Below, one piece after another: positions 1-64,000 of a stretch of 64,000 bases of DNA. Source of the stretch: Micromonospora echinospora (lineage in GTDB: Bacteria; Actinomycetota; Actinomycetes; Mycobacteriales; Micromonosporaceae); the NCBI RefSeq assembly GCF_900091495.1, contig NZ_LT607413.1:4851001-4915000 (forward strand), given 5' to 3'. A program made the translations under genes and the position numbers. Each line of letters begins with the position of its first letter. Position 1 is the stretch's first letter. The notes under the pieces were generated by a model. That model saw nothing but the letters and a program-made list of their open reading frames with translations, was not told the DNA's origin and did no database searches.

Positions 1-36
1 TACCCGTTTCCGCCTGCCTGGACAGGAGACCCCGTC

Positions 37-1680
37 ATGCCCGCGCACCGCCTGCGCACTCTGACCGCCGTCGTCCTCACCGCCCTCCTCACGGTCACCG
101 CCGGCTGCTCCACGGGTAGCGCACCCGCTGCCGAAGCCGCCGGTCGACCCCGCTCCGGAGGCACCCTCACCTGGGCCATCGAGACCGAACCGGTCACCCT
201 CAACCCGCACCAGTACGCCCAGGCGAAGGCCCGCCTGCTGGTCTGGAACACATTCGAGTCGCTGCTCACCTACGACCAGCAGGGCAAGCTGGTGCCCTGG
301 CTGGCCACCGGCTGGCAGGCCGCGCCAGACGGCCGCTCCTACACCCTCACCCTCCGGGACAAGGTCGCCTTCTCCGACGGCACCCCGTTCGACGCGACCG
401 CCGTCAAGGCCAACATCGACAAGCTTCGTGAGCCCGGGTACGCCCCGACCGTCGCCGCCGTGCAGCTCCGCAACCTCGACACCGTCGAGGTCGTCGACCC
501 GCGCGCGGTACGGGTCACCCTCACCCACCCGGACGTGCTCATCCTCGACTTCCTCGCCTCTCCGCAGGGCGCGCAGGTCTCCCCGAAGTCGCTGCGCGAG
601 GCGAAGAACCTCAAGGCCGGCGGCCTCGATCTCGCCGGCACCGGCCCGTTCATCCTGGACCGCTACGTGCCCGGCCAGGAACTGCACTACCGGCGCAACC
701 CCGCCTACGACTGGGCGCCGCCCACCGCCACCCACACCGGCCCCGCCTATCTGGACAGCATCACCTACCGGTTCCTCAAGGAGTCCGCCGTCCGCGTCGG
801 TGCCCTCGCCTCCGGCCAGGTCCAGCTCGTGGAAGGCGTGCCGGCCACCGACCAGCCCCTGATCACCGGCAACGCGACGCTGCGCCTGAGCCGGGAGCTC
901 AACTCCGGATCGGCCTACTCGTACTACTTCAACACCTCCCACGCCCCCTTCGACGACCTGCGGGTACGCCAGGCCTTCCGGGAAGCCGTCGACGTCGACA
1001 CGGTGCTCATGTCCATCTACCGGGACACCACCACCCGAGCGTGGAGCGTCATCAGCCCGTCGAGCCCGCTGTACGACAAGCGCCTCGAGGGCAGCTACGG
1101 CGGCGACGCCGCCAAGGCCAACGCCCTGCTGGACCAGGCCGGCTGGAGCCGACGCGACGCGGACGGCTATCGAGTCAAGGACGGCAGACGGCTCACCGTC
1201 CGGCTGGTACAGGCTGCCCCGTTCGTCCGCGACCGCCGCGACGTCCTCGCCCAAGCGGTGCAGGCCGCCGTCAAGCAGAGCGCCGGCATCGACCTCAAGA
1301 TCTCCCTGGTCGACCAGGGCACCGCCCAGCAGGCATTCGACACCAACCAGTACGAGATCTTCGACAACTCCCGCGCGGACACCGACGCGGGTGCCGCACT
1401 GAACCTGCTGCTGCACAGCAAGGGCGGCATCAACCGCACGAAGGTCAACGACCCGCTCATCGACCAGCTCCTCGACACCGGCCAGGCCACCGCCGACCCC
1501 GCCGGGCGCACCTCGATCTACGCCGACCTGCAACAGCGCGTCGTCGCCGACCAGGCCCTCCTGCTGCCCCTCTACGCACCAGCCGACCAGATTGCCGCCA
1601 GCACCACCGTCGGCGGGGTCCGGTTCGAACCCACCGCCGGCGTCCCCGCCAGCGCCTACGACTTGTGGATCGGCAACTGA
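37..1680 (+). CDS. ABC transporter substrate-binding lipoprotein, family 5 (peptide/nickel type)
   Basis: This is the extracytoplasmic solute receptor of the importer encoded downstream. The 547 residues begin with a lipoprotein signal: a hydrophobic stretch at about residues 8-20 and a lipobox ending at Cys24 (TAGC). The rest has the layout of family-5 binding proteins (DppA/OppA/NikA), with the early NPH and WNTFESLLTYD elements and the usual length of 500-600 residues. A purine-rich GGACAGGAG precedes the ATG. The permease gene starts 2 nt after the stop, so the two belong to one operon. Family-5 receptors bind peptides, nickel chelates, sugars or opines; the LLM monooxygenases downstream suggest a small organic, perhaps sulfur-containing, ligand, but the ligand cannot be read from the sequence. 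Confidence 0.93.
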   Translation: MPAHRLRTLTAVVLTALLTVTAGCSTGSAPAAEAAGRPRSGGTLTWAIETEPVTLNPHQYAQAKARLLVWNTFESLLTYDQQGKLVPWLATGWQAAPDGRSYTLTLRDKVAFSDGTPFDATAVKANIDKLREPGYAPTVAAVQLRNLDTVEVVDPRAVRVTLTHPDVLILDFLASPQGAQVSPKSLREAKNLKAGGLDLAGTGPFILDRYVPGQELHYRRNPAYDWAPPTATHTGPAYLDSITYRFLKESAVRVGALASGQVQLVEGVPATDQPLITGNATLRLSRELNSGSAYSYYFNTSHAPFDDLRVRQAFREAVDVDTVLMSIYRDTTTRAWSVISPSSPLYDKRLEGSYGGDAAKANALLDQAGWSRRDADGYRVKDGRRLTVRLVQAAPFVRDRRDVLAQAVQAAVKQSAGIDLKISLVDQGTAQQAFDTNQYEIFDNSRADTDAGAALNLLLHSKGGINRTKVNDPLIDQLLDTGQATADPAGRTSIYADLQQRVVADQALLLPLYAPADQIAASTTVGGVRFEPTAGVPASAYDLWIGN

Positions 1681-1681
1681 C

Positions 1682-2617
1682 ATGCGCCGGACCCGCCTAC
1701 GCGCCGTGACCCGCCGGCTCGGCACCGGACTCGTCGTCCTCTGGGCCGCGGCCACCGCCGCCTATCTCGCGTTGCTGGCCGCGCCCGGGGACACCGTCGA
1801 CGCCATCGTCGGCGACGGTGTCGACACCCCGCAGATCCGGGCCGAGATCACCGCTGAGTGGGGCCTGGACCGGCCCCCGATCGTGCAGTACCTCGACTAC
1901 CTGCGTCGCCTCGCCGAAGGCGATCTGGGCCGCTCCTACCTGCTGCACCGTCCCGTCGCGGAGGTGATCGGCGAGCAGCTCGCCCCCACCCTCACCCTCG
2001 CCGTGGCGGCCGCCGGGCTCGGCGCGTTGCTGGCCCTCGCGCTCGCCGCGGCGACCGCCGGTGATCGACGGTCCTGGTTGCGCCGGGTCAGCTCCGGCGC
2101 CGAGCTGCTGGTGGTGTCCACCCCGACGTTCCTCATCGGCATCGTGCTGCTCACCGTCTTCTCGTTCCGACTGGGCCTCTTCCCGGTCGCCGGCGATCAG
2201 GGCCTCGCGGCACTGGTGCTCCCTGCGGTCACCCTCGCCCTGCCCATCGCCGGGCTGCTCGCCCAGGTCCTGCGGGACGCGCTCGACCGGGCACTGGACG
2301 AACCGTTCGTGCTCACCGCCCGATCACGTGGGCTGGGGGAGCGGGCGGTGCTGCTACGTCACGCCCTGCGTCACGCTCTGCTGCCGGCGGTCACGCTCGC
2401 CGGTTGGCTCTTCGGGATCCTGCTCGGCGGGGCCGTCATCGTCGAGCAGGTCTTCGGTCGGCCCGGCCTCGGCCAGGTGACCCTGTCCGCGGTGAGCGGC
2501 AAGGACATGCCGGTCGTGTTGGCCGTGGTGACCCTCTCCGCTGCCGTCTACGTAGTGGTCAACACCGCCGCCGACCTCGCGTACCTGCTCATCGACCCGC
2601 GCCTGCGGAGGAGCTGA
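1682..2617 (+). CDS. ABC transporter permease, DppB/OppB type
   Basis: This 311-residue protein is the first membrane subunit of the importer. It has an N-terminal transmembrane helix at about residues 12-32, a periplasmic loop, and then five or so further helices. The EAA-loop sequence that docks on the ATPase (RSRGLGERAVLLRHALRHAL) lies in the second half. ATG 1682 was chosen because it follows the receptor stop by 2 nt; a longer reading frame upstream would overlap the receptor gene. The next permease starts 2 nt after its stop, as expected for a heterodimeric Dpp-type channel. Confidence 0.92.
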   Translation: MRRTRLRAVTRRLGTGLVVLWAAATAAYLALLAAPGDTVDAIVGDGVDTPQIRAEITAEWGLDRPPIVQYLDYLRRLAEGDLGRSYLLHRPVAEVIGEQLAPTLTLAVAAAGLGALLALALAAATAGDRRSWLRRVSSGAELLVVSTPTFLIGIVLLTVFSFRLGLFPVAGDQGLAALVLPAVTLALPIAGLLAQVLRDALDRALDEPFVLTARSRGLGERAVLLRHALRHALLPAVTLAGWLFGILLGGAVIVEQVFGRPGLGQVTLSAVSGKDMPVVLAVVTLSAAVYVVVNTAADLAYLLIDPRLRRS

Positions 2618-2619
2618 CG

Positions 2620-3501
2620 ATGACCGTGACTCTGGCCGGCACCACCACCCACGTGGACGGCGAGGCCGTCCACCCGGTCGTCCGCCCACGACGACGGCTT
2701 CGGCCGGGTCCGCTGGCCGCCGGTGCGTACCTGCTCGTGCTGCTCGTGGCCGTGGTCCGGCCCGGACTGCTCGCCCCCGGCGACCCGCTCGCCGCCGACC
2801 CGCTCACCGTTCTCGCCTCACCCGACGCGGCGCACTGGTTCGGCACCGATCACCTCGGCCGCGACGTGTGGACCCGGGTGGTGCACGGCGCCGGGCACTC
2901 GCTCACCATCGGCGTCGCCGCCACCGCCATCGCAGTCACCGCCGGCGTGCTGCTCGGCCTGCTCGCCGGTCTCGCCCACCGGATCGCCGACGAGGCGCTC
3001 AGCCGTTCCTTCGACGCACTGTCGGCGTTCCCCATGCTGCTGCTGGCGTTGCTGCTCATCGCCGTCGTCGGGCCCGGCACCACCAGCCTCATCATCGCCA
3101 TCGGCGTCGCCACCCTGCCCCACCATGCTCGGGTGGTCCGCGCACAGACGCTGCTCGTCGGTCGCACCGGATACGTCGAGCAGGCCGTGACCTTCGGCCT
3201 GTCCCGGACCCGGCTGGTGGCACGCCACGTGCTCCCGAACGTCCTCGGCCCCATCCCGGTGCTCGCCGTGATCGGGCTCGGCGAGGCCGTTCTCGCCGCC
3301 TCCGGCCTCAGCTTCCTCGGCATGGGACCACAACCACCCTCACCGGAATGGGGCGCGATGCTCTCCGAGGGCCGCAACTACCTGCGGGTGGGCTGGTGGA
3401 TCAGCATCCTGCCGGGTGCCGCGATCACCCTCACCGTGGTGGCGCTGACCGTACTGGGCCGGCACTGGCAGGCCCGCCTCGACGGGCGGCAGCCCCGATG
3501 A
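2620..3501 (+). CDS. ABC transporter permease, DppC/OppC type
   Basis: This 293-residue protein is the second membrane subunit. It has a hydrophilic N-terminus, one helix at about residues 31-50, the DppC-typical HWFGTDHLGRDVW sequence, and a C-terminal BPD_transp_1 domain with the EAA loop (VTFGLSRTRLVARHVLPN). The ATG follows a GCGGAGGAGCTGAC ribosome-binding site. Its stop overlaps the ATG of the ATPase gene as ATGA at 3498-3501, which indicates translational coupling. It would pair with the DppB-type subunit to form the pore. Confidence 0.93.
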   Translation: MTVTLAGTTTHVDGEAVHPVVRPRRRLRPGPLAAGAYLLVLLVAVVRPGLLAPGDPLAADPLTVLASPDAAHWFGTDHLGRDVWTRVVHGAGHSLTIGVAATAIAVTAGVLLGLLAGLAHRIADEALSRSFDALSAFPMLLLALLLIAVVGPGTTSLIIAIGVATLPHHARVVRAQTLLVGRTGYVEQAVTFGLSRTRLVARHVLPNVLGPIPVLAVIGLGEAVLAASGLSFLGMGPQPPSPEWGAMLSEGRNYLRVGWWISILPGAAITLTVVALTVLGRHWQARLDGRQPR

Positions 3502-5093
3502 GTCCGCTGGTCGCCGTCGAGGACCTGCACGTCACCTTCACCACCCCGACCGGCGAGGTACGGGCGGTACGGGGTATCGACCTCACCGTCGAACGCGGCG
3601 AGTGCGTCGCCCTCGTCGGTGAGTCCGGCTCGGGCAAGAGCGTCACCGCCCGTACCCTCGTCGGTTTCCCCGGCCCTGGTGCCCGCGTCCGTGCCGACCG
3701 CCTCGACCTCGCCGGCCAGGACGTGCGCGGCTACCGGACCCGCGACTGGCGGCGCATCCGCGGCCGGCTCGCCGGCCTCGTGCTGCAGGACGCGCTGGTC
3801 TCCCTGGACCCGCTGCGCCCGGTGGGCGCGGAGATCGCCGAGGTCCTCGCCACCCATGGCATCGTCGCCCGCCGGGAACGCGCCGGCCGCGCCACCCACC
3901 TGCTCGACCAGGTCCAGGTGCCGGAACCAGAACGCCGCGCCCGCCAGTACCCCCACCAGCTCTCCGGCGGGCTGCGTCAACGGGCCCTGATCGCCTCGGC
4001 GCTCGCCGGGGAACCCCCGCTGCTGATCGCCGACGAACCCACCACCGCGCTCGACGTCACCGTGCAGGCGCAGATTCTGGCGCTGCTCGCCGAGCGCCGG
4101 GCCGCCGGACTGAGCCTGCTGCTGATCAGCCACGACCTCGCCGTCGTCGGCCAGATCGCCGACCGGATCCTGGTCATGCGCGACGGCGAGATCGTCGAAC
4201 AGGGACCCACCGACCGGCTCCTGCGCGCCCCGAACCACCCGTACACCCGGCAATTGCTCGACGCGGTACCGTCAGCCTCCTCACGCGGACGCCGGCTCAG
4301 CGCACCCGCACGACGCAGCCCCGGCGCGACGTCGGTCCGCGTCGCGCTGCCGGCCCGCCCGCCGGTCCGCGCCGACGACACCGTGCTCACCGCGGCCGGC
4401 CTCACCAAACGGTACGGCGAACACACCGTCGTGCGGGACGTCTCGTTCACCATCGCCCGTGGCGAGACGCTCGGGCTGGTGGGGGAGTCAGGCTCCGGCA
4501 AGAGCACCGTCGCCCGGATCATCGCCGGCCTGCTCGAACCCGACACCGGCGACGTCACCTTCGCACAGGCCGGCTGGTCCGGGGTGGCGGAGCGGCACCG
4601 CCGACCGCTGCGCCGCCGGCTCCAGGTGATCTCCCAGGATCCGTTGAGCTCGTTCGATCCCCGCTACACCGTCGGCGAGGTGATCGCCGAGAACCTGGAT
4701 TCCGGTCTGTCCCGCAGCGAGCGCGCCGACCACGTCGTGGACCTGCTGCGCCGCGTCGGCCTCGGCCCGCAGCAACGGGACCGCCATCCCCGCGCGCTCT
4801 CCGGCGGCCAGCGCCAACGCGTCGCCATCGCCCGCGCCGTCGCCCCCCGGCCCAGCCTGATCGTCTGCGACGAACCGGTCTCCGCCCTCGACGTCTCCGT
4901 CCAGGCCCAGGTCCTCGACCTGCTGGCCGAACTGCGCGCCGCCGACGGCACCGCGCTCTTGTTCATCTCCCACGACCTGGGCGTCGTGCACCACCTCGCC
5001 GACCGGGTGCTGGTCATGCAGGACGGGGCGGTCGTCGAGCAGGGACCGGTCGGCGACGTCTTCTGCTTCCCACGCCACGACTACACCCGGTAG
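3498..5093 (+). CDS. Dual-domain ABC transporter ATPase (DppD-DppF fusion type), late amber truncation
   Basis: Two ATPase domains are fused in one 531-residue chain. The first has Walker A GESGSGKS (41-48), signature LSGG (155-158) and Walker B LLIADE (175-180). The second has Walker A at 329-336, its own LSGGQRQR and VCDE. They would energise both permeases. The frame stops at TAG 5091-5093 just after HDYTR. The first domain reads HPYTRQLLDAVP at the equivalent place, and after the TAG the same frame continues LLDALPTLVTAGRP to another TAG at 5136-5138. The stop therefore replaces a Gln codon (CAG to TAG) and removes about 15 residues. The lost tail is outside the catalytic motifs, so the protein may still work. 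Confidence 0.92.
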   Translation: MSPLVAVEDLHVTFTTPTGEVRAVRGIDLTVERGECVALVGESGSGKSVTARTLVGFPGPGARVRADRLDLAGQDVRGYRTRDWRRIRGRLAGLVLQDALVSLDPLRPVGAEIAEVLATHGIVARRERAGRATHLLDQVQVPEPERRARQYPHQLSGGLRQRALIASALAGEPPLLIADEPTTALDVTVQAQILALLAERRAAGLSLLLISHDLAVVGQIADRILVMRDGEIVEQGPTDRLLRAPNHPYTRQLLDAVPSASSRGRRLSAPARRSPGATSVRVALPARPPVRADDTVLTAAGLTKRYGEHTVVRDVSFTIARGETLGLVGESGSGKSTVARIIAGLLEPDTGDVTFAQAGWSGVAERHRRPLRRRLQVISQDPLSSFDPRYTVGEVIAENLDSGLSRSERADHVVDLLRRVGLGPQQRDRHPRALSGGQRQRVAIARAVAPRPSLIVCDEPVSALDVSVQAQVLDLLAELRAADGTALLFISHDLGVVHHLADRVLVMQDGAVVEQGPVGDVFCFPRHDYTR

Positions 5094-5150
5094 CTGCTCG
5101 ACGCCCTGCCCACCCTCGTCACCGCCGGCCGACCGTAGGAGAAGACACCG

Positions 5151-6356
5151 ATGCCCGACACCACTCTGCATCTGGCCGCGGCCCTCGACGGCCTGGGCTG
5201 GCACCCGGCCGCCTGGCGACTCTCCCACGCGGACCCCACCGCACCGCTGTCGCCCCGGTGGTGGGCCGCCCTGGCCGGCGAGGCCGAGAGCGCCGCACTG
5301 GACATTGTCACCCTGGAGGACAGCCTCGACCTGCAATCCTCCGCGCCCGACGGGCCGGACGGGCGCACCGACCAGGTCCGTGGACGGCTGGACGCGCTGC
5401 TCGTCGCCGCCCGGATCGCCCCACTGACCCGGCACATCGGACTGGTGCCCACCACCAGCGTCACGCACACCGAACCATTCCACGTCTCCACCGCCGTGGC
5501 CACCCTCGACCATGTCAGCGGCGGGAGGGCAGGCTGGCGACCCCGGGTCTCCGCCCGGCCGTCCGAGGCGCGGCACGTCGGTCGTCGTGACCTGCCAGCC
5601 CTGGACCCGGCCCACCTCGACGATCCGGAGACGGTACGCCTCGTCGGCGACCTGTTCGCCGAGGCGAGCGACGCGGTGGAGGTCGTCCGGAGACTCTGGG
5701 ACAGCTGGCAGGACGACGCCGAGATCCGGGATGTCACCACCGGCCGGTTCATCGACCGGGACCGGCTGCACTACATCGACTTCACCGGCCGGTGGTTCTC
5801 GGTCAAGGGACCGTCCATCGTGCCACGTCCGCCACAGGGTCAGCCGATCGTCGCCGCCCTCGCCCACTCCTCGGTGCCGTACGCCTTCGCCGCCCGGCAT
5901 GCCGACGTCGTCTTCGTCACCCCTACCGACGCCGGCCACGCCGCGGCCATCGTCACCGAGATCCGCGCCGCCGAGCAGACCGTCGGCCGCACCGGGCCGC
6001 CGCTGCGTATCCTCGCCGACCTCCTCGTCCTGCTCGACGAGACACCGGCCCTGGCTCGCCGGCGCCGGGCCCGCCTCGACGATCTGGCCGCCACCGACGT
6101 CACTACCGACGCCGCCGCGTTCACCGGCACCCCCGGTCAACTCGCCGATCTGGTCGAGGAGTGGCACCGAGCCGGCGTGGACGGGTTCCGACTGCGTCCC
6201 GCCGTCCTCCCCGACGACCTCACCGCCGTCACCCGGGCGTTGGTCCCGGGCCTGCGCGACCGGGGCCTGTTCCGTGCCGGCTACCCCGACGGGACGCTGC
6301 GCGACCTGCTCGGACTGCCCCGCCCGGCCAACCGGTACGCCACCGCGACCGCCTGA
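5151..6356 (+). CDS. LLM class flavin-dependent oxidoreductase (monooxygenase)
   Basis: This 401-residue protein has the bacterial-luciferase TIM-barrel pattern. It carries TRHIGLVPTTSVTHTEPFHV and the LDHVSGGRAGW strand-helix element that helps bind the flavin phosphate, and it lies close to the NtaA/SnaA/DszA group. These enzymes use reduced FMN from a partner reductase to oxygenate small organic substrates. It starts at an ATG with AGGAG 11 nt upstream, just after the damaged end of the ATPase gene. Its C-terminus (GLRDRGLFRAGYPDGTLRD) matches that of the next LLM, so the two are probably an old duplication. The substrate is unknown. Confidence 0.9.
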   Translation: MPDTTLHLAAALDGLGWHPAAWRLSHADPTAPLSPRWWAALAGEAESAALDIVTLEDSLDLQSSAPDGPDGRTDQVRGRLDALLVAARIAPLTRHIGLVPTTSVTHTEPFHVSTAVATLDHVSGGRAGWRPRVSARPSEARHVGRRDLPALDPAHLDDPETVRLVGDLFAEASDAVEVVRRLWDSWQDDAEIRDVTTGRFIDRDRLHYIDFTGRWFSVKGPSIVPRPPQGQPIVAALAHSSVPYAFAARHADVVFVTPTDAGHAAAIVTEIRAAEQTVGRTGPPLRILADLLVLLDETPALARRRRARLDDLAATDVTTDAAAFTGTPGQLADLVEEWHRAGVDGFRLRPAVLPDDLTAVTRALVPGLRDRGLFRAGYPDGTLRDLLGLPRPANRYATATA

Positions 6357-6370
6357 TCCTGGAGAACGCC

Positions 6371-7729
6371 GTGCCCAAGCAGATCATCCTCGCCGCGCAC
6401 TTCCCCGGCGTGAACAACACCACCGTCTGGAGCGACCCCGCCTCCGGCAGCCAGATCGACTTCGCGTCCTTCGTTCACCTGGCCCGCACCGCCGAGCGGG
6501 GCCTGTTCGACTTCTTCTTCCTCGCCGAAGGGCTGCGTCTGCGTGAGCAACGCGGACGTATCCACGACCTGGACGTGGTGGGCCGGCCCGACACCCTCAC
6601 CGTGCTGGCAGCCCTCGCCGCCGTCACCACCCATCTCGGCCTCGCCGGCACCCTCAACGCGACCTTCCGCGAGCCGTACGAGTTGGCCCGGCAGCTCGCC
6701 ACCCTGGACCACCTCTCCGGCGGGCGAGCCGCCTGGAACGTGGTCACCACCTCCGACGCGTTCACCGGGGAGAACTTCCGCCGTGGCGGCTTCCTCGACC
6801 GGTCGCTGCGGTACGAGCGGGCCGCCGAGTTCGTCCGCACCGCGCGCGAGTTGTGGGAGTCCTGGGCAGTCGATGCCGTGGCCGGTGACCGCGACACCGG
6901 CCGGTACCTCGCCACCGCCGAACCGGGTGCCTTCACCTACCACGGCGACCAGTTCGACATCACCGGCCACTTCACCGTGCCGCGCAGCCCGCAACTGCAC
7001 CCGGTGATCCTGCAGGCCGGTGACTCACCCGACGGACGGGAGTTCGCCGCCGCCAGCGCCGACGCGATCTTCTCCCGCCACGGCACCCTCGACGCCGGAC
7101 AGGAGTTCTACCGGGACGTGAAGTCCCGGCTGGCTCGCCACGGCCGCGACCCGGACGATTTGAAGATCATTCCCGGGGTCACCGTCGTGCTCGGCGATAC
7201 GGACGCCGAAGCCCACGAGAAGGCCCACCACATCCGCCGCCAACAGGTCAGCCCACAGACCGCCCTCCTGCTGCTGGAACAACTGTGGAACCGCGACCTG
7301 TCCGGCTACGACCCCGAAGGGCCGCTACCCGCCACCGACCCGGACATCTCCGCTGAGGCGATCAGCCGTGGCCGGGCCGGCATGTACCCCGACCCGGTCG
7401 CCACCGCCCGCCAGTGGCGCACCCTCGCCGAGGAGAAGGGTCTCGGCATCCGCGACCTGATCATCGAGGTCACCGGCCGGCAGTCCTTCATCGGCACCCC
7501 GCAGCAGGTCGCCGAGCAGATGAACCACTTCGTGCAGTCCGACGCCGCCGACGGGTTCATCCTGGTGCCGCACCTGACCCCCGGCGGCCTCGACGAATTC
7601 GTGGACGAGGTCGTCCCGCTGTTGCAGGAACGTGGTGTGTTCCGTACCGAGTACACCGGCACCACCTTGCGCGAGCACCTCGGCCTCGGTGCTGCCCGAC
7701 CGGTCGCGCCCGTGGCGGCTCTGCGATGA
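6371..7729 (+). CDS. NtaA/DmoA-family FMN-dependent monooxygenase
   Basis: This 452-residue protein matches the NtaA/SnaA/DszA/SoxA family of FMNH2-dependent monooxygenases. Typical elements are the AAHFPGVNNTTVW start, [22 protein letters not shown], and the QAGDSPDGREFAA stretch. Family members oxidise nitrilotriacetate, dibenzothiophene sulfone or dimethyl sulfide. The GTG at 6371 is preceded by a GGAGAA site and gives the family N-terminus; a longer in-frame extension would lie inside the preceding gene. The next reading frame begins at ATG 7726 in an ATGA overlap. A reduced-flavin supplier is encoded at 10452. Confidence 0.92.
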   Translation: MPKQIILAAHFPGVNNTTVWSDPASGSQIDFASFVHLARTAERGLFDFFFLAEGLRLREQRGRIHDLDVVGRPDTLTVLAALAAVTTHLGLAGTLNATFREPYELARQLATLDHLSGGRAAWNVVTTSDAFTGENFRRGGFLDRSLRYERAAEFVRTARELWESWAVDAVAGDRDTGRYLATAEPGAFTYHGDQFDITGHFTVPRSPQLHPVILQAGDSPDGREFAAASADAIFSRHGTLDAGQEFYRDVKSRLARHGRDPDDLKIIPGVTVVLGDTDAEAHEKAHHIRRQQVSPQTALLLLEQLWNRDLSGYDPEGPLPATDPDISAEAISRGRAGMYPDPVATARQWRTLAEEKGLGIRDLIIEVTGRQSFIGTPQQVAEQMNHFVQSDAADGFILVPHLTPGGLDEFVDEVVPLLQERGVFRTEYTGTTLREHLGLGAARPVAPVAALR

Positions 7730-8043
7730 GCACGCCCACCCCGCCGACCGTCACGGCGGTGACCATCTGCCGGCGGCGCTGGCAGGATAGCGACGCCGCA
7801 CGGCTGCGCGCGGCCATGACGAGCGAACTTCGCGACCGCTACGCCGACCGGCCCACCGACCCCGTCCATCTCCCGCCAGCGGAGGCGGTCGACGCGGCCC
7901 CCGTCGCCTGGACCGGCGTCGCCACGGCCCGGATCCCGGTCTTCCCGCCCTACGACGTGCTGCCCTGGTCGCTCTGCCTCGCCAGGACGCTCGCCCCGCC
8001 GCCTGTGGACCCGCACCAGCCCGGAAGGACGGCACCGGCATGA
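7726..8043 (+). pseudogene. GNAT acetyltransferase remnant with internal deletion
   Basis: This 105-codon frame joins the two ends of a GNAT N-acetyltransferase. Residues 1-65 carry the usual opening (CRRRWQDSDAARLRAAM). They are followed directly by [16 protein letters not shown], which in this family is the extreme C-terminus of a protein of about 160-170 residues. The central strands and the acetyl-CoA-binding R/QxxGxG/A loop are missing, so acetyltransferase activity is not expected. The reading frame was kept and it still overlaps both neighbours (ATGA at 7726 and at 8040). It may therefore persist only as a translated spacer in the operon. Confidence 0.7.
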
Positions 8044-9104
8044 AGTTCCTGCTCATCACCCTCATCACCCACCTGCCCGACCCGGTGACCGGGCAGCGCA
8101 AGAGCACCACCGAACGGTTCCGCGAGGTCGTCGACAACGCGGTGCTCGCCGAGCAACTGGGCTTCGACGGGTACGGCGTCGGCGAGCGCCACGAGCGGCC
8201 CTTCATCTCCTCCTCACCACCGGTGGTACTCAGCCACATCGCCGCCCGCACGTCCACCATCCGGCTGTTCACCGCCGTCACCACCCTCAGCCTGCTGGAC
8301 CCGGTCCGGGCCTACGAGGACTACGCCACCCTGGACCACCTCTCCGGCGGCCGACTGGAGCTGATCATCGGCAAGGGCAACGGCGCCGCCCAGGCGCAAC
8401 TGTTCCACGTCACCGCCGACGACCAGTGGGAACGCAACCGGGAAGGCTACGAGCTGTTCCGGCGGCTGTGGCGGGAGGAGAAGGTCACCTGGTCCGGCCG
8501 GTTCCGCCCGCCGCTCACCGATGCCGAGACCTGGCCCCGACCACTGCAACAGCCCATCCGGGTCTGGCACGGCAGCGCCACCAGCCGCGAGTCCGTGGAC
8601 CTGGCCGCCCGCTACGGAGACCCGCTCTTCTCCGCCAACGTCACCAACCCCATCGAGCCGTACGCCGAGCTGATCCGCTACTACCGCGAGCGGTGGCTGC
8701 ACTATGGCCACGACCCGGCCGACGCCCTGGTAGGCGCCGGCACCGCCGGCTTCTACGCGGCGCGGACCTCCCAGGAGGCGGTCACGACCTATCGACCCAT
8801 CTTCGACGCGCGGGTCGCGGCGCTGCGGGAACTCGGCGTGCAACCGGTCTTCGACACCCTCGAGGACGCCATCGAACGCAGCTCGATCCTGGTCGGCAGC
8901 CCGCAGCAGATCATCGACAAGGTGCTGCGCTACCACGACCGGTTCGGCCACGAAGTGATCCATCTACCGGCCGACGCCGGTGGCCTGACCGACAAGCAGC
9001 ACCGGCAGACGCTGGAGCTCTTCCAGGCCGAGATCGCCCCCGTGCTACGCCGGGCCATCCCCAGCCGTCCCCTGCACCGACCGTCGTCCGCCGTCACCGC
9101 CTGA
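8040..9104 (+). CDS. LLM class flavin-dependent oxidoreductase
   Basis: This 354-residue luciferase-like protein has the [11 protein letters not shown] motif near residue 45 and the [16 protein letters not shown] element near residue 105, both typical of F420/FMN-dependent LLM enzymes. The middle contains [22 protein letters not shown], as in the family subset that acts on small aliphatic compounds. Its ATG overlaps the stop of the GNAT remnant (ATGA, 8040-8043), so it is translationally coupled. It is one of five intact LLM genes in this cluster and probably uses FMNH2 from the nearby reductases. The substrate cannot be inferred. Confidence 0.91.
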
Positions 9105-9121
9105 GCCGAATCGGGACCACC

Positions 9122-10246
9122 ATGCCATCGACTCCACTGTCCGTGCTCGACCTGTCCCCGGTGCCCGCGGGCGGCACCGTGGGCGACGCCCTGCGCAACA
9201 CCATCGACCTTGCCCGCCGCGTCGAGCAGTTCGGCTACCAGCGGTACTGGCTCGCCGAACACCACTTCGCGCCCGGAGTCGCCAGCGCCGCCCCGGCAGT
9301 GCTGATCGGACAGGTCGCCGCCGCCACCAGCCACATCCGGGTCGGTTCCGGCGCCGTGCAACTCGGCCACCAGACCCCACTGGCCGTACTGGAGCAGTTC
9401 GGCACCCTGGACGCCCTCTACCCGGGCCGGATCGACCTCGGCCTCGGCCGCTCCGGTCAACGCCGCGCCGAGGCGACCCGGGAACTCGCCGGTGACGCCC
9501 CGCCCCCGACCGAGGCACGGGTGGTCGGCGGGCTGCTCATCCCGCCCCCGTTCTCGTTCGCGAAGATCCTCACCTCCCCTCGCGCCGCGCTGCACTCCGC
9601 GCTCCTGCAACAACCCGGTGCCCGGTCACCGGCCTTCGACGAGCAGGTCGGGGACCTGCTCGCCCTGCTGCGCGGCGACTACCGCGACCCCGACGGCCTC
9701 GACGCACACGTGACACCGGGCGAGGGCGCCGACCTGCAGATCTGGCTGCTGGGCAGCAGCGGAGGCGAGAGCGCCCAGCTCGCCGGCGCGCTCGGCCTGC
9801 CGTTCGCCGCCAACTACCACGTCAGCCCGGCAACCGTGCTCGACGCCGTCGCGGCGTACCGGGCGGCGTTCCGGCCCTCGGCGACGCTGGCCGAACCGTA
9901 CGTCATCGTCTCCGCCGACGTCGTCGTCGCACCCGACGACGCCGCCGCCCGCCGCCTCGCCGCCCCCTACGGCCTATGGGTGCGCAGCATCCGCAGCGGA
10001 CTCGGCGCGATCCCGTTCCCGAGCCCCGAGCAGGCCACCGGACACACGTGGACGCCGGAGGACCGGGACCTGGTGGCAGACCGGGTCGACACCCAGTTCG
10101 TCGGCTCACCGGACACTGTCGCCGGTAAGCTGCGCACCCTCCGAGACGTCACCTCCGCCGACGAACTGCTCGTCACCACCATCACTCACGCGCACGCCGA
10201 CCGGGTCAGCTCCTACGAGCTGCTCGCCAAGGAATGGCATGGCTGA
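9122..10246 (+). CDS. LLM class flavin-dependent oxidoreductase
   Basis: This 374-residue LLM protein belongs to the MsnO8/YhbW-like subgroup. It opens with [14 protein letters not shown] and has [13 protein letters not shown], then [23 protein letters not shown] and [12 protein letters not shown]. The ATG at 9122 lies 18 nt after the preceding stop. Its C-terminus ([24 protein letters not shown]) is closely matched by the remnant at 13105-13237, which shows that a second copy once existed. A single-component luciferase-like monooxygenase or oxidoreductase role is likely. Confidence 0.91.
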
Positions 10247-10451
10247 GGCGAAGAGACGGTGGGCGCAGCGCGCGGGCGGTCCGCTGGAGCGACGTGCCCC
10301 GCCGACCTCCGACGCGACCCCGTTCCCTGCTGCGGCGAACCGGCGCACTCGTGACATCCGGGGCACGCCGGATCGCGAATCTCCCGCCGCCTGACCGCTG
10401 CTCAACCCGACACCGGTGCCCGCGCATCCGCCATCCAGGAGGAGGCACGCC

Positions 10452-10979
10452 ATGTCCGTCACCACCGAGCCGACAACCACCGTGGACCCAGACAGGTTCC
10501 GCGGCCTGCTACGCCACCAGGCCGCCGCCGTCACCGTGATCACCGCCGCCGGGCAACCGCCCGTCGGATTCACCGCGACGTCGTTCACCTCGGTCTCGCT
10601 GCATCCCCCTCTGGTGTCGTTCTGCATCGCCCACAACACCTCCAGTTGGCCTGTCATCGCCCGGGCCGATCACATCGCTGTCCACCTGCTCACCCGCAAC
10701 CAGGACGACATCGCCCGGACCTTCGCCACGAGCGGCATCGACCGGTTCGCCGGCCACGCCCGCTGGAGCACCGGGCCGCACGGCGTACCCGTCCTGCCTG
10801 ACGCACTGGCGTGGCTGGTCTGCCGGGTCACCGATCGGATCACCGCCGGTGACCACGCCATCGTGCTCGCCGAACCGGTGGCCGGCGAGCACAACGACGG
10901 TGAACCGCTGATCTACCACCGGGGGCGCTACGCGGGGCTGCACCGCGACGCCGTACCCCCGAACCCGACGCAGGCGTGA
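10452..10979 (+). CDS. Flavin reductase domain protein (FMN reductase partner of LLM monooxygenases)
   Basis: This 175-residue protein fits the HpaC/SsuE2-like flavin reductase fold. It has FRGLLRHQAAAVTVITA, VGFTATSFTSVSLHPPLVSFC and a C-terminal YHRGRYAGL. Such proteins transfer hydride from NAD(P)H to FMN or FAD and release it to two-component monooxygenases. The ATG follows GGAGGAGGCACGCC, a strong ribosome-binding site. It sits between LLM genes, so it is the natural source of reduced flavin for this cluster. About 200 nt upstream (10247-10451) carry no convincing gene. Confidence 0.92.
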   Translation: MSVTTEPTTTVDPDRFRGLLRHQAAAVTVITAAGQPPVGFTATSFTSVSLHPPLVSFCIAHNTSSWPVIARADHIAVHLLTRNQDDIARTFATSGIDRFAGHARWSTGPHGVPVLPDALAWLVCRVTDRITAGDHAIVLAEPVAGEHNDGEPLIYHRGRYAGLHRDAVPPNPTQA

Positions 10980-11016
10980 GTGCCGCCCGGCGAACGAAGG
11001 AGGAGGTGCCCTGCCC

Positions 11017-12123
11017 ATGAGCCCCCGGTTCCTCTGGTACATCCCCAACGAGATCGATCCGGGCCACCGGGGCGACGACCTCGTGGACGATCACAACAGC
11101 CTGGAGACACTCACCCGCCACGCGAAGACTCTCGAGGCCCACGGCTGGGACGGTGCGCTCATCGGCACCGGCTGGGGACGACCCGACACCTTCACGGTCG
11201 CCACCGCGCTCGCGGCTCGGACGACCACCTTTCAGCCGCTGGTCGCGATCCGACCCGGCTACTGGCATCCGGCCAACTTCGCCGCCGCAGCGGCCACGTT
11301 GGACCACCTCACCGGCGGCCGGCTGCTGGTCAACATCGTGTCGGGTTCCGACAACCCGTCCGCCTACGGAGACCGGGAAGGGAACCAGGCTCGGCGGTAC
11401 GCCCGCACCGGAGAGTTCCTCCGGCTGGTCCGCAGGCTGTGGACAGCGGAGGACGTCACCCACCACGGCGACCACTTCCACGTCACCAACTCCACCGTGA
11501 TGCCGAGGATGACCGGCCGAGCCGGACGCCGCCACGCCCCGCTCTACTTCGGCGGTGCCTCCCCGGCCGCCGAGCGGGTAGCGGCCACCGAGGCCGACGT
11601 ACAGCTCTTCTGGGGTGAGCCGCTCGACGACATCCGCGAGCGGATCGATCGGCTCAACCGCCTCGCCGCCGAGCTGGGACGGGAGCATCCACCACTCGAG
11701 TTCGGGCTACGGATCACCACGCTGGTCCGGGACACCCGCGAACAGGCCTGGGCCGACGCGGAGGCCAAGGTCGCGCGGCTGGCCGCGGCCGGCCATAGCG
11801 GAGCCGGGGGCCCGGGCTGGCAGACCGCGGCGGGTCAGCGGCGGCTGCTCGACCTGGCCGCCCGGGCCGACGTGCTCGACGACAACCTCTACACCGCACC
11901 GGGCAGGTTCGGCGCCATCGGGGCCGGTGCCACCTGGCTGGTCGGCTCGACGGAGGACGTCGCGAAGTCGCTGCGCAACTATCAGGACCTGGGCATCACC
12001 CACTTCATCCTCTCCGACACCCCCTACCTGCCGGAACTCAAACGCCAGGGCGACCAGCTCCTCCCGCTCCTGTGTGGACGACTGGCGCCGGCAACCAGAC
12101 CGCAAGGTCGACACCCATCGTGA
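11017..12123 (+). CDS. LLM class flavin-dependent oxidoreductase, SsuD-like (alkanesulfonate monooxygenase type)
   Basis: This 368-residue protein shows the SsuD-group signature. It has FQPLVAIRPGYWHPANFAA, LDHLTGGRLLVNIVSGSDN and the later LYFGGASPAAERVAA. SsuD uses FMNH2 and O2 to release sulfite from alkanesulfonates, and this is the clearest hint that the cluster handles organosulfur compounds. AAGGAGGAGGTG lies upstream of the ATG. A long in-frame C-terminus ends at 12123. The DUF1684 gene follows after 29 nt. Confidence 0.91.
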   Translation: MSPRFLWYIPNEIDPGHRGDDLVDDHNSLETLTRHAKTLEAHGWDGALIGTGWGRPDTFTVATALAARTTTFQPLVAIRPGYWHPANFAAAAATLDHLTGGRLLVNIVSGSDNPSAYGDREGNQARRYARTGEFLRLVRRLWTAEDVTHHGDHFHVTNSTVMPRMTGRAGRRHAPLYFGGASPAAERVAATEADVQLFWGEPLDDIRERIDRLNRLAAELGREHPPLEFGLRITTLVRDTREQAWADAEAKVARLAAAGHSGAGGPGWQTAAGQRRLLDLAARADVLDDNLYTAPGRFGAIGAGATWLVGSTEDVAKSLRNYQDLGITHFILSDTPYLPELKRQGDQLLPLLCGRLAPATRPQGRHPS

Positions 12124-12152
12124 CCTCGCCACCGTCCGGACGGGAGATCTCC

Positions 12153-12989
12153 ATGAACATCCCCACATCGCACCTCACCGAGTCGTTCCTCCAGGAGTGG
12201 CAGGACTGGCACCGGCGGCACGAGGAGATCCGCGCCGACCCGCACGGCTTCCTCGCCATCACCGGACTGCACTGGCTCACCGCACAGCCACAGCGGTTCC
12301 CCGACGCTCCCGGAGAGTGGCACACCACCCCTGACGGCGTCGTGGTCGACCTCGCCGACAACGAATACCTCGTCGTCGACGGCCGGCAGGTGATTGGCCG
12401 GCACGCGTTCGAACGAATCGCCGAGCGGGACAGCGTCCAGGTCGCCGCCGGCGCGGCGGTGGTGGAGATCGCCAGGCGGGGCGGGCACGACATCGTCCGT
12501 CCCCGGCACCCCGACCACCCCCTCCGCGCCGCGTACCGGGGCACACCGACCTACCCACCAACGCTGGACTGGGTGGTGCCCGGACGATTCGTGCCCTTCG
12601 ACGAGCCACGCCCGACCACGGTGGGTGCGGTGGTCGACGGACTCTCGCACGTCTATCCGACACCCGGGCGGATCGAGTTCGAGGTCGGAGGGCTGCCGCT
12701 GAGCCTGACCGCCTTCCCCGGCACCAGGCCGGGCAGCCTGTCGGTGCTGTTCACCGACGTCACCTCCGGCATCAGCACCTACCCCGCCAACCGGTCGCTC
12801 GCCATCGAGGCACCCGACGAACAAGGTCGGGTGACGCTCGACTTCAACCGGGCCACCAACCTGCCCTGCGCCTACACCGACTTCGCCACCTGCCCGCTGC
12901 CCCCGGCCGGGAACCGGCTACCGATCGCCGTCGAGGCCGGCGAGAAGATCCCACCCGAGCGGTCGCCTGCCGGCAAACCCAGCCGATGA
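12153..12989 (+). CDS. DUF1684 family protein
   Basis: This 278-residue protein shows the DUF1684 pattern: an N-terminal EWQDWHRRHEEIRADPHGFLAITGLHWL and a C-terminal block with LDFNRATNLPCAYTDFATCPLPPAGNRLPIAVEAGE. The biochemical role of DUF1684 is not established. Members are cytoplasmic and are often found next to monooxygenases or sulfur genes. The ATG follows CGGGAGATCTCC. Its stop overlaps the start of a small downstream frame (ATGA, 12986-12989). It is placed in the operon between an SsuD-like LLM and an FMN reductase. Confidence 0.88.
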   Translation: MNIPTSHLTESFLQEWQDWHRRHEEIRADPHGFLAITGLHWLTAQPQRFPDAPGEWHTTPDGVVVDLADNEYLVVDGRQVIGRHAFERIAERDSVQVAAGAAVVEIARRGGHDIVRPRHPDHPLRAAYRGTPTYPPTLDWVVPGRFVPFDEPRPTTVGAVVDGLSHVYPTPGRIEFEVGGLPLSLTAFPGTRPGSLSVLFTDVTSGISTYPANRSLAIEAPDEQGRVTLDFNRATNLPCAYTDFATCPLPPAGNRLPIAVEAGEKIPPERSPAGKPSR

Positions 12990-13104
12990 CAACCACCCGG
13001 CCAGCACACCCACCGGACGACCGTCCGCGCCGTCCCTACCGGCACCCCCGTCGCGTGGGGTGTCGGTCATGCCCTGGCTCCGCGACCGTCCGACGTCACC
13101 GGCC

Positions 13105-13237
13105 GAACGTAGGAGGAGAGCTGTCCGTCCGGCTCGACGCGGCCTACGCCGACGAACATCTGGTCACCACCATCACCCGTGACCACGCCGCCCGGGTCGC
13201 ATCGTTCGAACCGCTCGGCAGGGAACGACACCGATGA
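13105..13237 (+). pseudogene. C-terminal remnant of an LLM flavin-dependent oxidoreductase
   Basis: The last 34 or so codons of a frame that opens at 12986 read LDAAYADEHLVTTITRDH and RVASFEPLGRERHR. This lines up with the C-terminus of the LLM protein at 9122-10246 ([28 protein letters not shown]). The upstream codons of the 12986 frame look non-coding. The sequence is therefore interpreted as the tail of a lost LLM gene left between the DUF1684 gene and the FMN reductase. An 83-residue protein from 12986 to 13237 is possible but unlikely to be functional. Confidence 0.6.
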
Positions 13238-13262
13238 CCCCAAGCCGACCGACAGGAGAGTC

Positions 13263-13838
13263 ATGACCGTCACCACCGTCGAGCTGATCGGCAACCCCCG
13301 CGCCGGCTCACGTACCCGCACCCTCGCCGACGCCGTCGTCACCGAACTGGCCAGCCATCTCGAGCGCGCTGGCAACCCACTGAGCCGACCCACCGTGCTG
13401 GACCTGGCTGAACTCGTCGGCGTGTCCTTCGGACCCGCGGCCGCCCGGCCGGACGCCCCGGTGGACGACCCCTTCGCGCCGGTACGGGCCGCCCGGCTGC
13501 TGGTCGTGGCCACCCCGGCGTACAAGGGCACCTACACCGGCCTGTTGAAGATCTTCCTGGATCAGCTCGGGCCGGGCGACCTGGCCGGCGTGATCGCGTT
13601 GCCGGTTGCGGTCGCCGGCGCTCCGGCCCATGCCGACCGTACGGCGACATCACTGCGTGACCTGCTGTCCGAACTGGGTGCTGAGGCGACCATCCCGCCG
13701 CTGACCGCGCTGGAGTCCCGGCTTGCGGCACCTGTCGAGGCCGCCGCCGAGTGGGTCGCCGCACACGCCGGACAGCTCGGCGAGCTGCTGGCCCGCACGC
13801 CGGCGCGGGGGAACCTCAGACTCCATCACAGCCGGTGA
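13263..13838 (+). CDS. NAD(P)H-dependent FMN reductase, SsuE/flavodoxin-like
   Basis: This 191-residue protein has the flavodoxin-like reductase fold. It has GNPRAGSRTRTLADAV at the FMN-phosphate loop, then VVATPAYKGTYTGLLKIFLDQL, the hallmark of the SsuE/MsuE family. It would supply FMNH2 to the SsuD-like and other LLM monooxygenases. The ATG follows GACAGGAGAGTC. The C-terminal LHHSR lies close to an insertion-sequence zone beginning about 100 nt downstream, so the operon may once have extended further. This gene ends the recognisable cluster. Confidence 0.92.
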   Translation: MTVTTVELIGNPRAGSRTRTLADAVVTELASHLERAGNPLSRPTVLDLAELVGVSFGPAAARPDAPVDDPFAPVRAARLLVVATPAYKGTYTGLLKIFLDQLGPGDLAGVIALPVAVAGAPAHADRTATSLRDLLSELGAEATIPPLTALESRLAAPVEAAAEWVAAHAGQLGELLARTPARGNLRLHHSR

Positions 13839-14086
13839 GCTGGACACATTTGAACGGTGGCGGATTGAGGCATCGCCGGAAACCAGCCGGTCCAGCACAG
13901 CTGAGGACACCACACCTTTCCCGAGGTAGGAGCCCTTAGAGGCCGGTTCGAGGGCTTTTGATTTGATCTATGCTTTGCGTCCGGTTGAGGGTCCTTCAGC
14001 GGGTTCGCCACGGATAGCGGTCTCTCGATGTCGGGGAATGTGAATCCTGGTCGTGACCGTCGGGCGGTAGTGGCGTTAGGCCGTTC

Positions 14087-14917
14087 ATGGGTGATCGGAA
14101 GCCGTACCCCAGCGATGTCACCGACGCGCAGTGGGCGTTGATCGGGCCGTTCCTGCGGGCGTGGAAGGCCAAGCGGGTCTCGGTGTCGGGGCATCAGGGT
14201 GACTACGACCTGCGGGAGATCGTGAACGCGATCCTCTACCAGAACCGGACCGGCTGTCAGTGGGCGTACCTGCCGCACGACCTGCCGCCGAAGTCCGCGA
14301 CCTACTACTACTTCGCCCTGTGGCGGGACGACGGCACCGACCAGGCGATCCATGATCTGCTGCGCTGCCAGGCCAGGGAGAAGGCCGGCCGGACCGAGGA
14401 TCCGACCGCGGTCGTGTTGGACAGCCAGTCGGTCCGGGCGGCGAACCATGTCCCGGCCGCCACGACCGGCAAGGACGCCGGCAAGAAGGTGTCCGGCCGC
14501 AAGCGCGCCCTGGCCGTGGACACCCTCGGTCTGGTCATCGCGGTCGTGGTGACCGCCGCCTCGGTCACCGACAACGCCATCGGCATCCGACTGCTCGACA
14601 CAGTCGTCGAGCGCGCCCCGACGGTCACCCGGGCGTGGGTCGACGCCGGGTTCAAGCAGGACCTCGCGCTGCACGGCGCCGTCCTCGGGGTCGACGTCGA
14701 GGTCGTCAAACGATCCGACACCCGACCCGGGTTCGTGCCAGTACGCAAGCGGTGGATCGTCGAGCAGACCTACGGCACGTTGATGCTGCACCGCCGGCTC
14801 GTGCGCGAGTACGAGAGCCGCCCGGAATCGGCCGTGTCACGAACGTTGTGGGCGTCGATGGTCACCATCGTGCGCCGGCTGACCGGCACCAGCACACCGT
14901 CCTGGCGACACCGGTGA
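14087..14917 (+). CDS. IS5-family DDE transposase
   Basis: This 276-residue protein has the IS5 layout. An N-terminal DUF4096-type domain (DVTDAQWALIGPFL, YQNRTGCQWAYLPHDLPP) is followed by the DDE catalytic domain with VVLDSQSVR, VDTLGLV and AWVDAGFK, and a C-terminal RWIVEQTYG stretch supplying the glutamate. The frame is intact, so the element may be active. Its TGA overlaps the GTG of the next ORF (GTGA, 14914-14917). Confidence 0.92.
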   Translation: MGDRKPYPSDVTDAQWALIGPFLRAWKAKRVSVSGHQGDYDLREIVNAILYQNRTGCQWAYLPHDLPPKSATYYYFALWRDDGTDQAIHDLLRCQAREKAGRTEDPTAVVLDSQSVRAANHVPAATTGKDAGKKVSGRKRALAVDTLGLVIAVVVTAASVTDNAIGIRLLDTVVERAPTVTRAWVDAGFKQDLALHGAVLGVDVEVVKRSDTRPGFVPVRKRWIVEQTYGTLMLHRRLVREYESRPESAVSRTLWASMVTIVRRLTGTSTPSWRHR

Positions 14918-15321
14918 ACCTCGCCGTAATCCTCGACCTGATCACCGCACGCGAAGCCACCGCCGATCAGGCCGCCGACCGGCTACGCGAGCAGATCACC
15001 GCCCTCACCGCCGACCTCGCCCGCATCGAGGGCGAGCTGGCTGACCTGAAGGTCACCCGCACCACGCTGCGCATCCTCACCGCCGCCGAGTTCACCGCCG
15101 ATGACCCGACGATAGCCAGCGCCCCCTACCAGCAGATCCTGACGGTCCTCGACACCACGACCACCGGCATGCGGGCCAAGGACATCTGCCTCGCCCTCGG
15201 CGTCGACCCCATCCCGAAACACGTCGAGAGCGCCCGCGCGAAGCTCAAACGCATGGTCAAGCATCACGTCCTGACCGAGAACCAACCCGGAGTGTTCACC
15301 CTCACCCCGAAACGGACCTAA
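14914..15321 (+). CDS. Accessory protein of the IS element with putative winged-helix C-terminus
   Basis: This 135-residue protein is encoded within the IS and coupled to the transposase through a GTGA overlap. Residues about 10-45 are heptad-rich and probably coiled coil (ADQAADRLREQITALTADLA). Residues about 70-130 look like a winged helix (QQILTVLDTTTTGMRAKDICLALG, then VESARAKLKRMVKHHVLTE). No catalytic motif is seen. It may be a regulator or DNA-binding accessory of transposition; no function is established. Confidence 0.72.
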   Translation: MNLAVILDLITAREATADQAADRLREQITALTADLARIEGELADLKVTRTTLRILTAAEFTADDPTIASAPYQQILTVLDTTTTGMRAKDICLALGVDPIPKHVESARAKLKRMVKHHVLTENQPGVFTLTPKRT

Positions 15322-15352
15322 CCTAACGAACCGGCCTCTGAGAACATCCCGC

Positions 15353-15619
15353 GTGATCCTTGCCGTCAGCATGGCCCTCGTTCTTGCCGGCTGTGGTGGC
15401 GGACATGAAGGCAACTGGTCCAACGAGCAGCTACAGAAGGATGGGGCCGCCGCGGTCAAGCGCGACCTCGGTAAGGATGTGACCCTTCAATGCGAGGGTG
15501 GCCTCACCAACCGGCAGGGTTCGTCGATCCGCTGCAAGGGTTCGGACGGTATGGCCTACATCTTCGATGTGAAGAGCGAGGGTGAACTTCGCGCCAGCGG
15601 CGGCACCCAGCCGTTCTGA
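15353..15619 (+). CDS. Small lipoprotein, DUF4333-like
   Basis: This 88-residue protein starts at GTG 15353 with a short signal (residues 2-11) and a lipobox ending at Cys14 (LAGC). The mature part has two Cys (QCEGG, IRCKG) and the pattern GKDVTLQCEG, resembling the DUF4333 and DUF4307-like small lipoproteins of actinobacteria that carry one disulfide. The IS right end is only about 15 nt upstream. Its promoter or the very N-terminus may therefore have been lost, and the start is uncertain. Confidence 0.65.
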   Translation: MILAVSMALVLAGCGGGHEGNWSNEQLQKDGAAAVKRDLGKDVTLQCEGGLTNRQGSSIRCKGSDGMAYIFDVKSEGELRASGGTQPF

Positions 15620-15729
15620 CCCGGGCTGCGGCTTCCGCAGCGAGCACTGGCAGTCGCGCTGCCCCACCCGGCAACGTGGGCATCACAGTATTGATCAGAC
15701 CGCGCAGAAGGCTGTGGCCCGCACTCCAG

Positions 15730-15835
15730 ACGGTGGGTGGTGGAACGGACCCTGTCCTGGCTCACCGCCCATCGCCTCGCCCGGAACGGCGAAACCGCTC
15801 CGCCCCGGGCGGAAGCCATGATCCGCCGGGGCCGC
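15730..15835 (+). pseudogene. IS5-family transposase C-terminal fragment
   Basis: In the second + frame this stretch reads RWVVERTLSWLTAHR, the conserved C-terminal motif around the catalytic Glu of IS5 transposases, followed by a degenerate RAEAMIRRG. No upstream part of the gene is present. It abuts the N-terminally truncated IS6 transposase, marking a recombination junction. Confidence 0.65.
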
Positions 15836-15840
15836 CCGAG

Positions 15841-16500
15841 GTGATCGTGCTGGCGGTCCGCTGGTACCTGCGGTTCAACCTCTCCTACCGAGACGTGGAG
15901 GAGTTACTGGTCGAGCGTGGCGTCGAGGTGGATTACGTGACCGTCTATCGATGGGTGTAGCGGTTCACCCCGCTACTCGCGGACGCCGCCCGTTCCGCTC
16001 GTCACTCACCTGGGGACCGCTGGCACGTCGACGAGACCAACGTCAAGGTCAACGGCATCTGGCGATACGTCTGCCGCGCCGTCGACCAGTATGGTCAGTT
16101 CATCGACGTGCTCGTATCGGCGCGTTGGGACGCCGCGGCGGCCCGGCGGTTCTTCCACCGAGTCCTGACCACGCTGAAGGTCACGCCCAGCGAGGTGGTC
16201 ACCGACGCGAACCCGGTCTATCCGAGGGTGCTCGACGCCCTGGTTCCGTCGGCGTGGCACCACGTCGAACGGCACGCCAACAAACGGCACGCCAACAATC
16301 CGATCGAGGCCGACCACAGCCAGCTCAAGCACCGGCTCAGACCGATGCGCGGGCTACGTTCCGACCGCACCGCCCAGACGATCATGACCGGGCACGCCTT
16401 CGTGCAGAATTTCCGACGCGGACACGACGAACTCGCCACTGACGTCCCGCCCGGTCTGCGGGTGACGGTCGCGTTCACGGAGCTGGCGCGAGCGATCTGA
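15841..16500 (+). pseudogene. IS6-family transposase, 5'-truncated and interrupted by an amber codon
   Basis: The frame reads VIVLAVRWYLRFNLSYRDVEELL, then YRWV, then TAG at 15958-15960, then RFTPLLADAAR and on to TGA at 16498-16500. Family members have Gln or another residue at the stop, so CAG to TAG is likely. The catalytic D, D and E are all present (WHVDETNVKVNG, VVTDANPVYPRVL, IEADHSQLKHRLRPMRGL). The first 20 or so residues of the family are absent. A 12-nt tandem duplication gives RHANKRHANN just before the glutamate. The element is judged inactive. Confidence 0.8.
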
Positions 16501-16707
16501 TCAGTGCCCGGCTGACGCGGCTCGGCGTGTCCACCGATCCGCCAATGCAACAGCGCCTCGGGCACCTGCCCGGTGGCGCCGACTCCTGAGGTGGGAGGCA
16601 CCCTTCCCAGCTCCGCTCCCAGCCGGATCCCAGTCGACCGGCGGATGCTGCCCGCTGGGCACCCCACCTGGTGGTGTCCACCCGGCAACGAGGAGAGGAG
16701 GTGACAC

Positions 16708-16893
16708 ATGCGTAGGTTGTTGATCGTCACGATGGTGGCCGCCAGCATCCTCACTGCCGGCGGGGCACCTCGCGCCGACGAACTGCCGAACGTGCGGTAC
16801 AGCGCTGACGTACGCGATCCACCGCCGACCGGCCCGCCCGGCTTGACCACGGACGAGATCCCGGATCCCCCACCGGAGCGGGACAAGGGTTAG
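16708..16893 (+). CDS. Small secreted Pro/Asp-rich peptide
   Basis: This 61-residue peptide has a strong AGGAGGTGACAC site directly before its ATG. Residues 1-23 form a signal peptide (basic MRR, hydrophobic core to about residue 18, AxA-like end near PRA-D). The mature 38 residues are acidic and proline-rich (DVRDPPPTGPPGLTTDEIPD). No Cys, and no known family was recognised. It converges on the hydroxylase operon and is followed by a perfect hairpin. A secreted peptide or partner of that system is possible but unproven. Confidence 0.6.
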   Translation: MRRLLIVTMVAASILTAGGAPRADELPNVRYSADVRDPPPTGPPGLTTDEIPDPPPERDKG

Positions 16894-16901
16894 TTGGTTG
16901 T

Positions 16902-16939
16902 GGGTTGCGGGGCCACCGAGATCGGTGGCCCCGCAACCC
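16902..16939. terminator. Bidirectional hairpin terminator
   Basis: A perfect 16-bp inverted repeat, GGGTTGCGGGGCCACC at 16902-16917 and its complement at 16924-16939, with a 6-nt loop, lies between two converging genes that end at 16893 (+) and 16953 (-). There is no clear U tract, as is usual for actinobacterial terminators. Confidence 0.8.
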
Positions 16940-16952
16940 GTCGTTCCCGCCG

Positions 16953-17981
16953 TCAGGGATCGGCACGCACCAGCGGTGGGTGTAGATAGTGGTTGCCCGG
17001 GGGCACCTGGAAATGGTGCAGGCTCACCGTGGCGCTGATGTCCAGCGCGCGTACCCAGTGCCACCAACCGGCCGGCACGAACAGCGCGTCGCCCGGCTCC
17101 AGCACTTCCGCCAGGACGGTGGCCTGCCCGTACAACGGGTACTGGTCGAGGTCGGGCAGCTCGGCGTCGACATGGCTGTACGTCCCGCCCCGGGGATACA
17201 CCCGGGAACGCTGGTACGACGGCACGAGGCGGACGCGTTTACGGCCCATCACCTGGCACAGCAGGATGTTCATGTTGTCGTGGTGCAGGTTGGTGACCGT
17301 GCCGGCTGGCCCCAGCAACAGGGTCACCGCCTCCGGCAACAGAACTGGATCGATGATGCCGGGCACCGGCCTGATGTCCTGGGCCAACGGTTTGAGACCG
17401 TGCTGCCAGTTGTCGTTGCGCGCGACCATGTAGTAGTCGTTGGTCTCCCCACCCGTCTCGACCATGGTGAGGTAGTCGGCGAACGTCATCCGCGTCCGGT
17501 GTGCGTCGTGCTGCCAGCCATGCTCCGGATTGCCGTCCCGGCCGGTCATCACCTCGACCTCGACCTCACCCAGTCGGTCCCGCAGGCTGGTCGGCGACCA
17601 CTGCCGTCGGGCCGGCCAGTCGTCGACCGCCCCGGCCAGGATCACCGGCCGGTTGGCGAAGTAGTACCGGTCGAAGAACTCGGCAGCGCAGAGGCCGACC
17701 CGACGCTCCAGCCCGCCGGCCAGCTGTGCCGAGCGGAGATCGCCGTAGAAGTCCAGTAGCGACTCCTGCCAGGCGTACTCCCGGGCCAGCCGCAGGCAGG
17801 CCTGGAAGTACGGGTGGTCGAGCGCTCGGGTCAGCTCCTCGTCGACCACCGACCCGGACAGCCCCGCCGCCAACAGCGCCTCCCGGACCTCCCCGGCCGG
17901 CACCCCGAGAGCCAGGTTCTCGGCCGTCCAGGCCCGCCACTGCGGTGTGAGCCCGGCAAGCTCGGCGGCCGTCCGGGTCAT
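16953..17981 (-). CDS. JmjC/cupin-8 type Fe(II)/2-oxoglutarate-dependent hydroxylase
   Basis: This 342-residue protein has a 100-residue helical N-terminus and then a cupin-8 (FIH/JmjC-like) domain. FFDRYYFANRPVILAGAVDDWP is the family entry motif. TNLHHDNMNILLCQVMGRKRVRLV carries the HxD metal pair, and LEPGDALFVPAGWWHWVRAL supplies the distal His. The catalytic HxD...H facial triad is thus complete. Homologues hydroxylate side chains of proteins or peptides. ATG 17981-17979 overlaps the TGA of the preceding 64-residue peptide gene (ATGA), which makes that peptide the obvious substrate candidate. The same frame is open upstream into the SARP gene. Confidence 0.85.
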   Translation of the reverse strand: MTRTAAELAGLTPQWRAWTAENLALGVPAGEVREALLAAGLSGSVVDEELTRALDHPYFQACLRLAREYAWQESLLDFYGDLRSAQLAGGLERRVGLCAAEFFDRYYFANRPVILAGAVDDWPARRQWSPTSLRDRLGEVEVEVMTGRDGNPEHGWQHDAHRTRMTFADYLTMVETGGETNDYYMVARNDNWQHGLKPLAQDIRPVPGIIDPVLLPEAVTLLLGPAGTVTNLHHDNMNILLCQVMGRKRVRLVPSYQRSRVYPRGGTYSHVDAELPDLDQYPLYGQATVLAEVLEPGDALFVPAGWWHWVRALDISATVSLHHFQVPPGNHYLHPPLVRADP

Positions 17982-19094
17982 CGGGATTCCGGCAATCGGG
18001 ACGCCGCCCGGTCTCGGTGCGCCCCGGCCGGCTCGGCGGATGCGGCGACGTCCGGCAGGGGCAGCCGCCGCCGGGTACGTCCGTTCGACAGCTCGACGCA
18101 GTCGACGTAGTTGTTCTTGACGTTGACCTCGAACTCCGGCTCGGCGCTGGTCATCGGTCGCAGCCCACGCATGGTGTCTCCCGTCACAGTGGATGGTCGT
18201 GTGCTCGACGGTGCCATCGTCGGCTGGGATCCCGCTGGGATCCTCGGCGGTGCGGCGTGGCACCCACCACGACCGGCCACTGCTGGAAGGCGCCCATGGG
18301 AGTACGGCCCGGCCGGCCGGAAGGTCGAGGGAGGCGTCCTGGCCGAGGATCGCCGCCTCCAGGCGAAGCAGTCCCGCCCCGGGGTCGAGACCGAGGTCCC
18401 GGGCGATTCGGGTCCGCGCCCGGCGCACCACGGTCAGCGCGTCGCCCTGCCGACCGGTCCGGTACAACGCGATCGCCAGCAGCTCCCAGCCGCGCTCCCG
18501 TAACGGCTGTTCGAGCACGAGCGCCTCCAGCTCACCAAGCACCTCGGTATGCCGGCCCAGCGCCAGCATGGCGGTCAGTCGTGTCTCGGTGGCAGCGGCC
18601 CGCAACCCGTCGAGGCGGGCGATCTCCGGCAGCACGAACGACGCCTGTGCCAGATCGGCGTACGCCGGGCCGCGCCACAACCCGAGGGCACCGGTCAGGG
18701 TCGTGACGACCGCAGCGGGTCGCCCCCGTCGCAGCATCGTTACGCCGTTCGCGACCAGCGCGGTGAACCGTTCCGCGTCGACCTGCTCGGCCCGCACCCG
18801 GACGGCGTACCCGGGGCCTTCCCGGAGCAGCACCGTGCTCGGTGAGCGCGGAGGTCGGTCCGGTTCGAGCGCCCGCCGCAGTCCGGCCACGTAGCCGTGC
18901 AGGGTCGCCGGCCCGGCCGTACGCCCACCGTCGCTCCAGACCAGTTCCCGCAGCCGCTCGGCGGGCAGCATCCGCCCCCGGGCCGCCAGCAACGTGGCGA
19001 GCACCATGCGCTGTCGTCGGCCGCCGAGCCCCACTCTCGCCCCGTCGCGGTAAGCGGTCAGTGGTCCGAGTACGGAGAATTGCACGTCGGCCAT
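16953..19094 (-). CDS. SARP/BTAD transcriptional regulator, frame continuous into the hydroxylase
   Basis: From ATG 19094 the first 258 or so residues form a SARP: an OmpR-like winged helix (FSVLGPLTAY, LATLLAARGRMLPAERL, LHGYVAGLRRALEP) followed by a bacterial transcriptional activation domain (LRERGWELLAIALYRTGRQGDAL, RDLGLDPG). No stop follows. The frame passes through about 110 codons, of which roughly the last 60 overlap the peptide gene in another frame and look non-coding, and then enters the hydroxylase in phase, giving a 713-residue fusion. Either the SARP stop was lost or a real fusion exists beside free hydroxylase made from 17981. SARPs activate secondary-metabolite operons, and here it would control its own cluster. 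Confidence 0.7.
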   Translation of the reverse strand: MADVQFSVLGPLTAYRDGARVGLGGRRQRMVLATLLAARGRMLPAERLRELVWSDGGRTAGPATLHGYVAGLRRALEPDRPPRSPSTVLLREGPGYAVRVRAEQVDAERFTALVANGVTMLRRGRPAAVVTTLTGALGLWRGPAYADLAQASFVLPEIARLDGLRAAATETRLTAMLALGRHTEVLGELEALVLEQPLRERGWELLAIALYRTGRQGDALTVVRRARTRIARDLGLDPGAGLLRLEAAILGQDASLDLPAGRAVLPWAPSSSGRSWWVPRRTAEDPSGIPADDGTVEHTTIHCDGRHHAWAATDDQRRAGVRGQRQEQLRRLRRAVERTYPAAAAPAGRRRIRRAGRGAPRPGGVPIAGIPMTRTAAELAGLTPQWRAWTAENLALGVPAGEVREALLAAGLSGSVVDEELTRALDHPYFQACLRLAREYAWQESLLDFYGDLRSAQLAGGLERRVGLCAAEFFDRYYFANRPVILAGAVDDWPARRQWSPTSLRDRLGEVEVEVMTGRDGNPEHGWQHDAHRTRMTFADYLTMVETGGETNDYYMVARNDNWQHGLKPLAQDIRPVPGIIDPVLLPEAVTLLLGPAGTVTNLHHDNMNILLCQVMGRKRVRLVPSYQRSRVYPRGGTYSHVDAELPDLDQYPLYGQATVLAEVLEPGDALFVPAGWWHWVRALDISATVSLHHFQVPPGNHYLHPPLVRADP
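17978..18172 (-). CDS. Candidate precursor peptide (64 aa) coupled to the hydroxylase
   Basis: ATG 18172-18170 is preceded by GGGAG with a 5-nt spacer. The frame runs 64 codons to a TGA overlapping the hydroxylase start. The codons are almost all G/C-ending (for example AAC AAC TAC GTC GAC TGC GTC GAG CTG TCG AAC), which argues for real coding. The peptide starts MRGLRPMTSAEPEF, has a conserved-looking centre VNVKNNYVDCVELSNGRTR with one Cys, then a basic-Pro stretch RRRLPLPD and an Ala/Arg-rich tail. It has no signal peptide. It is interpreted as a ribosomally made peptide modified by the cupin enzyme; no known class was recognised. Confidence 0.6.
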   Translation of the reverse strand: MRGLRPMTSAEPEFEVNVKNNYVDCVELSNGRTRRRLPLPDVAASAEPAGAHRDRAASRLPESR

Positions 19095-19126
19095 CACCAC
19101 CCACCGCCTTCACCGGGTCGTCGTGG

Positions 19127-19720
19127 TCAGCGGGTCGGGTCACCGAGAGCGACACAGACGTTGTCCTGTCGACCGATCCCCAGGGTGAGCCGGCGGGTAC
19201 CGGCCGGGTTGATCGAGACGACGTGCAGCCCGTCGAGGACGTAGTAGCCACGCGGGTGCTGGTCTCCCGGCCGGAAGTCGAACCCCGCCGGCCCGACGAT
19301 GGTGTACCGCAGCCACCCGCCGTCCGGGCGGTATTCGAGCAGCCCGGCGCCGCCCACGTCCCGGCGTACGGCCCTCCCGGTGTCGGTGTTGACGAAGTCC
19401 ACGGTCAGTGGGCCGGCGTACTCCTCACGTCGGACGGCTCCGGTGGCGTAGCGGGCGAGCACCCGGACCCGTACGTCCTGGGAGACCACGCGGACGCGGA
19501 GCGGGAACGAGCAGTAGCGGCCGGCCGGCCCGGTCCATTCCTCCTGGACCGAGGGACGCCAGGGCTCGGGGCGGTCGCCGACCCCGCCTCGCCAATCGGA
19601 CGCAGCCACCGCGGAGCCGGGGCCTTGCCCGGCCACCGGGCTGGCGGGGGCGGCCACCACGGTCGCGGACACCATCAGCATCCCGAGCAGAGACCGAGTG
19701 ACGAACTTTCCCAGGCGCAT
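19127..19720 (-). CDS. Secreted protein of unknown function
   Basis: This 197-residue protein from ATG 19720 begins MRLGKFVTRSLLG with a signal peptide (hydrophobic core about residues 9-24, probable cleavage after an Ala-rich APASPVAG stretch). The mature part is beta-rich with two Cys (GRYCSFPLRVRVV and QDNVCVALGD) and resembles the small secreted actinobacterial proteins that lie beside lipase- or toxin-like genes. No enzymatic motif was found. An upstream in-frame ATG at 19747 is less likely because it precedes the signal sequence. It stands upstream of, and in line with, the SARP gene, about 26 nt away. Confidence 0.75.
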   Translation of the reverse strand: MRLGKFVTRSLLGMLMVSATVVAAPASPVAGQGPGSAVAASDWRGGVGDRPEPWRPSVQEEWTGPAGRYCSFPLRVRVVSQDVRVRVLARYATGAVRREEYAGPLTVDFVNTDTGRAVRRDVGGAGLLEYRPDGGWLRYTIVGPAGFDFRPGDQHPRGYYVLDGLHVVSINPAGTRRLTLGIGRQDNVCVALGDPTR

Positions 19721-19728
19721 GGCATCAC

Positions 19729-19776
19729 CTAACCAGTAAATGTTCATTAACCGGTGTCGATGACAATACTGGTTAG
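19729..19776. promoter_or_regulatory. Perfect 10-bp inverted repeat in the promoter of the secreted-protein gene
   Basis: CTAACCAGTA at 19729-19738 is mirrored by TACTGGTTAG at 19767-19776, with 28 nt between. The stretch is the most AT-rich in the neighbourhood and lies just upstream of the ATG at 19720. It could be an operator for a dimeric regulator, or a trace of an inserted element end. Confidence 0.45.
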
Positions 19777-19809
19777 TTACGCCGAGTCAAGGCACACTGT
19801 CCACACCTC

Positions 19810-20060
19810 CCGACGTCGTGGACCGATGACCGGGACCGGTGCCGGGCTGTCGGGATCCCGGACGAGGTCGAGTTCGCCACGAAGGTGCAGATGGCCCGCA
19901 CCATGCTCGCCCGTGCCCTCGATAGCGGGGTGCCGGTCGGGTGGGTGACGATGGACGAGGCCTACGGTCAGTCGAAGTCGCTGCGGTGGCTGGAACACCG
20001 GGAAGTGGCTTTGTGGTCGCGACCCGCCGCAACGACGACATGTGAGGTGTACCAAGGATC
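19810..20060 (+). pseudogene. IS701-like transposase fragment with frameshift
   Basis: The frame reads SWTDDRDRCRAVGIPDEV, FATKVQMARTMLARALD, then VGWVTMDEAYGQSKSLRWLE, all conserved in IS701/IS4-type transposases around the second catalytic Asp. After about 20010 the conserved FVVATRRNDDM continues in another frame, so a frameshift is present. Only about 80 codons of a protein of roughly 400 survive. Confidence 0.72.
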
Positions 20061-20094
20061 CTGGACATGTCCTCCGAGTTGAGAGGATGAGTCC

Positions 20095-20180
20095 ATGCCC
20101 GAGCAGCGTCGTCGGTTCAGCCCTCTAAGGGGGCCGCCAGCGGGGTGGCACGCCAGTTCAAGGCCGAAGCTGTGCAGAGG
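20095..20180 (+). pseudogene. IS3-like OrfA fragment
   Basis: ATG 20095 opens MPEQRRRFSP. After 28 nt of unrelated sequence containing an in-frame stop, QFKAEAVQ continues one frame away. Together they resemble the N-terminus of IS3-family OrfA. The rest of the element is absent; the remainder to 20254 holds no gene. Confidence 0.45.
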
Positions 20181-20254
20181 CACACCCGTGCAGTGGGCGA
20201 TCATGGGAGCCGTCGCGAGGACACTGAACGTCGCCGGCTTACCGGTGACGGTAT

Positions 20255-20989
20255 TCATGGTTCGTGCCGGATGAATCGTGCGATCGCGACGCTCCCGATT
20301 AGGACGATCCACGCGAGGGCGACGAGAGCGCCGGTAACCGGGGTGAGTGCGGTGTCCGTCTTGTCGTAGAGCTGTGCGATGGCGCGGTCGGGGAGCCAGC
20401 GGGCGTGTTCGGTGACCCCGGCGAGCGCGGGTGAGATGATGAGTACGAGGCTGAGCGTTCCGACGAGTGCGGGCACGAGGTGTCGCACGAGCAATGCGAC
20501 GGCGTGGGAGAGCAGGCCGATCAGCGTGAGGTAAGCCGCCGCGCCGGCGAGAAGCCCCGGCTCGCCGTCGTCGGCAGGAGACGGGACGTCTGTCAGGTGC
20601 TGCGCGATCGTGGCGGCGGCGAGGCTTGCGCCGATACTCACTGCCGCGGTGACGGCGACGACGAGGAGCGCGGCAACCGTCTTGCCGGTGACCAACAGGC
20701 CGCGTTTCGGCACGGACGTGAGGGTCGTGCTGAGCTGGCGGCCGGCGTGCTCGTGCGTAGCGGGCAGGATACCCAGCAGAACGAACCCTGCCTGCGCGAA
20801 CGGCACCGTCTGGAGGGTGATGTCGACGGCTGATGCCTGCGCGCCCTGAGCGACTGCGGAGGCGGCGAGGGCTGCGGCGATCACGATGCCGGTGGCGATC
20901 GCGCCGATGGCGGTGAGCGTCGTTGCGGGCAGGGTGCGGAGCTTGTCGAGTTCGGCCGTGGTGACGTTTCCGATGCGCACGATATTCAC
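20255..20989 (-). CDS. ABC-2 type transporter permease subunit
   Basis: This 244-residue protein has six hydrophobic segments, beginning at about residues 22-44 after ELDKLRTLPATT. That pattern is typical of ABC-2 permeases of lantibiotic-immunity and drug-export type. GTG 20989-20987 overlaps the TGA of the preceding permease gene (GTGA), which fixes the start and shows coupling. With its partner permease and the ATPase it would form an exporter. The substrate is unknown; peptides, antibiotics or hydrophobic ions are usual. Confidence 0.87.
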   Translation of the reverse strand: MNIVRIGNVTTAELDKLRTLPATTLTAIGAIATGIVIAAALAASAVAQGAQASAVDITLQTVPFAQAGFVLLGILPATHEHAGRQLSTTLTSVPKRGLLVTGKTVAALLVVAVTAAVSIGASLAAATIAQHLTDVPSPADDGEPGLLAGAAAYLTLIGLLSHAVALLVRHLVPALVGTLSLVLIISPALAGVTEHARWLPDRAIAQLYDKTDTALTPVTGALVALAWIVLIGSVAIARFIRHEP

Positions 20990-21774
20990 GCGTCTCGACG
21001 GCGGAAGACGACTGTGGCGACGATGAGGAGGGCGAGTGTCCAGCCACCCATGACGAGCGCGCCCGGTACGGCGTCCAGCCCGCCCTCGACGGTGTAGAGG
21101 CCGCCGAAGAGCCTGCGGCCGGCCATATCGGGAAGCCAGTGCGCGAGCGGGGTGAGGTTGGTCAGCAGCAGCGAGAACGACACCACAGAGCTGTTCACGA
21201 TGAGAACGATGAGCGGGATGATGCCGCTGCGGGTCAGCACAGTGATCGCAAACGCGATGAGCCCGGTGAGAGCCCAGTAGAGGGTGCCACCGAGCAAGCG
21301 CGTCGCCGCTTCGTCGAGCGTCACGGTCTCGGTTCCGGCCTCGCCGATGACGGCCCATGCGATGCCGACGGTGATGGGCAGGGTGACCACGGCAACCACT
21401 GCGACGAACACGACGATGGTGGCCGCCTTCGCCGCGAGGAGGCCCACCCTGCGCGGGGATGCGGTGAGGGCCGCAGTGATCTGCCGGCCCCCGCCGGCAT
21501 CGGTGCTGTTGGCCATGTACTCGCTGCTGAAGACGATCACCCCGATGACAACCGCGCCGACGGTGCCCAGCGGCATCGCGGCGAACGCGGTCTCGAACGG
21601 GGAGGTGGACGCTCGGGTCTCCGGCTGGCCCGCGTCGAGCGCGGCACGAGTCGAGAAGGCGTTCAGTAGCGTGATCGCAACCGATCCGAGCAGCGCCACT
21701 GCGACCCCGGCCCACGCGGCGGGCAGGGTCGCGGTCTTCCGCAACTCCGCTGCGAACGTGTTCCATGCGTTCAT
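20986..21774 (-). CDS. ABC-2 type transporter permease subunit
   Basis: This 262-residue permease starts MNAWNTFAAELRKTATLPA and has about six transmembrane segments. The conserved FSSEYMANSTDAG stretch between helices 2 and 3 is common in ABC-2 permeases that partner with a CcmA-type ATPase. ATG 21774 overlaps the ATPase stop (ATGA, 21771-21774). It is similar in layout to the second permease, so the exporter is probably a heterodimer. Confidence 0.88.
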   Translation of the reverse strand: MNAWNTFAAELRKTATLPAAWAGVAVALLGSVAITLLNAFSTRAALDAGQPETRASTSPFETAFAAMPLGTVGAVVIGVIVFSSEYMANSTDAGGGRQITAALTASPRRVGLLAAKAATIVVFVAVVAVVTLPITVGIAWAVIGEAGTETVTLDEAATRLLGGTLYWALTGLIAFAITVLTRSGIIPLIVLIVNSSVVSFSLLLTNLTPLAHWLPDMAGRRLFGGLYTVEGGLDAVPGALVMGGWTLALLIVATVVFRRRDA

Positions 21775-22484
21775 CGCCCGACTCCGTTTCCGCCGCCGGT
21801 GAGGGCGAAGAAGGCGTCCTCCAGGCTGCCGTACCCGACGGTCACCTCCGCCAGAGTCCCGGCCTTGACGATCCGACCGTCGGCGATGACGACGAGGTCA
21901 TCGGCGAGTCCTGCGACCTCACCCATCAGGTGGCTGGACAGCAGCACGGTGCCACCGGCGTCAGCGTGGCGGCGCAGCAGCCCGCGAATCCAACGGATGC
22001 CCTCCGGGTCTAGGCCATTGACCGGCTCATCCAGCACGAGCGCCTCTGGCTCGCCCAATAGCGCCGTCGCCAGCCCGAGCCTTTGCCCCATGCCCAGCGA
22101 GTACCGGCCGACGCGGACCCTGGCGGCGTCGGCCAATCCGACCTGTTCCAGCACTTCCCCGATGCGGCGGCGCGGGATGTCGTTGCTGCGCGCCACCCAG
22201 GCCAGGTGGTTTCGCGCCGTGCGGGAGCGGTGTGCGCCGGAGCCGTCGAGCATCGACCCGACCGTGCGGAGCGGATTCCGCAGGCTCCGGTACGGGCGGC
22301 CGCCGACGAGGGCGCTGCCGCCGTCGGCGCAGTCCAGTCCGAGCAGGATCCGCAGCGTGGAGGACTTACCCGCGCCGTTCGGGCCGAGGAACGCGGTCAC
22401 CCGCCCCGCTCGCGCTTTGAAACTGACGCGGTCGAGAACGGTGCGGGAGCCGTGGCGTTTGACGAGTTGTTCGACCAAGAGCAT
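21771..22484 (-). CDS. ABC-2 exporter ATP-binding protein
   Basis: The ATPase has Walker A GPNGAGKSS, a YSLGMGQRLGLA signature (LSGG replaced by SLGM, as in some CcmA-type ATPases), Walker B ALVLDEPVNGLDP and a switch His in LLSSHLMGEV. ATG 22484 (MLLVEQLVKRHG) starts just before the first strand. An in-frame ATG 36 nt upstream (22520) would add MPARRDRSEMLV. It is divergent from the histidine kinase gene by about 130 nt, and the pair probably shares a promoter region and is regulated by that system. Confidence 0.9.
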   Translation of the reverse strand: MLLVEQLVKRHGSRTVLDRVSFKARAGRVTAFLGPNGAGKSSTLRILLGLDCADGGSALVGGRPYRSLRNPLRTVGSMLDGSGAHRSRTARNHLAWVARSNDIPRRRIGEVLEQVGLADAARVRVGRYSLGMGQRLGLATALLGEPEALVLDEPVNGLDPEGIRWIRGLLRRHADAGGTVLLSSHLMGEVAGLADDLVVIADGRIVKAGTLAEVTVGYGSLEDAFFALTGGGNGVGR

Positions 22485-22615
22485 GACCAACATCTCAGAC
22501 CGATCACGTCGCGCAGGCATCGGCCCCGGGTCGGGACTTCGCCGTGCTCTTCTGACCGTGGTCTGTCGGACTCAGGTCCGATGCGCGCAACGGCCATAAA
22601 CCTAGACTTGGACAC

Positions 22616-23488
22616 GTGGAATCCACTGATCGGCCCGTGCTGCGCTCACGCGTGTGGCTGATCACCGCCCTCCTGCTCGCGACCCTTGTCCTCGCGCTGT
22701 CGACCATCGGCGATGTCCAGCCGGCCGGAACCCTTGCCGTCCTGCTCGCCGCCGCCAGCTGCGCTGTTTCGGTGCTGGCGTGGGCGCTGCTTCGCACCCG
22801 CCGGCAGCGGCGCATCTACGAAGACGAACTGACCGCCTGGGCAGCCGAACGGGCCGCGCACGCCGAGCGGCTGCGCATCGCCCGCGACCTGCACGACCTC
22901 GCCTCCCACGGGCTTGGACTCATCACCGTCCGTGCCGCCGCCGCACGCACCCTCACCGGGCCAGCCGGTGACGCGGAACGCGTCGCCGCGCTGACCGACA
23001 TCGAACGCGCTGGCCGCCAGGCCACCACCGAGTTGCGGCGCCTGCTCACGGTGTTGCGCACCCCCGGCGACGACGCGCCCCTGCGACCCGCCGAGACCCT
23101 GGACGACCTTCCCCACATCCTGCACTCCGCCCGCGCCAGCGGAGTCACCGTTACGCTCGACATCGGCGATACCGGCGAGGTGTCCGCAGGCGTGCAGCTC
23201 ACCGTATGCGCGATCGTGCGCGAGGCCCTCGCCAACACCGCCCGACACGCCGGACCCGCCAGCGCCCACATCGCGGTTTACCGCGACAGTGACGCGATCA
23301 TCGCCACGGTCGCCGACGACGGGCCCACCCCCGGCTGGGTGCCCCACCCCGGCGCCGGAGCGGGCCTGGCAGGCCTACGCGAGCGCGTCGGCGCGTTGGG
23401 CGGTAGCTTGCATGCCGAACGCGCCGGCCATGGCTACCGAGTCACCGCACGCCTGCCTGAGACCGCTGACCGGGCGGAGCGCCGATGA
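22616..23488 (+). CDS. Two-component sensor histidine kinase, NarL/DesK type
   Basis: This 290-residue kinase starts at GTG 22616. Two transmembrane helices lie at about residues 12-30 and 39-58 with almost no extracytoplasmic loop. They are followed by a HisKA_3 domain with phospho-acceptor His93 (RIARDLHDLASHGLG) and an HATPase_c domain (REALANTARHAG, GAGAGLAGLRERVGALGG). The short sensor resembles kinases that detect membrane stress or the state of their own ABC exporter. The stop overlaps the ATG of the response regulator (ATGA). Confidence 0.92.
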   Translation: MESTDRPVLRSRVWLITALLLATLVLALSTIGDVQPAGTLAVLLAAASCAVSVLAWALLRTRRQRRIYEDELTAWAAERAAHAERLRIARDLHDLASHGLGLITVRAAAARTLTGPAGDAERVAALTDIERAGRQATTELRRLLTVLRTPGDDAPLRPAETLDDLPHILHSARASGVTVTLDIGDTGEVSAGVQLTVCAIVREALANTARHAGPASAHIAVYRDSDAIIATVADDGPTPGWVPHPGAGAGLAGLRERVGALGGSLHAERAGHGYRVTARLPETADRAERR

Positions 23489-24150
23489 GCGTGCAAGTGC
23501 TCGTCGTTGACGATCAACCCCTCATCCGCCACAGCCTCCGGCTCATCATCGACAGCGCACCTGACCTCGTTGTCGCCGGCGAGGCGGACACCGGCGAGGC
23601 GGCCGTCGCCCGCGCCGGGCAACTACGCCCCGACGTCGTGCTCATGGACATCCGCATGCCTGGCGGTGACGGCATCGACGCCACCCGCCGTATCACCGCC
23701 GACCCTGCCTTGACCGGCACCCGCATCCTCGTGCTCAGTATGTTCGAGCTGGATGAATACGTCCACGCCGCACTCCGAGCCGGAGCCAGCGGCTTCCTCC
23801 TCAAAGACGCCGAACCCGGCCAGCTCATCGATGCGATACGGCGCACCCATAGTGGCGAGTCGCTGTTCGCCCCGAGCATCCTCACCCGTCTCGTAAAGCA
23901 CTACCTCGACCAGTCCGCACCGAGAACAGCGCGGACTCAGAGTGTGCTCACCGATCGAGAGACGGAAGTGCTCACCCTCGTCGGCCGTGGCTTGTCCAAC
24001 CAGGAGATCGCCCGAGCCCTCAGCATCTCGATGGGAACCGTGAAGACCCACATCGGCAGTCTCCTGTCCAAGCTGCACGCCCGCGACCGCGCACAGCTCG
24101 TCATCGCCGCCTACGAACGAGGGCTCGTCTCCACACCCCAACGACGATGA
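23485..24150 (+). CDS. Response regulator, NarL/LuxR family
   Basis: This 221-residue protein has a receiver domain (VLVVDDQPLIRHSL; phosphorylation site Asp55 in VVLMDIRMPG; Lys at FLLKDA) and a C-terminal LuxR-type HTH (LTDRETEVLTLVGRGLSNQEIARAL, then MGTVKTHIGSLLSKL). It is translationally coupled to the kinase. The divergent ABC exporter operon is the likely target, a common arrangement for antimicrobial-peptide sensing and resistance. Confidence 0.93.
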   Translation: MSVQVLVVDDQPLIRHSLRLIIDSAPDLVVAGEADTGEAAVARAGQLRPDVVLMDIRMPGGDGIDATRRITADPALTGTRILVLSMFELDEYVHAALRAGASGFLLKDAEPGQLIDAIRRTHSGESLFAPSILTRLVKHYLDQSAPRTARTQSVLTDRETEVLTLVGRGLSNQEIARALSISMGTVKTHIGSLLSKLHARDRAQLVIAAYERGLVSTPQRR

Positions 24151-24414
24151 GGGTGGCTTCGTATCGGACGACGAGTTCGGCTTAGCGGAAGCAGTCTTGC
24201 CGGTAGCCGGCCGCCCTGTACGCACAGCGAGCGCTGCTTGTTTGGCGCGGACATCGCCCGCTGCGTAGCCCGGATGCCGTCGACGAGCAGCGACGACGCC
24301 CGCGCCCACGGGTGGGGGCTGCCCAGCCGAATCATGGCCGCGGACAGGACACGCCCGGATCGCGATCGCGTCCAGCAGAACCGCCATGCGCTGGAATCCT
24401 CGTGGGCCCGCTGA
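24151..24414. other. Non-coding stretch without a supported gene
   Basis: About 260 nt between the response regulator and the SDR gene. A minus-strand segment reads AVLLDAIAIRA, faintly like the end of an MMPL transporter, but it is not sustained. No hairpin or repeat stands out. Confidence 0.4.
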
Positions 24415-25140
24415 TCATCGTGTGGTGTGTTGACCTCCGTTCACGGCGATGGCCTGTCCGGTGATGTGACGGGCGCCGCGAGACGCGAGGAAGTGGACGG
24501 TGGTTGCCACGTCGTCCGGCGTACCGGCGCGGCCGGTGTGGGTGGCGGCGATGAGTTCGTCGCGGCGTTCGTCGGTGAGTTGGTCACGGAAGAACTCGGT
24601 GTCGGCGATGTACCCGGGCGCGACCACGTTGGCGGTGACTCCATGGGCCCCGAGTTGCGCGGCGAGATCGACGTTCCATGCCGCAACGGCCGCTTTGGCT
24701 GCTCCATAGGCACCGGCACCCGTGTCCGCGGCAATCGATCCGATGGTGATGACAGATCCACCCCGGACGAGTCGGTTCCTGACCGCTGCGGTCGTCAGCA
24801 CTGCGGTGAGCAGGTTGGCGTCGATGTTCGCCCGCCAGTTCGCGGCCAGCGAGGACAGATCGTGCGGGGTTGGACGGTCGAAGTCGGTGTTGCCGCCGGC
24901 GCAGTTCGCCAGCACGTCGACCGCTGGCGGGAGCTGGCTGGCGAGTGCTTCGACCTGGGCGGGGTCGGTGCCGTCACACACCACTGCGCGAACTCTGGGG
25001 CCCAGGGCATCAGCGGTGGCTTGTAGTGGTGCCGGGCGTCGGCCGGTGATGATCACAGTGTCGCCGTCGGCGGCGAAGGCCGCCGCGACAGCCCGGCCGA
25101 TTCCGGTGCTACCGCCGGTGACGAGGACGGTACGGTTCAT
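24415..25140 (-). CDS. Short-chain dehydrogenase/reductase
   Basis: This 241-residue classical SDR has the cofactor motif TGGSTGIG (residues 8-15), NCAGG, a catalytic Ser in GSIAADT and the YGAAK active site, ending with INGG-like AVNGGQH. Arg residues after strand 2 (GRRPAP) favour NADP. ATG 25140 was chosen because it gives the standard N-terminus MNRTVLVTGG; longer frames overlap the operator region. It is divergent from a MarR regulator, which probably represses it. Confidence 0.92.
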   Translation of the reverse strand: MNRTVLVTGGSTGIGRAVAAAFAADGDTVIITGRRPAPLQATADALGPRVRAVVCDGTDPAQVEALASQLPPAVDVLANCAGGNTDFDRPTPHDLSSLAANWRANIDANLLTAVLTTAAVRNRLVRGGSVITIGSIAADTGAGAYGAAKAAVAAWNVDLAAQLGAHGVTANVVAPGYIADTEFFRDQLTDERRDELIAATHTGRAGTPDDVATTVHFLASRGARHITGQAIAVNGGQHTTR

Positions 25141-25162
25141 CTCGGTCTCTCCTCCGTTACGC

Positions 25163-25198
25163 TTAGGCCTAAACGGTAGCACTTCGTTTAGACCTAAA
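25163..25198. promoter_or_regulatory. Twin palindromic operators between SDR and MarR genes
   Basis: TTAGGCCTAA (25163-25172) is a perfect palindrome, and TTTAGACCTAAA (25187-25198) is a near-perfect second copy centred 25 bp away. They lie in the 65-nt divergent intergenic region, as expected for MarR autoregulation and control of the SDR. Confidence 0.7.
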
Positions 25199-25205
25199 TC
25201 GAGGC

Positions 25206-25754
25206 GTGGTGACTGAAGATCTGCACGAGAATGACCCGGTGGACGCCGTTGCGTTGGCATGGCTGCGGGAGCGGCCGGGCACACCGGTCGATGGCATCGG
25301 CATCGTGACCAGACTGTGGCAGTGCGCGAAGCTGCTCGGCGAGGACCGGCGCCGCCTGCTGGCCGACGCCGCAGTCGATGCGGCAACCCTGGATCTACTC
25401 AGCGTCCTACGGCGCAGCGGTCCTCCCTATCGATTGACCACCCGACAGCTCACCGACCGGACCCTCGTCAGCGCGGGCGCGATCTCGCAACGGGTGGCCC
25501 GCGCCGAACGCGATGGCCTGGTAATCCGCGCCAGCCCGCGCCCCGGCTCCCGAGCGGTCGCGGTGTCCCTCACCCCCGCCGGCCATGATCTCGTCGAACG
25601 CCTGGTCGACCGTGTGCTCGGTCGGGAAGCCGACCTCATCTCAGGACTTAGCCTCCACCAGCAGGCGACTCTCACGCACTTGCTTCGGCTGCTCCTGGAC
25701 GACCTGAACACCCGGCTTGGCCCCCAACGCCCAACACAGGTCGGCTCCAGCTGA
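25206..25754 (+). CDS. MarR-family transcriptional regulator
   Basis: This 182-residue protein starts at GTG 25206 and has a winged-helix MarR domain. Recognition-helix sequence is TRQLTDRTLVSAGAISQRVARAERDGLV and the wing is SPRPGSRAVAVSLTPAGHDL. The N-terminal 50 residues carry helices that would form the dimer. Its gene is divergent from the SDR across two palindromes. The inducer is unknown; a substrate or product of the SDR is plausible. Confidence 0.9.
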   Translation: MVTEDLHENDPVDAVALAWLRERPGTPVDGIGIVTRLWQCAKLLGEDRRRLLADAAVDAATLDLLSVLRRSGPPYRLTTRQLTDRTLVSAGAISQRVARAERDGLVIRASPRPGSRAVAVSLTPAGHDLVERLVDRVLGREADLISGLSLHQQATLTHLLRLLLDDLNTRLGPQRPTQVGSS

Positions 25755-25842
25755 CCACCCAGCCGGCAAAGGGTCGTTCCACGCTTGGCTCCTACTGCTT
25801 ACAACCTGCCGACACCTCAGCGCGGGCTGGGCCTGACCCGGC

Positions 25843-26094
25843 GTCGACGTCGAGATCGTCACCAAGGACCCGCGGGTCAAGGGCTTCAGCGTGGTCAAAC
25901 GGCGATGGGTCGTCGAACGCACCCTCGGCTGGCTCATGCATCACCGCCGACTCGTCCACGACTACGAAGCCCGACCCGACAACTCCGCCAGCATGATCAC
26001 CATCGCCATGATCGACAACCTCGCCAAACGCCTCACCACCGAAACCCCCCCCAACCTGGCGCGACTAAACCGTCATAACGCGCAAAGTACGTGA
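25843..26094 (+). pseudogene. IS5-family transposase C-terminal fragment
   Basis: About 83 codons read VDVEIVTKDPRVKGF, RRWVVERTLGWLMHHRRLV and YEARPDNSASMITIAMIDNL, the C-terminal third of an IS5 transposase including the catalytic Glu region. The N-terminal DDE part is missing, so it cannot transpose. Confidence 0.75.
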
Positions 26095-27041
26095 ATCAGA
26101 CGACCTCTGAGCCTTCGGTGGCTTCGGTCGTCCCTCCTGTGCTGCTTCCGGACCAGACGAGAGCCGCTCGGGTCGGCTCCGCCACTCCGCTGCGTCGAGC
26201 GCCCTTACCCACGCCGGCCCTCCCGCAGCAGCGCACCGGAGCGCGGGTGTATCGCCTGGCCTCGGTCGACAGCAGTGGCCGGATCCGTGATCGTGCGATC
26301 ATCGGCGCACTGGGCTGGGGGCGTGGCGTGCGGCTGGACATCCGTCACGGCGCTGGCGCCATCGTCGTGCGCCGCGATTCCCGAGGTGTCTTCACTGTCG
26401 CCGGGCAGGGGCACCTGGTGTTGCCGGCTTTGGGCGCCCGACGACCGAAGCTCAGGCCGGTCATGCAGCCGCCACCCGCTAGGCTGCCGGCCATGGACGT
26501 CGCCGACGACAGCGAGCGGGTCGCCGCGTCACTCGTCCGTCGGCTGGACGGGTTGACCTTCCGGGACGCCGCAGCCGACCAGGTGACCACGCTGATCATC
26601 GACTCGGTGGTCGAGTGGGCACGTGCTCAAGGCTGGCGGGTCTATCGCCGGGCGGCCAGCGTCCTGCCGCTGCCCCCACCACTGTCCGGACAGTACTCCG
26701 TACTCGACGTCGCCTGTGCCCGACCGACCGGTCCGCCCGTGGTCGTCGAGGTGGACCGCACCGACCGGCGGCGCACCGTGGAGAAACTCCTGGCGGAGGC
26801 GGCGGCGGGCCGCGTCCCGATCTGGGTGCGCTGGGGGCCGGGCCGATTCGTCGCACCACCCCCGCCGGTCCGTCTGGTCACCTGCGTGGTGACCCGGGGA
26901 ACCGGCCCGGCGGGGCAGGTCCGGCTCTTCTCGCGGATACCGGCCAGCGACCGGCCGCCACCGGCGCATTCCGTGACTCCGGTCGGCAGTACGGACGCCC
27001 TCGCGCTGCCGATCCCGCTGGACGACGGCCGCCCGCGCTGA
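26091..27041 (+). CDS. Hypothetical protein: AbrB-like N-terminus joined to a nuclease-like domain
   Basis: The 316-codon frame has two recognisable parts. Residues about 50-108 (VYRLASVDSSGRIRDRAIIG, then GVFTVAGQGHLVLPA) resemble the SpoVT/AbrB-like swapped-hairpin proteins of actinobacteria. Residues about 135-285 contain YSVLDVACARP and VVVEVDRTDRRRTVEKLL, an Asp-x(n)-ExD pattern like the PD-(D/E)xK nuclease core. ATG 26493 (MDVADDSERV) could start the second part alone (182 residues), and the join may be a fusion or decay product. The frame starts inside the end of the IS5 fragment, so the true N-terminus is uncertain. Confidence 0.6.
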   Translation: MNQTTSEPSVASVVPPVLLPDQTRAARVGSATPLRRAPLPTPALPQQRTGARVYRLASVDSSGRIRDRAIIGALGWGRGVRLDIRHGAGAIVVRRDSRGVFTVAGQGHLVLPALGARRPKLRPVMQPPPARLPAMDVADDSERVAASLVRRLDGLTFRDAAADQVTTLIIDSVVEWARAQGWRVYRRAASVLPLPPPLSGQYSVLDVACARPTGPPVVVEVDRTDRRRTVEKLLAEAAAGRVPIWVRWGPGRFVAPPPPVRLVTCVVTRGTGPAGQVRLFSRIPASDRPPPAHSVTPVGSTDALALPIPLDDGRPR

Positions 27042-27079
27042 GCGTGCGGAGCGCGGAGCGCTGCCGCAGTGGGCGTGCT

Positions 27080-27115
27080 CTGTGGAGCTGCCCTATCTCC
27101 GGGGCAGCTCCACAG
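27080..27115. terminator. Hairpin between converging genes
   Basis: CTGTGGAGCTGCCC (27080-27093) pairs perfectly with GGGCAGCTCCACAG (27102-27115) across an 8-nt loop. It lies between a gene ending at 27041 (+) and one ending at 27263 (-), so it can serve both. Confidence 0.75.
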
Positions 27116-27262
27116 GCCACCCGGACAACACCTCACCGGAGAGGCGAGGTCTCTTCCCCCGCCAGTCGGGTTGCCCCTGTCCACCCGAGTTTCCCGTCCA
27201 GCGCGGGCGCGACCGATGGCGGCAGCCGGCCGGGCGGGCTGCACCGGCGTACCGGCCGATCG

Positions 27263-27838
27263 TCAGGGCTGACCCGGACGCAGCGTGACGAAAAGCGCGT
27301 CGGCCTCGGCGCACACGGTGTCCCCGTCGCGGAGCTCGGCGCGCAGGAACCGCTTGCGGCCCTCGACCCGGTCGGTCCATGCGGTGAAGGTCAGTGGTCG
27401 GCCGATGCCGACGACGGCACGGTAGTTCGTCGTGAGGTACGCCGTGCGCGACGGCGGCATGCCCTCGGAGTTGGCCAGCCAGCCAAACAACTCGTCGAAG
27501 AGCAGCGGGATCGTGCCCCCGTGGGCGGCACCACGGCCGCCGAGGAAGAAGGTGCCGAAGGACGCCCGGCCGGCGAGTCGCTCCGGGGGTGTCGCCTCGT
27601 CGACGACGTACCAGGGGGTGGTGGCCTGACCTGCCGACGCGAGCGTGGGGGACCGGCCGTAGTAGCGACGGCTCTCGGGCACGGCGTATCGCCGCAGGTC
27701 CTCGGTCCAGCGGGCGAGGTCGTGGCGCAGGCGTTCGCCGGACTGCTCGTCGGGTGCCGCGCTGGCGAGCGCGTCCAGGAAGTGCCGGAGCCGGGTGACG
27801 ACGGCGTCGTGTTGCCTCAGCGAGGCCTCAGCGGTCAC
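27263..27838 (-). CDS. PaaI-like hotdog-fold acyl-CoA thioesterase
   Basis: This 191-residue protein has a helical N-terminus and a C-terminal single hotdog domain with GRGAAHGGTIPLLFDELFGW, the HGG active-site motif of PaaI-type thioesterases, and YLTTNYRAVV. It would hydrolyse acyl-CoA intermediates and recover CoA. GTG 27838 is the start. A perfect KstR2-type operator lies 37 nt upstream and is shared with the divergent SDR gene, which places it at the edge of the catabolic island. Confidence 0.9.
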   Translation of the reverse strand: MTAEASLRQHDAVVTRLRHFLDALASAAPDEQSGERLRHDLARWTEDLRRYAVPESRRYYGRSPTLASAGQATTPWYVVDEATPPERLAGRASFGTFFLGGRGAAHGGTIPLLFDELFGWLANSEGMPPSRTAYLTTNYRAVVGIGRPLTFTAWTDRVEGRKRFLRAELRDGDTVCAEADALFVTLRPGQP

Positions 27839-27874
27839 CGTCGCGGCGCCTTCTCGAAGTCATGTCGACAAGCT

Positions 27875-27888
27875 ATCAAGCGCTTGTT
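27875..27888. promoter_or_regulatory. KstR2-type operator (perfect match)
   Basis: ATCAAGCGCTTGTT fits AnCAAGnnCTTGnT exactly. It lies between the divergent thioesterase (start 27838) and SDR (start 27993). Confidence 0.8.
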
Positions 27889-27992
27889 TGACGCACTTGG
27901 CGCGGGCACTCTAGGGTCCAGCGATCGAGACGGACCAGCGCTGCGGGCGGTCATCCGGGCCGCCGAAGCGCCGGCCGGGAGGCGAGGCGTCG

Positions 27993-28748
27993 ATGATCGA
28001 CCCAGGTCTGGCGGGGGTCGGAGCGGTCGTCACCGGCGCGGGCGCGGGGATCGGACGGGCAGTGGCCGAGGACCTCGCCCGCCACGGTGCCCGGCTCCTG
28101 CTGGTGGCGCGGCGTACCGGCCCGATCGAGGAGACCGCCGGGCGCATCGTGGCTGGCGGCGGCGCTCCTCCGGTCGTGCTGGCGGTCGACCTGGCCGCAC
28201 CCGACGCCGCTGGTCGGATCGCGAACGCCGTACGTGCCGAGCTGGGTGGGGTCGCGATTCTGGTGAACAACGCCGGTCAGGCCGACCCGCCCGGCGTCGC
28301 GCTCGACGAGGCGGGCTGGCAACGGTCCTTCGAGCTGAACTTCCACGTCAAGCGCCGTCTCGCCGAGGAGCTGCGTCCTGCCCTGGAGGCCAGCGGCCGG
28401 GGCCGCGTGGTGAACCTGGTCGGTCTGCTCGAACCCACGGTCGTCTCCGCCGCGCAGGCGGCGATCGCCGCCTGCCGGCTGTGGTCCAAGGCGTTCTCGC
28501 GCGAGGTGGCGGCAGCGGGCGTGACGGTCAACTGCGTGGCACCGGGCCGCATCGACAGCGAGCAGGTGCGTCGGCACTTCCCGACGCCGGAGTCCCGCAG
28601 CGCGTACGCTGTCGCGCACGTCCCGGCACGTCGGTTCGGTGAGCCGGCCGAGGCGGCGGCGCTGGTCACCTTCCTCTGCTCGGTGCAGGCCGCCTACCTC
28701 ACCGGCCAGACCGTCGCGGTCGACGGCGGGCTGCAACGCCATGCCTGA
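27993..28748 (+). CDS. SDR-family protein with degenerate active site
   Basis: This 251-residue protein has a normal Rossmann cofactor motif TGAGAGIG (residues 14-21) and NNAGQ, and it ends with the usual TGQTVAVDGG. Aligned backward from GVTVNCVAPG, the positions that should hold the YxxxK pair are Ala and Ile (SAAQAAIAACRLWSKAF). The preceding strand NLVGLLEPT has no catalytic Ser. The Ser-Tyr-Lys triad is therefore missing, and normal alcohol/ketone redox chemistry is doubtful. It may bind NAD(P) or acyl-CoA in another role. It is divergent from the thioesterase and shares the operator. Confidence 0.85.
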   Translation: MIDPGLAGVGAVVTGAGAGIGRAVAEDLARHGARLLLVARRTGPIEETAGRIVAGGGAPPVVLAVDLAAPDAAGRIANAVRAELGGVAILVNNAGQADPPGVALDEAGWQRSFELNFHVKRRLAEELRPALEASGRGRVVNLVGLLEPTVVSAAQAAIAACRLWSKAFSREVAAAGVTVNCVAPGRIDSEQVRRHFPTPESRSAYAVAHVPARRFGEPAEAAALVTFLCSVQAAYLTGQTVAVDGGLQRHA

Positions 28749-28824
28749 TCGCGAGGACCACTGCGGGCGCTAGCGCGCCACGCCTGATCGCGACGATCGG
28801 GTCGGTGCGCTGCACCGTGGCGGC

Positions 28825-29292
28825 TCAGCTGCGGGCGTACCGTTCGAACCGCTCCGGGACATCCTCGGCGGCGGTCGTCTTCACCCCGGCGACCCGGACG
28901 CGCCGCTCCCGGATGCGCCAGCGGTCTCCTTCGTCCACGAGGGAGTCCTCGTAGTTGCCCCACACGTGCAACTGCAGACCGGAGTCGCCGTTCTGGTGGA
29001 ACGCGTAGACGTAGGTGACGGTCTGGGCGCGACCTTCTCCGAGCTCAAGGTAGTTGATGGTGGAGCAGTGATGGTTGGTCGCGGTGTAGCGGCCGGTGGC
29101 CGCCCGGAACAGCTCCGCGAGGGCGGCGCGGCCCCGGGTGACGTTGCCGTGCCCGTAGTCGAAGGCGGCATCCCCGGTGAAGAGGTCCAGCAGCAGGTCG
29201 ATGTCGACGCGGTCCACCCCTTGGCTGTAGGCGTGCAACGTGTCGGCGATCCGCGCGCGGTCGCGGAGTTCGGCGAGTACGGCGTCGGTCAT
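28825..29292 (-). CDS. SnoaL-like/NTF2-fold protein
   Basis: This 155-residue protein has the NTF2-like pattern of SnoaL_4: an N-terminal helix (LRDRARIADTLHAYSQGVDR), LLDLFTGDAAFDYG and a C-terminal strand pair with WRIRERRVRVAG. Members include steroid isomerases, polyketide cyclases and dehydratases; His-rich TNHHCSTINYLE may line the pocket. ATG 29292 overlaps the stop of the LLM gene upstream (ATGA), so it is the last gene of a three-gene operon with an acyl-CoA dehydrogenase and the LLM. Confidence 0.88.
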   Translation of the reverse strand: MTDAVLAELRDRARIADTLHAYSQGVDRVDIDLLLDLFTGDAAFDYGHGNVTRGRAALAELFRAATGRYTATNHHCSTINYLELGEGRAQTVTYVYAFHQNGDSGLQLHVWGNYEDSLVDEGDRWRIRERRVRVAGVKTTAAEDVPERFERYARS

Positions 29293-30344
29293 GGCTGCTC
29301 CTCGGGACGCTGCTGGGGGCCGGGTGACGCGGGCTGCTCGGCGAAGTCGGCGAGGATTCCCCGGAGGCGGTCGGGGTCGCCGCTCGGCCAGCCGAAGTAC
29401 GACGAGACGCGGTCGAGGCGTCCGGTGTACCGCTCGCGGCACAGCCGGGGCATGTCCTCGGGGGTGCCGACGAGGGCGATCTGCCCGAGCAGCGTGTCGT
29501 CGACGAGGTCGCCCATCTCGGCCCAGCGCCCCTCGCGGGACATCTTCTGCAACTCGCCCTGGAGTTCGCCGTAACCGACGCTGTCGAGCACCGCCCGGTA
29601 GGCGGGGGTGGAGGCGTAGAAGGCGATCTGCTCGCGGGTCTTGCGGGTGCTCTCGGCGATCTCCTCCTCGGTGTCCCCCATGACCATGAACACCGGCGCG
29701 TAGAGTTCCACGTCCGCGCGGGACCGACCGGCGGCCGCCAGGCCCTTTTCCAGGGCGGGCAGGGTCACCCCGTCGAGGTAGGCGATGGTGGTCATGCCGT
29801 GCAGCAGCAGGCCGTCGCAGAGTTCACCACCGAGCTCGGTCATCTTCGCCCCGACCGCGGCGATCATCGTCGGGATGCGGTGCTCGTGGTGGTTCGGCGT
29901 GAAGACCGGCGTCATCAGCGTGTGCTGGTAGTGGGGTCCCCGGTAGTCGAGCCGGGAGCCGTTCCGCCAGGCGGCGAAGATGGCGTCGATTGCCTGGAGG
30001 AAGTCGCGCATGCGGGCCACCGGGGCGCTCCACGGCATCGAGAAGCGCCGCTCGATGTGCGGCTGGATCTGGCTGCCGAGCCCGAGGACGAACCGGCCCT
30101 GCGACATGGCGGCCAGGTCCCAGGCGAGGTACGCCGTGGACATGGGGTTGCGGGCGAAGGCGACCGCGATCGCGGTGCCGACGGTCACCTCCCGGGTGGC
30201 CAGCAGGGCCGCCTGGGCCTGTAGGAAGGCGTCGGTCACGCTCTCGCTGGCCCACACGCCGTCGAATCCCTGGGCCTCGGCCTCTGCGGCCACCGGGCTG
30301 CAGGCGGCTGCGGAGGACCCGATCATGCCCATGTCGATCTTCAT
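29289..30344 (-). CDS. LLM oxidoreductase, probably F420-dependent
   Basis: This 351-residue protein fits the TIGR03617-type F420-dependent LLM group. It starts MKIDMGMIGSS, has GFDGVWASESVTDAF, VGTAIAVAFARNPMSTAY and LSQ-like AAMSQGRFVLGLGSQIQPHIERRF. The ATG follows GAAGGAGGCGCG and overlaps the acyl-CoA dehydrogenase stop (ATGA, 30341-30344). An oxidoreductase acting on a ring or CoA intermediate is likely from context. Confidence 0.9.
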   Translation of the reverse strand: MKIDMGMIGSSAAACSPVAAEAEAQGFDGVWASESVTDAFLQAQAALLATREVTVGTAIAVAFARNPMSTAYLAWDLAAMSQGRFVLGLGSQIQPHIERRFSMPWSAPVARMRDFLQAIDAIFAAWRNGSRLDYRGPHYQHTLMTPVFTPNHHEHRIPTMIAAVGAKMTELGGELCDGLLLHGMTTIAYLDGVTLPALEKGLAAAGRSRADVELYAPVFMVMGDTEEEIAESTRKTREQIAFYASTPAYRAVLDSVGYGELQGELQKMSREGRWAEMGDLVDDTLLGQIALVGTPEDMPRLCRERYTGRLDRVSSYFGWPSGDPDRLRGILADFAEQPASPGPQQRPEEQP

Positions 30345-31543
30345 CGCGCCTCCTTCGGTAGGTGGAGAACCCGTTCGCCGACGGTGTTCTTGAGGATCTC
30401 GTCGGTGCCACCGCCGACCCGCAGGCCGGGAAGGCCCAGGGTCAGCTCGGACCAGGCGTAGGTGCCCCACTCGCCGGGGTCGGCGACGTGCGCGGCGCCG
30501 AGCAGGTCGGCGGCCACGTCGCTCATCGTGCGCAACAGGTCGGTGGCGAGCAGCTTGCTCAGCGCCAGCTCCGGGCCCGGCGCGCCGCCGTCCTCGAGGA
30601 ACCTCGCCGTGGTCAGCCGCGCCGCCCAGGCACGTACGACGACCTGCGCGACGGCGTCCCGGGTCCGCTCGTCGCCCGGGTCGCCGACGTGGCGGGCGAG
30701 GTCGATCAAGCGCTCCACGAGGGCCTCGTCCACGCCGACCTCGGTGCCGATCGCCGACCGCTCGTTGAGCAGCGAGGTCACCACGACCGACCAGCCCTCG
30801 TCGACACCGCCGATGCGCCGCTCGTCGGGGACGAGCACGTCGGTCAGGAACACCTCGTCGAACGAGGCGCCGCCGGTGAGCTGGCGGATCGGCCGGATCT
30901 CGATGCCGGGGCTGTCGAGGTCGATCAGGAAGGTGGTGAGGCCCGCGTGCTTGGGCTTGTCGGGCGAGGTACGCGCGATGCACAGTCCGACGTCGCTGTA
31001 GTGCGCCCCGGAGCTCCAGACCTTCTGTCCGGTGATGCGCCAACCGTCGCCGTCCCGTACCGCCCGGGTGGCCAGGCCGGCCAGGTCGGAGCCGGCCCCG
31101 GGCTCGGAGTAGAGCTGGCAGGCGATCACCTCGGCCGAGCGCAGCCGGGCGAGCCACGTCCGCTGCTGTTCGACGGTCCCGTGGGCGAGCAGGGTGGGGG
31201 TGAGCGTGGAGACGCTGAATCGGAGACCGGCGTCGTCGGGGAGGTTGAACTCCGACTCGATCTCCCGCAGCACCGCGGCGTACCCGGTCGGCAGTCCTCG
31301 ACCACCGAACTCGGTGGGCCCGTCGACCCAGCCCAGCCCGTGCGCGACGAGGTGGGCCCGGTAACGCCGCAGCGCCGCCAACTCGGCGGCGCCCTCGTAG
31401 CGCTCGGCGACGACCGAGACCCGGTCGTCGCCGACCCCCCACTGCGCGCCGTGGCCGGTCCTGCGGCGTGCGAACGCACTCAGCACGTCCACGACCTGGG
31501 CGCGGAACTCTTCGATGCGGGGAGGTGCTCCCTGCTCGGCCAT
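30341..31543 (-). CDS. Acyl-CoA dehydrogenase
   Basis: This 400-residue ACAD has the FAD and substrate motifs in order: LYSEPGAGSDLAGLATRA, ITGQKVWSSGAHYSDVG, and a C-terminal VGGGTDEILKNTVGERVLHLP, whose Glu aligns with the catalytic base. It would insert a 2,3-double bond in an acyl-CoA and pass electrons to ETF. ATG 31543 follows GGAGGGTC. A perfect KstR2 operator lies 110 nt upstream in the divergent region. It may form a heteromeric ACAD with the shorter homologue at 35102. Confidence 0.92.
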   Translation of the reverse strand: MAEQGAPPRIEEFRAQVVDVLSAFARRRTGHGAQWGVGDDRVSVVAERYEGAAELAALRRYRAHLVAHGLGWVDGPTEFGGRGLPTGYAAVLREIESEFNLPDDAGLRFSVSTLTPTLLAHGTVEQQRTWLARLRSAEVIACQLYSEPGAGSDLAGLATRAVRDGDGWRITGQKVWSSGAHYSDVGLCIARTSPDKPKHAGLTTFLIDLDSPGIEIRPIRQLTGGASFDEVFLTDVLVPDERRIGGVDEGWSVVVTSLLNERSAIGTEVGVDEALVERLIDLARHVGDPGDERTRDAVAQVVVRAWAARLTTARFLEDGGAPGPELALSKLLATDLLRTMSDVAADLLGAAHVADPGEWGTYAWSELTLGLPGLRVGGGTDEILKNTVGERVLHLPKEAR

Positions 31544-31652
31544 GACCCTCCTCAGGCGCGTCACCCCGGAGCGCGGCGGTCTCGTCGCCGCGGGCGCTGT
31601 CCAGCAGCTCGCGGTCAGTTGCAGCTCTGGCTGGGCCGCCCTACAGTAGCAA

Positions 31653-31666
31653 AGCAAGTGCTTGAT
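31653..31666. promoter_or_regulatory. KstR2-type operator (perfect match)
   Basis: AGCAAGTGCTTGAT fits AnCAAGnnCTTGnT exactly, between the divergent acyl-CoA dehydrogenase (start 31543) and the HMG-CoA-synthase-like gene (start 31708). Confidence 0.85.
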
Positions 31667-31707
31667 TCAAACGGCTCGCGGCTGCCGCGGGGAGAACGGA
31701 GGGTCGT

Positions 31708-33093
31708 GTGGTCGGCATCGAGTCCTACGCCGTCTACATCCCGGTCGGCCGGCTGCCACGCGCGGCGATCGTCGCCGCGTTGGGGGCCGGTCGGGGCCGT
31801 GGTTCCCGGCCGGTCGCCTCGTACGACGAGGACAGCACCACGCTCGCCGTCGCGGCCGCGCGTCGTGCCCTGGGACCGCGTCAGGTCTCCGGTTCCCTGT
31901 GGTTCGCCACCTCGCGACCGGCGTACCTGGAGAAGTCGAACGCCGTTACGGTCGCCGCCGCGACCGGACTGGACGAGCGGTGCCCGGCCTACGACGTCGG
32001 GGGTGCGTTGCGCGGCGGTGCCGGTGCGCTGCGCGCCGGACTCGCCGAGGGCGGTGCGCTGGTGGTCGCGGCGGATCTGCGGTACTCGCTGCCCGGCTCG
32101 GCCGACGAGGCTGAAGGGGCCGATGCGGCGGCGGCGTTCGTCGTCGGTGCCGAGCCGGTCGCCGAGCTGGTCGGCACGGCGTCGGTGACGCGCGAGTTCC
32201 TGGACCGGTGGCGTGAGCCCGGTGCGGTGCGGACCCGGACGTGGGAGGAGCGGTTCGGCGTCGAGGAGTACGTCCCGCTCGCGCAGCACGCTGTCGACGA
32301 CGTCCTCCACAGCAGCGGTGTCCAGCGCGAGGAACTGGCCCGCGTCGTGGTCAGCACGCCGCACGCCCGCGCCCGCGCCACGGTGCTCCGTGCCTTCCCC
32401 GCCGAGGTGACCGGTCGGGGCGCGGTGGGCGAGCTGGGGTACGCCGGTGCCGCCGACCTCGGACTGGGGCTGGTCGCCGCCTTCGAGCAGGCGCACCCCG
32501 GCGACCTCGTCCTGGCCGTCAGCGTCACCGACGGCGCCGACGCCTTCCTGTTCCGGATGACCGAGCGGCACCGAACCGGTGCCTGCGGTCTGGACGCGCT
32601 CGCCGGGTCGACCGCGGACGTGTCCTACGCCGACTTCCTGACCTGGCGGGGCCTGCTGCCGCGCGAGCCCGCCCGCCGTCCCGACGTCAAGCCGCCCGTG
32701 CCCCCGGCGGCCCTGCGTACGGTGGGGTGGAAGTTCGGCTTCGTCGCGGGCCGGTGCCGCGAGTGCGGGTACCGCAACCTCCCGCCGCGCCGGGTCTGCC
32801 TGCGGTGCCGGGCCCGGGACGCGTTCGACCCCGAGCCGATGGTGGACGTCCCGGCGCGGGTGGCCACCTTCACCGACGACTGGCTCTCGGAGTCGGTGCA
32901 GCTGCCGGCCAAGGTGGTGGCGGTGGACTTCGAGGGCGGCGGCCGATTCGAGTTCGAGATGGCCGATGCCGTCGGATTCACCCCGAGCATCGGCGACCGG
33001 GTCGTCCCCACGTTCCGGGTCGCCAGCGTCGCGGCCAACGGCGTACGCAACTACACCTGGAAGGTGCGACCGCACCGGGAGGAGGACCGCTGA
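31708..33093 (+). CDS. HMG-CoA synthase-like protein fused to a DUF35 zinc-ribbon/OB-fold
   Basis: This 461-residue protein starts at GTG. Residues 1-320 form a thiolase-like (HMG-CoA synthase) double domain. Where the nucleophilic Cys is expected, the sequence reads AYDVGGALRGGAGAL, with Leu in its place. Residues about 340-450 form a DUF35 module with a four-Cys zinc ribbon (CRECGYRNLPPRRVCLRC) and an OB-fold. Archaeal HMG-CoA synthase works in a complex with thiolase and DUF35, and Cys-less thiolase folds with DUF35 act as aldolases in steroid degradation. The stop overlaps the start of the thiolase gene (TGATG). A retro-aldol or scaffolding role is inferred. Confidence 0.87.
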   Translation: MVGIESYAVYIPVGRLPRAAIVAALGAGRGRGSRPVASYDEDSTTLAVAAARRALGPRQVSGSLWFATSRPAYLEKSNAVTVAAATGLDERCPAYDVGGALRGGAGALRAGLAEGGALVVAADLRYSLPGSADEAEGADAAAAFVVGAEPVAELVGTASVTREFLDRWREPGAVRTRTWEERFGVEEYVPLAQHAVDDVLHSSGVQREELARVVVSTPHARARATVLRAFPAEVTGRGAVGELGYAGAADLGLGLVAAFEQAHPGDLVLAVSVTDGADAFLFRMTERHRTGACGLDALAGSTADVSYADFLTWRGLLPREPARRPDVKPPVPPAALRTVGWKFGFVAGRCRECGYRNLPPRRVCLRCRARDAFDPEPMVDVPARVATFTDDWLSESVQLPAKVVAVDFEGGGRFEFEMADAVGFTPSIGDRVVPTFRVASVAANGVRNYTWKVRPHREEDR

Positions 33094-34286
33094 TGGGCGT
33101 GCACGCGCTGAGGAACCCGGTCGCCATCGTCGGCATGGCCTGTACGACCTTCGGCGAGCACTGGGACCGCTCGGTGGACGACCTCCTGGTCGAGGCGACC
33201 CACGGCGCCGTCGACAGCGTGCCTGGCCTGGAGCTGGAGCAGGTCGACGCGTTCTGGCTCGGATCCATGATCTCCGGGGTCTCCGGGCTGACCCTGACCC
33301 GACCGCTCGGCCTGGCGCACAAGCCGGTCACCCGGGTGGAGAACATGTGCGCCACCGGCTCGGAGGCCTTCCGCAACGCCTGCTACGCCGTCTCCTCCGG
33401 TGCCTACGACATGGTGATGGCGGTGGGCGGGGAGAAGCTCAAGGACGCCGGCTACTCCGGCCTGGAGATGCCGAGCGTGCCCAACGACGGCACGCCGCCG
33501 GTGCTGAGCGCGCCGGCCATGTACTCGATGATCGTGCCGGCCTACGCGCGCCGGTACGGCGTCAGTCCGGCGCAGATCAAGGAGGCGATGACCCACATCG
33601 CCTGGAAGAACCACGCCAACGGCGCACTGAACCCGCGCGCGCAGTTCCGCAAGGCGCTGCCGAAGGAGACGATCGCCGCCGCCCCCGTGCTGGCCGGTGA
33701 CCTCAGCGTCTTCGACTGCTCGGGGGTCGCCGACGGCGGCGCGGCGGCGGTGATCGTGCGGGCCGAGGACGCCCTGAGGTACACCGACCGTCCGCTGTAC
33801 GTGCACGCGCTGGCGTTGGACGCGGGGGCCGGCACCGGCCGCAACGACAGTGACTACGACTACTCCGACCTGGCGGAGTCGCGCGCCTCGGCGCGGGCGG
33901 CGTACGCCCAGGCGGGGATCACCGACCCGGCCACCGAGATCTCCCTGGCCGAGGTGCACGACTGCTTCACGCCGACCGAGCTGGTGCTGATGGAGGAGCT
34001 GGGCTTCTCCGCTCCCGGGACGGCCTGGCGCGACGTGCTCGACGGGCGGTACGACCGTGGCGGGGCGCTGCCGGTCAACGTCGACGGCGGGCTCAAGAGC
34101 TTCGGTCACCCCATCGGGGCCAGCGGTCTGCGAATGCTGTTCGAGATGTGGTTGCAGTTCCGGGGCGAGGCCGGTGAACGCCAGGTGCCCACCGAAGGCT
34201 TCGGTCTGGTGCAGAACCAGGGCGGCAGTCCCGGTGACCTGGTCTCCGCCGTCACGATCGTCTCGTCGCGCCGGCCGACGACGTGA
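33093..34286 (+). CDS. Thiolase, SCP-x type acetyl-CoA acetyltransferase
   Basis: This 397-residue thiolase has nucleophilic Cys86 (ENMCATGSEAF), the EVHDCFTPTE element and GGLKSFGHPIGASG with the general-base His; a Cys in HDCF is the usual second cysteine region. All residues for thiolytic chain shortening are present. ATG 33093 overlaps the stop of the HMG-CoA-synthase-like/DUF35 gene, so the two proteins probably form a complex. A role in releasing acetyl- or propionyl-CoA from a CoA-bound ring or side chain is inferred. Confidence 0.91.
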   Translation: MGVHALRNPVAIVGMACTTFGEHWDRSVDDLLVEATHGAVDSVPGLELEQVDAFWLGSMISGVSGLTLTRPLGLAHKPVTRVENMCATGSEAFRNACYAVSSGAYDMVMAVGGEKLKDAGYSGLEMPSVPNDGTPPVLSAPAMYSMIVPAYARRYGVSPAQIKEAMTHIAWKNHANGALNPRAQFRKALPKETIAAAPVLAGDLSVFDCSGVADGGAAAVIVRAEDALRYTDRPLYVHALALDAGAGTGRNDSDYDYSDLAESRASARAAYAQAGITDPATEISLAEVHDCFTPTELVLMEELGFSAPGTAWRDVLDGRYDRGGALPVNVDGGLKSFGHPIGASGLRMLFEMWLQFRGEAGERQVPTEGFGLVQNQGGSPGDLVSAVTIVSSRRPTT

Positions 34287-34332
34287 GTCCGGGTGGGTCG
34301 GGGGAGCGGCCGCGCCGTCTCGCGGTCACTCC

Positions 34333-34346
34333 AGCAAGCGCTTGAG
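34333..34346. promoter_or_regulatory. KstR2-type operator at the regulator gene
   Basis: AGCAAGCGCTTGAG matches AnCAAGnnCTTGnT at all but the last position. It overlaps the presumed promoter and start of the TetR gene, suggesting autoregulation. Confidence 0.7.
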
Positions 34347-34366
34347 ATGTGGAATCATGTCGGACT

Positions 34367-34996
34367 ATGTCAGGGAGTGGGAAGCAAGTGAGTACGAGGC
34401 GGCGGCGATCGACGGGGTCGCCGACGGGGGTGGCCCGCAAGGAGTTGATCGTCCGCGCGGCGGCGAAGGTGTTTGCGGAGAAGGGCTTCGCCAACGCCAC
34501 CGTCCGGGACATCGCGGACGAGGCAGACATGCTCTCCGGCAGCCTCTACTACTACTTCGACTCCAAGGAGGCGATGGTCGAGGAGGTCCTCGCGGCCTAC
34601 CTCGACCTCACGGTGACCGGCTACCAGCGAGCCGCCGACGAGCTGGCGGACCCGGTGGAGGCGCTGCACAAGCTGGTCTCGCTGGCGCTGCACGGCCTGG
34701 TGCAGTACCGGGCGGAGGTCACGATCCTGCAGAACGACTGGCACAGCATCCGTCCGATCGAGAGCATCGTGCGGCGTCAGCGCGAGGTCGAGACGATCTG
34801 GCTGGGCACCCTCGAGCGCGGGGTGGCCGCCGGCGTCTTCCGGTCCGATCTGGACCTCCGCATGGTGTACCGGACGCTCATGGGTGCCATCCAGGCGGTG
34901 ATCCGCTGGTTCGACCCGCGCGGCAAGGTCAGCGTGGACGAGGTGATCGAGGTGCAGAGCGCGATCCTGCTCGACGGCATCCGCAGCAGCCGCTGA
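34367..34996 (+). CDS. kstR2: TetR-family regulator, KstR2-like
   Basis: The protein from ATG 34367 is 209 residues (an upstream GTG at 34349 adds six). An N-terminal HTH reads KVFAEKGFANATVRDIADEA, then MLSGSLYYYFDSKEAMVEEVL. Both this segment and the ligand-domain features (ILQNDWHS, VYRTLMGAIQAVIRWFDP) resemble mycobacterial KstR2, which represses cholesterol C/D-ring genes and is released by a CoA-thioester metabolite. The operator consensus for KstR2, AnCAAGnnCTTGnT, occurs repeatedly in this island, including at its own start. It is therefore taken as the master repressor; its inducer may differ. Confidence 0.85.
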   Translation: MSGSGKQVSTRRRRSTGSPTGVARKELIVRAAAKVFAEKGFANATVRDIADEADMLSGSLYYYFDSKEAMVEEVLAAYLDLTVTGYQRAADELADPVEALHKLVSLALHGLVQYRAEVTILQNDWHSIRPIESIVRRQREVETIWLGTLERGVAAGVFRSDLDLRMVYRTLMGAIQAVIRWFDPRGKVSVDEVIEVQSAILLDGIRSSR

Positions 34997-35070
34997 GGGC
35001 GGTGTGCCCGGCGACGACCACCAGGTCGCCCGCCCCCGCTCGGCGCCCGGTCGCAGGCTCTCCTCTGCAT

Positions 35071-35084
35071 AGCAAGCATTTGCT
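35071..35084. promoter_or_regulatory. KstR2-type operator (one mismatch)
   Basis: AGCAAGCATTTGCT differs from AnCAAGnnCTTGnT by one core base. It is placed just upstream of the ribosome-binding site GAGGAGGCAG of the acyl-CoA dehydrogenase gene. Confidence 0.7.
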
Positions 35085-35101
35085 GTATTCGAGGAGGCAG
35101 G

Positions 35102-36244
35102 GTGTCTGATCGGTTCGTCCTGAGCGCCGAGTTCGACCCGGTGATCGCCCGGTACCTGCGACAGCAGGCGCCGGTGGAGCGCAACCGCGCCCAGGGTGGG
35201 AAGCTGCCCGACCTCTGGTCCGGCCTGGTCCACGAGGTCGGCGTGGTCGGCCTGCTGGTGCCGGAGCACCTGGGTGGGCAGGGCGCCGGCCCGCTGGAGC
35301 TCGGCAGCGCCCTGCGCGAGGCCGGTCGCCAGGGCTGGTCCGGCCCGTTGGCGGCCACCGCCGGCGTGGCCGTCGCGCTCCTGGCCGCCGTCGACCCCGA
35401 CGACGACAGCGGCCTGCGCTCCGCGATCGCGCAGGGACGCGTCGTCGTGCCCGCCCTCACGCAGGACCGTCGCGGCGAGAGTCTGGAGACCACCGTGCGG
35501 TACGCCGACGGGAGGATCCGGGGGCACCGCACCTTCGTCGACAGCGGTACGCACGCGGCCGAGTTCCTCCTCCCGGTACGCGCCGGTGACGAGACGGCGC
35601 TGGCCGTGGTGGAGCGCGCGACGGCAGGTGTGGCCGTACGGCCTCAGGAGGCCGTCGACCCCGGGCGGGGCCTGGCGACGCTCGACCTGGCCGACGTTCC
35701 GGCGCGGGTGCTCGCGCGCGGCCCACAGGTCGACTCCGCCGTCGAGGAGGCCTGGCGTCTCGGTGCGCTGCTGGTCGCCGCCGACGCGGTCGGTGCCACG
35801 GAGCGCGCCTTCGAGTTGGCCCTCGCGTACGCCGACACCCGCCGGCAGTTCGGCCGCCCGATCGGCGGCTTCCAGGTCGTCAAGCACAAGCTCGTCGAGA
35901 TGTACGCCGAGCTGGAGCTCGCGCGGAGCGCCCTGCGGGAGGCGCTGCGGATGGCCGACGCCCGGCTCCCCGGCTGGCCGGGTGCCGCCGCCGCGGCGAA
36001 GTCCGTGGTGGGCGACGGCTCGACCCATGTCCTGCGCGAGGCGATCCAGGTGCACGGCGGCATCGGGTTCACCTGGGAACACGAGTTGACCCACCACTTC
36101 CGGCGAGTGATGGCCTGCCGTGCCCTCTACGGGACGCCGGCCGCGCACCGTCGCAGCGTCGCCGCCGAACGAGGGCTCGTGAGCGACGTCCCCGCGTGCG
36201 TGGCGCCACGTGCGGCCGGCCCGCGCACCCGCGTCACGCGTTGA
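35102..36244 (+). CDS. Acyl-CoA dehydrogenase (heteromeric subunit type)
   Basis: This 380-residue ACAD starts at GTG 35102 with GAGGAGG 8 nt upstream. It has VGVVGLLVPEHLGGQGAGPLELG, then a C-terminal half with YADTRRQFGRPIGGFQVVKHKLVEMY and QVHGGIGFTWEHELTHHFRR. The mid-domain FAD-binding signature (SEPGAGSD) is absent. This is the pattern of the partner subunit in the alpha2-beta2 ACADs of steroid degradation (ChsE and FadE26-34 type). The partner could be the ACAD at 30341 or another one in the island. Confidence 0.9.
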   Translation: MSDRFVLSAEFDPVIARYLRQQAPVERNRAQGGKLPDLWSGLVHEVGVVGLLVPEHLGGQGAGPLELGSALREAGRQGWSGPLAATAGVAVALLAAVDPDDDSGLRSAIAQGRVVVPALTQDRRGESLETTVRYADGRIRGHRTFVDSGTHAAEFLLPVRAGDETALAVVERATAGVAVRPQEAVDPGRGLATLDLADVPARVLARGPQVDSAVEEAWRLGALLVAADAVGATERAFELALAYADTRRQFGRPIGGFQVVKHKLVEMYAELELARSALREALRMADARLPGWPGAAAAAKSVVGDGSTHVLREAIQVHGGIGFTWEHELTHHFRRVMACRALYGTPAAHRRSVAAERGLVSDVPACVAPRAAGPRTRVTR

Positions 36245-36320
36245 TCCCCGGCGCCGACCCGGCGCCGGTCGAGGACCAGTCACCCCTCGCGGCTCCGCCG
36301 CACGTTCAAGGAGGTCAGTC

Positions 36321-37196
36321 ATGCCGGTGGATCCCTCGCGGGTCGGGACGACGGTCGGGCCCCGGGCCGTCGACTGGACCGAGCGCGACAGCCTGCTCTA
36401 CGCCCTCGCCGTCGGTGCCGGCCAGCGGGACCCGCTCGCCGAGCTCGCGTTCACCACGGAGAACTCCGAGGGGGTGGCCCAACAGGTCGTCCCGAGCTTC
36501 GCCGTGGTGCTCGGGTTCGGGGAGGGGCTCCCGGACGTCGGAGAGTACGACCCGACCCGCGCGGTCCACGCGGAGCAGGAGATGTTCCTGACCGGTCCGC
36601 TACCGGCCAGGGGGCGGGCGTGGGCGACCACCACGGTCACCGACGTCTGGGACAAGGGCCGGGACGCGATCGTGTGGACCGAGACCACACTGGTCGACGC
36701 CGGCACCGACCGGCTGCTGGCACGCTGCCGTACCGGTGCGTTCCTCGGTGGCGCCGGTGGCTTCGGCGGCGAGCGCGGCAGCAGCCCGTCGTGGGAGCTG
36801 CCCGACCGGGCGCCCGACGTGGAGGTGACCGTGTCGACCCGACCCGAGCAGGCGCTGCTCTACCGCCTGACCGGTGACCGCAACCCGCTGCACTCCGACC
36901 CGGCGTTCGCGGCCCGCGGCGGGTTCGCCCGTCCGATCCTGCACGGGCTCTGCACCTACGGCTACACCACCCGGATCCTCGTCAACGAACTCGCCGGTGC
37001 CGACGCGGGCCGACTCGCGTCCGTCCGTGGCAGGTTCACCCGCCCGGTCTTCCCCGGTGACGACCTGGTGATCCGCGCCTGGCGGACGGAGGACGACTCG
37101 GAGGTGCTCTTCCGGACCACGAACTCCGCCGGTGAACCGGTGCTCGACCGCGGCGTCGTCGGCCTGCGGCCCGGCACCGACGGCGGCGGTCGGTAG
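36321..37196 (+). CDS. MaoC-like double-hotdog enoyl-CoA hydratase
   Basis: This 291-residue protein resembles the C-terminal hydratase-2 part of peroxisomal multifunctional enzyme 2. It has an N-terminal hotdog and a C-terminal one with RLTGDRNPLHSDPAFAARGGF and RPILHGLCTYGYT. The Asp/His pair of the hydratase-2 motif is present. It would add water to a 2-enoyl-CoA to give the (R)-3-hydroxyacyl-CoA, a substrate for the MFE2-like SDR at 54139. ATG 36321 follows AAGGAGGTCAGTC. Confidence 0.92.
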   Translation: MPVDPSRVGTTVGPRAVDWTERDSLLYALAVGAGQRDPLAELAFTTENSEGVAQQVVPSFAVVLGFGEGLPDVGEYDPTRAVHAEQEMFLTGPLPARGRAWATTTVTDVWDKGRDAIVWTETTLVDAGTDRLLARCRTGAFLGGAGGFGGERGSSPSWELPDRAPDVEVTVSTRPEQALLYRLTGDRNPLHSDPAFAARGGFARPILHGLCTYGYTTRILVNELAGADAGRLASVRGRFTRPVFPGDDLVIRAWRTEDDSEVLFRTTNSAGEPVLDRGVVGLRPGTDGGGR

Positions 37197-37599
37197 CGGA
37201 TCGGCCGGTGTCACGTGCGCGCCGGTCGCGGCCGGGGGCTCCCCGGTCCGCCGGTGTACGCGGGGGCCTCAGGCCCCTGTCGGGGCGAACATGCGGACGG
37301 CCCCCTCGTCAGTGAGCCGTTCCCGCCTCGGAGCGACCCAGGACCGTGGCCTGAAGGTGACGTCATCACGATGAAACTCAGAGAGGCCCCAGGCCGACCG
37401 GAGTGTCACATACGACGCGACGCGGCCGGTACGTGAGGAGACCGAACGGCACCTGGCTGCCTGCTCACCCGGGGCCGGGCGGGCGGTTTCGGGGATGTGA
37501 CGAGCGGGTCAAGAAGAGGTCTGAACTGCCGTTGACGTGCCACGTGACCCACGCCATACTCGAAATCAATCGCTTGCTTCACAGCCCGAGGTGGTCCCC
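37197..37599. other. Gene-free region with weak hairpin and regulatory site
   Basis: About 400 nt separate the hydratase from the binding-protein gene. It holds a short hairpin (GGGGCC at 37263-37268, GGCCCC at 37272-37277), a likely weak terminator, and the KstR2-type site at 37565-37578. Small frames here lack coding character. Confidence 0.6.
37565..37578. promoter_or_regulatory. KstR2-type operator (one mismatch)
   Basis: Read on the minus strand this is AGCAAGCGATTGAT, one core mismatch from the consensus. It lies 22 nt upstream of the GTG of the first binding-protein gene. Confidence 0.7.
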
Positions 37600-38769
37600 G
37601 TGCAGGTCGCGTCCCGACGGTTCCGCGCTACTGGTCTGGCTGTCGCGACGACCCTGACGGTCGCCGTCGCCGGTTGCGCGTCCGAGGACTCCCCCGGTGG
37701 GGCGGACGAGCGGGTCCTGGTGGGTGCCGCGATCAGCACGTCGGGGCCGGCCGCGTTCGCCGGCGTTCCGGTGCGGCAGGGGATCGAGCTCGCCGTCGAG
37801 CAGGCGAACGCCCGGGGCGTGCTGGGCGACGGGGTCCGGATCGAGCTCAAGACCGTCGACGTCGCCGGCGACCCGGCGGCGGCGATCGCCGCGTACCGGC
37901 AGTTCGAGGCCGACGGCGCTGCCGGCGTCCTCTGCTGCACCCTGGGCAGTGAGGCCGGTGCGCTGCGCCCGGTGATGACCGGGAGCGTCACGCCGGGCGT
38001 GGTGACGGTCTCCATCCTCGACGGCTTGGCCGATCCGCCGCACCTGTTCCGCCCCTTCGAGATCCCCTCCAAGCCTGGCGGCATCTACGACCAGTTCCTC
38101 GACACCGTCATCGGTGCCGCCGGGTTCAGCACGGCCGTGATGGTCGTCAACGACGACAACCAGGCCATGGTGCAGGACTCCCGGGTGTACGCCGACGCGC
38201 TCGGACGCAACAAGGTTCGCCTCCTCGCCCGGATCAACGCGGCGACCGCGACGACCTCCTTCACGAGCGTGGCCACCAGTATCGTGGCGAAGGACCCCGA
38301 CATCGTGGTGGCCAGCACCATCGGGTCCTCCACCGCGGCCCTGGCGCGGTCCCTACGGGAACGCGGCTACGACAAGCCCATCGTCTCCAACGTCGGTGCC
38401 GACAGCGCCGCCGCGTACAAGGCGTCGGCGGGGACGATGGCAGGAACCATCTTCCCGACGCCCTACCACGCCGACTTCCCGGTCAACGAGGCCGGAGCCG
38501 CCTTCGCGAAGGACTACCAGGCGGCCTACGGCTCGAAACCGGACATGTTCGCCGCCCATGGATACACCGCCGCGCAGATGCTGATCACGGCGATCGCCGA
38601 CGCGGACAACCACGATCCGGAAGCGGTCGGCAGGGCCCTGTCGGCGCTCGGGAGCATGGAGAGCGTCTACGGCGGTCTGACCTTCACGGGCGGTCAGGCC
38701 GCAGTCGAGGAATCCGCACGCCACCTCGTGTGGGGTGCCGACGCCAGGATCACGGAGTGGGGGCGCTGA
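37600..38769 (+). CDS. Branched-chain amino acid type ABC substrate-binding lipoprotein
   Basis: This 389-residue protein from GTG 37600 has a signal sequence with a lipobox (AVAGC) and a Peripla_BP_6/LivK-like body: GAAISTSGPAAFAGVPVRQGIELAVEQAN, VLCCTLGSEAGALRP, and PDMFAAHGYTAAQMLITAI. LivK-type receptors bind amino acids, amides, aromatic acids or other small carboxylates. Its position in a CoA-catabolic regulon suggests a substrate acid. The longer frame from 37537 would place residues ahead of the signal peptide and is rejected. It is paralogous to the gene at 38919, and the permeases are at 50757-54087. Confidence 0.9.
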   Translation: MQVASRRFRATGLAVATTLTVAVAGCASEDSPGGADERVLVGAAISTSGPAAFAGVPVRQGIELAVEQANARGVLGDGVRIELKTVDVAGDPAAAIAAYRQFEADGAAGVLCCTLGSEAGALRPVMTGSVTPGVVTVSILDGLADPPHLFRPFEIPSKPGGIYDQFLDTVIGAAGFSTAVMVVNDDNQAMVQDSRVYADALGRNKVRLLARINAATATTSFTSVATSIVAKDPDIVVASTIGSSTAALARSLRERGYDKPIVSNVGADSAAAYKASAGTMAGTIFPTPYHADFPVNEAGAAFAKDYQAAYGSKPDMFAAHGYTAAQMLITAIADADNHDPEAVGRALSALGSMESVYGGLTFTGGQAAVEESARHLVWGADARITEWGR

Positions 38770-38918
38770 CGCGCGTACCGCACCCGAACCAGCCGTGAGA
38801 AGTGTTTCGAGACCCGGCCTCGCAGGCTCGTCGACCGGGACCCCCGGGCTGAACACCCGACCGCATCAGACGCCGGTACGGAATGCCAGCTCATCCACTG
38901 TGGGAAGAAGGGAACGTC

Positions 38919-40094
38919 ATGGTCAATCGTCGAGGAGGGGTGCCTCGTCGCATCCTCGTCGCCGGCGTCGCGTTGCTGACCGCAGTCACGAGCGCGGCCT
39001 GCAGCAGCAGCGCCGAGAGTTCCGGTGAAGGTTCGACCTACCTGGTCGGTTTCCCCGCGCTGGCCTCGGGCCCGGCCGCCTTCGCCGGGGTGCCGATCGT
39101 CAACGGCGCCAAGCTCGCGGTCAAGGAGATCAACGATTCCGGTTTCCTGGGCGAGGGCGTCAAGATCGAGCTGAAGTCCGGGGACATCAAGAGCGACCCG
39201 GCGCAGGCCATCGCGCAGTACCGGCAGTACGTCGCCGACGGGGCGAGCGCCATCCTGTGTTGCGGGCTCTCGTCCGAGGCCGGCGCGCTCGCTCCGGTGA
39301 TCAAGCAGTCCAAGGTTCCGGGGATCGTCACCTCGGCGATCCTGCCGGGCCTCGCCGAGCCGCCGTACGTCTTCCGGCCGGTGATCATCCCCTCGGAGCC
39401 CGGCGGACTGTACGACCAGTTCATCGACGACGTCGTGCCGGCTGCCGGCGTCCGGACCGCGGTCCTCGTGGTCACCGCGGACAACGACGGCATGGCCAAG
39501 GACGCCACCATCTGGGAGGCGGCGCTCAAACGCAACGGCGTCAACGTGGTGAAGCGGATCAACACCCAGTCCGCCGACACCAACTACACCCAGGCCGCCA
39601 CCGAGATCCAGTCGCTGAACCCGGATGCGGTGGTCAGCTCCATGCTCGGCACGCCGTCGGCACTGGTGGCGCGGGCGCTGCGCGAGCGCGGTTACGAGAA
39701 GCCGATCCTGGCCAACTACGGAGTCGACAGCGCCAAGCTGTACGAGACCTCGGGCGGCGGACTGCGGAACACGATCTTCTTCGCGCCGTTCCACGCCGAG
39801 CAGACCGACAACGAGGTCGCCCGTCGGTTCGTCGGGCTCTACCAGAAGGAGTACGGGTCGCTCCCGGACATGTACGGCGCGCAGGGCTACACCGCGATGT
39901 GGCTCGTCGCCGAGGCCCTCAAGGCCGCTGGTGACGGCAAGCCGGAGGCGGTGTCCACGGCGCTCGCCGGGATCTCGCAGCTCGACACGGTCTACGGCCC
40001 GGTCAGCTACGAGGGCGGCCAGGCGCGGATGAAGGCGAAGGCCACCTACCTGCAGTGGTCCACGGACGGGAAGATCGCCGGCTGGACCGGCTGA
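38919..40094 (+). CDS. Branched-chain amino acid type ABC substrate-binding lipoprotein
   Basis: This 391-residue LivK-like receptor has a lipobox at AACSSS, a body with FPALASGPAAFAGVPIVNGAKLAV, ILCCGLSSEAGALAPV and DMYGAQGYTAMWLVAEAL, and the same unusual CC in the second strand as its upstream paralogue. The two probably arose by tandem duplication and may bind two related ligands for one Liv channel. ATG 38919 follows AGAAGGGAACGTC. A GC-rich hairpin follows its stop. Confidence 0.92.
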   Translation: MVNRRGGVPRRILVAGVALLTAVTSAACSSSAESSGEGSTYLVGFPALASGPAAFAGVPIVNGAKLAVKEINDSGFLGEGVKIELKSGDIKSDPAQAIAQYRQYVADGASAILCCGLSSEAGALAPVIKQSKVPGIVTSAILPGLAEPPYVFRPVIIPSEPGGLYDQFIDDVVPAAGVRTAVLVVTADNDGMAKDATIWEAALKRNGVNVVKRINTQSADTNYTQAATEIQSLNPDAVVSSMLGTPSALVARALRERGYEKPILANYGVDSAKLYETSGGGLRNTIFFAPFHAEQTDNEVARRFVGLYQKEYGSLPDMYGAQGYTAMWLVAEALKAAGDGKPEAVSTALAGISQLDTVYGPVSYEGGQARMKAKATYLQWSTDGKIAGWTG

Positions 40095-40111
40095 CGACAG
40101 GTCACGCGGCA

Positions 40112-40142
40112 GTGGGCCCGGCGCAACTCCGGCCGGGCCCAC
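40112..40142. terminator. Hairpin terminator after the binding-protein gene
   Basis: GTGGGCCCGGC (40112-40122) and GCCGGGCCCAC (40132-40142) form a perfect 11-bp stem with a 9-nt loop, starting 18 nt after the stop. Confidence 0.75.
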
Positions 40143-40217
40143 CCACGACGTCGCGGCACCCGCCGTACCCCCCGATCGCGGACGTTCACCCCGCGCTCGG
40201 CCGACGAAGGAGACGGG

Positions 40218-41006
40218 ATGGACATCGGCATAGCCTGCGCTTTCGAGTCGAGACAGGCCGGCTCGTTGCGGGAGGCGATCCGAGCGGCGGCGCTCGCCGC
40301 CGAGGACGAGGGCTTCGCCTCCTGGTGGGGTCTGGGTGACCGGGAGGTCGCGCAGACCGCCTCGCACGACGCGACCCTGGGCTTGTACTGCGTCGCCCGG
40401 GCCACCCGACGGATCCGACTCGGTCTGGCCGGAGACGTGCTCGCGGCGCGAGCCGCAGCGGTGCGCGCCAAGCAACTGGCAAGTCTCGACTGGTTCGCCG
40501 GCGGACGGTTGGAGCTCGGCGTCGACCTCGATGCGCCCTCCGCCGACCTGCTCGAACCCGGTGCCGACGTCGCCGACCCGGTCGGCCGTTCGCTGGACCG
40601 GCTGGCCGCGATGGAGGCGCTGTGGACCCAGCGCCGAGCAGCGGTCAGCTCACCGACCGTCAGCTTCTCGGGCGCCATCGCGAACCCGAAGCCGGTGGGG
40701 GAGCGCCGCCTCACCGTCCACCTGCGCCACCCCGGTGCACTGGTCCTGCGTCGGGTCCTCGAAACCCGGGGCCGGATCGAGGCGTGGGCGGCGTGGCGGC
40801 TGGACCCGGCGGCGCTCGACGCGGCGTTGGCTGAGCTACGGGACGCGTCGGGGGCGGAGCCGGGACCGGTCCGTCGGACCTGGTTCGTCGACGCCCACCT
40901 GGTGCCGACGAGCCGGGCGGTGGCGGCGGACGTCGGCATCGACGAGCTGGTGGCCGTCTTCGACCGCATTCCCGAGCCCGCCGCGCTGGCGGAGGTGGCC
41001 GGATGA
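40218..41006 (+). CDS. LLM-like protein, short
   Basis: This 262-residue protein keeps the LLM beginning (MDIGIACAFESR, AAEDEGFASWWGLGDREV), then RIRLGLAGDVLAARAAAVRAKQLASLDWFAGGRLELGVDL. It is about 50-90 residues shorter than usual, and the C-terminal sheet is poorly conserved. The ATG follows GAAGGAGACGGG. Its stop overlaps the next LLM gene (ATGA, 41003-41006), suggesting that the two form a heterodimer like luciferase subunits. It may be a non-catalytic partner. Confidence 0.82.
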   Translation: MDIGIACAFESRQAGSLREAIRAAALAAEDEGFASWWGLGDREVAQTASHDATLGLYCVARATRRIRLGLAGDVLAARAAAVRAKQLASLDWFAGGRLELGVDLDAPSADLLEPGADVADPVGRSLDRLAAMEALWTQRRAAVSSPTVSFSGAIANPKPVGERRLTVHLRHPGALVLRRVLETRGRIEAWAAWRLDPAALDAALAELRDASGAEPGPVRRTWFVDAHLVPTSRAVAADVGIDELVAVFDRIPEPAALAEVAG

Positions 41007-41950
41007 ACGACAGCGGCGTCATCGGCGCCCGGGGGCGGGTCGAGATCGGGTTGGTCGACCTCTTCGACGGCAGCCCGGAGCGTGATCTCGCCTTCATGAC
41101 GCAGTTCGCCCGGGCGGTGGAGAACGCCGGGTTCGATGGCATCTGGCTGCCAGAGCACATGCTTTTCTTCGAGCGGTACGACTCGGTCTATCCGTACCCG
41201 GAGGCACCCCTGGCGGCCAGACCGGACGTCAAGGAGCGGCACAACAAGGTCGTCCAGGGCAAGGCCCAGGTGGAGACGGCGCCCGACCAGGGCCTGCTGG
41301 ACATCTTCCAGACCGCGGTCGAGGTGTGCGCGGCCACGACGAGGCTGCGTTTCGGCAGCTCGGTGCTGCTGCTGCCGCTGCGCAACCCGCGCATCCTCGC
41401 CCGCGAGGCCCTCACCGTGGCCGAGCTGACCGGCGGCCGGTTCGACCTCGGCGTCGGGGTGGGCTGGTCGGCCGAGGAGTTCGCCGCCTGCGAGTCCGAC
41501 TTCAGGACCCGTGGCAGGCGTTGCGAACAACTGGTCCGTGCCCTGACTGACGCGTGGGGCGGCGGTGACCGGGCCGGGCCCGCACTGCCGGTCGGCATCC
41601 GGGCTCCCCGGGTCCTCGTCGGTGGGCACTCGGCCGCGGCGATCCGCCGGGCGGGGACGGTGGCGGACGGCTGGTACCCCTGGAACCTGACCCCCGCGGA
41701 GCTGGCCGACGGCCTGCGGACGCTGGAGCACCACGTCGAAGCGTCCGGTCGTAGCCGGGACGACCTGCACGTGATCGCCGGCTTCCGGGGCGTCGGTGAG
41801 CTCTCCGATCTGCCGGAGATCGTCCGGCGCTATGCCGAACTCGGCGTCGACGGAATCAACATCTCGCTGCGGATGACGGTGGACAACTACGGCGAGGTGC
41901 TGGCCGAGGCGGCGGACGCACTCGGCCTTGGCGGGGGAGACGCGCGATGA
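41003..41950 (+). CDS. LLM class F420/FMN-dependent oxidoreductase
   Basis: This 315-residue protein has the standard LLM elements: GFDGIWLPEHMLFFERYDSVYPY, FGSSVLLLPLRNPRILAREALTVAELTGGRFDLGVGVGW and SAEEFAA. The sequence type resembles the TIGR03619 F420-dependent group. The ATG overlaps the short LLM upstream, and the stop overlaps the acyl-CoA dehydrogenase downstream (ATGA, 41947-41950), so it is in a tight operon. An alpha-subunit role together with the short LLM is possible. Confidence 0.91.
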   Translation: MNDSGVIGARGRVEIGLVDLFDGSPERDLAFMTQFARAVENAGFDGIWLPEHMLFFERYDSVYPYPEAPLAARPDVKERHNKVVQGKAQVETAPDQGLLDIFQTAVEVCAATTRLRFGSSVLLLPLRNPRILAREALTVAELTGGRFDLGVGVGWSAEEFAACESDFRTRGRRCEQLVRALTDAWGGGDRAGPALPVGIRAPRVLVGGHSAAAIRRAGTVADGWYPWNLTPAELADGLRTLEHHVEASGRSRDDLHVIAGFRGVGELSDLPEIVRRYAELGVDGINISLRMTVDNYGEVLAEAADALGLGGGDAR

Positions 41951-43164
41951 GTGTGCACACGACGATCGACGAGGTCAACTCCGTCGACGAGTTCCGGACC
42001 GAGGTCCGGCGGTGGCTCGCCGAGAACGTCCCCGCGCAGCCGTTGCTGCCGTGGACCACCCGGGAGGGCTTCGACCAGCACCGGCAGTGGGAGCGCACCC
42101 TGTTCGAGGGCGGTTACGCCGCCGTCGACTGGCCGGTCGAGTACGGCGGACGGGCTGCCGGGCTGCGGCACACGATCGCCTTCGCGGAGGAGTACTACCG
42201 GGCCAGGGCCCCGGAGCGGGTCAACATGGGTGGCCTCTACCTGCTGGGGCCGGTGCTGATGCGGTACGGGACCGAGGAGCAGCGGCGGCGCTGGATCCCC
42301 GACCTGCTCTCGTGCGAGACCATCTGGTGTCAGGGCTTCTCCGAGCCGGGCTCCGGCTCGGACCTGGCCTCGCTGCGGACCCGGGCGGTCCGCGACGGCG
42401 ACCACTTCGTGGTCAACGGCCAGAAGATCTGGACCTCGATGGGCGGGTTCGCCGACTGGATCTTCGCACTGGTGCGGACCGACCCGGAGGCGGCCAGGCG
42501 GCGCAAGCACGCCGGCATCACCTTCCTCTGTATCGACCTGCGTACGCCCGGCGTGGAGGTCCGCCCGCTGACCATGGTCGACGGGACGAAGGGCTTCGCC
42601 GAGGTGTTCTTCACCGACGTGCGGGTACCGGTCGGGAACGTCGTCGGGGAGGTCGACCAGGGCTGGAAGGTGGCGATGTCCACCCTCGGGTTTGAACGCG
42701 GAGCGGTCTTCGGCGACCACGCGAAGTTCTCCAACGACGTCGCGTCCCTGGCCGACCTGATCCGGCACCGGGGGCTGGCGGAGGACTCCCTCGCCCTCGA
42801 CGAGCTCGGCCGGGTGCTGGTGGCCACCGAGGCCTACCGGGCCAACGTCTACCGGCTCGCCGCGCTCGCCGAGAGCGGGGGTGACCTCGACCGGACGGCC
42901 AGCATCAACAAGCTGTACTGGACGGAGATGCAGCACGACATCTTCGCCACCGGTCTGCGGCTGATGGCCGAGGACGGCGCGATCGTCGGCGACCCGTCGG
43001 CCGTCGCCGGGGTCGACCCGGTGACCGCCGACGCGTGGCGGGACTGGCACCACCGGTACTGGTACGCCCGGGCCGCCATGATCTTCGGCGGCACCTCGGA
43101 GATTCAGCGCAACATCATCAGCGAGCGCGTGCTCGGACTGCCCCAGGAGCCCCGACCGTCATGA
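41947..43164 (+). CDS. Acyl-CoA dehydrogenase
   Basis: This 405-residue ACAD has WCQGFSEPGSGSDLASLRTRA for FAD, VVNGQKIWTSMGGFADWIF and IFGGTSEIQRNIISERVLGLP with the catalytic Glu. These are the hallmarks of the FAD-binding subunit of the heterotetrameric ACADs of steroid degradation. The next gene encodes a shorter ACAD with a 4-nt overlap. The two very probably form an alpha2-beta2 enzyme that oxidises a bulky acyl-CoA. Confidence 0.93.
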   Translation: MSVHTTIDEVNSVDEFRTEVRRWLAENVPAQPLLPWTTREGFDQHRQWERTLFEGGYAAVDWPVEYGGRAAGLRHTIAFAEEYYRARAPERVNMGGLYLLGPVLMRYGTEEQRRRWIPDLLSCETIWCQGFSEPGSGSDLASLRTRAVRDGDHFVVNGQKIWTSMGGFADWIFALVRTDPEAARRRKHAGITFLCIDLRTPGVEVRPLTMVDGTKGFAEVFFTDVRVPVGNVVGEVDQGWKVAMSTLGFERGAVFGDHAKFSNDVASLADLIRHRGLAEDSLALDELGRVLVATEAYRANVYRLAALAESGGDLDRTASINKLYWTEMQHDIFATGLRLMAEDGAIVGDPSAVAGVDPVTADAWRDWHHRYWYARAAMIFGGTSEIQRNIISERVLGLPQEPRPS

Positions 43165-44198
43165 CCGATCCGTTGGACCTGGACCGTCGTCAGCTCGACG
43201 ACGTCACCACCGAGCTGCTGCGACGCCACTGCGGCCTCGACCACCTGCGCGGGTGCCTCGACGCCGGAACCGCCCACAGTGCGTCACTCTGGGCCCGCAT
43301 GGCCGAGACCGGACTCGTCTCGGCGCTGGTCCCCGGTGAGTTCGGTGGTGCCGGACTGACTCCCCGGCACCTGCCGGGCGTCCTGCACGCGACCGGGTAC
43401 CACGCGCTGCCCGAGCCCTACCTGGAGACCTCGGTGCTCGCGGCGACCGTCCTGACCGCCTGCGCCGACGTCCCGGACGTGGCCCAGCGGCTCGCCTCGC
43501 TCGCCGACGGTTCGCTGCTGGTCGCCGTACGGATCGGCGACCTGGACCCGTACGTGGCCTTCGCCGCCGAGGCGGACCTGGTCCTCGACGTCGCGCCGGA
43601 CGGCACCGTCACCATGTACCGGGCCGAGGAGGTCGAGGTCGAACCCCTCCCGGCGGTCGACCCGCTCCGGCCCGTGGCCCGGATCCGGCCCGGTGGCCCG
43701 GGTACGGTCCTGGGGGTCGCGCCGGATCTCGCGGCGCGGGTCCGCACGCTGGCCGTCGCCGCAGCGGCCTGCCAACTGGCGGGAGCGGCGCGCCGGCTGC
43801 TGGACCTGACGGTGGAGTACGTCAGCGTGCGCCACCAGTTCGGTCGACCGGTCGGCTCGTTCCAGGCGGTGAAACACAGGATCGCCGACGTCGCCGTCGG
43901 CGTCGACATGGCCGAAGCCGCCGCGTTGAGCGCGTTGGACGCGATCGACGAGCCCGATGCGGCCCACCGCGCGGCCGCGGCCAAGGCCTACGCCGGCCAG
44001 GCCGCCGATCTCGCCAACGTCCAGGCGCTCCAGTTGCACGGGGGGATCGGCTTCACCTGGGAGTACCACCTGCACTTCTGGCTGAAGCGGGTGATGAGCC
44101 TCACGGCGGCGTACGGGACGACCACGGCGCACCGCCGGAACCTCGCCACCGACCTGCTGGCCGGAGTGCGCGGACGGAGGCGACCGGACGATGAGTGA
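43161..44198 (+). CDS. Acyl-CoA dehydrogenase (partner subunit)
   Basis: This 345-residue ACAD starts at ATG 43161 in an ATGA overlap. It lacks the SEPGAGSD motif but keeps YVSVRHQFGRPVGSFQAVKHRIADV and LQLHGGIGFTWEYHLHFWLKR. That is the layout of the smaller subunit in heteromeric ACADs. The next gene (acyl-CoA ligase) overlaps its end by 8 nt. It is similar to the ACAD at 35102, so two such pairs may exist. Confidence 0.92.
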   Translation: MTDPLDLDRRQLDDVTTELLRRHCGLDHLRGCLDAGTAHSASLWARMAETGLVSALVPGEFGGAGLTPRHLPGVLHATGYHALPEPYLETSVLAATVLTACADVPDVAQRLASLADGSLLVAVRIGDLDPYVAFAAEADLVLDVAPDGTVTMYRAEEVEVEPLPAVDPLRPVARIRPGGPGTVLGVAPDLAARVRTLAVAAAACQLAGAARRLLDLTVEYVSVRHQFGRPVGSFQAVKHRIADVAVGVDMAEAAALSALDAIDEPDAAHRAAAAKAYAGQAADLANVQALQLHGGIGFTWEYHLHFWLKRVMSLTAAYGTTTAHRRNLATDLLAGVRGRRRPDDE

Positions 44199-45738
44199 AC
44201 AGCTCGGCTTCTGGCGGTTGGCCGCGGCCCACCCCGAGGGATGCGCGGTGGTCGAGGCCGACGGGGCCAGGATCAGCCGCGGGGCCCTGCTCGGTCGGGC
44301 GAACGCGATCGCCCGGCTCCTGCGCGCGCAGGGACTGCAACGCCACGACCGGGTCGTCGGCGTCTTGGCGAACGAGGGCGTGGCGCTGGCCGTGGTCCTC
44401 GCCTGCCAGCAGATCGGCGCCTACTTCGTACCCGTCAACACCGCCCTCACCACCGGCGAGGTCGCGTACATCCTCGGCGACGCCGACCCGGTCGTCGCCG
44501 TCGCGTCGGTCCGGTCCGCCGGGATGCTCACCGCCGCGGCGGACGCGGCAGGGCTGCCGGCGGAGCGTCGGTTCGCGTTGGGGGAGGCTCCCGGCCTGCG
44601 GAACCTCCTGGCCGAGAGCGCCGACCACCCGGACGGTCCGCTCGCCGACCGCAGTCCCGGCTCCTACCTCGGGTACACCTCGGGGACCACCGGCCGTCCC
44701 AAGGGTGTGCTGCGCAAGCTCGCCGAGGGCGACCCCGACGACGTCTTCGCCGCTGGCGCCCGGTGGCAGTTGGGGATGTTCGGGGTCGAGCCGCTCGGTG
44801 ACGGCGTCCATCTGGTGACCTCGCCGCTGAGCCACACCGCCGTGAACGGCCTGGCGGTCACGTCGCTGCACTTCGGCCACACGATCGTGCTGATGGAGCG
44901 CTTCGACGCCGAGACGGCCCTGCGGCTGATCGAGGCCGAGCGGGTCACCACCACGCACATGGTGCCGACGCAACTGCACCGTCTGCTGCGACTGCCCGGG
45001 GAGGTCCGCGAGAAGTACGACGTGAGCAGCATGCGTAACCTGATCCACGGCGCGGGCCCCTGCAGCGAGGAAACCAAACGGGCGATCATCGACTGGTTCG
45101 GTGCGGTGGTGTGGGAGTACTACGGCGCCACCGAGGCCGCCGGCACCGTCATCTCCGCGCGGGAGTGGCTCGAGCGCCCCGGCAGCGTCGGTCGCCCACA
45201 GCCGGGGGCGGAGGTCAGAATCGTCGGTGCGGACGGCAGGGACGCCCCGACCGGTGAGCCCGGGGCGGTCTACCTCCGGATGGGGGCGCACGCCTTCGAG
45301 TACCACGGTGACCAGGAGAAGACCCTCGCCAACCGGCTCGGTGACTTCGTCACGGTCGGGGACCTCGGCTGGCTCGACGAGGACGGTTACCTGTACCTCC
45401 TCGGCCGGTCGGCGGAGATGATCGTCTCCGGCGGGGTCAACGTCTACCCGGCCGAGGTCGAGGCCGCGATCCTGACCCATCCCGACGTCGAGGACGTTGG
45501 CGTGTTCGGCGTGCCCGACCCGGAGTGGGGGGAGCGCGTCGCGGCGGTCGTCCAGGCCCGGGCCGACTCGGGCCTGGCCCGCGACGGGCGCGGCCCGACG
45601 GAGGCCCTGCGGGACCACCTGGCCGACCGGCTGGCCCGCTACAAGGTGCCGCGCCTGGTCACGGTCGTGGCCGAGCTGCCGAGGGCGGCGAACGGGAAGC
45701 TGCGCAAGCACCTGCTGCCCGCACTCGTCCGAGGCTGA
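44191..45738 (+). CDS. AMP-forming acyl-CoA ligase (FadD-like)
   Basis: This 515-residue adenylate-forming enzyme has the P-loop YTSGTTGRPKG (residues 162-172), the EYYGATEAAGT motif, the hinge GDLGWLDEDGYLYLLGR, GGVNVYPAEVE and the C-terminal catalytic Lys in NGKLRKHLL. It would activate a carboxylic acid to its CoA thioester through an acyl-AMP. Co-transcription with an ACAD pair suggests that its product is the ACAD substrate. It resembles the FadD3/FadD17 type in being short (~515 residues). Confidence 0.92.
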   Translation: MSEQLGFWRLAAAHPEGCAVVEADGARISRGALLGRANAIARLLRAQGLQRHDRVVGVLANEGVALAVVLACQQIGAYFVPVNTALTTGEVAYILGDADPVVAVASVRSAGMLTAAADAAGLPAERRFALGEAPGLRNLLAESADHPDGPLADRSPGSYLGYTSGTTGRPKGVLRKLAEGDPDDVFAAGARWQLGMFGVEPLGDGVHLVTSPLSHTAVNGLAVTSLHFGHTIVLMERFDAETALRLIEAERVTTTHMVPTQLHRLLRLPGEVREKYDVSSMRNLIHGAGPCSEETKRAIIDWFGAVVWEYYGATEAAGTVISAREWLERPGSVGRPQPGAEVRIVGADGRDAPTGEPGAVYLRMGAHAFEYHGDQEKTLANRLGDFVTVGDLGWLDEDGYLYLLGRSAEMIVSGGVNVYPAEVEAAILTHPDVEDVGVFGVPDPEWGERVAAVVQARADSGLARDGRGPTEALRDHLADRLARYKVPRLVTVVAELPRAANGKLRKHLLPALVRG

Positions 45739-45778
45739 CCACCATCGGTTCGGTCCGCCGACCATCGAGAGGAACCCC

Positions 45779-46177
45779 GTGAAACCCATCGCCGATCCGA
45801 CCCCGGACACCCGGGCGTGGTTCGACCTGATCGACCAGGGCCGGTTGACCGTACCGCGCTGCCTCGACTGCGGCGACGTCTTCCTCTACCCGCGGATGTG
45901 CTGTCCCGCGTGCGGGTCACGGTCGGTCGAGCTCGCCCCCGCGAGCGGGCGCGGCACCGTCGACTCGTTCGTCGTCAACCACCGGGGGCCGGCCGCCTTC
46001 GCCGGACAGGTGCCGTACGTGCTGGCCCTGGTGCGGCTCGAGGAGGGCCCACGAGTCATGGCGAACGTGCTCGTCGACGACCCCGCACAGGTGCGGGTCG
46101 ACCTGCCCGTCGCGGTGACCTTCGAGGAGCGCGGCGAGCGCAGGGTGGTCCAGTTCGTGCCGGCGGAGGTGCACTGA
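45779..46177 (+). CDS. DUF35 zinc-ribbon/OB-fold protein
   Basis: This 132-residue protein starts at GTG 45779 with GAGAGGAA upstream. It has a rubredoxin-like zinc ribbon with CxxC pairs at Cys28/31 and Cys42/45 (CLDCGDVFLYPRMCCPACGS), then an OB-fold (GTVDSFVVNHRG, VPYVLALVRLEEGPRVM). DUF35 proteins bind thiolase-like partners, as ChsH2 does with the aldolase Ltp2. Its stop overlaps the thiolase-like gene start, which is the standard ltp-DUF35 pairing. Confidence 0.9.
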   Translation: MKPIADPTPDTRAWFDLIDQGRLTVPRCLDCGDVFLYPRMCCPACGSRSVELAPASGRGTVDSFVVNHRGPAAFAGQVPYVLALVRLEEGPRVMANVLVDDPAQVRVDLPVAVTFEERGERRVVQFVPAEVH

Positions 46178-47331
46178 TGGGTCTGCGCGGCGCGATCGCG
46201 ATCGTCGGGGCCGCCGAGAGCACCGACCTGGGCCGCATCCCGGACAGGTCGGCCCTGCAACTGCACGTCGACGCCGCCCTCAACGCGCTGGTCGACGCGG
46301 GGCTGCGGCCCTCGGACGTCGACGGGGTGGCGTCCGCCGGTGAGCTGCCCAACGACGTCGCCGACTACCTCGGCATCGTCCCGGACTATCTCGACGCCAC
46401 GAACGTCGGCGGTTGCTCGTACATGCTGCACGTGCGGCACGCGATGGCGGCGATCTCCACCGGCCTGTGCGAGACCGTGCTGGTGACCCACGGGGAGTCC
46501 GGTCGGTCCCGCGTCGGGATGCAGCCCTGGGCGCCGGCCGCACAGTCGATGATGGGTCAGTTCGAGGTCCCCTACGGGCCGGCGGGCGCACCGTCGCTCT
46601 TCCCGATCGGCGTGCGCCGCTACATGCACGAGTACGGCATGACCGAGGAGCAGTTCGCGATGGTCCCGGTCGTCCAGCGGCAGTGGGCGGCGCGCAACCC
46701 GAGGGCGAAGCTGCGCGATCCCATCACCGTCGACGACGTGCTGGCCTCGCCGGTCATCGCGGACCCGGTCCATCTGCTGCACTGCTGCCTGGTCACCGAC
46801 GGCGGTGGGGCGCTGGTGCTGACCTCGGCCGAGCGCGCGAAGGACCTGAGCCCCCGGTCACCGGCGGTCTACGTCCTGGGCGCCGGGGAGTCGAGCGAGT
46901 CCTCGGTCGTGTCGGGGTTGCAGAGCCTGACCTCGTCGCGCGCCATCGAACGTGCCGGCCGGGCGGCCATGCGTCAGGCCGGGGTCGGCCACGCCGACGT
47001 CCACCATCTGATGATCTACGACGCCTTCGCGCACGTCCCGCTCTACGGCCTGGAGGATCTGGGGTTCGTGGGTCGGGGCGAGGCTCCCGCGTTCGTCGCG
47101 GACGGCAACACCGCCCCCGGTGGCCGATTGCCGCTGAACACCAACGGTGGTGGACTGGCCTACACGCACACCGGGATGTACGGGATGTTCGCCATCCAGG
47201 AGTCGGTCCGGCAGGTGCGCGGCACGGCGGCGGCGCAGGTCGACGGGGTCGACGTCAGCGTGGTCACCGGGGTCGGTGGCATGTTCATGACGTCCGGCAC
47301 CCTCGTCCTGGGCAGCGCGGCGACCCGCTGA
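46177..47331 (+). CDS. Thiolase-fold SCP-x/Ltp2-like protein (probable aldolase or thiolase)
   Basis: This 384-residue thiolase-fold protein pairs with the DUF35 gene before it. At the usual Cys region it reads NVGGCSYMLHVRHAM (Cys80 in a GGCS context, not ACASG). The C-terminal loop is GGLAYTHTGMYGM in place of SGGxxxxGHPxGA. These departures are like those in Ltp2-type steroid side-chain aldolases. A retro-aldol cleavage of a beta-hydroxyacyl-CoA, releasing a ketone plus a short acyl-CoA, is inferred; a thiolase role cannot be excluded. It ends the operon that starts at 40218. Confidence 0.88.
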   Translation: MGLRGAIAIVGAAESTDLGRIPDRSALQLHVDAALNALVDAGLRPSDVDGVASAGELPNDVADYLGIVPDYLDATNVGGCSYMLHVRHAMAAISTGLCETVLVTHGESGRSRVGMQPWAPAAQSMMGQFEVPYGPAGAPSLFPIGVRRYMHEYGMTEEQFAMVPVVQRQWAARNPRAKLRDPITVDDVLASPVIADPVHLLHCCLVTDGGGALVLTSAERAKDLSPRSPAVYVLGAGESSESSVVSGLQSLTSSRAIERAGRAAMRQAGVGHADVHHLMIYDAFAHVPLYGLEDLGFVGRGEAPAFVADGNTAPGGRLPLNTNGGGLAYTHTGMYGMFAIQESVRQVRGTAAAQVDGVDVSVVTGVGGMFMTSGTLVLGSAATR

Positions 47332-47348
47332 CCGGCCGTCGAGGAGCG

Positions 47349-47386
47349 CGCCGGGTCCTCGGGGCCTGTGCCCGGGGGACCCGGCG
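47349..47386. terminator. Hairpin between converging genes
   Basis: CGCCGGGTCC (47349-47358) pairs with GGACCCGGCG (47377-47386), with further G/C pairing inside. It lies between the genes ending at 47331 (+) and 47410 (-). Confidence 0.7.
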
Positions 47387-47409
47387 TGGTGTGAACCGGT
47401 CGCGCGGCG

Positions 47410-48294
47410 TCACGTGGTGAGCGTGCCCGCCAGTTCACCCCACGCGTCGAGCGGGATCGTGTGGTCCGCCCAGGTGCCCGCAGGATCGAGCAGCTGGATG
47501 CAGACGTGATCGGCGCCGGCGTCGAGATGCGCGCTGGCACGCCGGACGACCTGGGCGGGATCTCCCCAGGCGACCAGGTCGTCGACCAGCCGGTCCGAGC
47601 CGCCGTCGGCCAGGTCGTCGGCGGTGAAGCCCTGACGCAGCCAGCTGTTGCGGTAGTTCGGTTGGGAGAGGTACGGCGCCAGGTGGCGGCGGGCCGCCTG
47701 CCGGGCCTGGTCCGGGTCGGGGAGCAGGAGCGCCATCTGGGTGGGTGCGAGGAAAGCGTCGCCCAGGCGACCGCGCGCGGTGCGGGTGTGGGCCGGCGTG
47801 GTCAGGTACGGATGGGCTCCGGCGGCACGGTCGGCGGCCAGCGCGAGCATCTGCGGCCCGAGCGCGGCGAGCACCCGTTCCGAGCGGTGTGCTCCCGGGG
47901 GCCGGATCCGGTCGAGTTCGTCGAGGAACTCCCGCATCCGGGTCAACGGTCGGTCGTACCGTCCCGGGGTCCGGCGGTCGACCAACTGCTGATGGCTGAC
48001 CCCGAGGCCCAGCAGGAACCGGGACCGGCCCTCGGTCGGCAACCCGGCCAGTCGGGTGGCCAGCTCGGCCGGCGTCAGCTCCCAGATGCTGAGGATCCCG
48101 GTGGCCACGGTGATGCTGCTGGTTGCCTCCAGCAGCGCGGTGACCCGGTCGAAGGGGTCGCCGGTGCCGCCGGTCATCCACAGCGCGGAGACGCCCATCC
48201 CTTCCAGGGCTGCGGCGGCGGCCCGCGCCTCGCCGATCGGCCGGACCCGCAGCCCGGTCGCCCAGGCCCCCCACGGACCGCCCGGCAGGCTCAC
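47410..48294 (-). CDS. LLM oxidoreductase, probably F420-dependent
   Basis: This 294-residue protein keeps the LLM pattern: LEGMGVSALWMTGG, ITVATGILSIWELTPAELATRLAGL, RSRFLLGLGVSHQQL and ADHVCIQLLDPAG at the end. It matches the TIGR03620-like F420-dependent group. GTG 48294 overlaps the TGA of the SnoaL gene (GTGA). It is the last gene of a four-gene operon read from the operators near 50.6 kb. Confidence 0.88.
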   Translation of the reverse strand: MSLPGGPWGAWATGLRVRPIGEARAAAAALEGMGVSALWMTGGTGDPFDRVTALLEATSSITVATGILSIWELTPAELATRLAGLPTEGRSRFLLGLGVSHQQLVDRRTPGRYDRPLTRMREFLDELDRIRPPGAHRSERVLAALGPQMLALAADRAAGAHPYLTTPAHTRTARGRLGDAFLAPTQMALLLPDPDQARQAARRHLAPYLSQPNYRNSWLRQGFTADDLADGGSDRLVDDLVAWGDPAQVVRRASAHLDAGADHVCIQLLDPAGTWADHTIPLDAWGELAGTLTT

Positions 48295-48800
48295 CGCGAC
48301 GCCCCGTTCTCGGCGTCCACCGCCACGCCCTTCTCGGCGCTCAGCACGGAGCCGTGGGCGAGGTCGGCGGTCCAGGACACGAAGCGCCAACCCTGCGGGG
48401 TACGCCGGAACCGGCCGGAGTAGGTGCCGACGACGATGTGCGCCCCGCCGCCCCGGCGGTAGTAGGCGATGCCCTTGAACGTTCCGGACGCGTCGTCGTC
48501 GTGCACGGTGACGTCGCTGTTGGTGAAGGTGTGGAAGATCCACGGCATGGAGGTCCGCAGGCGCTCGAACTGCGCGCGGATCTCCGCGTGTCCCCGGCAC
48601 GGTGGGCGCTGGGGATTGATGCGGTAGACGCCGTCCGGCACCCAGAGCGCGACCAGCGCGTCGAGGTTCTCGTGGCTCGGACCGTGCCATCCGCCGTCGC
48701 AGAGGTGGTGGTAGCGGGCCGCGAGGGCCTCGACCGCCCGCAGGTCCTCGAGGCGGCGTACCCGCTCGGCGAGCTGTTCGTAGCTGGGCTCGTGGGTCAC
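48291..48800 (-). CDS. SnoaL-like/NTF2-fold protein
   Basis: This 169-residue protein from GTG 48800 has the SnoaL_4 pattern: LEDLRAVEALAARYHHLCDGGWHG, LVALWVPDGVYRINP, HTFTNSDVTVHD and a final RFVSWTADL. It is a second NTF2-like protein in the island; such folds include ketosteroid isomerase, dehydratases and hydrolases. The start overlaps the MaoC-like gene stop (GTGA, 48797-48800), and its stop overlaps the LLM. Confidence 0.87.
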   Translation of the reverse strand: MTHEPSYEQLAERVRRLEDLRAVEALAARYHHLCDGGWHGPSHENLDALVALWVPDGVYRINPQRPPCRGHAEIRAQFERLRTSMPWIFHTFTNSDVTVHDDDASGTFKGIAYYRRGGGAHIVVGTYSGRFRRTPQGWRFVSWTADLAHGSVLSAEKGVAVDAENGASR

Positions 48801-49279
48801 GCCGACCGCTCGTCCTCGGGCAGGAAGCGGACCAGCGCGCTGCGGACGGCCCGGCACACCAGGACGCCGTGCTGGTTCAGGCCCCGATGTTCCAGGGTCA
48901 CGATGCCCTGGCCGGGGCGGCTCGCCGAGGGACGCTTGGGGCCGATCTCGGTCTCGCAGTACAGCGTGTCGCCGATGAAGACCGGGGCGGGGAAGGAGAT
49001 CTCCTGGAAGCCCAGGTTGGCGATGGTGGTCTTCTGGGTCAGGTCCGGCACGCCGACGCTGCAGACGATGCTCAGGGTGAGCATGCTGTTGACCAGACGC
49101 TGCCCGAACTCCGTCTCGGCGGACTTCACCGCGTCGAGGTGCAGCGTCTGGGTGTTCAGCGTCAGGCTGCAGAAGAGCACGTTGTCGGCCTCGGTGATGG
49201 TCCGGCCGGGTTCGTGCCGGTAGACGTCCCCGGGGATCATCTCCTCGTAGTAGCGGCCACGGCGGGTGTGGATGGTCAC
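48797..49279 (-). CDS. MaoC-like dehydratase
   Basis: This 160-residue single-hotdog protein matches MaoC/R-hydratase relatives with GRTITEADNVLFCSLTLNTQTLHLDAV, LVNSMLTLSIVCSVGV and LYCETEI. The usual Asp/His hydratase motif is represented by TEADN and TQTLHLD. It could hydrate a 2-enoyl-CoA or act as a mesaconyl-type dehydratase. GTG 49279 overlaps the CoA-transferase stop. Confidence 0.9.
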   Translation of the reverse strand: MTIHTRRGRYYEEMIPGDVYRHEPGRTITEADNVLFCSLTLNTQTLHLDAVKSAETEFGQRLVNSMLTLSIVCSVGVPDLTQKTTIANLGFQEISFPAPVFIGDTLYCETEIGPKRPSASRPGQGIVTLEHRGLNQHGVLVCRAVRSALVRFLPEDERSA

Positions 49280-50550
49280 GGGGTCTCCTCGGGGGTGTCG
49301 GGGGTCGCGGTGACGAGCGGCGACCGATGGTCCGGGTGGGCCACCGCGGCGAGGGCCTCGGCGCGTTCGGCGATGGTGCGTCCGCGCAGCCAGGCGACGC
49401 CGTACTCGGTCACGACGGCGTCCGGCGTGTGGCGGGCCAGGGTGACCGGGCCCGAGCCCAGCCGGTTCACGATCCGGCTGCGTCGGCCGTCGGGGGTGGT
49501 GGCGGGCAGCGCGACGACCGACAGGCCGCCGTCGGATCCGAAGCCCGCTTCGACGAAGTCCGCGCTGCCGCCGACGCCGGAGACCTGACGGTCCCCGACC
49601 ATCTCGGCGCTCACCTGGCCGGCGAGGTCGACCTCGATCGCCGAGTTGACCGCGACGAGACGCGGGATCTGCGCGAGGACGCGGGGGGAGTGGGAGACCC
49701 GGCTGTCGCGGAGCACGATCGCCGGGTTGCCGTCGGCGAAGGTCATCAGCGCGGCGGTGCCCATCAGCTCGGCGGCGAGCACGGCGGGCCGTGGGCCGGT
49801 GCTCCACGGCACGACGCCGGCGGAGAAGAGCGGCACCATGGCGTCGTTGGCCATCCCCACGAACCGCACCCCGCGGACGTCGCTGTCGCGCAGGAACGCG
49901 GTGAGCGCCTCGGGGACGGCCCCGATCCCCAGTTGGAGGGTCGGCTCCGCCGGAAGCAGGTCGAGCACGTGCGTGGCGATGCGGTCGCTCACCTCGTCGC
50001 GGGCGGCGGCCGGGAACACGCACATCGGATGTTCGGCCTCGACCAGGCGGTCGATGCGGCTGACGTGCACCGCCGTGTCGCCGTGCGTGCGCGGGACGTC
50101 GTGGCCGACCTCGGCGAGCACCAGGGACGCGCGGGCGACGGCGTGGTGGACGTAGCTGGACGAAGGGCCGAGGCTGCACCAGCCGTTGCGGTCCGGCGGC
50201 GAGACGCGGATCAGCGCGACCGAGCTTTCCCACTCGTCGAGGAGGCCGGGCACCGCCGACGCCCGGGCGGGGACGTAGTCCACGTGCCCGGGGCGCAGCG
50301 CGGCCCGGGCCGGGCCGTAGGGGTGCCAGGTGCGGTAGGGCAGATGACCGGCCGCGGAGGCGGCGAGGAAGGGGTAGGAGCCGAGTTGCAGGCCCGAGCA
50401 GAGCCGGGGGGCGTCGAGGAGGTCGGCGAGCCGGCCGAGGGCCGCGAGCAGGGTCTCGGGGGTGCCGCAGCCGGGAGCGGCGACGATCGTGCTCCCCGGC
50501 GGGATCGTTCGGATGGCCTGGTCCGGGGCCACCGTCGTCGGGAGTTTCAT
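49276..50550 (-). CDS. Acetyl-CoA hydrolase/4-hydroxybutyrate CoA-transferase family protein
   Basis: This 424-residue protein has the class-I CoA-transferase pattern: GCGTPETLLAAL near the start, QLGIGAVPEALTAFL, then VAVNSAIEVDLAGQVSAEMVG and GVGGSADFVEAGF, and GPVTLARHTPDAVVTEYGVAWLRGRT. The family Glu nucleophile lies in the NSAIEVD stretch. It would move CoA between acids and so recycle CoA without ATP. ATG 50550 follows GGAGGTGCG; an in-frame extension to 50616 was rejected for lack of a site. It opens an operon divergent from livH. Confidence 0.9.
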   Translation of the reverse strand: MKLPTTVAPDQAIRTIPPGSTIVAAPGCGTPETLLAALGRLADLLDAPRLCSGLQLGSYPFLAASAAGHLPYRTWHPYGPARAALRPGHVDYVPARASAVPGLLDEWESSVALIRVSPPDRNGWCSLGPSSSYVHHAVARASLVLAEVGHDVPRTHGDTAVHVSRIDRLVEAEHPMCVFPAAARDEVSDRIATHVLDLLPAEPTLQLGIGAVPEALTAFLRDSDVRGVRFVGMANDAMVPLFSAGVVPWSTGPRPAVLAAELMGTAALMTFADGNPAIVLRDSRVSHSPRVLAQIPRLVAVNSAIEVDLAGQVSAEMVGDRQVSGVGGSADFVEAGFGSDGGLSVVALPATTPDGRRSRIVNRLGSGPVTLARHTPDAVVTEYGVAWLRGRTIAERAEALAAVAHPDHRSPLVTATPDTPEETP

Positions 50551-50636
50551 CGCACCTCCGGCAGGGTCGAGGGGCGCGCGGCGACGTCCGGTTCGGCCGA
50601 GCGAGGCCCCCGACACTAGTGCGCGGAGATGAGTTA

Positions 50637-50650
50637 AGCAAATGCTTGAT
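50637..50650. promoter_or_regulatory. KstR2-type operator (one mismatch)
   Basis: AGCAAATGCTTGAT differs from the consensus at one base. It is in the divergent region between the CoA-transferase (start 50550) and livH (start 50757). Confidence 0.7.
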
Positions 50651-50697
50651 TAAGTGTTGACAGAAGAAGTGTGACGGAGCTTACGATGATGTGGTAA

Positions 50698-50711
50698 AGC
50701 GAACGCTTGAT
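50698..50711. promoter_or_regulatory. Possible second KstR2-type operator
   Basis: AGCGAACGCTTGAT keeps one perfect CTTG half-site and a degenerate other half, 61 nt from the first site and 46 nt before livH. Confidence 0.45.
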
Positions 50712-50756
50712 TCGAGCTGTCGCGAACGCTTACTTCCTTCGGAGGGGAGTGCCCCT

Positions 50757-51644
50757 GTGCAACTCCTGGCCCAACAGCTCGTCAACGGGATCGCGCTGGG
50801 ATGCGTCTACGCGCTGTTCGCGATCGGATTCGCCCTCATCCTGGCGCGGATGGGCATCCTCAACGTGGCCCACGGGACCTTCGCCACCTGGGGTGCGCTC
50901 TCGTCGTACTGGCTGGTCGCCCAGGAGGGCGTCAACTTCTGGGTGGCCGCTGCCGTGGGCATCCTCTTCGCCGGCCTGCTCGGGGTCCTCGCCGACACGT
51001 TGGCCTTCGCCCCGCTGCGCAGACGCAACGCCGGCATGTTCGCCCCGATCATCGCCAGCATCGGCGTCTGGATCGTGCTCCTGACCGTCGCCGAGGCCTT
51101 CGCGGGCCCGACCACGACGAGCTACCCGGTCGAGGCGGTGCCGGCCACGCCGATCCGCGTCGCGGGGCTGGTCGTGCTCCCCGCGCACCTGCTGAGCATC
51201 GCGGCCCTCGTCGTCACGGTCACCGCCGTCCACCTCCTGCTCAACCGCTCGCGCTTCGGCGCGGCCGTACGGGCGGTCTCGGTGGACCCGCGCTCCGCCA
51301 CGATCGTGGGTGTCGACGCCCGGCGCACCCTGGTCGCCGTGGCGTTCCTGGCGGCGGCGGTCGCCGGCCTGGCCGGCGTGCTGGCCGCCCTCTCCGACAA
51401 CAACGTGTCCTTCGGCGTCGGCGAGGCGTTGCTGCTCAAGGGATTCGCGGCCGTCGTCGTCGGCGGTTACGGCGACATCCGTGGCGCGGCGGCGGTCGGT
51501 GTCGCGATCGGTGTCCTCGAGGTGCTCAGCTCGCAGTACATCTCCTCCGGGTTCCGTGACGCGATCACCTTCGGCGTGCTGCTGCTCGTGCTCGTCGTCC
51601 GGCCCCAGGGCATCTTCGGCGAGCGCCAACTCGTCCGCGCCTGA
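50757..51644 (+). CDS. livH: Branched-chain amino acid type ABC permease LivH
   Basis: This 295-residue protein has eight or so hydrophobic segments and the LivH signature GIALGCVYALFAIGFALILARMGILNVAHG at the start and VVGGYGDIRGAAAVGV near the C-terminus. It forms the channel with LivM. GTG 50757 follows GGAGGGGAG. The genes after it run livM, livG, livF. In this regulon the importer probably carries the catabolic substrate rather than leucine. Confidence 0.93.
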   Translation: MQLLAQQLVNGIALGCVYALFAIGFALILARMGILNVAHGTFATWGALSSYWLVAQEGVNFWVAAAVGILFAGLLGVLADTLAFAPLRRRNAGMFAPIIASIGVWIVLLTVAEAFAGPTTTSYPVEAVPATPIRVAGLVVLPAHLLSIAALVVTVTAVHLLLNRSRFGAAVRAVSVDPRSATIVGVDARRTLVAVAFLAAAVAGLAGVLAALSDNNVSFGVGEALLLKGFAAVVVGGYGDIRGAAAVGVAIGVLEVLSSQYISSGFRDAITFGVLLLVLVVRPQGIFGERQLVRA

Positions 51645-51666
51645 CCGCCTCCAGCGAAGGGTCCCC

Positions 51667-52565
51667 ATGAGCACAACTGCCTGGATCACCACGCTCCAGT
51701 TCGCGGGCGTGAACGCGCTGTTCGCCCTCAGCATCTACGTCAGTCTCTGGACCGGCGTCCTCAGCCTCGCGCCGATCTTCTTCGGGTCCGTGAGCGCCTT
51801 CACCTTCGGCTACCTCGCCGGGGCGGTCGGCCTGTCGCCCCTGCTCGGCCTGGTGCTGGGGGCCGTCTTCGGCGCCGGCCTGGGAGCCGTCACCGCCGCG
51901 TTGGTGGTCCGCCTGCACAGCCACTACCTCGCCATGGCCACCATCGCGATGGTCCTCATCGGTCGGGTCCTGATCGTCAACCTCACCGACTTCACCGGCG
52001 GCGCGGCCGGCACCCTCGTCCCCGGCGAGCTGGGCACCTGGGCCTGGCTGATCGGCTGTCTGGTCGTCGCGGGCTTCGTCCTGGCCCGCCTGGCCAAGTC
52101 CCGCTTCGGGTTCGCCGCGGCGGCGGTCCGGGAGGACGCGGCGGTCGCGCAGACCCTGGGCGTCTCGCCGCGCCGGATCCAACTGGTCGGCTTCGTCATC
52201 TCCGGCGCCCTCGGCGGGGTCGCGGGCGTGATGCAGGCGAGCTTCCTGCAGTACATCGGGCCCGACACCTTCTACACCCACCTGGGCTTCGTCACACTCG
52301 CCGCGGTGGTGCTCGGCGGGGCGTTCCACTGGGCCGGGCCGATCGTCGGCGCGGTCGCGTTCACGATCCTGCCCGAGCTGCTCAAGGACGTCATGGGCGA
52401 GTACGACCGCGTCGTCACCGGCATCCTGCTCGTCGTCATCATCATCTACCTGCCTCGCGGCCTCGTGGATCTGCGCCGTCTGCGGTTGCTGCGCTCCCGC
52501 TCGCGTGGCGGTCCCCCGGCCGTCGTCAGCCGTTCCCGCGGCACCGTCGAGCAGAAGGTGGCCCC

Positions 52566-52569
<4 letters not shown>
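51667..52569 (+). CDS. livM: Branched-chain amino acid type ABC permease LivM
   Basis: This 300-residue permease has an N-terminal NALFALSIYVSLWTGVLSLA, a central HSHYLAMATIAMVLIG and the LivM motif GALGGVAGVMQA plus VVLGGAFHWAGPIVGA. It partners LivH. ATG 51667 follows GCGAAGGGTCCCC. The C-terminal 35 residues are hydrophilic. The livG GTG overlaps its stop. Confidence 0.92.
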
Positions 52570-53438
<869 letters not shown>

Positions 53439-54101
53439 GGTCGACCTCGCCGTCGACCAGGGATCACTGGTCGCGCTGATCGGCTCCAACGGCGCGGGGA
53501 AGACCACGACGTTGCACAGCATCGCCGGTCTGCACCGTCCGTCCGGGGGCACGGTCACCGTCGGCGGGCGGGACATCACCGGGTGGAACTGCCACAAGGT
53601 GGTCCGGGCCGGGGTGGCGCTGGTCGCCGAGGGCAGGCGGATCGCGCCGCCGCTGACCGTGGAGGAGAACCTCGACCTCGCCGCGTACAGCGGGCGCAGC
53701 GACAAGGCGAGACTCCGTGCGCGGCGCGACGAGGTGTTCGAGCTGTTCCCGCGCCTGGCCGAGCGACGCCAGCAACTCGCCGCCCTGATGAGCGGTGGGG
53801 AGCAGCAGATGCTCGCGTTCGGCCGGGCCCTGATGACCGGTCCGGACGTCCTGCTCCTCGACGAGCCGTCGATGGGTCTGGCGCCGTCGGTCGTGGACGT
53901 GATGTTCGAGACCATCGCGCGGCTGCACTCCTCGGGCGCGACCATCCTGCTCGTCGAGCAGAACGCCGAGTTGGCGCTCGCGGTGAGCGACCACGTGTAC
54001 GTGATGCAGCGCGGTCAGATCGTCGCCTCGGGTGCGCCCGACGAGGTACGTGACCGTACCGAGGTCATGTCAGCGCTGTTCGGCTGACGCCCGCATGAAC
54101 C

Positions 54102-54120
54102 GGCCGGCGCGTCGCCGGCC
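54102..54120. terminator. Small hairpin after livF
   Basis: GGCCGGCG (54102-54109) and CGCCGGCC (54113-54120) form an 8-bp stem with a 3-nt loop, directly before the SDR gene. It may weaken but not end transcription. Confidence 0.45.
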
Positions 54121-54138
54121 CCGACTGACAGGAGTTCC

Positions 54139-55026
54139 ATGAGCGAGATCAGGCTCGACGGGCGGGTCGCGATCGTGACCGGTGCCGGGCGTGGCCTCGG
54201 GCGGGAGCACGCGCTGCTCCTGGCGGGCCGGGGTGCCCAGGTGGTGGTCAACGACGTCGGTGACGGGGACGCCTCCGGGGCCTCGCCCGCCCAGCAGGTC
54301 GTCGATGAGATCCGCGCGGCCGGTGGCGCGGCGGTCGTCGACGACACCGAGGTCGGCACCGCCGAGGGCGCCGACCGGATCGTCGACCGCGCCACCTCGA
54401 CGTACGGCCGGCTCGACATCCTGGTGAACAACGCGGGCATCCTCCGCGACCGGTCCTTCGCCAAGATGTCGGCGCAGGAGTACGAGGCCGTCATGCAGGT
54501 GCACGTGGGCGGAACCTTCTGGATGTCCCAGGCCGCCTGGCCGGTGATGACCGGCCAGGGGTACGGGCGGATCGTCAACACCACGTCCGCCGCGGGACTC
54601 TTCGGCAACTTCGGTCAGGTCAACTACGCCGCGGCGAAGGCTGCGATCATCGGCATCACCAGGACCCTCGCGATCGAGGGCGCTCGCAGCGGCATCCGGG
54701 TGAACGCGATCGAGCCCGGTGCCCGTACCCGGATGACCGAGAACCTGCTCGGGGACCTGGCCGACAGCCTCGACCCGGCGCTGGTCGCGCCGCTGGTGCT
54801 GTGGCTCGGTGCGCAGGAGTGCGAGGCGACCGGCGAGGTCTACAACGTCGGCGGTGGGCGGGTGGCCCGCGTCGTGGTGGCCCAGACCCGGGGTCTGTTC
54901 GCGCGTGACCTCACCGGGGAGCAGGTGCGTGACGCCTGGACGGAGATCAACGACGAGTCCACGGCGACGGTGGTCACCGACTTTCGGCAGGAGATGGCGA
55001 TCCTCACCGACCTGCTGGGTCGCTGA
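54139..55026 (+). CDS. MFE2-like 3-hydroxyacyl-CoA dehydrogenase (SDR)
   Basis: This 295-residue SDR resembles the dehydrogenase domain of peroxisomal multifunctional enzyme 2 (17beta-HSD4). It has TGAGRGLGREHALLLAGRGA, NDVGDGDASG with the insert typical of that family, NNAGILRDRSFAKMS, Ser in TTSAAGLFGNFGQ and YAAAK. It would oxidise the 3-hydroxyacyl-CoA made by the MaoC hydratase. ATG follows ACAGGAGTTCC. It may be co-transcribed with the Liv genes. Confidence 0.92.
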   Translation: MSEIRLDGRVAIVTGAGRGLGREHALLLAGRGAQVVVNDVGDGDASGASPAQQVVDEIRAAGGAAVVDDTEVGTAEGADRIVDRATSTYGRLDILVNNAGILRDRSFAKMSAQEYEAVMQVHVGGTFWMSQAAWPVMTGQGYGRIVNTTSAAGLFGNFGQVNYAAAKAAIIGITRTLAIEGARSGIRVNAIEPGARTRMTENLLGDLADSLDPALVAPLVLWLGAQECEATGEVYNVGGGRVARVVVAQTRGLFARDLTGEQVRDAWTEINDESTATVVTDFRQEMAILTDLLGR

Positions 55027-55060
55027 GGCGGCGGAGGGCGCGGCAGTGGGCGTCATAAAA

Positions 55061-55074
55061 AGCAAGCACTTGCT
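55061..55074. promoter_or_regulatory. KstR2-type operator (perfect match)
   Basis: AGCAAGCACTTGCT fits AnCAAGnnCTTGnT exactly and is fully palindromic at the ends. It lies 104 nt upstream of the acyl-CoA dehydrogenase start at 55178. Confidence 0.85.
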
Positions 55075-55177
55075 CAATAATCGAGCAGTTGCTTTACTGA
55101 CGCCAGTGCCCGCGCTCCCCGTGGACATGCCGGCAGAGCGAGCGAGGGTGTCCCCGCGGGGGTGCCGAGGAGGAGCC

Positions 55178-56347
55178 GTGCCCGAGCTACGAGACCCCGA
55201 CCACGAGCTGATCGCCCGGGCGATCAGGGACCGGTTGGCGGGCTTCGACGACGACTACTGGTTGGCCTGCGACCGTGAGCACCGGTTCCCCTGGGAGTTC
55301 TTCTCCGCCATGGCGAAGGACGGCTGGGTGGGCATCGCGGTTCCCGAGCAGTACGGCGGTGGCGGCCGGGGGGTGACAGAGGCGGCGATCCTGCTGCGAG
55401 AGGTGGCCGCCTCGGGGGCGGCGATGAACGGCTGCACCGCGCTGCACATGAACGTCTTCGGTCTTCAGCCCGTCATCAAGTACGGCAACGAGCGGCTCAA
55501 GGAGACCTTCCTGCCCAGGGCCGCCGCCGGCGACCTGCACGTCGCCTTCGCCGTCACCGAGCCGGACGCCGGGACCGACACCTCGCAGATCAAGACCCGG
55601 GCGGTGCGGGACGGGGAGAACTGGCGCATCAGCGGCCAGAAGATCTGGACCAGCAAGGCACTGGAGTCGTCGGTGGCGCTGATGCTGGCGCGGACGGCCC
55701 CCGCGCCCCGGGATCCGGCGCGACGCTTCGACGGCCTGAGCCTCTTCCTCGTCGACCTCGACCCGGCCCACGTGCAGATCCGTCCCATCCCCAAAGCCGG
55801 ACGCAACGCCGTGGCCAGCTGCGAGACCTTCTACGACGACCTGCCGGTCGAGGGCTGGCGACTGATCGGCGAGGAGGGCAAGGGCTTCAAGCACATCCTC
55901 GCCGGCCTGAACCCCGAGCGCGTCCTCATCGCCGCGGAGGCCGTCGGGATCGGCCAGGCCGCCCTCCGTCGCGCCACCGAGTACGCCAAGGTCCGGCGGG
56001 TCTTCGACCGGCCGATCGGCAGCAACCAGGCGCTGAGCCACCCGCTGGCGGACGCCTACGCGCGGCTCGAGGCGGCGTGGGAGATGACGCTCGTCGCCGC
56101 GGCCAGGTACGACGCCGGACTCTCCTGCGGGGCGGAGGCCAACATCGCGAAGTACCTGGCCGCCGACGCCGGGTACCAGGCGGCCGACCAGGCGGTCCAG
56201 ACCCACGGGGGCCTGGGGTACGCGCAGGAGTACCACGTGGAGCGCTACTGGCGGGAAGCGCGGATCATGCGCCTGGCGCCGGTGAGCCAGGAGATGTCCC
56301 TGAACTTCATCGCCCAGCAGGTGCTGGGTCTGCCCAGGAGTTACTGA
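55178..56347 (+). CDS. Acyl-CoA dehydrogenase
   Basis: This 389-residue ACAD has AFAVTEPDAGTDTSQIKTRA, ISGQKIWTSKA, YAKVRRVFDRPIGSNQALSHPLAD and QTHGGLGYAQEYHVERYWREARI. The C-terminus reads LAPVSQEMSLNFIAQQVLG in place of EGTxxIQ, so the catalytic base must be supplied elsewhere or come from another position, as in isovaleryl-type enzymes. GTG 55178 follows GAGGAGGAGCC; an upstream in-frame ATG at 55124 lacks a site. It opens the operon to 61779. Confidence 0.92.
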   Translation: MPELRDPDHELIARAIRDRLAGFDDDYWLACDREHRFPWEFFSAMAKDGWVGIAVPEQYGGGGRGVTEAAILLREVAASGAAMNGCTALHMNVFGLQPVIKYGNERLKETFLPRAAAGDLHVAFAVTEPDAGTDTSQIKTRAVRDGENWRISGQKIWTSKALESSVALMLARTAPAPRDPARRFDGLSLFLVDLDPAHVQIRPIPKAGRNAVASCETFYDDLPVEGWRLIGEEGKGFKHILAGLNPERVLIAAEAVGIGQAALRRATEYAKVRRVFDRPIGSNQALSHPLADAYARLEAAWEMTLVAAARYDAGLSCGAEANIAKYLAADAGYQAADQAVQTHGGLGYAQEYHVERYWREARIMRLAPVSQEMSLNFIAQQVLGLPRSY

Positions 56348-56348
56348 G

Positions 56349-57170
56349 ATGCGCCGCTTCGAAGGTCAGGTCGCCTACGTGCTGGGTGGCGGCAGCGACG
56401 GACCGGCGCGCCCCGGCGAGAAGCTGCCGATGGGCAACGGCCGGGCCATCGCGCTGCGACTCGCCGCCGAGGGGGCGCGCGTCGTCGTCGGGGACAAGAA
56501 CCTCGACCGGGCGCGGCTGACCGTGGCGCACCTGGCGACCCCCGGCCTGGCGGTCCGGGTCGACGCCGCCGACCCGGCGCAGTGCGCGGCAGCGGTAGCC
56601 GCAGCGGTCGAGTTCGGCGACGGGCGCCTCGACGTCGTCGTCTGCAACGTCGGCATCTCGGGGCGCGAGCCGGTCAAGGTGCAGAGCCTCGCGGACTGGG
56701 ACCTGGCAACCGAGGTGAACGTCCGCTCGCACTGGCTCACCGCCCAGGCGGCGCTCGGCGGCATGCTGGAACGCCGACACGGCGTGTTCGTCTTCGTCGG
56801 CTCCACCGCCGGTGTGCTCAGCAGCCGCCGGTCCCTGTCCTACGAAGCCACGAAAGCGGCCCAGCTCGCCGTGATGCGGCACGTGGCGGTCCGGTACGCC
56901 GACCGTGGCGTCCGGGCGAACGCGGTGGTGCTCGGCAACATCGACTCCGCCCTGGTCCGGCGGGAGTTCGGCGACGCCGGCACGGCACGGGGAAGCGTCG
57001 TGCCGATGCGCCGCGAGGGGCGGCCCGAGGAGGTGGCGGGGGCGGTCGCGTTCCTCGCCAGCGCGGATGCCGGCTACGTGACCGGCCAGAGCTTGCTGGT
57101 CGACGGGGGAGTGAGCGCCGCGTGGCCGGTGCCGCCCAGGCCGTCGGCCGAGGTGGAGGAGAAGCGATGA
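56349..57170 (+). CDS. Short-chain dehydrogenase with extended glycine loop
   Basis: This 273-residue SDR starts 1 nt after the ACAD stop. Between beta-1 and the first helix, where TGxxxGxG is usual, it reads LGGGSDGPARPGEKLPMGNGRAI, an insert of about ten residues. It then has NVGIS, Ser in GSTAGVLSS, and YEATK as active site, ending VTGQSLLVDGG. Its stop overlaps the thiolase start (ATGA). It probably oxidises a hydroxyl on a CoA-bound intermediate. Confidence 0.88.
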   Translation: MRRFEGQVAYVLGGGSDGPARPGEKLPMGNGRAIALRLAAEGARVVVGDKNLDRARLTVAHLATPGLAVRVDAADPAQCAAAVAAAVEFGDGRLDVVVCNVGISGREPVKVQSLADWDLATEVNVRSHWLTAQAALGGMLERRHGVFVFVGSTAGVLSSRRSLSYEATKAAQLAVMRHVAVRYADRGVRANAVVLGNIDSALVRREFGDAGTARGSVVPMRREGRPEEVAGAVAFLASADAGYVTGQSLLVDGGVSAAWPVPPRPSAEVEEKR

Positions 57171-58354
57171 ACGGGTCCGTGGTGGTCAGTGGCGTCGGGA
57201 TGAGCCCTTTCGGCAAGTTCCTCGACACGTCGATGAAGGACCTGGCCCGCGTGGCCGTCGACGCCGCGCTGGCCGACGCGCAGATCGGCGTCGGCGACGT
57301 GCAGGCGATGTTCTTCGCCAACGCGTTGGCCGGACTCATCACCGGTCAGGAGTGCATCCGGGGTGAGGTGGTCGGCTATCCGCTCGGTCTCGCCGGCATC
57401 CCGATCCACAACGTCGAGAACGCCTGCGCGTCGGGCGGCAACGCGCTGCACCTGGCGTGGATGGCCGTCGCCTCCGGCATGTACGACACGGTGCTCGCAC
57501 TCGGCGTCGAGAAGGCCAACCACCCCGACCGGCAGCGCATGTTCAGTGCCTACTCCGCCGGTGCCGACGTCGAGGAGGCGTTCCGGACCGGCGACGGTGC
57601 CGGCGTCGACCGCAGCCCCTTCGTCGACCGTCAGGCCGCGCTCGCCGCGGCGCTCTTCGACGAGCGCGGGGTGACCCTGGCGGGTCTGGCCCGGGTCGCC
57701 TCCCGTTCCCTGAACAGCGCGCGGCTCAACCCGTACGCCCACCGTCGGTTCGGCGCGACCCCGGAGGAGGTCCTCGCCGCCCGTACCGTGGTCGCGCCGC
57801 TGACGGTGCTGATGAGCTCACCGGTGAGCGACGGCGCCGCCGCGGTCGTGGTGACCAGCCGGCCGGAGGCGGTGGCCGCACATCGGTCGGTCCGGATCCT
57901 CGCCTCCCAGCTGCGCACCCGACCGCCGAAGGACCAGCCCGACGCGCCCAACGCCGTCCAGGCGGCGTCGCGGGCGGCGTTCGAGCAGGCCGGCCTCGGG
58001 CCCCGGGACATGGACTTCGCCGAGGTGCACGACGCCTCGGTCGCCTACGAGCTGATGGCCTGGACCGACGTGGGGCTCTGCGCGGACGGCGAGGAGCAGC
58101 GCTGGATCGACGACGGCGTCACCGATGCCGGGGGACCGATGCCGGTCAACCGTTCCGGCGGGCTGGTGGGGCGCGGGCACGCGCTCGGTGCCAGCGGGCT
58201 GGCGCAGGTCCACGACGCGGTGGCACAGCTACGCGGCGAGGCCGGGCCGCTGCAACTGACCGGGGCGAACCGGCGCGCGGTCGTCCAGATCGGTGGTGGC
58301 GTCGTCGACTGGTTGACCGCCGCCTCCACCGTGCACGTGCTGGGACGGGACTGA
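57167..58354 (+). CDS. Thiolase, SCP-x type acetyl-CoA acetyltransferase
   Basis: This 395-residue thiolase has nucleophilic Cys88 (ENACASGGNALHLA), EVHDASVAYEL and the C-terminal SGGLVGRGHALGASG with the base His. It looks catalytically complete. A gap of a few hundred residues to SCP-2 is absent, so it is the stand-alone SCP-x thiolase form common in steroid clusters. Its start overlaps the SDR, and the amidohydrolase follows 1 nt after its stop. Confidence 0.91.
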   Translation: MNGSVVVSGVGMSPFGKFLDTSMKDLARVAVDAALADAQIGVGDVQAMFFANALAGLITGQECIRGEVVGYPLGLAGIPIHNVENACASGGNALHLAWMAVASGMYDTVLALGVEKANHPDRQRMFSAYSAGADVEEAFRTGDGAGVDRSPFVDRQAALAAALFDERGVTLAGLARVASRSLNSARLNPYAHRRFGATPEEVLAARTVVAPLTVLMSSPVSDGAAAVVVTSRPEAVAAHRSVRILASQLRTRPPKDQPDAPNAVQAASRAAFEQAGLGPRDMDFAEVHDASVAYELMAWTDVGLCADGEEQRWIDDGVTDAGGPMPVNRSGGLVGRGHALGASGLAQVHDAVAQLRGEAGPLQLTGANRRAVVQIGGGVVDWLTAASTVHVLGRD

Positions 58355-58355
58355 C

Positions 58356-59324
58356 ATGGTCGCCCCGGTCGTCGACGCGCACATGCACGTCTGGGACGCG
58401 TCCTGGCTGCCGGAGGGGCTGCGCCGGGCCTGGGCCCGCCAGGGTGCGGGACGCCGCCTGCCCGAGCGCGACCCCGAGGAGATCCTCGGTCACGTCGCCG
58501 TCGGGCAGAGCGACCCGGACGCCACGCTCACGATGGCCGCCTTCGACCGGGCCGGGGTGGCGGCCGGGCTGGTGCCGGTCGTCGACTGGACGATCGTCGG
58601 TGCCCCCACCGGGACGCACCTGCCGATCGCCGCCCTCAACGCGCGCTACGAGCAGCTAGCCCAGGAGCACGAGGGCCGGTTGTACTTCTGCGCCGGTCTG
58701 GATCCCCGGCACCCGGATGCCCGGGAGCTCTTCGCGGCGGCGCTCACGCACGGGCACTGCAAGGGCGTCAAGCTCTACCCGGCGGCGGGCTGGGATCTCC
58801 AGGACCCCGCGTACGCGTGGCTGCTCACCGAGCTCCAGGAGCGCCGGCTGCCGGTGGTGGTCCACTCCAGCCCACTCGGCGGTGACCCGTTGCAGGTCGA
58901 CCGGTGCCGGCCCGCGCGGATCGCGGCGGCCCTCGCGAGCTACCCCGGCCTGCGCCTGGTCTTCGCCCACGCCGGGCTGGAGGCCTGGTGGGCCGAGGCG
59001 CTCGACTGCGCGACCGGCTGGCAACACGTCTACCTCGAGCTGTCGTTGTGGCAGCGGTGCGCGGCGGAGGACTACCCCGAGTTCCGTCGCCGGGTCCGCC
59101 GGATGCGTGCGCAGCTCGGTGCCCACCGGCTCATCTTCGGGTCGGACATCATCCGTGGCCCGCGCGAGGACCCGGACGGAGCGCACCTCGAGCGGTGGAT
59201 CGGCCTGGTGCGGGACCTGGCGACGCCGTACGCCGGGGACCGACCCGTCCTCAGCGCGGAGGAACTCGATCTCTTCCTGGGCAGCAACGCGGTTCGGCTC
59301 TACGACCTGAAGGAGTATTCATGA
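58356..59324 (+). CDS. Amidohydrolase-2 family metal-dependent hydrolase/decarboxylase
   Basis: This 322-residue TIM-barrel protein has DAHMHVWDASWLPEGL (HxH metal site, residues 8-10), GVKLYPAAGWDLQDPAYAW, VVVHSSPLG, LVFAHAGLEAWWAEAL and FGSDIIRGP, the metal ligands of the ACMSD/2-pyrone-dicarboxylate lactonase group. Members decarboxylate or hydrate ring-cleavage products. Within a beta-oxidation operon it may open or decarboxylate a ring intermediate. The stop overlaps the ligase ATG (ATGA). Confidence 0.87.
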   Translation: MVAPVVDAHMHVWDASWLPEGLRRAWARQGAGRRLPERDPEEILGHVAVGQSDPDATLTMAAFDRAGVAAGLVPVVDWTIVGAPTGTHLPIAALNARYEQLAQEHEGRLYFCAGLDPRHPDARELFAAALTHGHCKGVKLYPAAGWDLQDPAYAWLLTELQERRLPVVVHSSPLGGDPLQVDRCRPARIAAALASYPGLRLVFAHAGLEAWWAEALDCATGWQHVYLELSLWQRCAAEDYPEFRRRVRRMRAQLGAHRLIFGSDIIRGPREDPDGAHLERWIGLVRDLATPYAGDRPVLSAEELDLFLGSNAVRLYDLKEYS

Positions 59325-60895
59325 CCGAGGAGACACTCGGGGAGGTCTTCCGCAAGGCGGGCCGGCGGTTCGCCGGCAACGTCGCGATCACAGCCCTGGG
59401 GGAGCAACGCACCTTCGCCGAGGTGATCGAGAACGGGTGGCGGCTCGCCCACGCGCTTCGGGACCGTGCTCTCGCGCCCGGCGCGTCGGTCGCGGCGATG
59501 CTGGGCAACCGTGTCGAGTCCCTGGAGGTCTACGTCGGTCTGGCACTGGGGGGCTACACGGCCGTCCACGTCAACGACCGGCTGACCGCCGCCGAGGTCG
59601 ACCACGTCCTGACGGACTCCGGGGCGGCGGCTCTCGTGCACACCGAGGGGGTGAGCCCGGTCGCGGCGCAGGTGAGCGCGACCGAGGGGTTGGCTGCCTG
59701 GTTCGCGATCGACGACCAGCCGCCGGCCGGGGCGACCAGGTACGCCGACGCGCTCGCCGCGGCCGACGCCACCCCGCTGCCAATCGACCGCAACCTCGAC
59801 GACATCGCGTTGGTGGGCTACACCAGCGGCACGACCGGGTTCCCCAAGGGGGTCCGGGTCAGTCACCGGGCGGTGGTCAACTGCATCAAGCTCGTGCCGG
59901 CCGCCTACCGACTGCCCCTACAGGGGCACGCCGCCTTCCCCGGTGGCTGGTCGTTCGTCTCCGGTCTGTGGGGCGTGATCTTCCCCCACTTCTACACCGG
60001 GGGCACGGTCGCCTTCATCCCCGGCGTCAGCCCGCAGGAGTGGGGCCGGCACATGGTCGAGCACAAGGCGACCTTCACCCTGGGGCTCACCCCCCTGATC
60101 CCGGGCCTGCTCGCGGCGCTGGAGGCCCACCCGGAGGCGCTGTCGACCCTGCAGTCGGTGCTGCACTCCGGTGGTCCGCTCCCTCCCGAGCTGGCCCGCC
60201 GGCTGGTCGACGTGATCGACGACCGGTTGGTCGAGACCTGGGGGATGACCGAGGTGGTCGGCCCGATCACCATCACCAACCGCAGCGACTGGACGGGGCA
60301 CTCGAAGGCCCGCGACATCTTCGCCTCCGTCGGGCGGCCGTTGCCGACCTCGTCGGTCCGGGTGGCCGACCCGGAAGGCCGGACCCTCCGCGACGGTGAG
60401 GTCGGCGAACTGCTCATCGAGGCCGACACGATGTTCTCCGGATATCACGGCCAGCCGGAGAAGACCGCAGCCGTGCTCCGCGACGGCGAGTACTTCACCG
60501 GTGACCTCGGGTACCGTGACGAGGCCGGTTACTTCTACCTGACCGGTCGGGTCCAGGATCTGATCATCAGCGGCGGCGCGAACGTCTACCCGGCCGAGGT
60601 CGAACGGGTGCTGCTGATGATGGACGACGTCGTGGACGTGGCGGTCTTCGGCCTCGCCGACGAGAAGTGGGACGAGGCCGTCTCCGCCGCGATCGTCCGG
60701 GCGCCCGGTTCGACGGTGACCGAGGACGAGGTCCGGCAGTTCGCGCGTACGCAACTGGCCGGGTACAAGAAGCCCGTCCACATCTTCTTCACCGACCAGC
60801 TTCCGCGCAACGCGAGCATGAAGGTCATGAAGCACGTCCTGAAGGAGCGCTTCGCCGACCAGGTGAAGACCGCGTCGGAAGGAGCGTCGGCATGA
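59321..60895 (+). CDS. AMP-forming acyl-CoA ligase (FadD-like)
   Basis: This 524-residue ligase has YTSGTTGFPKG (167-177), ETWGMTEVVGPI, GDLGYRDEAGYFYLTGR, GGANVYPAEVERVL and a C-terminal Lys in MKVMKHVLKE. It is the second acyl-CoA ligase of the island and differs clearly from the one at 44191, so two acids or two stages are activated. It is between the amidohydrolase and an LLM with 4-nt overlaps on both sides. Confidence 0.92.
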   Translation: MTEETLGEVFRKAGRRFAGNVAITALGEQRTFAEVIENGWRLAHALRDRALAPGASVAAMLGNRVESLEVYVGLALGGYTAVHVNDRLTAAEVDHVLTDSGAAALVHTEGVSPVAAQVSATEGLAAWFAIDDQPPAGATRYADALAAADATPLPIDRNLDDIALVGYTSGTTGFPKGVRVSHRAVVNCIKLVPAAYRLPLQGHAAFPGGWSFVSGLWGVIFPHFYTGGTVAFIPGVSPQEWGRHMVEHKATFTLGLTPLIPGLLAALEAHPEALSTLQSVLHSGGPLPPELARRLVDVIDDRLVETWGMTEVVGPITITNRSDWTGHSKARDIFASVGRPLPTSSVRVADPEGRTLRDGEVGELLIEADTMFSGYHGQPEKTAAVLRDGEYFTGDLGYRDEAGYFYLTGRVQDLIISGGANVYPAEVERVLLMMDDVVDVAVFGLADEKWDEAVSAAIVRAPGSTVTEDEVRQFARTQLAGYKKPVHIFFTDQLPRNASMKVMKHVLKERFADQVKTASEGASA

Positions 60896-61779
60896 GGAAG
60901 CTGGGCATCAGCGAGTTGTTCCCGGGAACGGGCCCGCGCTCCGGAAGCTGGCCGAACGACGCCGCTGCGCTCATCGAGGAACTGGGGTACAACTCGGTCT
61001 GGTTGCCCGAGCACGTGGTCTTCTTCCCGTCATACCGGTCGCAGTACCCCTACGAGTCGGGTGGCGCCACCGAGGTCCACCGCACGCTGGGCGTGCACGA
61101 CCCGTTGGTGGTGGCGGCGTCGATCGCGGCGAGCACCCGCCGGCTCCGCATCGGGACGTACGTCTTCGTGGTTCCGCAGCGGAATCCGATCGTCACGGCG
61201 CGGCAGGTCGCGAGCGTGGACCAGCTCAGCGGTGGGCGGTTCGAGTTCGGCGTGGGCGTCGGCTGGTCCGAGGAGGAGTACACGGCGCTCGACGTCCCGT
61301 TCGAGCGGCGTGGCGCCCGGATGAACGACTATCTCGCCGCGATGCGTGAGCTGTGGTCGCCGAAGGAGATCAGCGAGTACCGCGGCGAGTTCATCGAGTT
61401 CGAGCCGCTCTACTGCTTTCCGAAGCCGGCGCAGCAGCGGCTGCCGATCATCGTCGGTGGCAACTCGGACTCCACGTTGCGGCGGATCGTGAAGTACGGC
61501 GACGGGTGGGCCGGGTACAGCCGGACCCACGAGGACATCCGGATCTTCGTCGAGCGGCTGGGTGCGGCGATGGCCGCGGCCGGGCGGGACATGTCCGAGC
61601 TCTCCCTCAAGGTGGGCCGGCGCAGCAAGGGGGCCACGGAGACGGACTGGGAGGACGACCGCACCTACATCGACGAGGCCTTCCGCCTGGGCATCGACGA
61701 GGTGGTGGTCTCCCCGCGCATCGGTGACGAGAACTACGAGCGGGACATGCGGCGGTACGCCGAGATCATCGGGCTCTGA
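60892..61779 (+). CDS. LLM class F420-dependent oxidoreductase
   Basis: This 295-residue protein is a TIGR03619-type LLM. It has MRKLGISELFPGTGPRSG, LGYNSVWLPEHVVFFPSYRSQYPY, RLRIGTYVFVVPQRNPIVTARQVASVDQLSGGRFEFGVGVGW and PIIVGGNSDSTLRRIVKYGDGW. It is closely similar in layout to the LLM at 41003. ATG 60892 overlaps the ligase stop (ATGA). It ends the 55178-61779 operon. Confidence 0.92.
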   Translation: MRKLGISELFPGTGPRSGSWPNDAAALIEELGYNSVWLPEHVVFFPSYRSQYPYESGGATEVHRTLGVHDPLVVAASIAASTRRLRIGTYVFVVPQRNPIVTARQVASVDQLSGGRFEFGVGVGWSEEEYTALDVPFERRGARMNDYLAAMRELWSPKEISEYRGEFIEFEPLYCFPKPAQQRLPIIVGGNSDSTLRRIVKYGDGWAGYSRTHEDIRIFVERLGAAMAAAGRDMSELSLKVGRRSKGATETDWEDDRTYIDEAFRLGIDEVVVSPRIGDENYERDMRRYAEIIGL

Positions 61780-61825
61780 TGGTGCTTTCGCCTCCTGGCC
61801 CGTTGCGATAGACTGGAAAAAGTGC

Positions 61826-61839
61826 AGCAAGCGCTTGAT
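61826..61839. promoter_or_regulatory. KstR2-type operator (perfect match)
   Basis: AGCAAGCGCTTGAT fits AnCAAGnnCTTGnT exactly and lies 15 nt before the ATG of the flavin monooxygenase gene. Confidence 0.85.
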
Positions 61840-61854
61840 TGATCGGAGTGGCGC

Positions 61855-63561
61855 ATGGCAACGAAGGTGGACGAGGCAGGTGACGCCTCCGCTGTCGACT
61901 ACCTGATCATCGGCGCGGGGGTCTGCGGGCTGTACCAACTCCGCCAACTGCGGGAGATCGGTGCCGACGTCCGGGTCGTCGACGCCAACGCCGGCCTCGG
62001 TGGCACCTGGTACAAGAACCGCTATCCCGGGTGCCGTTTCGACTCGGAGTCCTACACCTATCAGTACTCCTTCTCGGAGGAACTGCTGAGCGAGTGGGAC
62101 TGGACCGAGAAGTTCGCGGCCCAACCCGAGACTCTGTCCTACCTGGAGTACGTCGCCGACAAGTTCGACCTGCGGCGGCACATCACCTTCAACGCGCGGG
62201 TGGTGCGCGCCGAGTGGTCCGAGGACGACTGGCGGTGGACTGTCTCGTTCGAGGACGGGTCGCGGATCCGCGCGAAGTTCGTGCTCTACGCGATGGGCCT
62301 GCTCTCCGTCCCGACCTATCCGCGGGTGGCCGGCCGCGACTCGTTCCAGGGGCTGGAAACCCACACCTTCGACTGGCCGGAGGGCTACGACGTCACCGGC
62401 AAGCGGGTCGCCGTCATCGGAACCGGTGCCAGCGGCGTCCAGGTCATCACCGACGTCGCCGACAAGGTCGACCAGCTCTACGTGCTCCAGCGGGACGCCA
62501 ACTGGTGCGCCCCCCTCGGCAACGCCCCGATCAGCCCCGAGGAGATGGCGGAGCTGAGAGCCCGGTACGAGGAGATCTTCGCCTGGTGCCGGGAGACACC
62601 CGCCGGCTTCATCCACCGTCCCGACCGGACGCTGTCGACCGACGTCAGCAGGGAGGAGCGCCTACGGCACTGGGAGGAGCTGTACAACGGCCAGGGCGCC
62701 GGGCTCTACATGGGCAACTACCGCGACTGCATCATGGAACCCGGCCCGAACCGCGAGCTGTCGGAGTTCGTGGCCAGCAAGATCCGCCAGCGGGTCCGGG
62801 ACCCGGAGGTGGCCGAGCTGCTGATCCCCAAGGACCACGGCTTCGGGACCAAGCGGGTCGCCGGTGAGTCGGGTTTCTACGAGGTCTTCAACCAGCCGAA
62901 CGTCGAGCTGATCGACCTGATGGCCCAGCCGATCCAGGAGGTGACCGAGACCGGGATCCGACTGGACACCGGCGCCGGCACGGTCCGTGATCTCGAGCTG
63001 GACGTGATCGTCTACGCGACCGGCTTCGACGCGGTGACGGGACCCTTCGACCGGATCGAGATTATCGGCACCGACGGCGTCCGGCTGAAGGAACGCTGGA
63101 AGGACGGGCCGGAAACCTGCATCGGCGTCCAGGTCAACGGCTTCCCCAACATGTTCGTCCTGGTCGGGCCCCAGTCCGGATCGGCTACCGCCAACTTCCC
63201 TCGGGGCATCGAGGACGTGGTGAACTGGATGACCGAGACCGCACGTCACATCCAGGAGCACCGGATCGGACGCTTCGAAGGGCGCCGCGAAGCGGAGCTG
63301 GACTGGCTGGAGCACGTGCGCGAGGTGAACGCCAAGCTCCTGCTGTCGCAGACCCAGTCGTGGTTCAACGGTCACAACATCAACCTGGACCGCGACGATC
63401 GCCCACGGGTGATGGTCTATCTCGGTGGGGCCCCGCGTTACCGCCGCCGCCTTCAGGCAGAGGTGGAAGGCGGATACCCGAGCTTCCGGCTGACGGTCGA
63501 CCCCACGACCGCCGAACCGGCGCGCGTGGGCGTGGTGACCGGGTTGGCGTCCGACAAGTGA
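61855..63561 (+). CDS. Baeyer-Villiger-type flavin monooxygenase
   Basis: This 568-residue protein is in the cyclohexanone/steroid monooxygenase group. The FAD motif is IIGAGVCGLYQLRQL (GxGxxG), followed by GLGGTWYKNRYPGCRFDSES. The NADPH motif is VIGTGASGVQVI. The BVMO fingerprint FxGxxxHTxxW appears as FQGLETHTFDWP. It would insert O next to a ketone to give an ester or lactone, using NADPH and O2. Its promoter carries a perfect KstR2 operator. The reductant pool and ligases nearby suggest that the lactone is hydrolysed and enters beta-oxidation. Confidence 0.91.
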   Translation: MATKVDEAGDASAVDYLIIGAGVCGLYQLRQLREIGADVRVVDANAGLGGTWYKNRYPGCRFDSESYTYQYSFSEELLSEWDWTEKFAAQPETLSYLEYVADKFDLRRHITFNARVVRAEWSEDDWRWTVSFEDGSRIRAKFVLYAMGLLSVPTYPRVAGRDSFQGLETHTFDWPEGYDVTGKRVAVIGTGASGVQVITDVADKVDQLYVLQRDANWCAPLGNAPISPEEMAELRARYEEIFAWCRETPAGFIHRPDRTLSTDVSREERLRHWEELYNGQGAGLYMGNYRDCIMEPGPNRELSEFVASKIRQRVRDPEVAELLIPKDHGFGTKRVAGESGFYEVFNQPNVELIDLMAQPIQEVTETGIRLDTGAGTVRDLELDVIVYATGFDAVTGPFDRIEIIGTDGVRLKERWKDGPETCIGVQVNGFPNMFVLVGPQSGSATANFPRGIEDVVNWMTETARHIQEHRIGRFEGRREAELDWLEHVREVNAKLLLSQTQSWFNGHNINLDRDDRPRVMVYLGGAPRYRRRLQAEVEGGYPSFRLTVDPTTAEPARVGVVTGLASDK

Positions 63562-63607
63562 CCGGGCGAGCGAGAGCAGCACCAAACAGGAGGGTCGTCG
63601 AAGCGCG

Positions 63608-64000
63608 ATGAACATCGTCGTACTCGTCAAGCAGGTGCCCGATTCGGGCGCGGACCGCAACCTGCGCAGTGACGACAACACCGTCGACCGCGGTTCGGCG
63701 AACAACGTGATCAACGAGATGGACGAGTACGCCATCGAGGAGGCGCTGAAGATCAAGGAGGCGCACGGCGGCGAGGTCACCATCCTGACCATGGGTCCGG
63801 ACCGGGCGAGCGAGTCGATCCGCAAGGCGCTCTCCATGGGGCCGGACAAGGCCGTCCACGTGGTGGACGACGCGCTGCACGGCTCCTGCGCGGTGGCCAC
63901 GTCGAAGGTCCTCGCCGCCGCTCTGGCCACGCTGAACGCGGATCTGGTGATCTGTGGTGCGGAGTCGACCGACGGTCGGGTGCAGGTGATGCCGCACATG
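63608..64000 (+). CDS. etfB: Electron transfer flavoprotein beta subunit (partial, runs off the window)
   Basis: The first 131 codons are present, with MNIVVLVKQVPDSGADRN, NEMDEYAIEEALKIKE, TMGPDRASESIRKALSMG and LVICGAESTDG, typical of EtfB. ETF accepts electrons from acyl-CoA dehydrogenases, so its gene beside five ACADs fits. The gene is 47 nt after the BVMO stop and probably continues into etfA beyond the window. Confidence 0.93.
   Translation, partial: MNIVVLVKQVPDSGADRNLRSDDNTVDRGSANNVINEMDEYAIEEALKIKEAHGGEVTILTMGPDRASESIRKALSMGPDKAVHVVDDALHGSCAVATSKVLAAALATLNADLVICGAESTDGRVQVMPHM

Follow-up and report, generated by a model that had tools for sequence, protein, structure and literature searches.

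A precursor-like peptide family encoded beside JmjC-type hydroxylases in actinobacteria and myxobacteria

A small gene lying directly ahead of a Cupin_8/JmjC-type hydroxylase gene in Micromonospora echinospora was found to belong to a family of precursor-like peptides that spans two distant phyla and is apparently undescribed. The gene lies in a window of 64,000 nucleotides (contig NZ_LT607413.1, positions 4,851,001 to 4,915,000), the window being the whole stretch of DNA that was analysed. JmjC hydroxylases are known to modify proteins in animals, and a few RiPP pathways use them for tailoring. In the present case, gene and enzyme probably constitute a minimal RiPP-like system, in which the peptide would be the substrate of the adjoining JmjC enzyme and would give a RiPP-like product. 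The family makes a good candidate for a novel type of peptide product formed by enzymatic modification; a JmjC hydroxylase would define a peptide family in two phyla that is unnamed in the HMM libraries tried, and the pair offers a simple two-gene system for testing side-chain oxidation. The features of the window are as follows.

16605..19805, no strand: 3.2-kb cassette, 91% identical to that of genome G670, with blocks at 79-85% against genome G036
16708..16893, plus strand: small protein of 61 aa, hydrophobic at its start and Pro-rich at its end, convergent, also present in G670
16953..17981, minus strand: Cupin_8/JmjC 2OG-Fe(II) hydroxylase of 342 aa (Cupin_8 E 3.8e-42), predicted all-helical at residues 5-87, followed by a JMJD5/JMJD7-like barrel
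17978..18172, minus strand: precursor-like peptide gene, 64 aa from 64 codons, of a conserved family (dN/dS 0.42 in its own frame against G670)
18098..18124, minus strand: nine-residue signature NVKNNYVDC, found by motif pattern (general form [HN]VKx[NST]Y[VP]xC)
18178..18182, minus strand: GGGAG ribosome-binding site for the peptide, 5 nt ahead of the ATG
18305..19094, minus strand: core of a SARP-type activator (Trans_reg_C and BTAD, the latter at E 3.8e-40), its frame open down to 16953
19127..19747, minus strand: protein with a signal-peptide-like start (judged by eye), upstream of the SARP and inside the shared cassette

The peptide gene and its family

The initial annotation had proposed a 64-codon gene at 18172-17978 of the minus strand, with a good GGGAG site, strongly G/C-ending codons and an ATGA overlap with a cupin-8 hydroxylase gene, and each of these points was borne out. 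The frame encodes the 64-residue peptide MRGLRPMTSAEPEFEVNVKNNYVDCVELSNGRTRRRLPLPDVAASAEPAGAHRDRAASRLPESR, the GGGAG site lies at 18182-18178, GC at codon positions 1/2/3 is 0.71/0.55/0.85, and at the junction, CGATGACC, the TGA stop of the peptide overlaps the ATG of the hydroxylase. When the peptide stretch was compared with the 91%-identical cassette of G670, dN/dS was 0.42 in the peptide frame and 1.8 in the SARP frame, so the constraint there is on the peptide frame. This comparison, together with the recurrence of the gene beside homologous enzymes in two phyla, confirms at the sequence level that the peptide frame is a real gene, above chance. Across 17 precursor pairs (14 of the peptide family and three of a sister group), dN/dS stayed below 1 in 15 and exceeded it in L041/L080 and L062/L063. 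A search of NCBIfam with nine precursors at E 0.1 gave zero matches, and a Pfam search with the window peptide alone returned just a chance-level match to ArsA_HSP20.

Scanning genome contigs for the enzyme gave 43 loci, comprising 27 with a Cupin_8/JmjC enzyme at least 50% identical to that of the window and 16 others. The motif [HN]-V-[KR]-x-[NSTA]-Y-x-x-C was found in a nearby small ORF in 26 of the 27; in the remaining locus, L050, the sequence stops at the contig end, so that no motif ORF is visible. Among the 16 others, where the enzyme is 33-44% identical or, in L082, matches over 31 residues, and where some flanks are short, the pattern occurred in none. It was also present in every locus fetched for a strong HMM match (L083-L105 and L116-L152). 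A unit HMM of 35 positions, applied to 354 genomes of the window's family, matched 32 of them at E <= 0.01. Of these, 23 were strong (best E <= 7e-12) and nine were weak (E 0.003-0.008, two with stops) and taken as chance. All 49 unit matches at E <= 8e-8 in this family were stop-free. The myxobacterial phylum, to which G1104 (source of locus L041) belongs, had strong matches in 46 of the 195 genomes searched, again stop-free throughout. Among 396 genomes sampled across the phylum of the window, the peptide was detected in the window's own genome only, and a class sample of 394 genomes searched for the enzyme at E 1e-25 yielded, besides the window's genome, two further enzymes that are 34% and 32% identical.

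In place of the VDCVEL-like core that had been expected, the conserved part of the peptide proved to be [HN]VKx[NST]Y[VP]xC. Across 78 distinct units, counted after a pattern match in a weak-match genome (L109) had been removed, the residues are H64/N14, V78 and K77/R1 at positions 1-3, N52/G15/S10/T1, S48/N22/T7/A1 and Y78 at positions 4-6, and V58/P17/I2/S1, N38/T19/D19/E1/V1 and C78 at positions 7-9, an invariance that is overstated, since V, Y and C are preset in the pattern used for counting and positions 1, 3 and 5 are restricted by it. Conservation of the small frame, which the initial annotation had named as the test of its proposal, was upheld: the frame is kept beside homologous hydroxylases, is stop-free in the strong matches, and combines a fixed core with a variable tail. 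An Arg/Pro-rich tail follows the core, with PPPxxPPL in myxobacteria. Representative forms are SIPPHVKSNYVDC in Dactylosporangium, SIPAHVRSNYVEC in Catellatospora, and those of Myxococcus, Pyxidicoccus and Corallococcus (e.g., EAHVKNTYVNC or EANVKNNYVDC), which are encoded on the strand opposite to the enzyme.

Adjacency to the enzyme gene is a regular property of the family. The enzyme lies directly downstream on the same strand in 21 of the 23 loci that were retrieved for strong peptide matches in the window's family (exceptions L086 and L097), and within 1.3 kb in 36 of 37 further fetched loci (L116-L152, overlapping ones counted), the sole exception, L139, being without an enzyme and starting 276 bases from a contig end. 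An ATGA or GTGA ending was found in 24 of 26 distinct peptide ORFs of the window's family, four orphan copies included among the ORFs, and through it most actinobacterial peptide genes run into the start of the enzyme gene. Orphan copies with no adjoining enzyme gene occur in genomes G715, G714 and G691, loci L154, L155 and L156 being such copies, and in both L037 and L052 a second copy is separated from the enzyme by about 3 kb. The peptide is intact in G036 and G009 although their enzyme gene splits across two frames.

Several precursors carry two to three tandem units, and one of these is found in the window's own genome, where a 93-aa ORF with three unit copies (e.g., DHFPAHVKNSYVNCSEYAREARLTPPP) lies upstream of a paralogous enzyme, G000:C1:3589837, 57% identical to the window hydroxylase. 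Micromonospora relatives have precursors with single and with multiple units, and Minicystis rosea carries six tandem genes with the motif DVNVKxxYxxC. Judged from the predicted peptides, the tandem units and the six tandem Minicystis genes are hallmarks of multi-core precursors.

The hydroxylase

The description of the enzyme as a cupin-8 protein with an HxD...H triad proved correct. In addition to the Cupin_8 match, H233-x-D235...H308 and K248 are invariant in 25 aligned close homologues; H233, D235 and H308 form the putative metal triad, and by domain match and these candidate ligands the protein is a Cupin_8/JmjC 2OG hydroxylase. A profile of 31 relatives matched JMJD5 best (E 1.7e-42), followed by JMJD7, FIH, TYW5 and JMJD6. 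An AlphaFold2 model (pLDDT 88.9, pTM 0.83) submitted to Foldseek likewise found JMJD5 closest (E 2.4e-23, TM 0.81 by target), then JMJD7, TYW5 and FIH. The predicted fold is thus that of a JMJD5/JMJD7-like hydroxylase preceded by a helical domain of no assigned class.

This N-terminal domain (residues 5-87, all-helical in the predicted model) gave no Pfam match for the window copy and a sub-threshold match to Clp_N for a Myxococcus copy, and a PDB sequence search with it returned nothing significant. It is present in the enzymes of the sister branch as well, and it would be a natural candidate for peptide recognition. JMJD5 holds its target Arg via Glu238 and Tyr243 (PMC5862942). In an alignment read by eye, these residues fall on Met145 and Gly150 of the window enzyme (Ala in most relatives at 150), so the hydroxylation target is not readable from these positions. 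Arg hydroxylation exactly as described for JMJD5 was accordingly rejected, the two contacts not being conserved in the window enzyme.

Gene surroundings in actinobacteria

Over the 14 kb of the G670 locus and the 12 kb of the G036 locus, nothing but the cassette matches the window, and the 3.2-kb segment looks as would be expected for a mobile unit. The protein upstream of the SARP (19127..19747) gave no Pfam or NCBIfam match at E 0.001 for a 184-aa part. Clustering of neighbour genes revealed no exporter or protease common to all actinobacterial loci among the 40 largest clusters listed, and the ABC genes at 20-22.5 kb were dropped as a dedicated exporter since they lie outside the cassette common to G670. 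A defence system was rejected, as none of five proteins matched PADLOC, and so was plasmid carriage, the enzyme occurring in no plasmid record at E 1e-30.

Further genes were noted around individual loci. Transposase-like genes, so named by appearance only, lie at 14087-16500 of the window. In L035 (2164-5247) and L064 (6483-9632), a protein of about 1030-1050 aa is encoded divergently from the precursor gene, the L035 copy having no Pfam match. Two weakly NRPS-like genes lie ahead of the pair in L153 (1289-4126), and in L154 (21-5683) the orphan peptide follows AMP-ligase-like and phosphopantetheinyl-transferase-like genes; a link of these neighbours to nonribosomal assembly is possible.

The SARP had been regarded as part of the operon system, a view that the wider comparison did not sustain. 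By tblastn at E 1e-12, a SARP/AfsR homologue was found in five of 16 actinobacterial loci compared, window not counted (L157, L036, L044, L047 and L060), and in none of 26 myxobacterial-type loci; four other actinobacterial loci (L063, L064, L052 and L037) have a NarL-type response regulator. These counts mark the SARP as lineage-specific and outside the general system, which is something other than a SARP-controlled operon.

Myxobacterial surroundings, sister branch and origin

In the myxobacterial locus L041, the pair adjoins genes for an ECF sigma factor, a zf-HC2/TPR protein and a TPR-CHAT protease. A homologue of the CHAT protease was found in all 14 Myxococcaceae-type loci of the peptide group, and one of the L041 sigma factor in 13 of the 14 (L050 is cut off). 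Neither occurs in Minicystis or in any of the 16 actinobacterial loci compared. The L041 protein, the one CHAT protein examined, contains HxHG and AACSAG motifs. The zf-HC2/TPR gene (7572-8975) and the TPR-CHAT gene (11030-13777) flank the pair in this locus, and their TPR regions are 42% identical.

A sister branch (group 2; L065-L074 and L076) has enzymes 40-44% identical to that of the window over the matched part. Two or three enzyme genes lie close together in ten of its 11 loci (L068 is cut off), the third copies in L065 and L066 being without the metal ligands. Peptides with IVPNP, encoded on the opposite strand, occur in ten of the 11 loci; they are without the Lys-Tyr-Cys core, and most have a PPPxTPPL-like tail resembling that of the myxobacterial peptides. 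A CHAT homologue is present in nine of the 11 loci, and at E 1e-20 none of them encodes a protein closely homologous to the L041 sigma factor. The pattern argues for tail and N-terminal domain as a matched pair, with a core that may differ.

Among 28 enzymes placed in a tree, those from actinobacteria form one clade (95/96) nested among myxobacterial ones with moderate support (85/90 and 82/85). This nesting suggests that the system was transferred from myxobacteria to actinobacteria. The window enzyme is a long branch, and its exact place is unsure. One enzyme, from a record named Comamonas sp. KCTC 72670 (L053), groups with Myxococcus; the genome was counted in the myxobacterial phylum, and the record name is probably wrong.

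Proposed mechanism and alternatives

The initial annotation took the peptide for the substrate of the enzyme, giving a RiPP-like product of an unnamed class. Conservation beside homologous enzymes and the want of a library name agree with this; the modification, the modified residue and the product enter the following model as predictions. The peptide would be translated just ahead of the enzyme, coupled to it through the ATGA overlap. The nine-residue core [HN]-V-K-x-[ST/N]-Y-[VP]-x-C, followed by its Arg/Pro-rich tail, would then be bound by the adjoining JmjC hydroxylase, probably through the N-terminal helical domain, and one core side chain would be hydroxylated using Fe(II), 2-oxoglutarate and O2. 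In multi-unit precursors, every repeat would be processed. In Myxococcaceae, the adjoining TPR-CHAT protease may cleave the modified peptide, which would give CHAT proteases a possible role in peptide maturation. The Cys-bearing core could in turn crosslink or bind metal.

Analogy offers two candidates for the hydroxylated residue. The near-invariant Lys of the VK step is the first guess, plausible though far from secure, since basic residues are the targets of the closest relatives with solved structures (Arg for JMJD5, Lys for JMJD7), and BipG hydroxylates Orn. The Asn/His preceding VK comes second as a rather less likely target; this residue type would also be offered by the IVPNP core of group 2, and FIH, which hydroxylates Asn and His in V-N/H contexts, provides a precedent. 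On a broader and tentative reading, the system would be a new RiPP class built on a JmjC hydroxylase. Its precursors would carry one or several [HN]VKx[ST/N]Y[VP]xC cores and a Pro-rich follower, in myxobacteria PPPxxPPL, that the N-terminal helical domain recognises, with maturation by caspase-like TPR-CHAT proteases in myxobacteria, an IVPNP sister branch with tandem JmjC genes and the same follower, and a Micromonosporaceae copy derived from myxobacteria.

The peptide might instead be an intracellular regulator or sensor, whose O2- and 2OG-dependent hydroxylation alters how it binds a regulator encoded nearby (SARP, NarL-type response regulator or ECF/anti-sigma), the pair then acting as an oxygen or metabolic switch with no natural product. 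A regulator gene (SARP, response regulator or ECF sigma factor) does lie near many pairs, and FIH uses the same JmjC-type fold for oxygen sensing. The type of regulator, however, varies by lineage and the peptide core does not, and precursors of two or three units and six tandem genes fit product amplification better, which leaves this explanation unlikely. Somewhat more improbable still is a role as partner subunit or activator of the hydroxylase, with the true substrate elsewhere: tight adjacency and overlapping stop and start codons would suit it, but whole-unit repeats in one chain are odd for a subunit, as are copies away from enzyme genes (L154, L155, L156 and the second copies in L052 and L037).

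A further alternative arises from the reading frame of the SARP. The initial annotation placed this activator directly upstream, and a SARP-type protein does start at 19094, but the stop-free frame that it shares with the hydroxylase had been missed. The two lie in one 715-codon open frame (16953-19100) with no stop in between, the peptide being encoded in another frame within it, and the shared frame is likewise open in the G670 cassette. In G036 the SARP frame ends ahead of the peptide; as this copy has a deletion and a hydroxylase gene split in two frames, it does not settle the ancestral state. That SARP and hydroxylase are one fusion protein of about 710 aa, with the 64-codon frame an accidental overprint, is highly improbable, since the shared frame, stop-free as it is and with a dN/dS of 0.56 from few changes in the 130-bp linker ahead of the peptide stretch, reaches 1.8 where the peptide frame gives 0.42, and the peptide also occurs beside enzymes without an upstream SARP and, in myxobacteria, on the opposite strand. 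Frame-wise dN/dS and these other contexts exclude the accidental overprint; a fusion product may be made as well. Uninterrupted SARP/JmjC frames are present in the window (16953-19100) and in L105, where automated gene calling could predict a fusion and so mask the peptide.

Comparison with known systems

With the substrate reading preferred here, the closest comparisons are with JmjC-type enzymes that modify proteins or peptides. FIH belongs to the same superfamily with a weaker match, and its Asn/His target resembles motif position 1; FIH, however, is an animal protein regulator, compared here by overall sequence and fold match. JMJD5 and JMJD7 are the best matches in sequence and fold, JMJD5 being an arginyl C3-hydroxylase (PMC5862942). 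The bacterial enzymes differ from JMJD5 in their extra N-terminal domain, in the small peptide gene next door and in the Glu238/Tyr243 contacts. Esi, a Cupin_8 repressor of epothilone genes, is likewise a myxobacterial Cupin_8 protein with an extra N-terminal domain; its authors report DNA binding and no homologue found in Myxococcus xanthus DZ2 (PMC5442856). The enzyme family studied here, in contrast, is present in an M. xanthus strain (L049), a comparison made by description.

Distant bacterial JmjC homologues in RiPP-like contexts have been noted (PMC12710340). In the literature searched, from which most subscription journals fall outside coverage, no report of the motif or of the peptide-JmjC pair was recognised, and six exact motif strings did not occur. 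JmjC action on RiPP precursors is itself already known from the biphenomycin-type enzymes BipG, BpmG and PbsQ, JmjC/cupin-like proteins that hydroxylate a ribosomal precursor peptide at Orn (PMC12707348, PMC12257519). The systems are alike in combining such an enzyme with a ribosomal precursor, here a candidate one that would be the substrate. The biphenomycin hydroxylases work with an MNIO, an arginase and a B12-radical SAM enzyme on an FRF-type motif, whereas here the JmjC protein is the only enzyme common to the loci compared and the precursor motif is different, a distinction drawn from description. Within the searches made, the precursor family, the JmjC protein as the only common enzyme and the link to CHAT proteases appear to be new.
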